Shown here: one piece after another, positions 1 to 38,717 of the stretch
Numbering within the stretch: the stretch's first letter is position 1
Layout: the number at the start of each line of letters is the position of its first letter
Source of the DNA: a virus
IMG/VR virus record: IMGVR_UViG_3300045107_000070
Coordinates: 1 to 38,717 of that record
Reading direction: 5' to 3' (one strand)
Length of the DNA: 38,717 nucleotides
The notes under the pieces: generated by a model
The model's input: only the letters and a program-made list of their open reading frames with translations
Database searches by the model: none
Told to the model about the DNA's origin: nothing
Position numbers and translations under genes: made by a program

Positions 1-813
1 GGCCGGCGTCTCGGTCTTCCCGCCCGCGGCGCCGCCCCGCTCCGCGACGCTTTGCAGGCCGGCCGACCGGCGCTGGCGGCGCGTCGGCGCGGCGGGCGCC
101 GGCTCGACCGGCGAGACCGTCGCGGCGGCCGCCTCGGTCTCGGGCAGGACGCGATAGTCGACGTCGAGCGCCTCGTCCTCGGACGGCATACCCATCAGGA
201 TCTCGGGCGCGTAGAGCCGACCGAAGAACGCCGCGGCGCGGTACCGCAGCATCAGGTCGGGCATCGTCACCCACTTCGAGCCCTGGCGCGTGTACCAGCC
301 CTCCCGGATCGCCATCGCGATCGAAACCTCGGGCCCCTCGAGGATCTCGCCCGAGGCGCGGTCCGTCGCCGTGGCGCGACAGGTCCGATCCTCGATCTCC
401 ATCTTGCCCGTCTCGCGCTGGCGCTGACCCTTCGGGCCGGCCCACCGCTCGTACTCGATGGTCCGCTTGCCGATCGACGTGACGACGAAGCGGAGTGGGC
501 TGTACCGGCCGCAGTTATTCAGAGCGGCGATGACGAAGGGCGACGACCAGGACGGCCGGCCCTCGATCACATGCAGGTTCTGCATCACCATCAGCGGCGA
601 CGCCCCGACGCGCTTCGCCATGTCGAGCGCGACGAGCGCGTTGCCGAGGTTCGACTCGCCGCGGAACGACTCCGGGACGAGCGCCGACGTCACGAGCGCC
701 CGCGCCATGCGCTGCGCCGCCTCGAAACCGGCGATCGACCCGAACACGTCGAGATCGCGCCCACCCTGCCCGGCGACCGCAACAGCGGTCCCGGTCCTGG
801 TCTCTTCACCCAC
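1..813 (-). CDS. recT: RecT-family single-strand annealing protein (partial, cut by window edge)
   Basis: Translated from a GTG at 811-813, this frame stays open for 271 codons to the window edge, so the C-terminus is missing. The stretch from about residue 28 (FGSIAGFEAAQRMARALVTS) through the VALDMAKRVGASPLMVMQNL and PSWSSPFVIAALNN segments reads like phage RecT/Bet-type annealing proteins, which coat single-stranded DNA and promote annealing during recombination. The start is preceded by a good Shine-Dalgarno site (AAGGAG, 7 nt upstream) and overlaps the end of the exonuclease gene by 8 nt, so translation is probably coupled. An exonuclease directly upstream gives the classic RecE/RecT or Exo/Bet pairing. 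The visible tail is Ala/Pro/Arg-rich and probably disordered. Family call from recognisable motifs; no search was run. Confidence 0.85.
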   Translation of the reverse strand, partial: MGEETRTGTAVAVAGQGGRDLDVFGSIAGFEAAQRMARALVTSALVPESFRGESNLGNALVALDMAKRVGASPLMVMQNLHVIEGRPSWSSPFVIAALNNCGRYSPLRFVVTSIGKRTIEYERWAGPKGQRQRETGKMEIEDRTCRATATDRASGEILEGPEVSIAMAIREGWYTRQGSKWVTMPDLMLRYRAAAFFGRLYAPEILMGMPSEDEALDVDYRVLPETEAAAATVSPVEPAPAAPTRRQRRSAGLQSVAERGGAAGGKTETPA

Positions 814-1780
814 TGGTCTTCTCCTTCCGGGGTTTGACGCTGAGGGACCTCGTCCCCTTCGCGTTGGTCGCGGCGCCGACCGTCCATCGGTCGAGCAGCG
901 CGCGTTCGTGATCGTCCAGCAGGACGATGATTTCGTTCCTGGCGCGGGTCTTGTCCTCGCCGGCTTCCTTCTCGTCGAGCCGCGCGGCGTCGTAGGCGCG
1001 GCACAGCTCGTCGAGCCGCGCGGCGAGCGGGTGCGGCGGCTGGCCCGCGATCGTGGCGCAGTCGAGCACCTTCGCCGGCTCGGCGTACCCGTAGAGCCGC
1101 CGGATCGTCTCGTCGTCGGCGAGATAGTCGATCGCGGGCTCGGCCCGGCGTTCGACCGAGTCCCAGAAATCCTCGATCGCGCGGATCAAGCCCTGACCGA
1201 CCTCGCGGTCGCGCTCGCGGATCGCGACCTCGCCCTTGTTCCCGCCGACCAGGGTTCCGATCGCGCCCCATTCGAGTTCGAGGCATTCGAGCTGGTGCTG
1301 CACCTGGATCTCGATGTGCGGCGGCGCGACCGTATCGTCCTCGACCTTCTCCCACTGGTCGCGGTACGCGAAGGCGTTGACGTTCTTGATCTCGAGGACG
1401 CCGCGGCCGCGGGTCGGGCACTCGATCAGGCAGTCCGGCGAGCAGCCCATCCGGAGGCCCGAGGCATGCCGGACGTAGAGCCGCGGGTGCTTCTCGACGA
1501 TGGTCCAGCCCTGGTCTTGGCACACCCCTTCGGCGATGGCGCGCTGGAGCCGCTTGCCCCACCGCATCAACTCGGTCTCTTCCCGCTCGACCAGCCCCGG
1601 GTTGATCTTCTCGTGGTAGAGCTTCCACCGCGTCCCGTAGGGCGAGAGCCCGAAGAGCATCGCGGACTCGGTCGCGGTGACGTCCTCCTGGCGCAGGTCG
1701 TGCCAGCGATCGAGGGTCTTCGGCTTGAGGATGACCGGCCCGGCGCTCGGCCGGCGCGGCTTGAGCGCGATCGCGTTCAT
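806..1780 (-). CDS. YqaJ-like / lambda-exonuclease-type recombination nuclease
   Basis: 324 residues from the ATG at 1778-1780, which overlaps the upstream stop as ATGA. The PD-(D/E)XK core is visible: an acidic/helical lead-in (ATESAMLFGLSPYGTRWKLY), then SPDCL with Asp116, then VLEIKNV with Glu130 and Lys132, the expected D-ExK metal-binding triad. The family digests one strand of duplex DNA 5' to 3', feeding its partner annealing protein, here the adjacent recT. A longer in-frame extension to 1918 exists but overlaps the preceding gene and has shadow-like composition, so the internal ATG is preferred. The C-terminal third is charged and helical, perhaps for partner contact. Confident on fold, less so on exact polarity and substrate. 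Confidence 0.85.
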   Translation of the reverse strand: MNAIALKPRRPSAGPVILKPKTLDRWHDLRQEDVTATESAMLFGLSPYGTRWKLYHEKINPGLVEREETELMRWGKRLQRAIAEGVCQDQGWTIVEKHPRLYVRHASGLRMGCSPDCLIECPTRGRGVLEIKNVNAFAYRDQWEKVEDDTVAPPHIEIQVQHQLECLELEWGAIGTLVGGNKGEVAIRERDREVGQGLIRAIEDFWDSVERRAEPAIDYLADDETIRRLYGYAEPAKVLDCATIAGQPPHPLAARLDELCRAYDAARLDEKEAGEDKTRARNEIIVLLDDHERALLDRWTVGAATNAKGTRSLSVKPRKEKTSG

Positions 1781-2121
1781 TGGTCGATCCTCTCGGATCG
1801 CATCTCGGCGCGCGCCTCGGCCGCCAGATCCTGATCGGCCACGGAAGCGTCCCGCGCCTCGTCCCAGGCCCGCTCGATCAGGAGCGACGTGACGGGCACA
1901 TAGGTTTTCGTGACCCACAGGAACGTCATGACTTGGTCGGGGTCGACCTCGACGCCCTCGCGCCGACAGGACAGGATCTCGCAGTCGCTATCGTCGTCGG
2001 GGTCGCCAGCCGCGAAATATCCGGACGGCAGGACGACCCGCGCCCGGACATCGAGCGTCCGCTCGTCCGCGGTCTCGAACGTGAACGAGACCTCCTGGAC
2101 ACGAGCCGATCGGGCGCTCAC
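1777..2121 (-). CDS. Hypothetical early-operon protein
   Basis: 114 residues from a GTG at 2119-2121 that overlaps the upstream stop (GTGA), ending in an ATGA overlap with the exonuclease gene. I do not recognise the family. The N-terminal half looks beta-rich (EVSFTFETADERTLDVRARVVLPSG), followed by an acidic turn and a helical, acidic C-terminus (EARDASVADQDLAAEARAE). There are two cysteines in ILSCRRE and SDCE but no clear metal site. The tight overlaps on both sides and the position between early genes argue that it is really translated and linked to recombination or early takeover. A longer reading to 2529 in the same frame is rejected because it overlaps the neighbouring gene almost entirely. 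Confidence 0.7.
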   Translation of the reverse strand: MSARSARVQEVSFTFETADERTLDVRARVVLPSGYFAAGDPDDDSDCEILSCRREGVEVDPDQVMTFLWVTKTYVPVTSLLIERAWDEARDASVADQDLAAEARAEMRSERIDQ

Positions 2122-2804
2122 AGCAGGCCCTCGTCGCTCGCGGCCGGCTCGGGCGCCGGGCCGGGGAAGAGCTTGGCAAGCTCGGCGCGCCAGTGCTCGC
2201 GGGCCTCGTTCCAGGACGCCCCGCCGATCTTGAACGCGGGCTCGTCGCCGGGCTCGGCGAGCTGCAAAGGGCGGCCGCTCGGCCACGTCGCGCCGTTCAC
2301 GCGGAGCGCCTCGTTCGCGTCGCGGATCACCTGCCAGACCCGCCAGCGCTGCGAGGCGTCGTGCTCCAGCCCGGCGACCTTCTGGAAGAGCCGGTCGACC
2401 GCCGCGTCGTGTACCGCCTCGCGGACCTTGACCAGGAAGGCGCGGCGGTCCGCCTCGCCGATCGCGTCGTCGCTCCAGTCCCGCGCGAGGCAACCCATGA
2501 AGGCGTCGCGGACCTCGGCGTTCTGCCACAGCGCGCCGGCAAGCTCGCGCGGGTCGAGCCGGGTCAAGACCTCGCCAACCAGATCGGTGATCGGGATGCG
2601 GATCTCGCCGTCGGCGATCTCCATGTTCGGCAGGACGCGGCGCGGGTCCGACCCGTAGTGCGACGGGACCCGATAGGTGACGTCACCCCCGCCCTCAGGG
2701 ACCGTGATCTCGTACCTGCCGATCCGATAAACCGTGGCGGGCTTGTCGCCGCCGATGCTGTGCGCGACTTCGGCTCGCGCGGGCCGCTCATTCCAGCCGT
2801 ACAC
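2118..2804 (-). CDS. Hypothetical early-operon protein, 228 aa
   Basis: Starts at GTG 2802-2804, four bases after the stop of the small membrane protein gene, without an obvious Shine-Dalgarno site, so it may depend on translational coupling. Residues 25-45 (VYRIGRYEITVPEGGGDVTY) look like a short beta-sheet segment. The remainder is mostly helical and rich in Trp, Arg and acidic residues (ALWQNAEVRDAFMGCLARDW; WRVWQVIRDANEALRVNG). It carries no signal peptide, membrane segment or catalytic motif that I can see. It sits in the recombination operon between a membrane peptide and the exonuclease. Function unknown; the codon pattern and overlaps support it as a real gene. Confidence 0.7.
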   Translation of the reverse strand: MYGWNERPARAEVAHSIGGDKPATVYRIGRYEITVPEGGGDVTYRVPSHYGSDPRRVLPNMEIADGEIRIPITDLVGEVLTRLDPRELAGALWQNAEVRDAFMGCLARDWSDDAIGEADRRAFLVKVREAVHDAAVDRLFQKVAGLEHDASQRWRVWQVIRDANEALRVNGATWPSGRPLQLAEPGDEPAFKIGGASWNEAREHWRAELAKLFPGPAPEPAASDEGLL

Positions 2805-2808
2805 GGGG

Positions 2809-2946
2809 TCAGGCCCCGAGCCCGTACGCGACGAACAGCGCGCCGCAGACCGCGACGGCGCCGGCGACGAGCACGGCCAACTCCGTGATCACGGCGCGGA
2901 GCGGACGATGCCGCTCGGCCGGCAGAACAATGACGATGTGCCGCAA
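2809..2946 (-). CDS. Small single-pass membrane protein (TTG start)
   Basis: 45 residues if read from TTG 2944-2946, which has a strong GGGGAGG ribosome site 6 nt upstream. The alternative ATG at 3004-3006 would place the start inside the operator palindrome, so it is unlikely. The sequence is an amphipathic/basic N-terminus (AERHRPLRAVI) followed by one hydrophobic helix at about residues 17-43 (ELAVLVAGAVAVCGALFVAY). First gene of the leftward early operon. Possible roles include superinfection interference or membrane anchoring of early functions, but nothing in the sequence decides. The start codon call rests on the ribosome site. Confidence 0.55.
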   Translation of the reverse strand: MRHIVIVLPAERHRPLRAVITELAVLVAGAVAVCGALFVAYGLGA

Positions 2947-2966
2947 CGATGCCTCCCCTTGACTCG

Positions 2967-3006
2967 GTGTTGCTACGTTGCCCGCGTGTTGGCAAAGCGT
3001 CAACAC
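2967..3006 (-). promoter_or_regulatory. Operator/promoter of the leftward early operon
   Basis: A perfect palindromic operator lies at 2986-3006 (GTGTTG, 9-bp spacer, CAACAC). A degenerate copy with one intact GTGTTG half and the same inner TTGC lies at 2967-2987, its start 19 bp away. On the minus strand, TTGACG (2998-3003) is a good -35 inside the palindrome; the -10 is weak. The site is 40-60 bp upstream of the first gene of the recT operon, fitting repression of early leftward transcription (a pL equivalent). Confidence 0.7.
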
Positions 3007-3044
3007 TCATTCGCCGCAGCGTCGCGGCTCTGCGTCTCGGTACG

Positions 3045-3071
3045 CAAGAGAAAGGCCCCGCGTGGGGCCTT
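3045..3071 (-). terminator. Rho-independent terminator after the repressor gene
   Basis: An 8-bp perfect stem, AAGGCCCC (3052-3059) and GGGGCCTT (3064-3071), with a 4-nt loop. Read on the minus strand it is followed by TTTCTCTT, an acceptable U-rich tract. It lies about 35 nt beyond the repressor stop and just ahead of the leftward early promoter, so it insulates the recombination operon from repressor transcription. The plus-strand tract (AGTCTT) is weaker. Confidence 0.8.
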
Positions 3072-3104
3072 AGTCTTCAGTGCTAAGGGGTGGCGCGGTC
3101 GGGA

Positions 3105-3779
3105 TCAGCGCGGCCGGAACATCAAGACAGGGGTCGCCCATTCGACCTCGGCGTCCTCGAAATCGGTCGCGCCGACCGTAACGAGGTTGAACCGGCCCGG
3201 CGCGTACCCGGGCAGCATCTGGCGGATCACCGTGACCGAGCCGGTGATCTTCGTCACGACGAGCTTGTTCAGATGGCGCCCGGGATCGCCAAGCTCGGTC
3301 GGCGGCTCGATGAAGGCGAACCACCCGTCCCAGACCTGCCAGGGCGACATAATGGTCCGGTACTGAACCGCAACCGCTCCATCAGGCAGCCCGGGTACGG
3401 CCGGGACGTGTCCGCGGGTGTGGTCGAAGTCGATCGCGACCTCGCCCTGTCCGTCGACCGTACCGACGATCGGGACGTCCCGGACCCCGTTGATCGCGAT
3501 TGGGGCGTCGCCGGTCGAGGCCTTGCCCATCTTGATCCCGCCGTGCCGCATCACGTCGGCGAGCGGGACAGCCAGGATCATCGCGATCTGGGCGGCGTGG
3601 GCCGCAGTCATGACCCGGCGCCCGTGGAGCAGGTGATGCGCCGACGACGCATCGACGCCCAGCAGCTTGGCCAGGCCCCGTTGGGTGATCCGCCGCTCGG
3701 CCATCCGGGCGGTGAACCATTCCGTGTCGATCTCTTGGACTTTCGAGCGCATCCCGGGCGGGATACTACAAGGCCCCAT
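3105..3779 (-). CDS. CI-like phage repressor (XRE helix-turn-helix plus S24-like C-domain)
   Basis: 224 residues from ATG 3777-3779. An internal ATG ten codons in (MRSKVQEID) is also possible. Neither start has a clear Shine-Dalgarno site, so a leaderless or near-leaderless message, as for lambda cI, is possible. Residues 31-53 (ITQRGLAKLLGVDASSAHHLLHG) form an XRE-type helix-turn-helix. The C-terminal half (about 100-224) resembles a LexA/CI S24 domain, but the usual Asp-Ser-Met-x-Pro signature aligns with Thr-Ile-Met-Ser-Pro (142-146), so the nucleophilic Ser is absent or shifted. It diverges from a Cro-like gene across operators at 3775-3850 and is the likely binder of the dispersed GTGTTG-N9-CAACAC sites. 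Role confident; binding specificity inferred. Confidence 0.88.
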   Translation of the reverse strand: MGPCSIPPGMRSKVQEIDTEWFTARMAERRITQRGLAKLLGVDASSAHHLLHGRRVMTAAHAAQIAMILAVPLADVMRHGGIKMGKASTGDAPIAINGVRDVPIVGTVDGQGEVAIDFDHTRGHVPAVPGLPDGAVAVQYRTIMSPWQVWDGWFAFIEPPTELGDPGRHLNKLVVTKITGSVTVIRQMLPGYAPGRFNLVTVGATDFEDAEVEWATPVLMFRPR

Positions 3780-3850
3780 GGTAGATTGCCAACACGCATT
3801 TACCTCACCCTATGCCATGGTATAAGCGACCGTTGCCAACCAGCCAACGT
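3775..3850. promoter_or_regulatory. Divergent switch region: PRM/PR-like promoters and two operators
   Basis: Operator OR-a at 3775-3795 has one clean half (CAACAC at 3790-3795, preceded by ATTGC) and a degenerate left half. Operator OR-b at 3830-3850 has GTTG (3832-3835), N9 and CAAC (3845-3848). Rightward promoter candidate: TTTACC (3799-3804), 16 bp, TATAAG (3821-3826). Leftward candidate for the repressor: TTGGCT, 17 bp, TATACC (-10 at 3819-3824 on the minus strand). OR-a would cover the repressor start region and OR-b the Cro leader. Promoter hexamers assigned by eye. Confidence 0.65.
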
Positions 3851-3862
3851 TTGGGCCGAGCC

Positions 3863-4087
3863 ATGAAGACCCCCGCTCAACTCGTCGTCGATCAGGTCGG
3901 CGGCGGCTCCATCTCCCAGGCGGCCCGTGAGATCGGGCTCGACCGATCCACGGTGAAACGCTGGTTGGAGCCGCCCCCGCGCGGTACCGGCGGGCTCGTC
4001 CCGACACAGCACCAGCGCAAGATTCTGGACATCGCGGACGCCCGATCGCTGCCCCTGACCGCCGAGCAACTGATCCGGGGCGCCTGA
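3863..4087 (+). CDS. Cro-like small helix-turn-helix regulator
   Basis: 74 residues from ATG 3863-3865. An upstream in-frame ATG at 3812 would start within the promoter and -10 region, so the downstream start is chosen. Residues about 13-33 (SISQAAREIGLDRSTVKRWL) form a compact helix-turn-helix. The rest is a short Pro/Gly linker and a helical tail (RKILDIADARSLPLTAEQLI). First gene to the right of the divergent switch and opposite the CI-like repressor, the standard place for Cro. It probably binds the same operators to favour lytic growth. There is only a weak ribosome site (GGGCCGAG). Confidence 0.75.
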   Translation: MKTPAQLVVDQVGGGSISQAAREIGLDRSTVKRWLEPPPRGTGGLVPTQHQRKILDIADARSLPLTAEQLIRGA

Positions 4088-4106
4088 CCCGCCGTCCGAA
4101 AGACCG

Positions 4107-4143
4107 TTGACACCCCCGCGTCGTGTTGCGAATTTGCCAACAA
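4107..4143 (+). promoter_or_regulatory. Early rightward promoter with overlapping operator
   Basis: A consensus -35 TTGACA lies at 4107-4112. At 17-bp spacing the weak -10 is GAATTT (4130-4135). The palindrome GTGTTG-N9-CAACAA (4123-4143) sits over the -10, ideal for steric repression. It lies between the Cro-like gene and the helicase/primase operon, so it probably gives that operon its own repressor-controlled promoter. Confidence 0.7.
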
Positions 4144-4189
4144 GACAACACGCGCCCGGTCGGGCGTCAATGCGTAAGGGCGGGGGATC

Positions 4190-4423
4190 GTGATCACGGA
4201 ATCGAGAGCAGCGAGGGTCTACCCGCCGCTTGAGCGCGCGCCCCGGCTCGTCCCGACGGGCTCGGCGCTGGCCCGCGGCGCGATGGCGTTCATCCATCCC
4301 TGCGAGATCTGCGGCACCGAGGACGCGCCGTTCGGCTTCGGCGTGTCTCGGACTAGCACCGGCCATTGGCGGTGCGCCCAGCACCGGCCGCGCCCATCGG
4401 GTTCCCCGACCGACCTCTTGTGA
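4190..4423 (+). CDS. Small zinc-finger-like protein
   Basis: 77 residues from GTG 4190-4192, downstream of an AAGGGCGGGGG purine-rich ribosome site. The C-terminal half contains CEICG followed about 20 residues later by WRCAQH, a Cys2-Cys/His pattern that could bind one zinc ion. The N-terminus is basic and probably flexible. First gene of the rightward replication operon, 110 nt ahead of the helicase. Likely a DNA- or protein-binding accessory factor; no specific function can be assigned. The 110 nt up to the helicase start hold nothing else I can identify. Confidence 0.65.
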   Translation: MITESRAARVYPPLERAPRLVPTGSALARGAMAFIHPCEICGTEDAPFGFGVSRTSTGHWRCAQHRPRPSGSPTDLL

Positions 4424-4532
4424 CTTCGGCCGCGCGCCTCGGGGCGCGCCGGCGTTCCCCCCACGCATAACCGTTCGAGATGGGCGTGCCGGTGCAGAAC
4501 TTCAAATCCCGAAATCGGCTGGAGCGGCGCCC

Positions 4533-5951
4533 GTGACGTTCGCGCTTCGGCCATACCAGTCGGACATGGTCGACCGGACCCGCGCCGCGCTGCGGACGAG
4601 TCGGACCGTCCTGATCCAGCTTCCGACCGGTGGGGGCAAGACCGCGATCTCGGGCTTTATGTCCGGCTCGGCGGCCGGCAAGGGCCATAGGGTCGCGTTC
4701 CTGTGCCACCGGCGCGAGCTGGTCCGGCAGACCTGCGAGACGTACGACCGGGTCGGCATCCCGTACGGGATCATAGCGGCGGGGTTCACGGGCGACCGGC
4801 GCCAGGCGGTCCAGATCTGCTCGATCCCGACCCTGGCCAAGCGGCTCGACCTCGCCGGCGACTTCAACGTGATGATCTGGGACGAGGCGCACCACATCGC
4901 GGCCGGGACCTGGGCCGAGATCATGGCGGCGTTCCCGAACGCCAAGCACATCGGCCTGACCGCGACGCCCGAGCGGCTCGACGGGACCGGGCTGGGCCGC
5001 TGGTTCGAGACGCTCGTCTCGGGGCCGTCGGTGTCCTGGCTGATCGAGCAGGGCTTCCTCGCCCCGTATCGGCTCTACGCCCCGCCGTCCGATCTCGACC
5101 TGACCGGGGTCAAGCGGCGCGGCGGCGACTTCGCGAAAGACGAGGTCTCGGCCCGCATCGCCAAGTCCTCGATCACGGGCGACGCGGTCGACCACTACAC
5201 CCGGCTCGCGGCGGGCCGGCGCGCGATCGCGTTCTGCGCCTCGATCAAGCATTCCGTCTCGGTCGCCGAGAAGTTCCAGGCCGCGGGCTATACCGCGCTG
5301 CACATCGACGGGACGACCGAGGCGGGCGAGCGCGACGCCGCGCTGCGCGCCTTCGCGGCCGGCCGCATCCAGGTCCTGACGTCGGTCGATCTGGTCAGCG
5401 AAGGGCTCGACATCCCGGCGATCGAGGTCGCGATCCTGCTGCGGCCGACGCAATCGCTCGGGCTCTACCTGCAGCAGGTCGGGCGCTCGCTTCGTCCGGC
5501 GCCGGGCAAGTCCGAGGCGCTGGTCCTCGATCACGCCGGCAATGCGCTTCGGCACGGTCTGCCCGACGACGAGCGCGAATGGTCGCTGGCCGGCCGGGTC
5601 AAGCGGAAGGCCGGCGCCGGCGGCGGCGAAACAGCGCCGCCGGCGCGCCAGTGCCCCGCGTGCTTCGCGGTCCACGCCCCGGCCGAGCGGTGCCCGCGCT
5701 GCGGCCACGAATATCCGGTGCTGGGCCGGACGATCGAGCAGCTCGAGGGCGAGCTCCTCGAGATCGACCGCGCCACGCTGGCGGCCCGCGCCGCGTCGCA
5801 GCAGCGGATCGAACAGGGCAAGGCGCAGACGCTCGACGACCTCGTCCGGCTCGCCCGGCTCCGCGGGTACCGCAACGCGCACGGGTGGGCGCAGGCCGTG
5901 TTCAAGGCCCGTCAGCGCAAAGACGCGGTGAAGGCCGCGCAGGGCCGATGA
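4533..5951 (+). CDS. SF2 DEAD/DEAH-box helicase with C-terminal zinc ribbon
   Basis: 472 residues from GTG 4533-4535, chosen because GGAGCG lies 7 nt upstream and homology-like sequence (FALRPYQSDMVDRTRAALR) starts immediately. A longer frame from 4230 has shadow composition. Motifs in order: Q-like RPYQ, Walker A PTGGGKT (31-37), DEAH (117-120), TAT (motif III, about 142), and motif VI QQVGRSLRP near 315. Two RecA-like domains are complete. A C4 zinc ribbon (CPAC and CPRC pairs, about 373-395) precedes a helical tail. ATP-dependent DNA unwinding in phage replication or recombination is expected; position with the primase supports replication. Confidence 0.9.
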   Translation: MTFALRPYQSDMVDRTRAALRTSRTVLIQLPTGGGKTAISGFMSGSAAGKGHRVAFLCHRRELVRQTCETYDRVGIPYGIIAAGFTGDRRQAVQICSIPTLAKRLDLAGDFNVMIWDEAHHIAAGTWAEIMAAFPNAKHIGLTATPERLDGTGLGRWFETLVSGPSVSWLIEQGFLAPYRLYAPPSDLDLTGVKRRGGDFAKDEVSARIAKSSITGDAVDHYTRLAAGRRAIAFCASIKHSVSVAEKFQAAGYTALHIDGTTEAGERDAALRAFAAGRIQVLTSVDLVSEGLDIPAIEVAILLRPTQSLGLYLQQVGRSLRPAPGKSEALVLDHAGNALRHGLPDDEREWSLAGRVKRKAGAGGGETAPPARQCPACFAVHAPAERCPRCGHEYPVLGRTIEQLEGELLEIDRATLAARAASQQRIEQGKAQTLDDLVRLARLRGYRNAHGWAQAVFKARQRKDAVKAAQGR

Positions 5952-5973
5952 CGTCCGAACGCAGGGGGAAGGC

Positions 5974-6705
5974 GTGACGCTCTACCGAGAGACGACCGAG
6001 ATCGACGCGGCCGAACGGCCGAGCCGCAGGATGCCGTACCGCTCGAACGCGGAACTGGCGATGCGCGACGCGGTCGAGCGATGGGGGCGGGCGCGGTGGC
6101 CCGAGGCCCGCGTGGTCCACGAGATCGTAATCGACCGCGGCACGGTCCGGGCCGACCTCGCGTTCGTCTCGCCCGACCATCTCGTCGCGGTCGAGATCAA
6201 GTCCGGTTTCGACGACACGTCGCGCCTCGTCCATCAGGCCGGCATGTTCCGGCTCGCCGTGCCCGAGCTATGGGTCTGCTCGGCGACGAACCACATCGAC
6301 GATGCCGAACTCCTGGCGTACCTGATCCCGACGCTCGGCATCGCGGCACACCCAGGCCAGCCGCGGCCGCGCCACGCCGATCTAGAGCCCGAGAAGCCCT
6401 TCGACCTGGTCGAGCGCCGCGCCGCGACGCGGTTCGAGCCGGTGCCGAGGGCGCTTCTGTCGCTGCTATGGGTCGCCGAGCTTACGGCCGAGGCACGTCG
6501 TCACCTTCTGCTGCAGGGGCGCGGCAAGCCGCCGACTCACGCCTCGCTGGTCAAGGCGATGGAGACCCTGTCGCCCGACCAGCAGATCCGCGCGGTCTGC
6601 CGGCAGCTGCGCGGCCGCGCCGCGTTCTGGCGGGCCGACCCGCCAATCTACGAACCCGGCGAGACGCCGCTCGAGGCCGCGCCGGCCGCGGGGCTCGTCG
6701 CATGA
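5974..6705 (+). CDS. PD-(D/E)XK-type nuclease-like protein
   Basis: 243 residues from GTG 5974-5976, following GGGGGAAGG. Residues about 57-78 contain VRADLAF, a short loop, then LVAVEIKSG, the D-ExK arrangement of the PD-(D/E)XK fold, preceded by a helix with Arg/Glu (NAELAMRDAVERWG) as in MmcB-like or Vsr-like nucleases. The C-terminal half is helical with basic patches (RRHLLLQGRGKPPTHASLVKAM) and may bind DNA. It ends in an ATGA overlap with the methyltransferase gene. A nuclease paired with a methyltransferase could reflect repair, strand processing or host-DNA discrimination. Fold assignment is moderate; substrate unknown. Confidence 0.7.
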   Translation: MTLYRETTEIDAAERPSRRMPYRSNAELAMRDAVERWGRARWPEARVVHEIVIDRGTVRADLAFVSPDHLVAVEIKSGFDDTSRLVHQAGMFRLAVPELWVCSATNHIDDAELLAYLIPTLGIAAHPGQPRPRHADLEPEKPFDLVERRAATRFEPVPRALLSLLWVAELTAEARRHLLLQGRGKPPTHASLVKAMETLSPDQQIRAVCRQLRGRAAFWRADPPIYEPGETPLEAAPAAGLVA

Positions 6706-7307
6706 GCATCGCGACCGTCACGACCAGGACCGCGGCGCAGCGCATCCGGCCGCCCAGGCAGACCGATGACTTCTACGTCGAGCCGCCCGCCGCGGTGCAC
6801 GCGCTGCTGAACCATGAGACGTTCTGGGGCACGATCTGGGACCCGTGCTGCGGGTCCGGGACGATCCCACACGTCGTCGCGTCCCGCGGCCTCGTCTCGA
6901 TCGGGTCCGACCTGGTCGACCGCGGCGCGGGCTTCCCGGTCCTCGACTTCATGGCCGGCGAACCGTGGGAGAGCCCGGCCGACCACATCATCTGCAACCC
7001 GCCCTATGGCAGCGCGCAGGCGTTCATCGAGCGCGCCCGCGGCGTGGCCCGGTACAAGGTCGCGGCGTTGTGTCGGCTCGCGTTCCTCGAGGGAGCGCGG
7101 CGCAGAGCGTGGTTCGAGACGAGCGGGCTCGCCCGAGTCTGGGTCTTCTCGGACCGGATCTCGATGCCGCCGGGCGATAAGCTCGCGGCCGGTGAGATCG
7201 AGGCCAAGGGTGGCGCGGTCGCCTTCGCGTGGTTCGTCTGGGAGCGGGGCCACCGCGGTCCGCCGGATCTCGGCTGGCTGTCGGCGCGGCGAGCGGCGAC
7301 GTCATGA
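6702..7307 (+). CDS. N6-adenine-type DNA methyltransferase (NPPY)
   Basis: 201 residues from ATG 6702-6704. It carries the SAM-binding loop DPCCGSGTI (about 46-54), an acidic residue after the next strand (SIGSDLVDRG) and the catalytic NPPYGSA motif at about 99-105. N/DPPY-type enzymes transfer methyl groups to exocyclic amino groups, usually adenine N6. The protein is short and has no obvious target-recognition domain, typical of compact phage orphan methyltransferases. ATGA overlaps on both sides place it in one translational unit with the nuclease upstream and the small gene downstream. A protective or regulatory role is likely; sequence specificity cannot be read. Confidence 0.85.
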   Translation: MSIATVTTRTAAQRIRPPRQTDDFYVEPPAAVHALLNHETFWGTIWDPCCGSGTIPHVVASRGLVSIGSDLVDRGAGFPVLDFMAGEPWESPADHIICNPPYGSAQAFIERARGVARYKVAALCRLAFLEGARRRAWFETSGLARVWVFSDRISMPPGDKLAAGEIEAKGGAVAFAWFVWERGHRGPPDLGWLSARRAATS

Positions 7308-7597
7308 ACAGCAAGAGCCGGGGCCTCATCGAGATCGCGATCGCGCAGGCCATGGCGGGCCGGCGCGCCGACCTGAGCGTCCTGATGTCGACCGAGCGCG
7401 ACGCGTGCCTGCCCGCCGTCGTCGACGTCTGCGCCGAGGCCGGGATCTTCGTGCGCGTCACGCCGCGCGACTGGTCGGTCCGCGTCGGGCCGTCCGGCCG
7501 CGGCGAGATCCGCGTGGTCTGGCGACCCCCGACCACGCCTGCGCGGGTCCGGATCGTCGAGGCGCTGCGGGCCCTCGTCACGGGCGCGCGCGGATGA
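7304..7597 (+). CDS. Hypothetical protein, 97 aa
   Basis: Starts at ATG 7304-7306, overlapping the methyltransferase stop as ATGA, and its own end overlaps the VRR-NUC gene in the same way. I do not recognise the family. The N-terminus is helical (RGLIEIAIAQAMAGRRADLSVL). The C-terminal half alternates beta-like segments with charged turns (IFVRVTPRDWSVRVGPS, EIRVVWRPP). No cysteine pair, signal or membrane segment. The double overlap argues strongly for translation; function unknown, presumably DNA metabolism by context. Confidence 0.65.
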   Translation: MNSKSRGLIEIAIAQAMAGRRADLSVLMSTERDACLPAVVDVCAEAGIFVRVTPRDWSVRVGPSGRGEIRVVWRPPTTPARVRIVEALRALVTGARG

Positions 7598-7995
7598 GCG
7601 GCGCCGGCTCGCCGCTCGTCGCCCGCGTCCTGCTCCGGACCGGCGCGCTCCCTGGCGTCTGCCTTTTTCGACAGAATACGGGCATGGCCTGGATGGGCGA
7701 CGCGAAGCTGGTCGGCCCGGAGCGGGTCGTGATCGAGAACGCCCATCCGGTCCGGTTCGGGCTCTGCACCGGGTCGCCCGACATCGTAGGCTGGCGCTCG
7801 ATCGAGATCACGCCCGACATGGTGGGACGGCGCGTCGCGGTCTTCGTCGGACTCGAGGCGAAGTCGGGGACGGGCCGGGCGACAAAGGATCAGCGGCGCT
7901 TCCTCGAGATCCTGAACGCCGCCGGCGGAATCGCGTCGGTGGTCCGCGCGCCCGACGATGCAGTCGCGCTGCTCGGGAGCGGCCCCACGAAATGA
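7594..7995 (+). CDS. VRR-NUC domain nuclease
   Basis: 133 residues from ATG 7594-7596. The core has GSPDIVGW (Asp near residue 58), then a strand and FVGLEAKSGTGR (Glu-x-Lys near 88-90), then TKDQRRFLEILNAAGG, matching the compact VRR-NUC branch of PD-(D/E)XK enzymes. Family members are found alone in phages beside SNF2/SF2 helicases and primases and are proposed to act on branched or flap DNA, including Holliday junctions. It overlaps the primase-helicase start by 4 nt. The conserved FRQNTG turn near residue 26 is also typical. Confident on family, uncertain on substrate. Confidence 0.85.
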   Translation: MSGAGSPLVARVLLRTGALPGVCLFRQNTGMAWMGDAKLVGPERVVIENAHPVRFGLCTGSPDIVGWRSIEITPDMVGRRVAVFVGLEAKSGTGRATKDQRRFLEILNAAGGIASVVRAPDDAVALLGSGPTK

Positions 7996-10757
7996 CGGAC
8001 CGCGACCCGCTCCCGCAACACGAGATCATCGAGCAGTTCCGGGAGGCGATGCGGTCCTGCGGCATCGAACTCGCGGCCGGGGTCTCGATCGTCCCCGATG
8101 CCGTGATGCACCGGGTCGACCTCGCCGGGGCTCGCAAGGGGTCGAAGACGGGCTGGTACCGCCTTTTCACCGACGGCATCCCGGCCGGCGCGTTCGGCGA
8201 CTGGCGCTCCGGGGTCAACGAGACCTGGTGCGCCAAGAAACCGCGCGAGATGAGCCAGGCCGAGCGCGACGAGCTCAGGGCGCGGATGGAGCAGGTCCGG
8301 CGCGAGCGCGAGGCCGAGATCGAGGCGGACCACGCCAAGGCGCGCGACGTGGCGGCCAAGGTCTACGGCGCGGCGCGGAACCCCGACCCGGACCACCCCT
8401 ATCTGGTCCGCAAGGGCGTCGTGGCCGGCTCGGCGCTGCGGCAGACCGCGGACGGCAAGCTCGTCGTCCCGATGTACCGGGCCGACCGCGTCCTGGCCGG
8501 GGTCCAGACGATCGACGCGGAGGGCGTGAAGCGGTTCACCAAGGGCTGCGAGAAAAAGGGGTCGTACTGCTCGATCGGCCGGCTGACCGATACCGTCGTG
8601 ATCGTCGAGGGCTACGCGACCGGCGCCTCGGTCCACATGGCGACCGCGCTGTGCTGCGTCATCGCGTTCGACGCGGGGAACCTGCTGCCGGTCGCCCGGG
8701 CGATCCGAGCGAAATACCCGGACCGGCGGATCATCATCGCGGGCGACAACGACGCGTGGACCCTCGAGCCGGTGGCGAACCCCGGCGCGACCCGGGCGCG
8801 CGAGGCCGCGGCCGAGATCGACTGCGACGTGGTCATCCCCGATTTCGGCCCGCTCGGCCCGGACGAGCGGCCGACCGACTTCAACGACCTGCACGCCAGG
8901 GCCGGCCTGGAACAGGTCGCGGCCCAGATCGACGCGGCGCGGCATCACAAGGTCGTCTCGATCGACGCGGCGCGCCAGGCGCGCGGCGAGCCGGCCGCGC
9001 CGCCGGTGGCGCCGAGCGACCCCGACGTCCCGATCGACGCCTACCAGGGCGGCGACGGCCCCGTCTCGACCGGTTGGCAACCCGAACCGGGGATCGACCC
9101 GGTCCCGCTCGGATATGACCGCGGCGTCTACTACTACCATTCCGCGGCGCAGCGGCAGATCGTCGGGCTCCCGGCCGGGGCGCACGGCAAGCTCGGGCTG
9201 ATGCAGCTTGCCCCGCTAGCCTATTGGGAGGACCGGTTCTCGAACCGCAAGGGCGCGGATTGGGACGCCTGCGCCGACTCGATGATGCGGGCCTGCGAGG
9301 CGCGCGGCGTGTTCGACCCGGACCGGATCATCGGGCGCGGCGTCCACATCGATGCGGGCCGGGTCGTGCTGCACCTGGGCGACAAGATCCTGGTCGACGG
9401 CAAGCTCAACGGGGAAGCGGCGCGCCCGTCGATGATCGTCCCGGGCTCGGAGAACATCTATGAGCGGCTCCGGCGGATCAGGCTGCATCGCGCCCCGGCC
9501 CTGACCGACGATGAGGCGGCCGAGCTGATCGAGCTTCTCGACCTGCTGCCCTGGACGTCGGCCGACATGGCGCCGCTCGCGGCGGGCTGGATCGTCACGG
9601 CCCCGATCTGCGGCGCGCTGCGCTGGCGCCCGCACATCTGGGTCACGGGCGAGGGCGGGTCGGGCAAGTCCTGGCTGATCGGCAACGTCGTCACGCCGAT
9701 CCTCGGCCCGATGTGCGTCCAGTACCAGGGCGCCACGACCGAGGCCGGCATCAGGTTCGAGCTTGGCAGCGACGCTCTCCCGGTCGTGTTCGACGAGGCC
9801 GAGTCCCAGAACGAGAAGGCGCAGGAACGGGTTCAGGCCATCCTCGATCTGGCGCGGCAGGCCTCGTCCGAATATGGCGCCCCGATCGTCAAGGGCGGCG
9901 GCAACGGGAAGTCGGTCCGGTACAGGATCCGGTCGAGCTTCATCTTCTCCTCGATCAACCTCGGCATGACCCAGGCGGCGGACCAAAGCCGCACCATCGT
10001 CCTGTCGCTCGCGTCGGTCCCGACCGATCTCGACGCGGAGCAGAAGATCGAGCGAGCCGAGAAATTCGCCTACCTCGAGGCGCAGGCGGCGCGGATCGTC
10101 ACGCCCGAGTTCGGGTCGCGGCTCTTCGCGCGCACGCTCAAGATGGTCGAGACGATCCGGCACAACGCCCGCGTCCTAGCGCAGGCCGCGTCCGAGCTGC
10201 TCGGCAACCGGCGAACCGCCGATACGATCTCGACCCCGCTCGCCGGCTGGTGGGCGCTCCAATCGCGCGAGCAACTGACGATCGAGCGGGCCCGCGAGGT
10301 CCTGGCCCGGCAGACCTGGATCATGGGCGCGGCCGAGCGGAACAAGACCGAGTCCGACCACGACAAGGCGGTGCGCTTCCTGCTCGAACGGCTGGTCTTC
10401 CTCAGCCCGACCAAGCGCGAGGCGATCGCCGACCTGCTGGCGCGCGCCGCGTCGCCCGACGAGGTCCGGCCCGACGAGTCCGGCGACGCGGAAGCCGCGA
10501 AGGCCCTGCTCCAGATCGGGATCAAGGTCGTGCCCTGGCGCAAGGGCCTACCGGCCGAGAACCGGCCCGCCATGGTCTATCTGGCCCGGTCGCACTCGCA
10601 ACTCGAGGCGCTGTTCCGCGGCACGCCTTGGTCGAAGAGTTGGGCCTCGACCCTGCTGCAGCACCCGAGCGCGGGGCGCGGCTCCGTCGTCAAGTTCGGC
10701 CGCTCGTCGCACCGGGCGATCATCTTCGCGCTCGGCGACCTGATCGCGCTCGACTGA
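7992..10757 (+). CDS. Toprim primase-helicase fusion (phage replication protein)
   Basis: 921 residues, ATG overlapping the upstream stop. Residues about 1-190 form a primase-associated N-region with the motif NPDPDHPYLVRKGV. The Toprim core follows, with catalytic Glu206 in VIVEGYATG and the Asp252-Asn-Asp254 triad in AGDNDA. A linker of about 80 residues leads to a DUF927-like/SF3-type P-loop domain with GEGGSGKSW (Lys559) and FDEAESQ as Walker B. A C-terminal region of about 200 residues is charged and probably binds DNA or partners. Such fusions synthesise primers and unwind the fork. No zinc-finger cysteine cluster is evident at the N-terminus. A candidate origin lies about 500 bp downstream. 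Confidence 0.88.
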   Translation: MTDRDPLPQHEIIEQFREAMRSCGIELAAGVSIVPDAVMHRVDLAGARKGSKTGWYRLFTDGIPAGAFGDWRSGVNETWCAKKPREMSQAERDELRARMEQVRREREAEIEADHAKARDVAAKVYGAARNPDPDHPYLVRKGVVAGSALRQTADGKLVVPMYRADRVLAGVQTIDAEGVKRFTKGCEKKGSYCSIGRLTDTVVIVEGYATGASVHMATALCCVIAFDAGNLLPVARAIRAKYPDRRIIIAGDNDAWTLEPVANPGATRAREAAAEIDCDVVIPDFGPLGPDERPTDFNDLHARAGLEQVAAQIDAARHHKVVSIDAARQARGEPAAPPVAPSDPDVPIDAYQGGDGPVSTGWQPEPGIDPVPLGYDRGVYYYHSAAQRQIVGLPAGAHGKLGLMQLAPLAYWEDRFSNRKGADWDACADSMMRACEARGVFDPDRIIGRGVHIDAGRVVLHLGDKILVDGKLNGEAARPSMIVPGSENIYERLRRIRLHRAPALTDDEAAELIELLDLLPWTSADMAPLAAGWIVTAPICGALRWRPHIWVTGEGGSGKSWLIGNVVTPILGPMCVQYQGATTEAGIRFELGSDALPVVFDEAESQNEKAQERVQAILDLARQASSEYGAPIVKGGGNGKSVRYRIRSSFIFSSINLGMTQAADQSRTIVLSLASVPTDLDAEQKIERAEKFAYLEAQAARIVTPEFGSRLFARTLKMVETIRHNARVLAQAASELLGNRRTADTISTPLAGWWALQSREQLTIERAREVLARQTWIMGAAERNKTESDHDKAVRFLLERLVFLSPTKREAIADLLARAASPDEVRPDESGDAEAAKALLQIGIKVVPWRKGLPAENRPAMVYLARSHSQLEALFRGTPWSKSWASTLLQHPSAGRGSVVKFGRSSHRAIIFALGDLIALD

Positions 10758-10766
10758 CCGGCGCTT

Positions 10767-10781
10767 GTTCCTGATGCGTTC
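10767..10781 (+). promoter_or_regulatory. LexA-like SOS box
   Basis: GTTC (10767-10770), seven bases, GTTC (10778-10781) exactly fits the alphaproteobacterial LexA direct-repeat consensus GTTC-N7-GTTC. It lies in the 42-bp gap between the primase-helicase stop and the next start (10800). This suggests host LexA control of the small genes and perhaps of origin-proximal transcription. About one chance match is expected in a window this size, so location is the main support. Confidence 0.5.
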
Positions 10782-10799
10782 CCGTGCCACGATCCGGGC

Positions 10800-11015
10800 A
10801 TGACCAAGCCGCTCGGCCCGACGCTCGACGCGCTCCCGTTCCGGGTCGAGGAATGGGACGCCGGCGGCCACCACGTCGTCGACCTCGTCGCGGCGTGCTC
10901 GAACATGCTCGTCGCCGAGGCCGCGTTCGACGCCGTGGCGTTGTTGCGGCCGACCGCGCCGCTCCGGCTCCGGAACCGCGCCCGGGTGATCCGCAGGATC
11001 AACTGCGCCGACTGA
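10800..11015 (+). CDS. Small hypothetical protein, possibly SOS-regulated
   Basis: 71 residues from ATG 10800-10802, 19 nt after a LexA-like box. The sequence reads as a soluble mixed alpha/beta protein: an acidic strand region (FRVEEWDAGGHHVVDLVAA) and a basic C-terminus (RLRNRARVIRRINCAD). No recognisable domain. The ribosome site is weak. It is the first of two small genes between the primase and the iteron-like region, so it could be an origin or replication accessory factor; that is positional inference only. Confidence 0.55.
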   Translation: MTKPLGPTLDALPFRVEEWDAGGHHVVDLVAACSNMLVAEAAFDAVALLRPTAPLRLRNRARVIRRINCAD

Positions 11016-11058
11016 ACCGCCGGCGGATCGGGTCGGCCCGGCCGGTGTTCCTGCCGGG

Positions 11059-11298
11059 ATGCACACCGTCAAGGCCCTCGCCGTGGCCGATCGCCACGTC
11101 GCCGAATGGCGCGCCAAGGTCGAGCAGAGAAGTGCCGCGATCGCGGCTTTGCCGGACGGGCCCGAGCGCGACGAGGCGGTCCTGCTGCTCGCCGCGACGT
11201 TCGACCTGCTCGACGCTCTGACCCGTCACCGCGCCGAGATTGCGGCCGGCCTGCCCGCCGCGGCGCGTTACGGGCGGGGCGGTTACAAATCGGCCTGA
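11059..11298 (+). CDS. Small helical hypothetical protein next to the putative origin
   Basis: 79 residues from ATG 11059-11061. Almost entirely helical (VADRHVAEWRAKVEQRSAAI; LLLAATFDLLDALTRHRAEI) with heptad-like hydrophobic spacing, then a Gly/Arg-rich tail (ARYGRGGYKSA). A second reading frame over the same bases (11106-11306) lacks this pattern. The last codons overlap the first GGTTACA heptamer of the origin-like region. Not recognised. A dimerising, origin-adjacent DNA-binding role is conceivable but unproven. Confidence 0.55.
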   Translation: MHTVKALAVADRHVAEWRAKVEQRSAAIAALPDGPERDEAVLLLAATFDLLDALTRHRAEIAAGLPAAARYGRGGYKSA

Positions 11299-11398
11299 CC
11301 CTGTAACCGATTTTGTAACCGATCAACCCATTGATTTCGTTACCAGATCGGGCAGTCGGTTACAGGTTACAGCGGTTACACGAAAACCCGGGTCGTAT

Positions 11399-11460
11399 GC
11401 CCGCGCGACGCGCGCGACGCCCGCGTGCGCGCCCGCGCGACGCGCCTGTGCGCGTACGCG
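11399..11460. repeat. Alternating purine-pyrimidine GC block with a 15-bp direct repeat
   Basis: The 15-mer GCCCGCGCGACGCGC occurs at 11399-11413 and again at 11431-11445, period 32 bp. The surrounding sequence is almost pure CG/GTG alternation (for example TGTGCGCGTACGCG near 11448-11460), prone to Z-DNA or cruciform formation. It separates the left and right halves of the heptamer array. Confidence 0.6.
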
Positions 11461-11490
11461 AGACGCGATTTTTGTGTAACCTGTAACCGA

Positions 11491-11519
11491 CCCTATTATT
11501 ATTATTATTTATCAATAGG
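11491..11519. other. AT-rich tract, candidate DNA unwinding element
   Basis: A run of TAT triplets (11494-11510) followed by TTATCAATAGG is an extreme AT island in a genome of about 70 percent GC. It is bracketed by an inverted CCTATT (11492-11497) and AATAGG (11514-11519). It lies between TGTAACC copies on the left and GGTTACA copies on the right, where an initiator bound to both arms could melt DNA. Confidence 0.55.
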
Positions 11520-11565
11520 TTGGTTGGTTACAAAGTCGGTTACAGGCGGTTACATTTAGAACCGT

Positions 11566-11603
11566 TTGTAACCGGGGCCGATCTGTTGTGATTTTGCCAA
11601 CGC
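11566..11603 (+). promoter_or_regulatory. Promoter with operator ahead of the DUF6456-like gene
   Basis: The operator CTGTTG-N9-CAACGC (11583-11603) has inner sequence TTTTGC, matching the other sites. A candidate -35 TTGTAA (11566-11571), 17 bp and -10 TGATTT (11589-11594) would put the operator over the -10, the same geometry as at 4107-4143. The start codon of the next gene is 36 bp beyond the operator. Confidence 0.6.
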
Positions 11604-11638
11604 GCAGCTACCATCGGCACGGCTCAGCGAGGGGGACC

Positions 11639-12259
11639 ATGGGGAAGTCGAAGGCGAGGCGAGCCGCGGCGCGTCAGGCAGCGCGTCGCGCTACGGGTGG
11701 GGCAGGACGTGCCGTACCGGCGACGTCGTCCGACCTGGGCTCCCCATTCCTGGCGCAGCACGTCCCGACCGCGATCGTCGACCGCTCCGTCCTGGCCGGC
11801 GGCACGGTCGGGCAGCAGGGCCGGATCGTCCTCGAAACCGTCGTGCTCGACGCCTACCTACGGCGCGGCATGATCCGGCGGCGCGAGCACGAGGCCGGGC
11901 AATCCGTCTCGGCGCTCTGGCGGCGCTTCGTCCTCCCGCCAGCCGTCACGGCGAGCTACGGGCAGGCGAGGGGCGGCGGCGGCGGTCTCGCGCCCGGCGT
12001 CGACGCTTCCCGGCTGTTCTTCGAGACGATGCATCGGGCCGGGCTCGCCCAGCCCGCCGCCGATCTCGCGCCCCTCGAGATCCGCGGGGCGAGCAAGACG
12101 TTCGTCGAACCCGCTATGGCGCGCTACGTCCTCACCGCGGTCGGACACGTCGTCGTCGCGGTCTGCGGGTACGAGGAATGGGCCGGAGGGACGCGCCGGA
12201 TCGAGCACCTTCGCGCCGGTCTCGGCCGGCTCGCCGATCACTGGCGCATCCCGTCGTGA
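11639..12259 (+). CDS. DUF6456-like protein, candidate late-gene regulator
   Basis: 206 residues from ATG 11639-11641, with GAGGGGG about 5 nt upstream. The first 30 residues are strongly basic (GKSKARRAAARQAARRATGG). The remainder has the pattern I associate with DUF6456-type alphaproteobacterial/phage proteins: LDAYLRRGMIRRREHEAGQS, then a VTASYG segment, a Gly-rich loop, and a helical C-terminus ending GLGRLADHWRI. Its gene has its own operator-bearing promoter and is followed within 130 bp by a promoter-like site and strong hairpin, the lambda Q-pR'-tR' layout. A role as an antiterminator or activator of late genes is inferred from position. The family assignment is from memory and moderate. 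Confidence 0.65.
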   Translation: MGKSKARRAAARQAARRATGGAGRAVPATSSDLGSPFLAQHVPTAIVDRSVLAGGTVGQQGRIVLETVVLDAYLRRGMIRRREHEAGQSVSALWRRFVLPPAVTASYGQARGGGGGLAPGVDASRLFFETMHRAGLAQPAADLAPLEIRGASKTFVEPAMARYVLTAVGHVVVAVCGYEEWAGGTRRIEHLRAGLGRLADHWRIPS

Positions 12260-12264
12260 CTCAG

Positions 12265-12319
12265 GTGTTGTCATGTGCTCAACACAGCCGTTGACACGAT
12301 GCACGTTTTTCGACAGCTT
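12265..12319 (+). promoter_or_regulatory. Candidate late promoter with upstream operator
   Basis: A perfect palindrome GTGTTG-N9-CAACAC occupies 12265-12285. A consensus -35 TTGACA lies at 12291-12296; the best-spaced -10 (12314-12319, CAGCTT) is weak, which would fit need of an activator or antiterminator. This is the only promoter-like site found ahead of the rightward structural block. Confidence 0.5.
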
Positions 12320-12366
12320 CCCGCCATCGTGCCGCGAGGCGCGACCGGAGCCATCCCCGTTCCGCT

Positions 12367-12401
12367 ACGCCCCGTCACGCCGCCCGCTGACGGGGCGTTT
12401 G
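12367..12401 (+). terminator. Strong hairpin, tR'-like terminator in the late leader
   Basis: A perfect 11-bp stem, ACGCCCCGTCA (12367-12377) and TGACGGGGCGT (12388-12398), with a 10-nt loop, followed by TTTGCGT. The U tract is short, so termination may be partial. It lies about 75 bp after the putative late promoter and 18 bp before the next gene, as expected for a terminator that a Q-like protein must overcome. Confidence 0.65.
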
Positions 12402-12418
12402 CGTCTCAGGAGACCGCG

Positions 12419-12721
12419 ATGCAGCTCAAGATCGTGAACGAGGCCACGCTGAGCGACGGCCGTGCGACCCACAAGTTCCGGGTCGGCCGGGTCTACGACA
12501 GCGAGCAGATCGGTGTCGATCTAACGAACCGCCTGCTGCGGAGCGGCTCGGCCGTCCAGCACGTCGAGCCCGTCGTCGAAGCCGCCACCGACCCGGCGCC
12601 CGCCTCGGCGGCGCAGGACGAGCTCGTCGCCGGGCCTGCCGACCCGACCCCTGAGCAGCCCGCCGCCGATCCCGAGCCCGCCGCCCCGGCCAAGACCCGC
12701 AGGCGCAGCCGCACGGCCTGA
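12419..12721 (+). CDS. Hypothetical small protein with Pro/Ala-rich acidic tail
   Basis: 100 residues from ATG 12419-12421, with an AGGAG site about 7 nt upstream and downstream of the hairpin; an earlier in-frame ATG would run through the terminator. Residues 1-50 look like a small folded beta domain (QLKIVNEATLSDGRATHKFR). The rest is a low-complexity Pro/Ala/Glu segment ending in a basic patch (KTRRRSRTA). First gene of the late unit. Function unknown; a linker-like tail with a basic end could bind nucleic acid or a capsid partner. The stop overlaps the next start (TGATG). Confidence 0.65.
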   Translation: MQLKIVNEATLSDGRATHKFRVGRVYDSEQIGVDLTNRLLRSGSAVQHVEPVVEAATDPAPASAAQDELVAGPADPTPEQPAADPEPAAPAKTRRRSRTA

Positions 12722-13314
12722 TGTTCACGATCCGGGTCAGGCACGACCTCGACCGTTTGGTCGAGCAGTTCAGCGACGCTGAGCGGCGGCAGGTGCCGTT
12801 CGCTACGGCGCTCGCCCTGACCCGGACCGCCCACGACGCGCAGCGGGACGTCCGAGACAAGCTCCCACAGCAGTTCCACATCCGGCGCCCCTGGGTGCCG
12901 CAGGGCATCCGGGTCGAGCCGGCCCGGAAGGACAACCTCGTCGCCCGGGTCTACAGCCGGGATAGCTTCATGGCCTGGCAGGAGACGGGCGGGCGGAAGC
13001 CGTCCGGTCGTCACCTAATGGCCGTCCCGGTCGGTCGGATGCGCAGCGTCGCGGCGACCCGTGTCATCCCGCGCTCGCAGTGGCCCGGCTCGCTGCGCAA
13101 CCGCCCCTCGGTCTTTCGGGAGGGCGGCACCCGGTTGGAGCGGCGCGGTCGCGGCGGCGCCGCTGCGGTCCGTGCGATCTACCTGCTGAGGCGTTCGGTC
13201 AACCTGCGACCCCGGCTGCAGCTCCACGAGACCGTCACGGCGACGGTGGGCCGGGTCTTCCCGACCCGCTTCGGCGAGGCCTTCGCCGCGGCATGGGCCG
13301 GACGTCGGACCTGA
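12721..13314 (+). CDS. Minor tail protein GpZ-like
   Basis: 197 residues, start overlapping the previous stop (TGATG). The sequence VPFATALALTRTAHDAQRDVRDKL, followed by FHIRRPWVPQGIRVEPARKDN and a strand like LVARVYSRD, recalls the prophage minor tail protein Z family, which helps tail completion in lambda. The C-terminal third is very Arg-rich. Its location, ahead of the packaging genes rather than in the head-tail joining block, is unusual for this family. A connector or tail-completion role is likely but weakly supported. Confidence 0.6.
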   Translation: MFTIRVRHDLDRLVEQFSDAERRQVPFATALALTRTAHDAQRDVRDKLPQQFHIRRPWVPQGIRVEPARKDNLVARVYSRDSFMAWQETGGRKPSGRHLMAVPVGRMRSVAATRVIPRSQWPGSLRNRPSVFREGGTRLERRGRGGAAAVRAIYLLRRSVNLRPRLQLHETVTATVGRVFPTRFGEAFAAAWAGRRT

Positions 13315-13577
13315 CCGGGGGCCGGACCCGGCCACCGTCGCGCACAGGCGGCCCGAGAACGGCCGAGCCGACCCCGGGCCGGTGGGGTAGACCGGCCTCG
13401 GCCCTCGCCCGCCCCGTGCCCCGCCGCTGGGGCGCCGTGGCGCCATGCTGGGGGCGCATACCCCGCCCCCGAGCCCCGCGTTTGGGTCCTACCCCCGGGG
13501 GCGGCGGGGCGGGTACCGCGCGCAGCGCGGGCCTTCCCTAGCGACAGGCGCCCGAAATCATTCCCCATGGGGCCGGC
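13315..13577 (+). other. Non-coding GC-rich gap with inverted repeats
   Basis: 263 bp without a convincing gene. It contains CCCCCGGGGG (13492-13501), a long imperfect inverted repeat between TACCCCGCCCCC (about 13459-13470) and GGGGGCGGCGGGGC with GGGTA (13497-13515), GCGCGCAGCGCG, and CCCCATGGGG (13563-13572) just before the ParB-like start. The 8-mer GGGCGGCG at 13499-13506 matches part of the lambda cosN core, but such strings are common at this GC. It could hold a promoter, terminator or packaging site. Confidence 0.35.
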
Positions 13578-14270
13578 ATGCAGCGCGACCTAGAAATCGA
13601 GTATCGGCCCGTCGATGCTCTGGCGCCGTACGACCAGAACGCCCGCACCCATAGCCCGGAGCAGATCGAGCAGATCGCGGCGAGCATCCGGGAATTCGGA
13701 TGGACCAACCCGATCCTGGTCGATGAAGAGGGCACCATCATCGCGGGCCACGGCCGGCTTGCCGCCGCGCAGGCGCTCGGCATGGCCGAGGTCCCGGTCA
13801 TCGTGCTCGACGACCTGTCCGACGCGCAGCGCCGGGCGCTGGTCCTGGCGGACAACAAGCTCGCGCTCAATGCCGGGTGGGACGACGCGATCCTGGCGGC
13901 CGAGGTCAAGCGCCTGCTGGACGACGAGTTCGACGTCGGCGTGGTCGGCTTCTCGCAGACCGAGATCGACGAGATGCTCGCCAACCTGGACGAGGGCGGC
14001 GGCGGCGGATCGGGCGGCGGGGGCGGGGCCGGCGGCGCCGGCAGCTTGGCAGAGCGGTTCGGGGTCCCGCCGTTCTCGGTGCTGGTCGCCCGCGAGGGTT
14101 GGTGGCAGGACCGCAAGCGCGCATGGCTAGCGCTCGGCATCCAGTCCGAGCTAGGGCGGGGCCAGGCGCTCGACGACGCCGCGCCAGGCGGGTCGGCCCT
14201 GCCGGCCGCGGACTACGGCAAGACCAAGGCTCGAGGCGACGGGCGCGGAAGGGCGATAGGCCGTGGGTAG
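13578..14270 (+). CDS. ParB-like nuclease domain protein
   Basis: 230 residues from ATG 13578-13580. The ParB/sulfiredoxin-type N-domain is clear: ALAPYDQNARTHSPEQIEQI, then NPILVDEEGTIIAGHGRLAA (GHGR at about 57) and a segment like VPVIVLDDLSDAQRRALVLADNK. After a Gly-rich linker it carries VPPFSVLVAREGWWQDRK, a segment that usually joins ParB to a methyltransferase in one polypeptide. Here the frame ends at 14270, overlapping the methyltransferase start by 8 nt in another frame. It probably acts with that enzyme in DNA modification or recognition. The pair may be a natural split or a frameshift product. Confidence 0.85.
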   Translation: MQRDLEIEYRPVDALAPYDQNARTHSPEQIEQIAASIREFGWTNPILVDEEGTIIAGHGRLAAAQALGMAEVPVIVLDDLSDAQRRALVLADNKLALNAGWDDAILAAEVKRLLDDEFDVGVVGFSQTEIDEMLANLDEGGGGGSGGGGGAGGAGSLAERFGVPPFSVLVAREGWWQDRKRAWLALGIQSELGRGQALDDAAPGGSALPAADYGKTKARGDGRGRAIGRG

Positions 14271-15093
14271 CGCGACGGGAAACCTGACGTTCGTCCAGGG
14301 CGACCGGGCGGTCGAGGATCTCGACCCGGTCAGCCAGACGATCCTGGCGGTCGGGTCCGGCACGTCGATCTTCGACCCGGTGCTGTGCGAGCTCGCCTAT
14401 CGGTGGTTCTGCCCGCCGGGCGGACTGGTCCTCGATCCATTCGCCGGCGGCTCGGTCCGCGGCATCGTCGCCTCGAAGCTCGGTAGGCAGTACATCGGGA
14501 TCGACCTTCGCTCCGAGCAGGTCGAGGCGAACCGGAGGCAGGCGGACCAGATCTGCGGCGACCCCATGCCGGTCTGGCACGCGGGGGACTCGAGGGCGAT
14601 CGGCGCGATCGCGCGCGGGGCCGACGCGGACTTCGTCTTTTCGTGCCCACCCTATGCGGATCTCGAGGTCTACAGCGACGATCCGCGGGATCTCTCGACC
14701 ATGGCGTACGCCGACTTCCGGACCGCCTATGCCGAGATCATCGCGGCGACCTGCGCGCTGCTGAAACCGAACCGCTTCGCGTGCTTCGTGGTGGGCGACG
14801 CCAGGGACCGGCGGGGGTTCTACTACGGCTTCCCGTGGCACACGGTCGAGGCGTTCGAGGCGGCGGGGCTCCGGCTTTATAACGAGGCCGTGTTGGTCAC
14901 GGCGGTCGGGTCTCTGTCGATCCGGGTCGGGAAGCAGTTCGCGGCGAGCCGGAAGCTCGGCAAGACCCACCAGAACGTCTTCGTGTTCTGCAAGGGCGAC
15001 CCGGTCAAGGCGACGAAGGCGATCGGCACGGTCGAGTTCGCCGAGCCGGAGGACGAGCCGGCCGACGCGTCGGAGTTCGGGGAGCAGCTGTGA
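14263..15093 (+). CDS. ParB-associated DNA methyltransferase
   Basis: 276 residues from GTG 14263-14265. SAM-binding motif LDPFAGGSVRG at about 57-67, a following acidic strand (YIGIDLRSEQ), catalytic FSCPPYADLE at about 126-135, and the long conserved blocks FACFVVGDARDRRGF and ILVTAVGSLSIRVGKQFAA-like sequence that typify the phage DNA-modification methylases often fused to ParB domains. The SCPPY variant allows adenine N6 or cytosine N4 as target. It shares a GTGA overlap with the PLP-fold gene downstream. Orphan modification to evade restriction is the likely role. Confidence 0.9.
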   Translation: MGSATGNLTFVQGDRAVEDLDPVSQTILAVGSGTSIFDPVLCELAYRWFCPPGGLVLDPFAGGSVRGIVASKLGRQYIGIDLRSEQVEANRRQADQICGDPMPVWHAGDSRAIGAIARGADADFVFSCPPYADLEVYSDDPRDLSTMAYADFRTAYAEIIAATCALLKPNRFACFVVGDARDRRGFYYGFPWHTVEAFEAAGLRLYNEAVLVTAVGSLSIRVGKQFAASRKLGKTHQNVFVFCKGDPVKATKAIGTVEFAEPEDEPADASEFGEQL

Positions 15094-15791
15094 CGCCGAT
15101 CGTGACGGAGCACGACGGGATCAAGGTGGTCCGCGACGATCTGTTCGCCGGCGGGACCAAGGCGCGATTCCTGCCGATCCTGTTCCGTGACGCGGACGAG
15201 ATCGTCTATGCGTCGCCGGCCCAGGGCGGGGCGCAGACTGCGTTGGCCCACGTCGCGCGGCAGCTTGGGAAGCGGGCGACGATCTTCGTCGCGAAGCGGG
15301 CCCGGCCACATCCCCGCGCGCTCGAGGCGAAGCGAGTCGGGGCGAAGGTGCTGCAGGTCCATCCCGGCTACCTGTCGGTCGTCCAGGCGCGCGCCAGGGC
15401 CTATTGCGCCGCGACCGGCGCGACCCTGGCGCCGTTCGGGGTCGACATGCCGGAGGCGATCGCGACGATCGCGGCAGCGGCGCGGCAGACCGGCGCCGAT
15501 CCGGACGAGGTCTGGTGCGCCGCGGGTTCGGGTGTGCTGGCGCGGTCGCTCGCAGCGGCGTTCCCACGCGCGCGGCGCCACGTCGTCCAGGTCGGGCGCG
15601 AGCTTCGGCCGACCGACGTCGCCGGCGCCACGATCCATGTCGCGCCGGTGTCGTTCGATCAGGTCTTGAAGGTCAGTCCGCCGTTCCCGTCCGACCCGCA
15701 CTATGACGCGAAGGCCTGGGCGATCTGCCGGGAGCGGCGAGGGGCCGGGACGGTCCTGTTCTGGAACGTCGCCGGCCCGGCGCAGCCTTAG
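15090..15791 (+). CDS. PLP-dependent enzyme-like protein (ACC deaminase / tryptophan-synthase-beta fold)
   Basis: 233 residues from GTG 15090-15092. Landmarks of fold-type II PLP enzymes: LFAGGTKARFL with Lys24 in the Schiff-base position, SPAQGGAQTALAHVARQLGK resembling the substrate loop, and CAAGSGVLARSL (about 143-154) as the phosphate-binding Gly loop. At about 233 residues it is much shorter than typical members (about 330), so part of the small domain may be missing or reworked. It follows the methyltransferase in the same translational unit. A role in nucleotide or DNA base chemistry is possible; none is proven. It ends tail-to-tail with the minus-strand cassette (4-nt overlap). Confidence 0.7.
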   Translation: MTPIVTEHDGIKVVRDDLFAGGTKARFLPILFRDADEIVYASPAQGGAQTALAHVARQLGKRATIFVAKRARPHPRALEAKRVGAKVLQVHPGYLSVVQARARAYCAATGATLAPFGVDMPEAIATIAAAARQTGADPDEVWCAAGSGVLARSLAAAFPRARRHVVQVGRELRPTDVAGATIHVAPVSFDQVLKVSPPFPSDPHYDAKAWAICRERRGAGTVLFWNVAGPAQP

Positions 15792-16018
15792 CGTCCGACG
15801 TTGCGGACGTGGACCGAACGGCCCTCGGCCGTGACTGCGTAGATCATCCACCGGCCGCCGCTGGCCTCGGCCTCGGCGACGACCGCCTCCTGGGTCGGCG
15901 CCTTGAGGCGGTCATACTTGCCCTGGCCCAGGAACCGGCAGGCCGTGAAGTGATCGGCGCGGGCGATGATCGACGCCTCATAGGCGTCGATCGCCGATCG
16001 ACCTATCCCGCGGGCCAT
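15788..16018 (-). CDS. Hypothetical protein of the reverse-strand cassette
   Basis: 76 residues from ATG 16016-16018, four bases after the upstream stop. Pattern: an N-terminal helix (GRSAIDAYEASIIARADHF), a basic segment (GQGKYDRLKAPT), then a helix and GGRWMIYAVTAEGRSVHVRN. I recall similar short alphaproteobacterial proteins ending in an IYAVTxEGRS-like strand, but no function is known. It is the second gene of a two-gene operon lying antisense to late rightward transcription. Probably cytosolic; possibly a lysogeny-associated accessory (moron) function. Confidence 0.65.
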   Translation of the reverse strand: MARGIGRSAIDAYEASIIARADHFTACRFLGQGKYDRLKAPTQEAVVAEAEASGGRWMIYAVTAEGRSVHVRNVGR

Positions 16019-16022
16019 CGAG

Positions 16023-16514
16023 TTACGCCTTGGCCTGGGCGCGGAGGGCGCGGACCGCGAGGTTGCGGTAGCGGTCCAGGGCCTTCGGGCTCGACGAATA
16101 GGGCTTGATCTCGAAGGCGGTCAGCCCCGCAACGTCGCGCGCCTCGACCATGGCGACCAGGGCGGCGAGTTTCTTTCGGTACGGCGCATGCGTCTCGGCG
16201 GTGAAGTCCGGCGGCTCGGGCAGGACGCCCGCGTCGGCCGCGGCCTCGATCTGGGCGCGCTTCCCGCCGGCCGGCTTCGGCTCGGTCTTCGGCGCCTTGG
16301 CGGGCTCCGGCGCCGGGGCGGGGGCCGGCTCCGCGACGGCGATCCCACCGGCGCGAAGCGCCTGGACCTCGGTCATGCCGGCCGCGGCGATCGCGCCGCG
16401 GATGCGCTTGTGCGCGATGTCCCGGGAGGCGAAGCGGGTGATGCTCGAGTCGGAGATCGCGTTGAACACGGCGACGAGCTGCGGGCCGGTCAGGTCTTTG
16501 ATCGTGGCGGTCAT
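16023..16514 (-). CDS. Hypothetical protein (IKDLTGPQLVAVFNAI family) of the reverse-strand cassette
   Basis: 163 residues from ATG 16512-16514, with AGGAG 8 nt upstream. Longer minus-strand readings extend through the terminase gene and are shadows. The N-terminus, TIKDLTGPQLVAVFNAISDS followed by ITRFASRDIAHKRI, is a motif seen in many rhizobial and other alphaproteobacterial hypothetical proteins. A Pro/Ala/Lys-rich linker (about 58-85) precedes a C-terminal helical domain (YRKKLAALVAMVEARDVAGL; YSSSPKALDRYRNLAV). The first gene behind the operator-bearing promoter at 16550-16581. DNA-associated function is plausible; unknown. Confidence 0.7.
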   Translation of the reverse strand: MTATIKDLTGPQLVAVFNAISDSSITRFASRDIAHKRIRGAIAAAGMTEVQALRAGGIAVAEPAPAPAPEPAKAPKTEPKPAGGKRAQIEAAADAGVLPEPPDFTAETHAPYRKKLAALVAMVEARDVAGLTAFEIKPYSSSPKALDRYRNLAVRALRAQAKA

Positions 16515-16549
16515 CGAAGGCGCTCCTCTTGGGGTTGCGAACGCAGCGA

Positions 16550-16581
16550 GAGATAATCGGGGGTTGGTACTATGCCAACAA
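16550..16581 (-). promoter_or_regulatory. Promoter and operator of the reverse-strand cassette
   Basis: On the minus strand, TTGGCA (16573-16578), a 17-bp spacer and TATCTC (16550-16555) form the best-matching promoter I see in this window. The operator GGGTTG-N9-CAACAA (16561-16581; inner TATGC) covers the -35 and spacer. Start codon is 36 nt beyond the -10. Same operator family as the early promoters. Confidence 0.7.
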
Positions 16582-16637
16582 ATCTCTCGCGTTGGTGGCG
16601 CGCTGCTGGAGCATGAGGCGCATGCTGGGCGAGCATC

Positions 16638-17147
16638 GTGGCTGACCAGCCAGCACAGGCGATGGGCCAACGCGAGTACGCCCGTCATCGCGGGGTCGAC
16701 CACAAGGCGGTAGCGGCTGCGATCCGGACCGGCCGCATCTCGACCTTGCCCGACGGCAAGATCGACCCGATCAGCGCCGACCGTGAGTGGGAGGCGAACA
16801 CGCACCCGGGCTACCAGCCGCCGAGGGGGGAAGGCGACGGCGCCGCGGACCGCGCCAAGACCGGATTCGCGGTGCTCCGCGTCGCAAAGGCGAAAGAGGA
16901 GCTCGAGGCGCTTCGGATCGACAACGCGAAGAAGCGCGGGGAGCTGATCGACGCGGGCGAGGCGCGGATCGCGATCTCGAACAGCGCCCGGATCTTTCGC
17001 GAGGCGATCCTGAACATCCCGGACCGGCGCGGCCATGAGATCGCGGCGGAACTCGGGGTCGATACGAGGGCGGTCGCGGCGGTGCTCGACAGGATCCTCC
17101 GCGAGACCCTGATCGAGGTCGCGGACACGCCGCTGACGATCGGCTGA
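16638..17147 (+). CDS. Terminase small subunit (Nu1-like)
   Basis: 169 residues from GTG 16638-16640 (GGCGAG nearby); an ATG at 16662 is an alternative. Residues about 9-35 (MGQREYARHRGVDHKAVAAAI) form a winged or helix-turn-helix DNA-recognition element. The centre is an acidic/basic helix (KAKEELEALRIDNAKKRGEL) and the tail contains FREAILNIPDRRGHEIAAEL, a pattern of Nu1-like small subunits. It binds the packaging site and partners with the large subunit, whose start overlaps its stop (TGATG). Position directly before the GpA-type enzyme makes the call secure. Confidence 0.85.
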   Translation: MADQPAQAMGQREYARHRGVDHKAVAAAIRTGRISTLPDGKIDPISADREWEANTHPGYQPPRGEGDGAADRAKTGFAVLRVAKAKEELEALRIDNAKKRGELIDAGEARIAISNSARIFREAILNIPDRRGHEIAAELGVDTRAVAAVLDRILRETLIEVADTPLTIG

Positions 17148-19078
17148 TGAACGCGCCGGCCCCGACCGACTCGATGCGGATCGCGCATCAGGCGTGGAGC
17201 GACGCGGTCCGGCCCGATCCGGCGATGACGGTGTCGGAATGGGCCGACGCGAAGCGGATGCTGCCGAGTTCGGCCGCGGCCGAGCCGGGCCGCTGGCGGA
17301 CCAGCCGGACGCCGTACCTGCGCGAGATCATGGACGACCTGTCGCCGACCTCGACGGTCGAGCGGGTCTACGTGATGAAGGGGACCCAGGTCGGGTTCAG
17401 CGAGGCGGGGCTCAACTTCGTCGGGTTCGTCATCGAGCACGCGCCGGGCCCGACGCTCTACGTCCTGCCGACCGTCGAGACGATCAAGCGGTTCAGCAAG
17501 GGCCGCGTCGAGCCGATGATCGAGGCGACGTCGGCGCTCCGCGCCAAGATCGCGCCGGCCCGTTCCCGCGACGCCGGGAACACGATGCTGCAGAAGGATT
17601 TCCCGGGCGGGACCCTGGTGCTGACCGGCGCGAACAGCGCGGTCGGGCTCCGGTCTATGCCGGTCCGGTACCTGGCCCTGGACGAGGTCGACGGCTATCC
17701 GGCGAGCGCCGACGAAGAGGGCGACCCGGTCAACCTGGCGATCAAGCGCACCGACACGTTCCGGTCGCGCCGGAAGATCTTCGCCCTCTCGACGCCGCTC
17801 AAAAGGGAAACCTCGCGCATCGAGAAGATGTTCCGCGAGGGCGATCAGCGTTACTACCACGTCGCCTGCAAGCACTGCGACGCGCCGCAGCCGATCATCT
17901 GGGGCCAGATCCGATACGAGCCGGACCGGCCCGAGTCCGCGGTGTTCGTCTGCCGCGAGTGCGGCGGGGTCCACGAAGAGCACGACAAGCCGCGGCTCCT
18001 GTCGGAGGCGAACGGGGCGCGCTGGGTTGCGACGGCGCCGGTCAACGGCCGGATCAGGTCCTACCACCTGTCGGCGCTCTACAGCCCCTGGAAGACCTGG
18101 GCCGATTGCGTCGACGAATGGATCAAGGCGCAGCGCGACGCCGCACTGCTCCAGGTCTTCGTCAACACCGTGCTCGGCGAGACCTGGGACGAGATCGACG
18201 GCGAAGAGATCGACGCCGAGGGGCTGATGCTGCGGCGCGAGGATTGGGGCGATCGCGTCCCGGCGCGCGCCGCGCTCGTGACAGCCGGGGTCGACGTCCA
18301 GCCGGACCGGCTCGAGGTCGAGCTTGTCGCCTGGGGCCGCGACGAGGAGTCCTGGTCGATCGACTATCGGGTGATCTACGGGGACCCGAACGAAGGGCAG
18401 GTCTGGCAGGACCTGACCGAGTACCTCGAGCGCGACCTGCCGCACGCCTCGGTCGACGACGTCCGGGTCGCCGGGGTCTGCATCGACACGGGCGGCGCCA
18501 ACACCCAGGCGGTCTATGCGTACTGCCGCGGCAAGGAGAAGCGGCGGATCTGGGCGATCAAGGGCGTGTCCGGCGCAAAGCCGGTCTGGCCGAAGCGTCC
18601 GAGCAAGGCGGCCAAGGGCAAGGTGAACCTCTACGCGGTCGGGGTCGACACCGCGAAAGAGACCGTGACCTTGCGGTTCGCGAACGCCGGCGAGGACGGG
18701 CCGGGCGGCTTCCACGTCCCGACCGACCGCGACCGGACCTGGTTCGACCAGATCACCGCGGAGCGGCTCCGGACCAAATACCTGCGCGGCTTCCCGGTCC
18801 GATACTGGTGGAAGCCGGACAACCGGCGAAACGAGGCGCTGGACTGCCGGGTCTACGCCTACGCGGCGCTGCAAGGGCTGATCGCGATGGGCGTGCAGCT
18901 CAACCGGCACGCCGAGCGGGTCGAGCGCGCCGCGGCGCTCCGGGCCGAGGCCGAGCAGGCCGCGCGGGCCGCGGCCGCGCCGGTCCCGGTGCCGGCGCAG
19001 AACGACGTCGCCGCGGCGGCTCGGCGGGTCGCGCTGCGCCGGCGGGGCCGCGTCGCGGTCCGATCGACACACGTCTAG
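17147..19078 (+). CDS. Terminase large subunit, GpA family
   Basis: 643 residues. N-terminal ATPase with the GpA-style Walker A variant VMKGTQVGFSE (about 74-84) and Walker B YLALDEVDGYP (about 175-185), then ALSTPL as the coupling motif. A zinc-binding insertion carries CKHC and CREC pairs (about 243-275). The nuclease domain starts near residue 380 (AGVDVQPDRLEVELVAWG), with later GVCIDTGG and the C-terminal NEALDCRVYAYAAL typical of the family. The Ala/Arg-rich tail should contact the portal. It cuts concatemers at cos-like sites and drives DNA packaging. Confidence 0.95.
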   Translation: MNAPAPTDSMRIAHQAWSDAVRPDPAMTVSEWADAKRMLPSSAAAEPGRWRTSRTPYLREIMDDLSPTSTVERVYVMKGTQVGFSEAGLNFVGFVIEHAPGPTLYVLPTVETIKRFSKGRVEPMIEATSALRAKIAPARSRDAGNTMLQKDFPGGTLVLTGANSAVGLRSMPVRYLALDEVDGYPASADEEGDPVNLAIKRTDTFRSRRKIFALSTPLKRETSRIEKMFREGDQRYYHVACKHCDAPQPIIWGQIRYEPDRPESAVFVCRECGGVHEEHDKPRLLSEANGARWVATAPVNGRIRSYHLSALYSPWKTWADCVDEWIKAQRDAALLQVFVNTVLGETWDEIDGEEIDAEGLMLRREDWGDRVPARAALVTAGVDVQPDRLEVELVAWGRDEESWSIDYRVIYGDPNEGQVWQDLTEYLERDLPHASVDDVRVAGVCIDTGGANTQAVYAYCRGKEKRRIWAIKGVSGAKPVWPKRPSKAAKGKVNLYAVGVDTAKETVTLRFANAGEDGPGGFHVPTDRDRTWFDQITAERLRTKYLRGFPVRYWWKPDNRRNEALDCRVYAYAALQGLIAMGVQLNRHAERVERAAALRAEAEQAARAAAAPVPVPAQNDVAAAARRVALRRRGRVAVRSTHV

Positions 19079-19086
19079 GAGGCGCC

Positions 19087-19311
19087 ATGCCAGCGACCCT
19101 CGAGGAGCTCGGCGCGCAGCGCGACGGGCTGCTGCGCGCCAAGCGGTCCGGCGTCCTGACGATCCGCCACGGCGAGAAGACCGTGACCTATCGGTCGGTC
19201 GCCGAGATCGACAAGGCGCTCGCCGACCTGAACGACGAGATCGCCGAGGTCGGCGGGACGCCGCGCCGGCGGCGCCGCGTCCTGGCCTTCCAGGTCAGCA
19301 AGGGGCTGTGA
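19087..19311 (+). CDS. gpW-like head-tail joining protein
   Basis: 74 residues from ATG 19087-19089, preceded by a perfect AGGAGG five nt upstream. TLEELGAQRDGLLRAKRSGV, then IRHGEKTVTYRSVAEIDKAL and the closing helix LADLNDEIAEVGG match the lambda gpW family, a small protein that seals the packaged head and provides the tail attachment surface. Its place between terminase and portal is the lambda A-W-B order. Stop overlaps the portal start (TGATG). Confidence 0.85.
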   Translation: MPATLEELGAQRDGLLRAKRSGVLTIRHGEKTVTYRSVAEIDKALADLNDEIAEVGGTPRRRRRVLAFQVSKGL

Positions 19312-20906
19312 TGGCGGACAAGCCGCGGTACCGGGTCAAGGCCCCGAGCGTCCGGCCCGTCCCGGGCGCGACCGAGGCCCGGCCGCGCGCCCACGCGCTC
19401 GGCGAAAACACCGGGTTCGAGGCGGGCCGTACGGCGCGCCGACTCAAGGGCTTCGTCCCGAGCGGTCTCCACGTCAACCAGCTCGTCCAGCAGGCCGGGT
19501 CAACGATCCTGAAGCGGGCCCGGCACCTAGTCCGGAACTCGGGCTATGCGCGCAAGGCGGTCTCGATCTGGGCCTCGTCCGTGGTCGGGGCCGGGATCAC
19601 GCCGAAGAGCGCGATCAAGGCCGAGAAGCAGCGGGCCGGGGTTCAGGACCTCTGGCTCGAATGGACCGACGAGGCCGACTCCGAAAGCCTGACCGACTTC
19701 TACGGGCTGCTGCGCCGGATCGCGCGCGAAGAGTTCATCGCCGGCGAGTGCTTCGTTCGTATCCGCGATCGCCGGTCGAGCGACGGGCTGTCGGTCCCGA
19801 TGCAGCTGCAGGTCCTGCCGGCCGAGATGCTACCGCTCGCGAAGAACGAGGATCTCGGCGGCGGGCGGGTGATCCGGCACGGGATCGAGTTCGATCCGAT
19901 AGGCCGGCGCGTCGCCTACCACTTCCTGCGGCGTCACCCCGGCGACCCGCAGCCGAGCGCGCTGTTCGGCGCGACCGAGACCGTTGCGGTCCCGGCCGAG
20001 CAGGTCGTCCATGTGTTCGACCCGATCGACGCGGGCCAGATCCGCGGGGTGTCCCGGCTGACCTCGGCGATCATCAAGCTGTTCATGCTCGATCAGTACG
20101 ACGACGCCGAGTTGAGCCGGAAGAACGTCGCGGCGCTCTACGCCGGGTTCGTCACGACGCCCGAGGACGGCGGCGACCCGCTCGAGGACGACGAGGACGA
20201 GGACGGGCTGCTGCCGCTCGAACCCGGCATCCTGCAGAAGCTCCGGCCGGGCGAGGACATCAGGTTTTCGAGCCCGTCCGAGGTCGGCGGGTCCTACGAG
20301 GCGTTCCAGTACCGGACCCTGCTCCAGATCGCTGCGGCGACGGGCATCCCCTACGCCTACCTGACCGGCGACATGACGCAGGCGAACTATTCGTCGGTCC
20401 GGACCGCGCTCGTCGAGTTCCGGCGCGACGTCGAGGCGTTCCAGCACAGCGTCATGATCTTCCTGTGCTGCCGGCCGATCTGGCGCGCCTGGCTGGACCG
20501 GGCCGTGCTCTCCGGCGCCGTCGCGCTGCGCGACTATGAGCGGAAGGTCCGCGAATACCGCAAGGTCGAGTGGCTCCCGCCCCATTGGGATTGGGTCGAC
20601 CCGCTCAAGGACGTGCAGGCCGAGATCGCGCAGATCCGCGCCGGGCTCAAGAGCCGGGCGCAGTCCGTCGCGGAGCGCGGGTACGACGTGATCGCGCTCG
20701 ACGAGGAGATCGCGGCGGACAAGGCCCGGGCCGACCGGCTCGGGCTGGTGTTCGACACCGACGCGAAGTCGACCAGCTCGGCGGGCGTCACGCAGGCGCG
20801 GCCCGGCGGCTCCGGCTTCGTCGACCCCGAGGACGCGCCCGAGACGCCCCAGCCCGCGGCGCAGCCGGGCGGCGCGCCGGGCCCGGCCGTACCGCCCGCG
20901 GAGTAA
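19311..20906 (+). CDS. Portal protein, lambda family
   Basis: 531 residues from ATG 19311-19313; a GTG one codon earlier is possible. The sequence has the features of lambda-type portals: SGYARKAVSIWASSVVGAGI near the N-terminus, a core with EFIAGECFVRIRDRR, HVFDPIDAGQIRGVSRLTSA, and a YLTGDMTQANYSSVRTALVE segment (about 358-377). It forms the dodecameric entry vertex for DNA. The final 60 residues are Pro/Ala/Gly-rich and likely disordered. Followed 6 bp later by the protease gene. Confidence 0.95.
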   Translation: MADKPRYRVKAPSVRPVPGATEARPRAHALGENTGFEAGRTARRLKGFVPSGLHVNQLVQQAGSTILKRARHLVRNSGYARKAVSIWASSVVGAGITPKSAIKAEKQRAGVQDLWLEWTDEADSESLTDFYGLLRRIAREEFIAGECFVRIRDRRSSDGLSVPMQLQVLPAEMLPLAKNEDLGGGRVIRHGIEFDPIGRRVAYHFLRRHPGDPQPSALFGATETVAVPAEQVVHVFDPIDAGQIRGVSRLTSAIIKLFMLDQYDDAELSRKNVAALYAGFVTTPEDGGDPLEDDEDEDGLLPLEPGILQKLRPGEDIRFSSPSEVGGSYEAFQYRTLLQIAAATGIPYAYLTGDMTQANYSSVRTALVEFRRDVEAFQHSVMIFLCCRPIWRAWLDRAVLSGAVALRDYERKVREYRKVEWLPPHWDWVDPLKDVQAEIAQIRAGLKSRAQSVAERGYDVIALDEEIAADKARADRLGLVFDTDAKSTSSAGVTQARPGGSGFVDPEDAPETPQPAAQPGGAPGPAVPPAE

Positions 20907-20912
20907 CGCGAC

Positions 20913-22253
20913 ATGCTCGACCTGCCGCACATCGCATCCCGGATCTTCGGGGTGCCGCTCCTGATCGACCAGCGCAAGCTGAACACGATCCTCGAGGCGA
21001 TCGGGCCGCGGGTCCTGCTCGGCGAGCCGCTGCAGCGCCGGGCCGAGCTACCGGCCGCGCCGGCGACGCGGTCGACCCGGTCGATCGCGAACGAGTCCGG
21101 CATCGCGATCGTGCCGATCATCGGGACGCTGGTGCACCGGGTCAGCTGGCTCGACGCCGAGTCCGGGATGGTCGGCTATGCCGGGATCGAGGCCGACGTC
21201 CGCAACGCGATGGCTGATTCGCGGGTCCGCGGCGTCATGCTCGAGGTCGACAGCCCGGGCGGCGAGGTCGCCGGATGCTTCGACCTGGCGGACCGGCTCC
21301 GCGCGATCGCGGACGATGCCGGTAAGCCGATCTGGGCCGCCGCGGCCGATATGGCGTGCTCGGCCGGGTACGCCCTGGCGAGCGCGGCGGACCAGATCTG
21401 GGTCACGCGGACCGGGATGGTCGGCTCGGTCGGCGTCGTCGCGACGCACGTCGACCAGAGCGGCGCCGATACCAAGGCGGGGCTCCGGTACAGCTTCATC
21501 GCCAAGGGCGCCCGCAAGCTCGACGGCAACAGCCACGCGCCGCTATCCGACGAGGCCCGGACCTCGATCGAGACCGATCTCGAAAAGGTCTACGGGCTGT
21601 TCGTCGATCTCGTCGCCGATCGGCGCGGCCTCTCGGCCGAGCACGTCCGCGGGACCGAGGCGCAGGTCTACATGGGGCAGGACGCCCTCGATATCGGGCT
21701 CGCCGACGCGATCGGCAGCCTAGACGACGCGATCCGCGAGATGGCGTCGACCATGAGCGACGGCCGGGGCTCCGCATTCGGCGCCCGGGCGGCTCGCAGC
21801 AACCAGGAGCCCAGCATGGAAAAGACCGCTGCGGCCGCCGGAACCACGGCGGCCGGTACCACCAAGGCCCAGGGCCAGACCGAGGCGGCCCCGCCCGCGG
21901 CCGTCGCGGCCCCGCCCGTCGCGGCGGCGCCGGCCGCGCCCGCCACCGCGACCGCGAGCCCCGAGCAGCTCGCCGCGGCCGCCGCAGCGGCGGCGACCAC
22001 GGCCGCGACCGAGCGCGCCGCCGAGATCGTCGCGATCGCGGAGCAGGCCCGCCGGATGGGCGTCGTGGTCGACGTCCCGAAGGCGCTGCGGGATGGCGTC
22101 GAACCGGCGGCCCTGCGCAAGGCCGTGATCGACAAGGCGGCCGAGACGGACCGCTCGTCCGCGATCACCGCCGCCGCAGCGTCGCCGGACCATGCCGGCG
22201 CCGGGAAGAGCGGCGCCGCGCCGCGCAAGGCGAAGCTGCCGGCGCGGATGTAA
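20913..22253 (+). CDS. S49-type head maturation protease fused in frame to scaffold region
   Basis: 446 residues from ATG 20913. The SppA/S49 core spans about 60-285: VDSPGGEVAG forms the oxyanion region, DMACSAGYALAS carries nucleophile Ser150, and AKGARKLDGN carries general base Lys202, a spacing normal for the Ser-Lys dyad. After about residue 300 the chain becomes Ala/Pro/Thr-rich, then helical, ending KAKLPARM. This C-terminal part resembles lambda C/Nu3, where the scaffold is also made alone from an internal start. It cleaves capsid or portal and the scaffold during prohead maturation. Confidence 0.9.
   Translation: MLDLPHIASRIFGVPLLIDQRKLNTILEAIGPRVLLGEPLQRRAELPAAPATRSTRSIANESGIAIVPIIGTLVHRVSWLDAESGMVGYAGIEADVRNAMADSRVRGVMLEVDSPGGEVAGCFDLADRLRAIADDAGKPIWAAAADMACSAGYALASAADQIWVTRTGMVGSVGVVATHVDQSGADTKAGLRYSFIAKGARKLDGNSHAPLSDEARTSIETDLEKVYGLFVDLVADRRGLSAEHVRGTEAQVYMGQDALDIGLADAIGSLDDAIREMASTMSDGRGSAFGARAARSNQEPSMEKTAAAAGTTAAGTTKAQGQTEAAPPAAVAAPPVAAAPAAPATATASPEQLAAAAAAAATTAATERAAEIVAIAEQARRMGVVVDVPKALRDGVEPAALRKAVIDKAAETDRSSAITAAAASPDHAGAGKSGAAPRKAKLPARM
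21816..22253 (+). CDS. Internal in-frame scaffold protein (Nu3-like)
   Basis: An ATG at 21816-21818, in frame with the protease gene, is preceded by AGGAG at 21805-21809 with a 6-nt gap, a ribosome site stronger than most in the window. The product is 145 residues (starting MEKTAAAAGTTAAG), made up of a low-complexity Ala/Pro/Thr region and a helical segment (RAAEIVAIAEQARRMGVVVD), with a basic end. That matches lambda Nu3, translated from inside gene C as the prohead scaffold. The start is inferred from sequence alone. Confidence 0.7.
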   Translation: MEKTAAAAGTTAAGTTKAQGQTEAAPPAAVAAPPVAAAPAAPATATASPEQLAAAAAAAATTAATERAAEIVAIAEQARRMGVVVDVPKALRDGVEPAALRKAVIDKAAETDRSSAITAAAASPDHAGAGKSGAAPRKAKLPARM

Positions 22254-22296
22254 GTCGAAGGCGCCGCAGACCCGCGGGCCGAACTAGGAGAGGCAC

Positions 22297-22956
22297 ATGA
22301 CTGTGAAGACGGAAGGCCGGCACGCGGGCGAGTTCCTCGTGACCGAGGCGAACGGGATGATTTCCCGCGAGCAGATCACCATCGCGTCGGGCTCGGACCT
22401 CGAGCCCGGGACCGTGCTCGGCAAGGTGCTTACCGGCGCGGCGAGCGCCGTCGCGGCGGCCGACGCCGGCAACACGGCTGGCTCGGGCGCGCTCACCCTG
22501 GCGAACCCGGCGACCGGGGCCGGGGTCAAGGCCGGCGTCTATCGGGTCGTCTGCATCGAGCCGGGCACGAACGGCGGCACGTTCGTCGTCGAGGATCCGG
22601 ATGGCGTCGAGATCGGCACGGCCAAGGTCGGCGTGGCGTACGACGGGGTGATCAAGTTCACCATCGCGGACGCGACCGACTTCGTGTCGGGCGACTCGTT
22701 CAGCGTGACCGTCACCAAGGCCGCGGGCTCGGGCAAGTACCGCGCCCTCGACCTGACCGCGACCGACGGTCACGAGGTCCCGGCCGGCATCCTGTTCGGC
22801 CATGCCGACGCGCTCGCGGCCGACGCGCGCGGCGTCGCGATCGTCCGGCACGCCGAGGTCAACGGGGCTGAGCTCGTCTGGCCCGACGGGATCTCGTCGC
22901 CGAACAAGGCGGCCGCGATCGCCACCCTCGCCAAGCTCGGCATCATCGTCCGCTGA
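22297..22956 (+). CDS. Head decoration protein D-like, with inserted domain
   Basis: 219 residues, ATG after AGGAGAGG. The N-terminus (GEFLVTEANGMISREQITIA) and the C-terminus (GHEVPAGILFGHADALAADA, ending LAKLGIIVR) are those of lambda D-type decoration proteins, which trimerise on the capsid and stabilise it. Lambda D is 110 residues; here about 90 extra residues (approximately 55-145, including YRVVCIEPGTNGGTFVVEDP) form a beta-rich insertion. The insertion would probably project from the capsid surface. Confidence 0.85.
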   Translation: MTVKTEGRHAGEFLVTEANGMISREQITIASGSDLEPGTVLGKVLTGAASAVAAADAGNTAGSGALTLANPATGAGVKAGVYRVVCIEPGTNGGTFVVEDPDGVEIGTAKVGVAYDGVIKFTIADATDFVSGDSFSVTVTKAAGSGKYRALDLTATDGHEVPAGILFGHADALAADARGVAIVRHAEVNGAELVWPDGISSPNKAAAIATLAKLGIIVR

Positions 22957-22986
22957 TCGAGCGGCGCAGAAAAGGAACCCCGGCCA

Positions 22987-24024
22987 ATGGCCCACATGAA
23001 CATCTTCAACGACGACGCTTTCTCCGTCGTCAGCATGACCGAGGCGGTCTCGGCCATGCCGTTCCAGCCCGGTTTCCTCGGCACGCTCGGCCTGTTCGAG
23101 CCCGAGCCGGTCAGGACCGAGATGGTCTCGATCGAGAAGCGCGGCACGACGCTGTCGATCATCCCGACCAGCGAACGCGGCGCGCCGATCCCGCAGCAGA
23201 CCCGCGACGGCCGCGACCTTCGGTACTTCAAGACCGTGCGCATCGCGAAGGGCGACACGATCAATGCGTCCGAGATCCAGGGCATCCGGGCGTTCGGGTC
23301 CGAGTCCGAGCTTCAGACGGTCGAGGCCGAGATCCGGACCCGGCAGGAGAAGCTGCTGCGCGACGTCGAGACGACCTGGGAGTACCACCGGCTCGGCGCG
23401 ATCATGGGCAAGATGCTCGACGCCGACGGCTCCGTCATCGTCGACTGGTTCGACTTCTGGGGGATCTCCGAGCCGTCCGCGATCAACTTCGCCCTGACCA
23501 CCAGCACGACCGAGGTTCGGCTGAAGTGCCACGAGGTCGTCCGCACGATGGGGCGGAACAGCCAGGGCGCGATGGGGCCCGACGCCGAGGTTCACGCGAT
23601 CGCGGGCGACGATTTCTTCGACAGCCTGATCACCCACAAGGCGGTCAAGGAGACCTACCTCAACCAGCAGGCCGCGGCCGAGCTGCGGACCAACCTGGCG
23701 TGGCAGAGCTTCACCTTCGGCGGGATCGTCTGGCACAACTATCGCGGCGCCGACAACTTCGACGACAACGCGACGGGCGGGATCACCGCGCTCGGCGTCA
23801 AGTCGACCGAGGCGAAGTTCTTCCCGCGCAACGCTCGCGGCGTGTTCAAGGTCGCGCTGAGCCCCGGCGAGTCGTTCGAGTACGTCAACACGCTCGGCCA
23901 GCCGGTCTACTCGATGCTGGTCCGCGACGTTCAGCGCAACATGTGGGTCAAGCCGGAGGTCTACAGCTACCCGCTGTTCTTCTGCCGGCGACCGGAGGTC
24001 CTGCTCAAGGCGGTCAAGGCGTGA
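22987..24024 (+). CDS. Major capsid protein, lambda E family
   Basis: 345 residues from ATG 22987-22989, following an AAAGGA purine tract. Recognisable E-family segments: MPFQPGFLGTLGLFEPEPVR near the N-terminus, QTRDGRDLRYFKTVRIAKGD, a long helix with ETTWEYHRLGAIMGK, then WHNYRGADNFDDNATG and VQRNMWVKPEVYSYPLFFCR at the C-terminus. HK97-fold shell subunit, length matching lambda E (341). Located directly after the decoration gene as in lambda D-E. Overlaps the next start as GTGA. Confidence 0.95.
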   Translation: MAHMNIFNDDAFSVVSMTEAVSAMPFQPGFLGTLGLFEPEPVRTEMVSIEKRGTTLSIIPTSERGAPIPQQTRDGRDLRYFKTVRIAKGDTINASEIQGIRAFGSESELQTVEAEIRTRQEKLLRDVETTWEYHRLGAIMGKMLDADGSVIVDWFDFWGISEPSAINFALTTSTTEVRLKCHEVVRTMGRNSQGAMGPDAEVHAIAGDDFFDSLITHKAVKETYLNQQAAAELRTNLAWQSFTFGGIVWHNYRGADNFDDNATGGITALGVKSTEAKFFPRNARGVFKVALSPGESFEYVNTLGQPVYSMLVRDVQRNMWVKPEVYSYPLFFCRRPEVLLKAVKA

Positions 24025-24365
24025 CGCCTCCCGCCTGGGACGAGCTGACCGACATGGTATCGACGGCCTGCCGAGACACGTTCGGCAGGCCGATCCGGTA
24101 CTGGCGCGCCCCTCACGATCCCGACACGACGCCGGCTCAGGACGTCATCGGGATCTTCGAGGCGGCGCACCAGGAAGTCGTGATCGACGCGGGCGTGCCG
24201 GTCTCGGCGGTCCGCCCGATCCTCGACGTCCGGCTCGCCGATCTCGGGTTCGCGCCCGAGCAGGGCGACCGGATCGAGGCGAAGGGAACCCGGTATCAGG
24301 TTGTCGACCTGCAGCCGGACGGGGCCGGCTCGGTCCGCTGCTACCTGCACCGGGCCGACGACTGA
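24021..24365 (+). CDS. Head-tail joining protein (FII-like)
   Basis: 114 residues from GTG 24021-24023. N-terminal helix (LTDMVSTACRDTFGRPIRYW), then a beta-rich domain (VIGIFEAAHQEVVID; ILDVRLADLGFAPEQGDRIE; TRYQVVDLQPDGAGSV) that resembles the small head-tail connector family ending in a short strand. In lambda-type modules this slot after the capsid protein holds FII or a similar adaptor. Length is close to lambda FII (117). Family assignment by context plus pattern. Confidence 0.7.
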   Translation: MTPPAWDELTDMVSTACRDTFGRPIRYWRAPHDPDTTPAQDVIGIFEAAHQEVVIDAGVPVSAVRPILDVRLADLGFAPEQGDRIEAKGTRYQVVDLQPDGAGSVRCYLHRADD

Positions 24366-24949
24366 TGCCGCATCCCCGGCAAGAGATCCGCGCCGCGGTC
24401 CGCGCCATGCTCGCGACGCCGAGCGGCCAGACCTTTCCGACCGCGGCGCGCGATCGGGTCTACGCGACGCGCTCGGCGCCGCTGGCGATGAACGCGCTCC
24501 CGGCGATCCTGATCTACACCCGGGACGAGCGGCTCGACCCGACCTCGGATTATCCGGTGCCGGGCCGCCGGCGGCGCGTCATGCGGCTCGCGATCGAGGC
24601 GGTCGCGTCGGGCGACGCTGCCGACGACGCGGTCGACGAGATCGCCTGGGCGATCGAGCAGGCGTTCGACCGGGACAACACGATCGGCAACCGGATCGAG
24701 ATGGCGCGGCTCAGCCAGACCGAGATCGACGCGGGCGACGAGGGCGACCGGACGATCGTCGCGGCGCGCCTGACCTACGACGTGGCGTACTGGATCATCG
24801 CGAGCGACGGGACCGACGAGGGCGACTCGACCAGCCCCGGCCCGGACGGCGACCTGCTGGTCGGCTGGGCGCCCGAGATCGGGCCGGGCCACGAAGACGA
24901 CTACGTGCCGGTCGACCGGCTCCCGGTGGGCGACTGTGGAGAGGCGTGA
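24365..24949 (+). CDS. Tail terminator / tail completion-like protein
   Basis: 194 residues, starting with a TGATG overlap. ILIYTRDERLDPTS followed by RRRVMRLAIEAVASGDAADD and AVDEIAWAIEQAFDRDNTIG is the pattern of gpU-like tail terminators, which cap the tail tube and join it to the head. The last 50 residues are acidic and Gly-rich, longer than usual. It is the last head-proximal gene before the baseplate genes and overlaps gpV by 14 nt. Confidence 0.65.
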   Translation: MPHPRQEIRAAVRAMLATPSGQTFPTAARDRVYATRSAPLAMNALPAILIYTRDERLDPTSDYPVPGRRRRVMRLAIEAVASGDAADDAVDEIAWAIEQAFDRDNTIGNRIEMARLSQTEIDAGDEGDRTIVAARLTYDVAYWIIASDGTDEGDSTSPGPDGDLLVGWAPEIGPGHEDDYVPVDRLPVGDCGEA

Positions 24950-25541
24950 CCCGAACCGGCTGATCGCCGACCTCGAGCGCCGCGTCGCCGGCGGGATCAG
25001 GCTCGGGGTGATCGAAGAGATCGACTATGGCGCGGCCCGGGCGCGCGTCCGGACCGGCGACAACCTGACCACCTGGGTCCCCTGGACCGCGGCGCGGGCC
25101 GGGCAGGGCGAGCGGACCTGGGACCCGCCCGCGGTCGGCGAGCAGGTCGTCATCGCGTCGCCGGGCGGGGATCTCGCCCAGGGCGTCATGATCGGCTCGG
25201 TCTACCGCAACGCGCATCCCGCGCCCGGCGATCGCGGCGACCTGCGCCGGACCGTCCTCGAGGACGGGACCGTGATCGAGCACGACGGCGCGGCGAAGCG
25301 GCACAGCATCTCGATCCCTGCCGGCGGGTCGTGGGTCGTCAAGATCGGCGGGACCGAGATCACCGGGACCGAGATCACCGGGACCGAGGATACTGTCACG
25401 ATCAAGGCGGCGACGATCGTGCTGCACGGTACGGTCAAGCTCGGCTCGCCCGGCGCGTCGAAAAAGGTCCATCGCGTCGGCGACAAGGACAGCGACAACG
25501 ACACGGCGGTCGAGGGCGCGTCGAACGTCTTCACCGACTGA
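24936..25541 (+). CDS. V: Baseplate assembly protein V (P2 gpV-like spike)
   Basis: 201 residues from GTG 24936-24938. Residues about 20-95 form the OB-fold (RLGVIEEIDYGAARARVRTG; TWVPWTAARAGQGERTWDPP) found in P2 gpV and T4 gp5. The C-terminus carries repetitive beta-helix-like turns (GGTEITGTEITGTEDTVTIK) and a KLGS turn, building the central needle of the baseplate. The first gene of the P2-like tail block. The end of the upstream gene overlaps the start. Confidence 0.88.
   Translation: MERRDPNRLIADLERRVAGGIRLGVIEEIDYGAARARVRTGDNLTTWVPWTAARAGQGERTWDPPAVGEQVVIASPGGDLAQGVMIGSVYRNAHPAPGDRGDLRRTVLEDGTVIEHDGAAKRHSISIPAGGSWVVKIGGTEITGTEITGTEDTVTIKAATIVLHGTVKLGSPGASKKVHRVGDKDSDNDTAVEGASNVFTD
25350..25394 (+). 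repeat. Three tandem 15-bp units in gpV
   Basis: GGGACCGAGATCACC occurs at 25350-25364 and 25365-25379, and a diverged third copy at 25380-25394 (GGGACCGAGGATACT). Each encodes one turn (GTEIT, GTEIT, GTEDT) of the C-terminal needle. Unit number could vary by slippage and alter needle length. Confidence 0.85.
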
Positions 25542-25553
25542 GCGGGGGCGCCG

Positions 25554-25892
25554 ATGCAGGGCATGGACGCCGCGACCGGCAAGGCGCTGGGCGGGATCGA
25601 CCACCTTAAGCAGTCGATCCGGGACATCCTGCGGACCCGGATCGGGACGCGCGTGATGCGCCGGAGCTACGGCGCCGACCTGCCGAACCTGATCGACGCG
25701 CCGACGAACGAGGCGCTCGCGGTCGACCTCTACGCCGCGATCGCCGAGGCGCTCGACGACGAGCCCCGGCTGCGCGTCACCAGGATCAGGATCATCTCGG
25801 CGGACCAGAACGGCCGGCTCGGCCTGGCGCTCGAGGCCGAGTATCTCCCGGACGGCAAGGTCGTCACGGTCGATGGGGTGATCGTCGAATGA
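25554..25892 (+). CDS. W: Baseplate assembly protein W (gp25-like)
   Basis: 112 residues, ATG after GCGGGGGCG. The signature of the GPW/gp25 family is plain: GLGGI-like start (KALGGIDHLKQSIRDILRTR), GTRVMRRSYGADLPNLIDAP, then a LYAAIAEALDDEPRLRVTRI helix. This lysozyme-like sheath initiator helps attach the sheath to the baseplate. Follows gpV and precedes gpJ as in P2 (V-W-J-I). Its stop is overlapped by the gpJ start (ATGA). Confidence 0.92.
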   Translation: MQGMDAATGKALGGIDHLKQSIRDILRTRIGTRVMRRSYGADLPNLIDAPTNEALAVDLYAAIAEALDDEPRLRVTRIRIISADQNGRLGLALEAEYLPDGKVVTVDGVIVE

Positions 25893-26833
25893 GCGGACCC
25901 TACTTCCCCGTGATCGACCTGTCGCAGGTCCCGGCCCCGGACGTGGTCGAGGCGCTCGACTATGAGGCGATCTTTGCCGCGATGCGGGCCGACTTCGTCG
26001 CGCGCGACCCGAGCTTCACGGCGCTGCTCGACAGCGATCCGGCGATCAAGGTGCTGCAGGCCGCGGCGTACCGCGAGATGCTGCTCAGGCAGCGGGTCAA
26101 CGACGCAGCGCGCGCCGTGCTGCTGACCCAGGCGTCGCGGAACGATCTCGACAACATCGGCGCGCTGTTCGGCGTCGCCCGCCTGACCGGCGAGACCGAC
26201 GAGCGGTACCGGCTCCGCGTCCAGCAGGGCCTAGCCCTGCTCGCCGGGGCGGGGCCGCACAACGCCTACCGGGCGCACGCGATGGCGGTCTCGGGCGCGA
26301 TCGTCGACGTCGGCGTCCATTCGCCGGAGGCCGGCGTGGTCCACGTCGTCGTCCTGGCGCCGCAGGACGTCGCCCGGGCCGACCAGGCCGGCGACGATCT
26401 CGCGATCGGCGCGGCGCTGTTCGCCCAGCCGACCGACCAGTCGCGGGCCGCGATCCTGATCCGCAGCTCGACCCCGCTCATGGACCAGATCCGGGTCCGG
26501 CTGAACTCGGACGACTACCGGCCCCTGACCGACTCGGTCGTGGTGCGGCCGCCCGACCCCGTGACGTTCGCGGTCTCGGCGCAGCTCGTGCTCTATCCGG
26601 GCCCGGACGCCGCTACGGTCCGCGCCGCGGCCCTGGCCCGGCTCGCCACCTATCTCGCCTCGGTCCGGCGCGTCGCGTACGACGTGACCCGCTCCGGCAT
26701 CATCGCGGCCCTGACCGCGCCGGGCGTCCAGAACGTCTTGCTCGCCGGGCCGAGCGCCGACGTCGTGGTCGGGCCTACCGGGGTCGCGGTCTGCACCAGC
26801 AAGACCGTGACGGCGGACCTCGTCGATGTCTGA
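25889..26833 (+). CDS. J: Baseplate wedge protein J
   Basis: 314 residues. N-terminus (PYFPVIDLSQVPAPDVVEAL) and the long helical segment AAYREMLLRQRVNDAARAVL, then ASRNDLDNIGALFGVARLTG, identify P2 gpJ, the wedge protein related to T4 gp6. The C-terminal half includes LNSDDYRPLTDSVVVRPPDP, another hallmark. Overlaps gpI by 8 nt. It assembles with gpW and gpI into the baseplate rim. Confidence 0.93.
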   Translation: MSGPYFPVIDLSQVPAPDVVEALDYEAIFAAMRADFVARDPSFTALLDSDPAIKVLQAAAYREMLLRQRVNDAARAVLLTQASRNDLDNIGALFGVARLTGETDERYRLRVQQGLALLAGAGPHNAYRAHAMAVSGAIVDVGVHSPEAGVVHVVVLAPQDVARADQAGDDLAIGAALFAQPTDQSRAAILIRSSTPLMDQIRVRLNSDDYRPLTDSVVVRPPDPVTFAVSAQLVLYPGPDAATVRAAALARLATYLASVRRVAYDVTRSGIIAALTAPGVQNVLLAGPSADVVVGPTGVAVCTSKTVTADLVDV

Positions 26834-28067
26834 CGTTCCGACCCTGCTGCCGAGCAGCGCCGGCCGACTCGAACGCGCGCTCGAACAGGCTGCGGTCACG
26901 CCGCCGATCGCGATCGCGGATATCCGCAAGCTGTGGGACCCCGAGGACGTCCCGCCCGCCTTCCTGCCGTGGCTCGCCTGGGCGTTCGACGTCCCGGCCT
27001 GGCCGACCGGCGAGGCCGAGCGGCGCGCCGTCGTCGCCGGCGCGGTCCGGTCGCACCGGATCATGGGGACGCTCGGCTCGTTCCGCGAGCTTGCCCGGTT
27101 CGCCGGGTCCGAGCTGCTGCGCGCCACGACGCCGCCGGCCAAGACGTTCTGCGGCGTCGCGATGACCGAGGCCGAGCGGGACGCCTTCCTGGCCCGCATG
27201 CCCTACGTGATGATCTACCCGTTCCGGCACGAGGGCGTGTCGCGGTCGATGTTCGTCGGCGATCTGGTCGGCGGGCCGCGGAGCTACATGGCCGACACCG
27301 GGGCGATCCTGCGGATCGGCGACGCGCTCGAACTGGTCGACCCCGACACCGGGCTCGTCACGCCGCTCAACAACGTCGACCTGGACCGGCTGCGCGAGGC
27401 CCGGCTCGGGCACGTCGCGCTCGACGTCCGGCTCAAGGGCCTGGCGCGGGGCGTCTTCCTCGGCGAGGCGCCGCGGCGGCCCTGGCTGGTCGACCAGAAC
27501 GCGGCGGGGCGGTTCTACCGGCTGACGCTGGACGCGCCGTATGTCACGGATGACGAGCGGTGGTCGATGCTCTCGATCCGCCCGTCGCTCCAGCCGGCGA
27601 CGGGGACCTATGAAGAGGTCCGGATCGCCGGGACGGCCTATGGCGTGTTCCTCGGCGACCGCCCGCGGCTCCGGTATCTGGTCCGGTCCGAGGCCGGCCT
27701 GCGCATCGCGAAGCGGCTCCGGCTCTACGACCCGGACCGCGCCGTCGCGCAGGCCCGGCGCAAGACCTCGCTGTTCCTCGGCCAGCGGATCGGCCGGATG
27801 CCGGCGCACCGGGCCGAGATCGCGATCGACATGCGCTCGCCGACTCCGCCCGGCAAGGCGTTCGGGCGCGGCTTCATCAACCGGCTCTTCCCGGTGCCGA
27901 GCACCGCGGACCAGCGGATCACGAAGGTCCGTCGCTCGCTGCTGTGGGGCAAGCGGGCGAGCGACGACGTCCGCCTGCAGATCAACCCTTACCTCGTCGT
28001 CCCCGTCAGCACCGCAACCAGGCTCGGCCGCTACAAGGTCGGCGAGTACATCCCGGAGGCCATCTAG
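26826..28067 (+). CDS. I: Tail protein I (P2 gpI-like) with long repeat-bearing C-terminus
   Basis: 413 residues, about twice P2 gpI (176). Residues 1-140 are the family core: LLPSSAGRLERALEQA, IRKLWDPEDVPPAFLPWLAW and the AVVAGAVRSHRIMGTLGSFR segment. The extension contains five related cores, SMFVGDL, GVFLGEA, GVFLGDR, SLFLGQR and SLLWGKR, near nucleotides 27247, 27449, 27641, 27764 and 27935, each followed by a basic/aromatic beta stretch. It probably links the baseplate to fibres through an extended beta structure. Stop is one base before the next start. Confidence 0.88.
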   Translation: MSDVPTLLPSSAGRLERALEQAAVTPPIAIADIRKLWDPEDVPPAFLPWLAWAFDVPAWPTGEAERRAVVAGAVRSHRIMGTLGSFRELARFAGSELLRATTPPAKTFCGVAMTEAERDAFLARMPYVMIYPFRHEGVSRSMFVGDLVGGPRSYMADTGAILRIGDALELVDPDTGLVTPLNNVDLDRLREARLGHVALDVRLKGLARGVFLGEAPRRPWLVDQNAAGRFYRLTLDAPYVTDDERWSMLSIRPSLQPATGTYEEVRIAGTAYGVFLGDRPRLRYLVRSEAGLRIAKRLRLYDPDRAVAQARRKTSLFLGQRIGRMPAHRAEIAIDMRSPTPPGKAFGRGFINRLFPVPSTADQRITKVRRSLLWGKRASDDVRLQINPYLVVPVSTATRLGRYKVGEYIPEAI

Positions 28068-28068
28068 A

Positions 28069-30324
28069 ATGGAACGCAGCGTCACCTTCCGCGACCGCCA
28101 GGAGCTTCAGTCGGCGGACCTGCAGAACGTCCAGACGTTCGGGGACGAGACCCACCAGCACATGGTGCAGGACGCAGTCACGTCCGAGCGGCAGGTCGTC
28201 GGGCTCGCCGTGACGCAGCAGAGCGCGACCGAGATCCAGGTCGCGCCGGGCCGGCTCTGGGACGGGACGACGGGCAAGGTCTACCGCAAGGATCAGGCCG
28301 AGACGATCTCGGTCTTCAGCTACCTCGCGGTGCTCGACCAGAAGTGGATCACGGTCTCGGCGGTCGGGCAGGAGCAGGACATCAACGTCCAGCCGCGCGA
28401 CTTCCTGATCGACCTCCAGACCGGGCAGACCCAGCCCGAGGCCGTGTCGATGGAAGAGGCGCGCGTCGCCGTCATCGTCCTGACCGCCGGGGTGGAGTCG
28501 GCGACGCCGCAGAAGCCGGCCGCCCCGACCGGATACACCCTGCTCGGCTACGTCCGGGTCGGCGTCTCGGGGATACTCGAGATCGACCTGTCGAGCGTCG
28601 CGCAGCTCCCGCAGCTCAACCGGGTGAACGCCGACGTCAAGTCGCTCAAGGCGTGGCGGAACCTCGCCGAGCCGCAGATCGCCACGCTGAAGAGCGACGT
28701 CGCCGGCCTCGCGCTCAAGATCAACGGGCTGACGTCGCGCGAGCGCATCATCGAGATCTCGTCCGATATCGCGCGGCTCAAGGAACTGCTGAACATCCCG
28801 GACGACTTCGCGAGCTATGGGGCAGACTACTTCCTCGACGACGACGAGTCGGACGACGCGCAGGCCGGTTACAACGCCCGGGTCGACGAGGGCGTCCGCT
28901 TCCCCTGGACCGCTCAGGGCGTCTCGCAGCTCGCGCTGTTCAACCCGCTGACCACCGCGGTCAAGAGCTTCGACGGGTTCCTGCTGCCGGCCCACACCGA
29001 TCTGGTCCGGCTCCAGACGACGACCGGCTACGCCGGCGAGCTGCCGATCAACCAGTACCAGGTCACGACCTTCAACATGAGGCAGGCCACGTTCACGCGG
29101 CAGCGGACCCGGTTCGGGCCGACCCGGACGATCTGCACGAACAGCAAGGAATGGGCGACCGGCAAGTACAACCCGATCACCGGCGTTTTTCAGAACAGCA
29201 CGGGCGACAGCTTCACCGTCGCGGAGGAAGATCGGGTCAGGGCGAACATCAACCACCAGATCGTCCGGATTACGCAGTTCTGGACCGACACTTACGAAGA
29301 GCCCTACTGGTACACCGAGGCGACGACCTCGACGATCAACGGGTCGCAGATCGCGCAGACCATCCTCAACGCGCAGAACGGGTGGCTGACCAAGATCGGG
29401 ATGTTCTTCGTCAAGAAGGGCGCGACCGGCATCGTCTATGTGAACATCTGCGAGACGATCAACGGCGTCCCCGACCTGAACTCGTGCATCGGCTCGACCC
29501 AGGTCGCGCAGTCGGCGATGACCGTGTACCCGGCCGAGACGGTGATCGCCTTCCCGAAGCCGGTCTATCTCCAGGCCGGCAAGCGGTATGCGATCGTCGT
29601 GACGACCGCCGGCGCCCACTCGGTCGCGATCGTCGCCGGCTCGAACTATACGCAGGGCACGATCTTCTACAGCCTCGACGGCGCGTACCAGCAGGGCGAC
29701 TTCACCAAGGACATGATGTTCAAGCTCTACTATGCGAGCTTTACGAACGTCCGGACCGTGGTCGATCTCTCCCCGCTGTCGCTGTCCGGCGGCATCGCCG
29801 ACATCGACGTCCGAGCCCCGACCGTCGTCCCGCCCTCGACGCAGCTGCTCTACGAGTTCCAGCGCGCCGGCGTCTGGTACCCGATCGCGGCGGCATCGGG
29901 CGCGCAGCTCCGGAACCTGCCGCCGCTGCTCCCGCTGCGGGTCACGTTCATCGGGTCGTCTGACCTGATGCCGGGGCTCGGGCTGCAGGGGTCCGAGATG
30001 AAGGTGAGCCGCGCCGCGCTGGCGCTCAAGCACTTCTCGGCGGTGCGGACCCTGGTGGCGAACACGTCCGAGGTCGTCGTCAAAACACTCCTCGAGGGCT
30101 TCGACGCGGCGCACCACACCGCGACGATCAAGCTCAAGATCGGGGCGTCCGAGATCGCGGCTTCGAGCGTCACCGACGCGGATGATCCGGACGGGGGTGT
30201 CCTCCGGACGGCGACGTTCAACCTGGGAAGCCCGACCAGCTCCTACCGGGTCGTCCTCATCGGGGCGACCGATACCGCGCTCGACCTGTTCCATTTCGCG
30301 AACCGGATCGACATCGCGCTCTGA
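28069..30324 (+). CDS. Large baseplate/tail-fibre-adaptor protein (DUF4815-like)
   Basis: 751 residues from ATG 28069-28071 (GGAGG site about 10 nt upstream); a longer reading frame begins inside gpI and is a shadow. The N-terminus (RSVTFRDRQELQSADLQNVQ; VTQQSATEIQVAPGRLWDGT; QPRDFLIDLQTGQTQPEAVS) resembles DUF4815-type phage proteins. A coiled-coil-like segment lies at about 180-250 (LAEPQIATLKSDVAGLALKI). The remainder is beta-rich, with a probable carbohydrate-binding-like domain near 400-560. Sits between gpI and the fibre, so it likely anchors or forms part of the receptor apparatus. Confidence 0.7.
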   Translation: MERSVTFRDRQELQSADLQNVQTFGDETHQHMVQDAVTSERQVVGLAVTQQSATEIQVAPGRLWDGTTGKVYRKDQAETISVFSYLAVLDQKWITVSAVGQEQDINVQPRDFLIDLQTGQTQPEAVSMEEARVAVIVLTAGVESATPQKPAAPTGYTLLGYVRVGVSGILEIDLSSVAQLPQLNRVNADVKSLKAWRNLAEPQIATLKSDVAGLALKINGLTSRERIIEISSDIARLKELLNIPDDFASYGADYFLDDDESDDAQAGYNARVDEGVRFPWTAQGVSQLALFNPLTTAVKSFDGFLLPAHTDLVRLQTTTGYAGELPINQYQVTTFNMRQATFTRQRTRFGPTRTICTNSKEWATGKYNPITGVFQNSTGDSFTVAEEDRVRANINHQIVRITQFWTDTYEEPYWYTEATTSTINGSQIAQTILNAQNGWLTKIGMFFVKKGATGIVYVNICETINGVPDLNSCIGSTQVAQSAMTVYPAETVIAFPKPVYLQAGKRYAIVVTTAGAHSVAIVAGSNYTQGTIFYSLDGAYQQGDFTKDMMFKLYYASFTNVRTVVDLSPLSLSGGIADIDVRAPTVVPPSTQLLYEFQRAGVWYPIAAASGAQLRNLPPLLPLRVTFIGSSDLMPGLGLQGSEMKVSRAALALKHFSAVRTLVANTSEVVVKTLLEGFDAAHHTATIKLKIGASEIAASSVTDADDPDGGVLRTATFNLGSPTSSYRVVLIGATDTALDLFHFANRIDIAL

Positions 30325-30345
30325 CGCTGACCTGGGGGCGCCGCG

Positions 30346-33300
30346 ATGGCGAACAAGAGCCAGACCTATCGGTTCAGGGACGGGGACGCGCTGAGCGCGG
30401 AGAACCTCAATAAGAGGTTCTACGATCTCGACGCGCGCCTCGACCCGATCGAGCAGCAGGTCATCTCGTACGAGGACGCGATCCGGCGCGTCACGCAGGA
30501 CGGCATCGAGCGGCTCGACCAGGTGCTCGGGCCGTCGCTGACCCGGATTCAGCGGCTCACCGAGCTTGGCTTCCTGCTCGCCCCGGTCGACCCGGCCTAT
30601 CCGGTCGAGTTCGAGACGGGCGCGGCGACCCTGGTCGTGTCGAACGGGACGGATGATGAGGGCTATCGGGACCTGTTCACCCCGGGGCCGTTCCTGCTGC
30701 TGACCAGCGAGTCGGACCCGGACGTCTGGGCGATCGCCCGGACGCTCGGGTTCGACAAGGCGAGCGGGCAGCTCGACGTCGACATCATCACGGTCTCGGC
30801 CGAGGCCGATGGCGAGACGTTCGACGACGTCTGGATTTCGTCCAACAGCGCGGCGACGACGGCGGCAGACACCATCGTCGACGAGCTCATCGAGATCCGG
30901 AACGCGGCTCAGACCGCGAACACCAACGCCCAGAGCGCCAAGACGGCGGCCCAGGCCAGCCAGTCGGCCGCCGCGACGAGCGCGACCAACGCGGCGACCA
31001 GCGCGTCGGCGGCGGCGGGCTCGGCGACGAGCGCGGCCGGCTCCGCGACGTCGGCGACGAGCAGCGCGTCGACCGCCACGACCCAGGCCACGACGGCGAC
31101 GACGCAGGCCGGGATCGCGACGACCAAGGCGAGCGACGCGGCGACCAGCGCCACGGCGGCGGCCGGCTCCGCGACGTCGGCGTCGGGCAGCGCGACGGCG
31201 GCCGCTGGTTCGGCAACGTCCGCGTCGGGAAGCGCCAGCACTGCGACGACCAAGGCGGGCGAGGCGGCGGCGAGCGCGACCGCGGCGGCCGGCTCGGCGA
31301 CCGCGGCGGCTGGATCGGCCACGGCGGCCGCGGGCAGCGCGACCGCTGCCGCGGCGAGCCTGGCCGCGTTCCAGGCGATCTATTACGGCGCGGCCTCGTC
31401 GGACCCGTCGACCGATCCGAACGGCGGCGCCAGGACGGCCGGCGATCTCTACTACAACACCAGCGCGTCCGAGATGCGGGTGTGGTCCGGCTCGGCCTGG
31501 GTCGCGACCTACCTCCCGGCGAGCGGCTACGCCGTGACGGGCGGGTCGAACGTCTTCCTGTCCGACCAGACCATCCGGCTGAACGACGACGGCGCAACGG
31601 CGGGTCCGGCGCTCAACATCGACCGCAACAGCGCCTCGGCCACGGCGAACGACCTGCTCGGGCTGATCAACTTCCGGGGCCGGGACGACGCCGGGAACGA
31701 TACGATATACGGCCGGATCTCGGCGCTCCTGGTCGCGTCGACCGACACGACCGAGGCCGGGCGCCTGGTCGTCTCGACCATGCAGGCCGGGACGCTGACC
31801 GCCGCCATCAATTTCGGCGCCGGCATCTACAGCCAGGGCGTGACTGGCGGCGACAAGGGCGCCGGCTCGGCCAACTTCCAGACGATCTGGCTGAACGGGA
31901 CCCAGCTCGGCGCCTTTGCGACGGCGACGTCGATCGCGGTCGGGTCGATCACCGGGCTCGGCACCGCGGCGACCGCCAACACCGGGACGTCGGGCGGGAC
32001 GATCCCGCTGCTGAATGCCGCGGCCACTTGGAGCGCGCGGCAGACCTTCAGCACCAGCACCGCGATCGCGGGCGTCTTCACGACCAGCACCACCGGCATC
32101 GTGCTCGACGTCCAGTCGACCGACGCCGGAGCGAGCGCCGGGCCGGATCTCCGGCTCTACCGCAACAGCGCGAGCCCTGCCGCGGCTGACAGCCTGGCTC
32201 GCATCTTCTGGACCGGCAACGACAGCGCCGCCAACGCGACCACCTATATCTCGCTCGTCGGCACGCTGCTGGACCCGACCGACACCAGCGAAGACGCGCA
32301 GCTGGTGCTCAACACGGTGGTGGCCGGCACCCTGACCGCGCAGATGGGCTGGGCGAGCGGCGTCGTCGTCGGATCTCCGACCGGCTCCTACCAGGGCACC
32401 GGCTCTCTGAACGCGCAGGCGATTTTCCAGCAGGGCGTCGCGCTCGGCACCGCCGCGTTCGCCAACACCGGGACGTCGGGCGCTGCGATCCCGCTGCTGA
32501 ACGGCAGCAACACGTTCAGCGGCGCGACGACGTTCAGCGGCGGCTCGGGGGCGCCGGCCACGTTCCAGTGGAGTGACGACGGCGCGGGGGGCGGGCCGAA
32601 CGTCTACCTCGAGCGTGTCAGCCTGACGCCGGCGGCAAATGACCGGCTCGGCTTCCTGTACTGGCGTGGTCGCAACAGCGTCGCGGCCGCGACGGACTAC
32701 GCCTCGATCGACACCAGGATCGACGACCCGGTCTCCGGGTCCGAGGACGCCTCGCTCCTCTTCACGACGATGGGCGGCGGGTCGTTCCTGACCAAGATGT
32801 ATCTTGGCCTCGGCCTCGCCATGCGCGGCGTGTCCGACATGGGCGTCGGCACGATCAACGCGACCGGCTACTACCTGAGCGGCACGGCGTTCGGCAACGC
32901 GGTGACGTTCGCCAAGGCGACGTCGGCGCAGTTCCTCGCCGCGACGGCGGACAAGGTTCTGACCCCGGACAACGTCTGGGGCGCGATGGCCGAGGTCACG
33001 CTGACCGATGGCGCGACGATCTCGTGGGACATGTCGACCGGGGTCGACTTCGTCGTCACGCTGGGCGGCGCCAGGACCCTGGCGAACCCGACCAACACGC
33101 GGGTCGGGCAGAAGGGCCGGCTGCTGATCATCCAGGGCACGGGCGGGTCGAAGACCCTGGCCCTGTCGAGCAACCTCAAGACCGACGGGGGCGGGGGCCT
33201 GACCCTCTCGACCGCGGCCGGCGCGAAGGACTGGTGCTACTACGACGTCCGCAGCTCGACCGAGATCCTGATTACCCAGGCCGCGAAGGCAGCGGCGTAA
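30346..33300 (+). CDS. Tail fibre with Ala/Ser/Thr stalk and triplicated module
   Basis: 984 residues. The N-terminus (TYRFRDGDALSAENLNKRFY) is an attachment domain. About 184-340 is a low-complexity trimeric coiled-coil-like stalk of GSAT/AAAGSAT units. Three related modules follow near 402-525, 584-705 and 739-850, each with a DDGA/TDAG-like start, RNSAS/LERVS and GRxD/GND-like loops, a T/S-E-D or T-E-A turn, and an NG-x-x-LG end. The C-terminal domain (882-984) includes ISWDMSTGVDFVVTLGGART and is likely receptor-proximal. Host range is probably set here. Confidence 0.85.
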   Translation: MANKSQTYRFRDGDALSAENLNKRFYDLDARLDPIEQQVISYEDAIRRVTQDGIERLDQVLGPSLTRIQRLTELGFLLAPVDPAYPVEFETGAATLVVSNGTDDEGYRDLFTPGPFLLLTSESDPDVWAIARTLGFDKASGQLDVDIITVSAEADGETFDDVWISSNSAATTAADTIVDELIEIRNAAQTANTNAQSAKTAAQASQSAAATSATNAATSASAAAGSATSAAGSATSATSSASTATTQATTATTQAGIATTKASDAATSATAAAGSATSASGSATAAAGSATSASGSASTATTKAGEAAASATAAAGSATAAAGSATAAAGSATAAAASLAAFQAIYYGAASSDPSTDPNGGARTAGDLYYNTSASEMRVWSGSAWVATYLPASGYAVTGGSNVFLSDQTIRLNDDGATAGPALNIDRNSASATANDLLGLINFRGRDDAGNDTIYGRISALLVASTDTTEAGRLVVSTMQAGTLTAAINFGAGIYSQGVTGGDKGAGSANFQTIWLNGTQLGAFATATSIAVGSITGLGTAATANTGTSGGTIPLLNAAATWSARQTFSTSTAIAGVFTTSTTGIVLDVQSTDAGASAGPDLRLYRNSASPAAADSLARIFWTGNDSAANATTYISLVGTLLDPTDTSEDAQLVLNTVVAGTLTAQMGWASGVVVGSPTGSYQGTGSLNAQAIFQQGVALGTAAFANTGTSGAAIPLLNGSNTFSGATTFSGGSGAPATFQWSDDGAGGGPNVYLERVSLTPAANDRLGFLYWRGRNSVAAATDYASIDTRIDDPVSGSEDASLLFTTMGGGSFLTKMYLGLGLAMRGVSDMGVGTINATGYYLSGTAFGNAVTFAKATSAQFLAATADKVLTPDNVWGAMAEVTLTDGATISWDMSTGVDFVVTLGGARTLANPTNTRVGQKGRLLIIQGTGGSKTLALSSNLKTDGGGGLTLSTAAGAKDWCYYDVRSSTEILITQAAKAAA

Positions 33301-33302
33301 CC

Positions 33303-33971
33303 ATGATCCCCGGCACCGTGCCTATGCCCGGGGGCGGGTCGAAGCCCCCGATCACGCTCGCGTTCACCGACTCGGACTTCAACAATTCCGACGCCTCGAG
33401 CTACACGTTCACCGCGAAGGCGATCGGCACCGCGTCGGCGACCCGGCGCGTCGTCGTCGGCGTCACGGCCCGGTGGTCCGGATCGGTCGGCACGTACCCG
33501 TCGACCCTGACGGTCGGCGGCGTGACGTGCAACCGGGTCGACCTCCAGACCGACGGCACAAATTGGGCCGCGCTCTACATCGGCAACGTCCCGACCGGGA
33601 CGACCGGCGACGTCGTGATCTCCGGGATGGGGAACCAGCTCAACTGGATCGCGATCGGGGTCTGGGCGCTCGACAACGTGCTCAGCAACACCCCGATCCA
33701 GACCGGCGGCGCGACCGGGTCGAGCACCAGCGCGGCCGGCAACATCAACGTGAAAAAGGACGGCGTCACGATCGCGATCGGGATGCACGCCAACACCGGC
33801 GCGACGACCTGGGCCGGCGTAACCGGGAACTTCGACACGAACACGAACGGCGGGACCCACAAGGCCCACGGCGGCTCGACGACGACGACGGCGGACCAGA
33901 ACCCGCGGACCATCACAGCGTCGTGGGCCAGCTCGACCGGCTACGCCCTGATCACCGCGTCTTGGAGGTAG
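33303..33971 (+). CDS. Hypothetical virion-associated protein, beta-rich
   Basis: 222 residues from ATG 33303-33305; the longer frame starts inside the fibre gene and is a shadow. The sequence (ITLAFTDSDFNNSDASSYTF; RVVVGVTARWSGSVGTYPST; LTVGGVTCNRVDLQTDGTNW) has the alternating hydrophobic, Gly/Thr-rich look of beta-sandwich phage proteins found beside tail fibres in alphaproteobacterial phages. No catalytic motif. Two bases after the fibre stop. May be a fibre tip, a second receptor-binding protein or a fibre-associated cap. Confidence 0.6.
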   Translation: MIPGTVPMPGGGSKPPITLAFTDSDFNNSDASSYTFTAKAIGTASATRRVVVGVTARWSGSVGTYPSTLTVGGVTCNRVDLQTDGTNWAALYIGNVPTGTTGDVVISGMGNQLNWIAIGVWALDNVLSNTPIQTGGATGSSTSAAGNINVKKDGVTIAIGMHANTGATTWAGVTGNFDTNTNGGTHKAHGGSTTTTADQNPRTITASWASSTGYALITASWR

Positions 33972-33975
33972 ACCG

Positions 33976-34470
33976 ATGCTCGCCTATCGCGACGAGAACG
34001 ACACGGCCTGGCTGGCCTGGGACGGGAAGCGGCTCCCGGTGTGGCTCGGCGGCGTCGCGCCGCCGTCCAACGCCGAGCAGGTCATGGCGGACCCGGAGCT
34101 TGCCGCGCTCGGCCTGGCGCGCGTCGTCCAGGACGAGATCCCCGCGGGTCAGGTCGTGACCGGATGGACGTTGATCGACGTCGACGGGGCGCCGCACTAC
34201 TCGCCCGTCACGGTCGACGCGCCGCCGGCGGCGGTCCCTGAGGTCGTGACGAACTTCCAGGCCCGGGCCGCGCTGATGGGCGCCGGCCTGTTCGACGCTG
34301 TCGATCAGGCGATCAAGAACAGCGGCAACCCCGTCGCGGTCCAGGCGTGGGAATACGCAAACGAGGTGACGCGCGGCGGCGCGCTCGTGTCCGAGATGGC
34401 GGTGCAGCTCGCGATCTCGGACGAGGCGATGGACGACCTGTTCCGCGCCGCGGCGGTGATCGAAGCATGA
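33976..34470 (+). CDS. Fibre-associated protein, possibly tail fibre assembly chaperone
   Basis: 164 residues. The N-terminus has repeated Trp-rich strands (ENDTAWLAWDGKRLPVWLGG); the middle holds VVTGWTLIDVDGAPHYSPVT. The C-terminal third, VTNFQARAALMGAGLFDAVD followed by VQAWEYANEVTRGGALVSEM, recurs in small phage proteins downstream of fibre genes. Position after the fibre resembles the tail fibre assembly (tfa/GpG) slot in P2, although overall pattern similarity is slight. Stop overlaps the next start (ATGA). Confidence 0.55.
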   Translation: MLAYRDENDTAWLAWDGKRLPVWLGGVAPPSNAEQVMADPELAALGLARVVQDEIPAGQVVTGWTLIDVDGAPHYSPVTVDAPPAAVPEVVTNFQARAALMGAGLFDAVDQAIKNSGNPVAVQAWEYANEVTRGGALVSEMAVQLAISDEAMDDLFRAAAVIEA

Positions 34471-34805
34471 CGACCGCGGCCGCGCTCGTCGCGCTCTGGC
34501 TCGCGTTCGGCTTCGCCAGGGATAGGTCGGGCCGCTGGCTCGTCGCGGTGGCCTACAACCTGTTCTGCGCCGCGTCGCAGGCCCTCAACGTCATCCTCTA
34601 CGGCGACCCGGACGAGTCGATCTCGGGCCGGCTCGGCAAGGCCCAGCGCGGCGACTTCGGTCGGGCCTGGGCCGTCGCCATGACAGCCCCTCGAGTCCTG
34701 ATCGATTGCCTGAACTGGCCGGTGGGCGGCTGGGGGCACTGCCGGCGCGCGATCGAGGACGACGAAGGCCGGGACGGCGCGTTCCGTCGCCGGACCTTTT
34801 CCTAA
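34467..34805 (+). CDS. Hypothetical membrane-associated phage protein
   Basis: 112 residues, ATG overlapping the previous stop. Hydrophobic stretches at about 2-17 (TTAAALVALWLAFGF) and 24-42 (WLVAVAYNLFCAASQALNVI) could be two membrane helices; the rest is polar (ESISGRLGKAQRGDFGRAWA; HCRRAIEDDEGRDGAFRR). Similar proteins, with an SISxRLGKA-like motif and a C-terminal HC..AIE, are familiar beside fibre genes, but their role is unknown. Holin-like lysis, injection or superinfection functions are conceivable. Confidence 0.55.
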   Translation: MTTAAALVALWLAFGFARDRSGRWLVAVAYNLFCAASQALNVILYGDPDESISGRLGKAQRGDFGRAWAVAMTAPRVLIDCLNWPVGGWGHCRRAIEDDEGRDGAFRRRTFS

Positions 34806-34850
34806 CCGCGCCGCCCGGCGCATCAAGAGCAGCAGCACCAGGAGGCCAGC

Positions 34851-36254
34851 ATGCCCGAACAGTTCCTGCATGGCGTCGAGATCGTCGAGGTCGACGACGG
34901 ACCCCGCCCGATCCGAACGGTCAGGTCGAGCGTGATCGGTATCGTCGGGACCGCGCCCGACGCGGTCGAGGGTGCCTTCCCGCTCAACACGCCCGTCCAG
35001 ATCAACGGGTCGCGCGCCGCGGCGGCAAAGCTCGGCCTAACCGGGACCCTGCCGGTCGCGGTCGACGGTATCCTCGACCAGATCGGCGCGACGATCCTGG
35101 TCGTCAGGGTCGAGGAGGGCGGCGACGACGACGAGACGATGGACAACATCGTCGGCGCGTCGACCGGCCTGACCGGGGTTCACGCCCTGCTGGCGTGCCG
35201 CGCCACGGTCGGGCAGGTCCCGCGGGTCCTCATCGCGCCCGGCTGGACGCACCAGCGGCCTTCTGGCGTCAAGACCATCGCGGTCGGGACCCAGGGGTCC
35301 GGCTACACGTCGGCCCCGGCCGTGTCGTTCACGGGCGGGGGCGGGACCGGCGCCGAGGCGGTCGCGGTCCTGGGGACCGGCGGCAACGCCGGCAAGGTGA
35401 TCGCGGTCAACGTGACCAAGCCCGGTCGGGGCTACACCGCCGCGCCGACCGTCGTCTTTACGGGCGGCGGCGGGACCGGTGCGGCCGCGACGGCGACGAT
35501 CGGCGCCCTGGCGAACCCGGTCGTGGCCGAGCTGGTCGGCATCGCAGACCGGCTCCGCGGGGTCATTATCGCGGACGGGCCGAACAGCGCCGATGCCGCG
35601 GCGATCGACTATGCCGAGGACTTCGGGTCGCGCCGGGTCTACCTGGTCGACCCCTGGGTCTCGGTCCTGTGGGACGGCGACATCATCAACACGCCTGCGA
35701 GCGCGCACGTCGCGGGCCTGATCGCCAGGATCGACGTCGACCGCGGGTTCTGGTGGTCCCCGTCCAACCAGGTGATCAACGGCATCCTCGGTACGTCGCG
35801 CCCGATCGACTTCGCGCTCGGCGACCCGAACAGCCAGGCCAACGCGCTGAACGAGGCGAACGTCGCGACGATCATCCGGGAAGACGGATTCCGGCTCTGG
35901 GGCAACCGGACACTGTCGAGCGATCCTACCTGGGCGTTCCTGTCCGTGGTCCGGACCGCCGACATCATCAAGGACTCGATCCTGCGGGCCCATCTCTGGG
36001 CGGTCGACCGGAACATCACCCGGACCTATCTCGAGGAGGTCAGCGAAGGCGTCAACGCCTACCTGCGGACCCTGACCGCGACCGGCGCGATCCTCGGCGG
36101 GCGCTGCCTGCCGAACCCGGATCTCAACACGCCGGCGAACATCCAGGCCGGCAAGGTCTATTTCGATTTCGACTTCACCCCGCCGTACCCGGCCGAGCAC
36201 GTCATCTTTCAGGCCGCGCTCGTCGGTGACTACATCGAGGAGATCGTGTCGTGA
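34851..36254 (+). CDS. FI: Tail sheath protein FI
   Basis: 467 residues with an AGGAGG ribosome site 7 nt upstream. Start EQFLHGVEIVEVDDGPRPIR and SSVIGIVGTAPDAVEGAFPL are classic contractile sheath sequences; the C-terminal core (FSLPNP-like CLPNPDLNTPANIQAGKVYF, FDFTPPYPAEHVIFQAAL) is equally clear. Between about 140 and 223 an extra segment carries two copies of GYTxAPxVxFTGGGGTGA, absent from P2 FI, which likely forms a surface domain. The GTG of the tube gene overlaps its stop. Confidence 0.95.
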   Translation: MPEQFLHGVEIVEVDDGPRPIRTVRSSVIGIVGTAPDAVEGAFPLNTPVQINGSRAAAAKLGLTGTLPVAVDGILDQIGATILVVRVEEGGDDDETMDNIVGASTGLTGVHALLACRATVGQVPRVLIAPGWTHQRPSGVKTIAVGTQGSGYTSAPAVSFTGGGGTGAEAVAVLGTGGNAGKVIAVNVTKPGRGYTAAPTVVFTGGGGTGAAATATIGALANPVVAELVGIADRLRGVIIADGPNSADAAAIDYAEDFGSRRVYLVDPWVSVLWDGDIINTPASAHVAGLIARIDVDRGFWWSPSNQVINGILGTSRPIDFALGDPNSQANALNEANVATIIREDGFRLWGNRTLSSDPTWAFLSVVRTADIIKDSILRAHLWAVDRNITRTYLEEVSEGVNAYLRTLTATGAILGGRCLPNPDLNTPANIQAGKVYFDFDFTPPYPAEHVIFQAALVGDYIEEIVS

Positions 36255-36751
36255 TCAAGCTGCCCCGCGTCCTAAAGAACCTGAACCTGATCGTCGACGG
36301 CCGCGGCTACGCCGGGCGCGTCGACGAGCTCACCCTGCCCAAGCTGACGTTCAAGACCGAGGACCACCGCGCCGGCGGAATGGACGCCCCGGTCGAGCTT
36401 GAGATGGGGATGGAGCGGCTCGAGGCCTCGTTCGTCCTGTCGGACTACGACGAGGACCTGATCCGCCTGTTCGGCCGGTTCGACGTCCAGATGACGGCCC
36501 GCGGCGCGATCCAGCGCCAGGGCGAGGACGCCGTCGCGGTCGTGGTGCAGATGCGCGGCGGACAGCGCGAGATCGATCCGGGCAACTGGAAGCCCGGCGA
36601 CAAGGCGGTCCAGACCTTCTCGCTCGCCCTGGCCTACTACAAGCTGACGATCGGCGGCCAGGAGATGATCGAGATCGACGTCGCGAACATGGTCCGGAAG
36701 GTCGGCGGGACCGACCAGCTCGCGACCCAGCGGACCGCGCTCGGCCTCTGA
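36251..36751 (+). CDS. FII: Major tail tube protein FII
   Basis: 166 residues from GTG 36251-36253. KLPRVLKNLNLIVDGRGYAG, LTLPKLTFKTEDHRAGGMDA, LEMGMERLEASFVLSDYDED, then YYKLTIGGQEMIEIDVANMV are hallmarks of the P2 FII tube family. Hexamers stack to form the inner tube inside the sheath. Length is near P2 FII (172). Coupled to the sheath gene by a GTGA overlap and followed by a terminator-like hairpin. Confidence 0.95.
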   Translation: MIKLPRVLKNLNLIVDGRGYAGRVDELTLPKLTFKTEDHRAGGMDAPVELEMGMERLEASFVLSDYDEDLIRLFGRFDVQMTARGAIQRQGEDAVAVVVQMRGGQREIDPGNWKPGDKAVQTFSLALAYYKLTIGGQEMIEIDVANMVRKVGGTDQLATQRTALGL

Positions 36752-36768
36752 GGCCCGGCGCGTCACCA

Positions 36769-36796
36769 GGGCGCCGGACCAACCGGCGCCCCTTCT
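36769..36796 (+). terminator. Terminator-like hairpin after the tail tube gene
   Basis: A 9-bp perfect stem, GGGCGCCGG (36769-36777) and CCGGCGCCC (36783-36791), with a 5-nt loop, followed by CTTCTC. The U tract is weak, so it may act as an attenuator between the abundant sheath/tube genes and the low-copy chaperone and tape measure genes, or as a message-end stabiliser. Confidence 0.6.
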
Positions 36797-36809
36797 CATG
36801 GGGGCATAG

Positions 36810-37076
36810 ATGTCGAATATCGCTGCGACGCAGGACTATGTCCTGCAGGTCCCGATCAAGCTCAACGGGGTCGAGACCTCGACCGTGACGGTCCGCCGGC
36901 CGAAGGCCGGGGACCTGCGCCAGATGGACCGGCAGAAGGGTAGCCAGGTCGACAAGACCTTGTACCTGATCGGCCGGCTCTGCGATCTGGCCCCGGCCGA
37001 GGTCGACGAGATCGACGCGGCCGACCTCGAAGGGCTCGGGAAGATCGTCGAGGGTTTTATGCCGGCGCGGGCCTGA
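36810..37076 (+). CDS. E: Tail assembly chaperone GpE
   Basis: 88 residues from ATG 36810-36812, following GGGGG. The sequence (VLQVPIKLNGVETSTVTVRR; PKAGDLRQMDRQKGSQVDKT; LIGRLCDLAPAEVDEIDAAD) is that of the Mu/P2 gp41-GpE tail assembly family. The frame runs over a slippery GGGTTTT near the end and stops at 37074-37076. It lies immediately before the tape measure, where the chaperone and its frameshift extension coat that protein during assembly. Confidence 0.9.
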   Translation: MSNIAATQDYVLQVPIKLNGVETSTVTVRRPKAGDLRQMDRQKGSQVDKTLYLIGRLCDLAPAEVDEIDAADLEGLGKIVEGFMPARA

Positions 37077-37228
37077 CGCCGGAACAGACCCGCTCGTACA
37101 TGGCGGATCTCGCGTTCGTCTTCGGATGGGCGCCGGCCGACATGGACCCGATGGAACCCGACGAACTCCGGGACTGGCGCGACCGGGCTAAGGCTCGATA
37201 CGCGCCGCCCCGGAACAAGGGGGCGTGA
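36810..37228 (+). CDS. E+E': GpE-E' fusion by -1 ribosomal frameshift
   Basis: The heptamer G-GGT-TTT at 37052-37058 is exactly in the X-XXY-YYZ register of gpE. A -1 slip re-reads base 37058 and continues to TGA 37226-37228, adding 56 residues (AGAGLTPEQTRSYMADLAFV and onward to the APPRNKGA end) for a product of about 139. The added part has the conserved FVFGWAPADMDPMEPDEL block of E' proteins and no start of its own with a good ribosome site. It ends in a TGATG overlap with the tape measure. Programmed frameshifting here is conserved across contractile and flexible tails. Confidence 0.85.
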
Positions 37229-38717
37229 TGGCTCAGGCAGCGACGCAAGCCTCGGTCGAAATCACCGCGATCGACCGGATCACGACCCCGCTCCGGCGGA
37301 TCGGTGCGGCGATCGACCGGATCAAGCGCCCGCTCGACACCCTGGCGCGGGCCGGCCGGACGTTCGGCGACGTCTCGGGCGTCACGCGGCTCGGCCAGGC
37401 GGTCGGCAATCTCGGGACCGCGTTCGGCCGGGCCGCGTCGCAGGCTGGCGCCCTCATCGCGAAGGTCGGCGCGCTCGCCGGCGCCGCGGTCGGGTTCGGC
37501 GTCAAAGAGATCATCGACGTCAACTCGACCTTTGAGCGGTACACCACGATCCTCGAGACGCTCGAGGGCTCGGCCGACCGCGCCAAAGAGTCGATGTCGT
37601 GGATCTCGGACTTCGCGACCCGGACCCCGTATGAGCTCGACGAGGTCACGGGCGCCTTCGTCAAGCTGCGGAGCTACGGGTTCAACCCGATGGCCGGGTC
37701 GCTGAACAGCGCCGGCGATGCTGCGGCCGCGATGGGGAAGTCGCTCGACCAGGCGGTCGAGGCGCTCGCCGACGCCGTCACCGGCGAAAACGAGCGCCTC
37801 AAGGAATTCGGGATCAGGGCGCGGGTCGAGGGCGACCGGATCGCCTATTACTGGAACGAGAACGGCCAGCAGATGGTCGCCTACGCCGACAAGAACTCGT
37901 CGGAGCAGATCGAGGCGACGATCACCGGGATCTGGAACCGGCGCTACGCCGGCGCGATGGACAAGCTCTCGGGGACCTGGTCGGGCGTCACGGCCAACCT
38001 GCGGGACCAGTGGTCGCGCTTCGCCCTGATGATCGGCCGCGCCGGGGTCTTCGACTTCCTCAAGGGCAAGCTCGTCGACCTGCTGACCTACGTCAACCAG
38101 CTCGCCGACGACGGCACGCTCGAACGCTGGGCGCAGCAGATCAGCGACAACATGATCGTCGCCTTCCAGGCGGTCGAGCAAGCCCTCCGCGAGGTCGATT
38201 GGGACAAGGTCTGGGACGGCGTCCAGCAGGTCGTCGCCGCGGTCAAGGCGATGTTCGAGGCGTTCCAGGTCTTCGCCGATCTCGTCGGCGGCCCGGTCAA
38301 CGCGGCGCTGATCGGCCTGACCGCGAAGGTCTTCGGGCCGCTGATCGCGACCTTGATCGGTCCCGGCGGTCTGATCCCGGCGCTCGGCCGCCTTAGCTGG
38401 GCGCTGCTGAGTACGCCGGTCGGCTGGCTGATCCTGATGATCGCCGGGATCGGGCTTTCGATCTACGGCCTGATCGACCGATGGGACGAGTTCGTCGCTT
38501 ATTGGGAAGGGGTCTGGGACTCGCTCGGCGCGGCATTCGACGAGGGTTGGACCCAGGGGATCGCGCGGCTGCTGACCGAGTTCAACCCGTTCGTCCACAT
38601 GGGCCGGCTGGTCAACTGGATCAGCAATACGTTCCTCGGGATCGACCTGTTCGCTGCCGGGCAGAAGATCATCCAGAGCCTTTGGCGCGGCATCGTCGCG
38701 ATGTGGGACAAGCTCGT
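37228..38717 (+). CDS. T: Tape measure protein (partial, cut by window edge)
   Basis: 496 complete codons from ATG 37228-37230 remain open at the edge, consistent with a much longer protein. The N-terminus (VEITAIDRITTPLRRIGAAI) and the Gly/Ala-rich region, then TFERYTTILETLEGSADRAK and WISDFATRTPYELDEVTGAF, match P2 gpT and related tape measures. Hydrophobic segments near 375-425 (AKVFGPLIATLIGPGGLIPA; WLILMIAGIGLSIYGL) could insert in the host membrane during DNA entry. It sets tail length and precedes remaining tail genes outside the window. Confidence 0.95.
   Translation, partial: MAQAATQASVEITAIDRITTPLRRIGAAIDRIKRPLDTLARAGRTFGDVSGVTRLGQAVGNLGTAFGRAASQAGALIAKVGALAGAAVGFGVKEIIDVNSTFERYTTILETLEGSADRAKESMSWISDFATRTPYELDEVTGAFVKLRSYGFNPMAGSLNSAGDAAAAMGKSLDQAVEALADAVTGENERLKEFGIRARVEGDRIAYYWNENGQQMVAYADKNSSEQIEATITGIWNRRYAGAMDKLSGTWSGVTANLRDQWSRFALMIGRAGVFDFLKGKLVDLLTYVNQLADDGTLERWAQQISDNMIVAFQAVEQALREVDWDKVWDGVQQVVAAVKAMFEAFQVFADLVGGPVNAALIGLTAKVFGPLIATLIGPGGLIPALGRLSWALLSTPVGWLILMIAGIGLSIYGLIDRWDEFVAYWEGVWDSLGAAFDEGWTQGIARLLTEFNPFVHMGRLVNWISNTFLGIDLFAAGQKIIQSLWRGIVAMWDKL

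Follow-up and report, generated by a model that had tools for sequence, protein, structure and literature searches.

A two-module GGTTACA array 3' of a primase-helicase gene is the probable replication origin of a temperate-looking myovirus

What is the function of a dense array of one heptamer, GGTTACA, on the 3' side of a large phage primase-helicase gene? The array is located in a 38,717-bp virus record (IMGVR_UViG_3300045107_000070), which is referred to as the window. By gene content the source is a temperate-looking myovirus. Both terminase subunits, portal, major head protein, baseplate, tail fibre and tail sheath are encoded, together with a VRR-NUC-like nuclease, a RecE-like exonuclease, a repressor-like protein (3105-3779) and a phrog_16 helicase (4230-5951). 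A gene for a ParB-like protein (13578-14270, phrog_15396, E=4e-76) was found beside a DNA methyltransferase gene. Just past these two genes, the ORF at 15090-15791 matched phrog_7093, annotated as threonine dehydratase (E=2e-55), which is an unusual label in a phage.

An exact-match count over the window gave twelve copies of GGTTACA/TGTAACC within 11281-11573, seven on the plus strand and five on the minus strand. The copies start at 11281 (+), 11302 (-), 11314 (-), 11358 (+), 11365 (+), 11374 (+), 11475 (-), 11482 (-), 11526 (+), 11538 (+), 11548 (+) and 11567 (-), and the start-to-start steps are, in the same order, 21, 12, 44, 7, 9, 101, 7, 44, 12, 10 and 19 bp. A single further copy was present in the 38.7 kb, at 28867. 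The mean number of copies in 100 dinucleotide shuffles was 0.51 per whole window and the maximum was 2; the copy number of the array is far beyond this chance level. No other 7-mer formed a comparable two-orientation cluster in the window, the next independent ones having five copies. The array is built of one module present twice, with one outlier copy at each end. Module A (11302-11380) and module B (11475-11554) agree in order and inner step, each having two TGTAACC copies, a 37-bp gap (the 44-bp step) and three GGTTACA copies. They are separated by a G+C-rich spacer (11390-11468, 81% GC). The most AT-rich 50-mer of the window starts at 11468, has 38/50 A+T and covers the gap of module B (11489-11525). 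This gap contains TATTATTATTATTATTTATCAATAG, with an AT tract at about 11495-11519, and is a candidate unwinding element. The second most AT-rich 50-mer starts at 11302, in module A. The two AT-richest 50-mers are found at the 37-bp gaps of the two modules, and the repeat sets surround AT-rich regions as in iteron origins. The repeats are 7 bp long and bidirectional; DnaA-dependent iteron plasmid origins have direct iterons of about 17-22 bp, DnaA boxes and a RepA-type initiator. No Rfam family matched in the region 10700-11800.

The first-pass annotation had described twelve clustered copies in both orientations, and the exact count and the shuffles confirmed this. Its spacing of 7-12 bp applies within the same-strand runs, but the runs themselves are 19, 21, 44, 44 and 101 bp apart. 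The AT tract, around which it described the copies as clustered, is inside the array but off its middle, between copies 8 and 9. The array was also said to follow the primase-helicase gene directly. It is on the 3' side of that gene, but 524 bp past the stop (10757), and two small plus-strand ORFs of 71 aa (10800-11015) and 79 aa (11059-11298) intervene, the last codons of the second containing the first iteron copy.

The proposed initiator is the 921-aa primase-helicase encoded at 7992-10757 on the plus strand, which matched phrog_35358 (DNA primase, E=3e-155) and Toprim_3. A TOPRIM domain was located at residues 202-305, a Walker A motif (GEGGSGKS) at about 553-560 and a Walker B motif (VVFDE) at about 598-602. 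The TOPRIM domain is homologous to that of P4 alpha (36% over 103 aa, E=4e-14), and the motif EGYATG corresponds to EGYATA in P4. By profile, the helicase core matched DUF927 helicases (E=1e-6). No NCBIfam match, TIGR01613 included, and no Pfam match above the cut-off was obtained for the helicase core, DUF5906 falling under the cut-off at E=0.099, and D5_N and Pox_D5 were not detected in the protein. Judged by these profiles, the helicase part belongs to a different, unnamed family, outside the P4 primase family TIGR01613. In the AlphaFold model the C-terminus consists of helices followed by a beta hairpin (block pLDDT 79-90), which is compatible with a winged helix. A fold search with the AlphaFold models, which were of low to moderate confidence, gave no significant match, the best PDB entry being a winged helix at E=0.7, and a PDB sequence search with the protein gave no match.

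The array and the gene beside it are best explained if 11281-11573 is the replication origin of the phage, of the iteron kind found in P4 and PICI, with the product of 7992-10757 as its initiator acting as proposed below. A probability of about 0.87 was given to this reading. Since the layout of the array is like that of the proven P4 origin, the array is very probably the place where replication of the phage starts. We infer that the initiator binds the repeats, that melting occurs at the AT-rich gap and that replication begins at the array. The winged-helix-like C-terminal domain would bind the GGTTACA iterons, and several protomers would assemble cooperatively on one helix face to either side of the AT-rich gap. 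At these sites the ATPase domains would hexamerise, melt the TATTATT gap and load bidirectionally as helicases, and primers would be made by the TOPRIM domain. The two module copies, each a reverse pair, a 44-bp step and a forward triplet, would act as two assembly sites, as in P4 crr.

Iterons combined with an unwinding element, the architecture named in the first-pass annotation, remained the best-supported reading in view of the 3' position, the P4-like steps and the recurrence of this arrangement, both among relatives and among initiator loci sampled by protein family. The origin was also called probably new at that stage. In the literature searched, GGTTACA as a repeat word, the phage and the helicase family of the initiator are undescribed, but the kind of origin is known from P4 and SaPI/PICI. 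A search of the open literature for GGTTACA/TGTAACC as an iteron found nothing relevant. A switch in GC skew at the array had been suggested as a check; the minimum was found at 13657, 2.1 kb away, and is uninformative.

Relatives of the initiator were collected by tblastn, which gave 130 phage records, none of them reaching 60% identity. A back-translated peptide search of viral contigs gave no close relatives. Among the relatives, the layout appears to be kept and the word changed. Arrays were observed 3' of the initiator relative in Bdellovibrio phi1422 (GGTAACA, 11 copies), Pararheinheimera KLER1-1 (GCTTACA, five copies), Synechococcus MinM1 (GCTCACA, five copies) and an Atlantibacter plasmid (GGTAAYA). 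Arsenophonus linear plasmids of 8.2 and 9.6 kb with a protelomerase have the 3' array words GCATTACA and GGCTAACA; among the words of the relatives, GCTAACA and GCATTACA belong to linear plasmids of 8-10 kb. In the Arsenophonus linear plasmids the helicase homologue is the only apparent replication gene, and few other genes are present. AT tracts between iteron sets, as in the window, were seen in the relatives L738, L739 and L487. Conservation of the array in relatives was mixed. The gammaproteobacterial MAG locus L487 (38% identity) contains ten copies of GGTTACA itself and others have different words, but the nearest phage, Bordetella PBb001, has none. No convincing array was present within 1.5 kb downstream of the helicase in PBb001 and PY223, the closest relatives at about 40% identity, or in large (90-kb) Aeromonas and Pseudomonas phages. 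PBb001 and the 90-kb phages are without an array, so not every member of the initiator family has one.

The two Arsenophonus plasmids deserve separate mention. Arsenophonus nasoniae L749 (NZ_CP123558, 1-8190) and L751 (NZ_CP123517, 1-9600) each contain a protelomerase, a homologue of the helicase part of the window protein and a strong 3' array, ATTACAA in ten copies and CTAACAA in thirteen copies, respectively. From their gene content they appear to be minimal linear replicons.

A shared C-terminal domain was considered as the explanation for a shared word and was rejected, as percent identity did not differ between same-word and other-word pairs. Specificity, if located in the C-terminal domain, must therefore rest on few residues. 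The same result could be taken to favour an origin array that is bound by another protein, either from the host or from a small phage ORF, with the primase-helicase joining afterwards, as happens in iteron plasmids that have a separate Rep: the identity test linked no domain to the word, and the two small ORFs that precede the array could encode such a binder. Binding by another protein is nevertheless unlikely, since SCCmec Cch2 binds 3' iterons by its own C-terminal domain and SaPI Rep is said to do the same (PMC7581432), and since the 8-10 kb linear plasmids consist of a helicase homologue, an array and few other genes.

Public viral contigs and genomes were scanned with a two-orientation GGTTACA pattern. 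The viral contigs gave at least 120 matches, compared to 25 for the reversed heptamer used as control (complete viral scan). Among the matches listed, dense arrays were found in loci of 28 to 71% GC and often directly 3' of large primase-helicases. The first five neighbouring primase-helicases either had no BLAST similarity to that of the window or belonged to another phrog family. The 76 neighbour proteins among the matches listed included 28 DUF5906, 17 VapE-like and 15 DUF927 proteins. The neighbour in L146 matched the solved chain 7pds, named 'Similar to D. nodosus vapE', and that in L026 matched 7ola, 'DNA primase', both of which we take to be staphylococcal island initiator helicases. 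Strict dereplication left 68 GGTTACA arrays among the matches listed, 33 of them 3' and five of them 5' of a primase-helicase; for 28 of them the fetched DNA contained no primase-helicase, some of these being cut by contig ends. In an added set of Pseudomonadota genomes, GGTTACA modules were found in 1 of 348 and GGTAACA modules in 4 of 349.

Some other GGTTACA loci were also noted. In the bacterial contig L537, 23 GGTTACA copies, 21 of them in one orientation, occupy 235 bp (3087-3322), 125 bp 3' of a 432-aa membrane-protein-like ORF and with no primase-helicase in the fetched 8 kb; this is possibly a different kind of array. GGTTACA occurs 115 times in L032 (1-12385) and 38 times in L073 (1-10271), the densest part being on one strand with spacings mostly in multiples of 3; these are probably coding repeats that have nothing to do with origins. 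Module patterns were also observed in the archaeal-labelled contigs L480, L495 and L449 (Vulcanisaeta, Methanosarcina, Candidatus Nitrosotenuis), and the Methanosarcina bog_70 genome gave four module matches on three contigs.

The loci above were found by means of GGTTACA itself, and initiator loci were therefore collected by protein family instead. This sample comprised 175 D5-type loci (D5, VapE or DUF927) from four phyla, some of them overlapping where two families matched one gene, and 173 had enough downstream DNA. Significant two-orientation arrays, with differing words, were present on the 3' side in 65 of the 173 loci. After removal of redundancy, arrays of at least five copies were found in 19 of 71 three-prime flanks vs 3 of 71 five-prime flanks. 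The idea of GGTTACA as a universal origin word was rejected, given that the first collection was selected by that word and that the words vary in the family-based sample. ACA/TGT was present in 18 of 49 conserved blocks vs an expectation of 6.0 under letter shuffling, where 14 was the maximum, and a motif fitted to the array words, TGTYMMC, reached a total score of 153 vs at most 123 in 20 column-permuted sets. These values suggest a weak bias of the array words toward an ACA ending. Four Bacteroidota VapE-domain loci from three genomes (L680, L682, L684 and L702) each had one in-frame TGA within the VapE match, possibly by frame decay or recoding.

A sharp 9-bp peak in same-strand steps was common to GGTTACA arrays and to those built on other words. 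Opposite-strand steps in the 68 dereplicated GGTTACA arrays peaked near 14, 23 and 43 bp and were periodic at about 10 bp (Rayleigh p of 2e-4 and 3e-6, for the best of the scanned periods under strict dereplication). The period was about 10.6 bp in arrays of other words, with an additional cluster at 100-105 bp, comparable to the 101-bp step of the window. The fetch patterns bounded same-strand distances to 7-21 bp and divergent distances to 12-42 bp and left convergent pairs unconstrained; such bounds could not create peaks inside the bounded ranges. The steps of 7-12, 44 and 101 bp in the window agree with this general geometry.

We give roughly even odds to a wider generalization, namely that one origin grammar serves many unrelated primase-helicases (D5, VapE, DUF927 and the unnamed family of the window) in phages, satellites and linear plasmids. 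It would consist of a word of 7-8 bp with a free first part and an end tending to ACA, steps of 9 bp on the same strand and of about 14, 23, 43 and 101 bp across strands, and an AT-rich gap on the 3' side of the gene for the initiator. In this scheme the word would be an exchangeable specificity allele, GGTTACA being one allele found beside unrelated helicases, and the geometry would be conserved because the assembled hexamers are conserved. This regularity of a fixed geometry with a variable word tending to ACA is the more interesting part compared to the single origin. Annotated origins are rare in phages. If the grammar is true, origins and initiator specificity could be read from sequence in phages, satellites and linear plasmids, and the repeat word could be used to predict whether co-resident elements are compatible. 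The grammar also provides a direct test of one protein scaffold reading many words.

The same geometry bears on the possibility of an operator array, on which a phage transcription regulator would bind GGTTACA and control the genes downstream of 11588 or a promoter-like site at the AT tract. A promoter-like match on the minus strand does overlap the AT tract, the phage encodes the repressor-like protein at 3105-3779, and initiators often autoregulate too. Twelve copies over 290 bp with two 37-bp gaps are, however, P4-like and not operator-like in geometry, and the arrays occur 3' of primase-helicase genes across unrelated phages, which makes an operator very improbable. A centromere-like parS site for the ParB-like protein encoded 2 kb downstream of the array has little to be said for it, as that gene is beside a DNA methyltransferase gene, the scanned ORFs of the window included no ParA, and similar arrays elsewhere track primase-helicases. 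Equally little credence is given to integrase arm-type sites, with bidirectional short repeats around an attP core: 6 of the 76 neighbours among the matches listed were tyrosine integrases encoded by the large gene nearest to a GGTTACA array, but a search of the scanned window ORFs yielded no integrase, and adjacency to int is expected for origins as well because P4 crr lies between int and alpha.

As a replication origin, the array can be compared with several known systems. The primase-polymerase of phage NrS-1 starts at TTTGGTTA, which is present at one site per strand in the middle of the genome and is the proposed origin (PMC8718748, PMC7102993). This is likewise a phage primase-helicase, and its 8-nt site contains GGTTA; the overlap with GGTTACA may be chance and is a lead only, and NrS-1 differs in having just two sites, which act as primer-start template for an AEP primase. 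SCCmec Cch2 resembles the window in that an initiator helicase gene is followed by short 3' repeats, but has three AAGTG repeats and a separate polymerase-primase partner (PMC7581432). A close likeness is to P4 ori/crr, with bidirectional short repeats, an AT-rich gap and an initiator with a homologous TOPRIM domain. The annotated type I repeats of P4 (NC_001609), GGTGAACA, have same-strand steps of 9-11 and 18 bp and opposite-strand steps of 14, 22 and 43 bp, compared to 7-12 and 44 bp in the window. P4 crr consists of two 120-bp modules adjoining gene alpha, and the window likewise has two modules. The repeat word is different, and P4 has ori and crr separated by about 4.7 kb whereas the window has one site; unlike P4 alpha, the helicase and C-terminus of the window protein fall outside TIGR01613, D5_N and Pox_D5. 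Compared to PICI/SaPI with Pri-Rep, the window belongs to a phage that encodes structural proteins of its own and is not a satellite, and its initiator helicase is of another family. The PICI origin organisation was reported to be common to no other known bacterial replicon (PMC6092414), a statement that is to be qualified because ordinary phages and plasmids show the same organisation.
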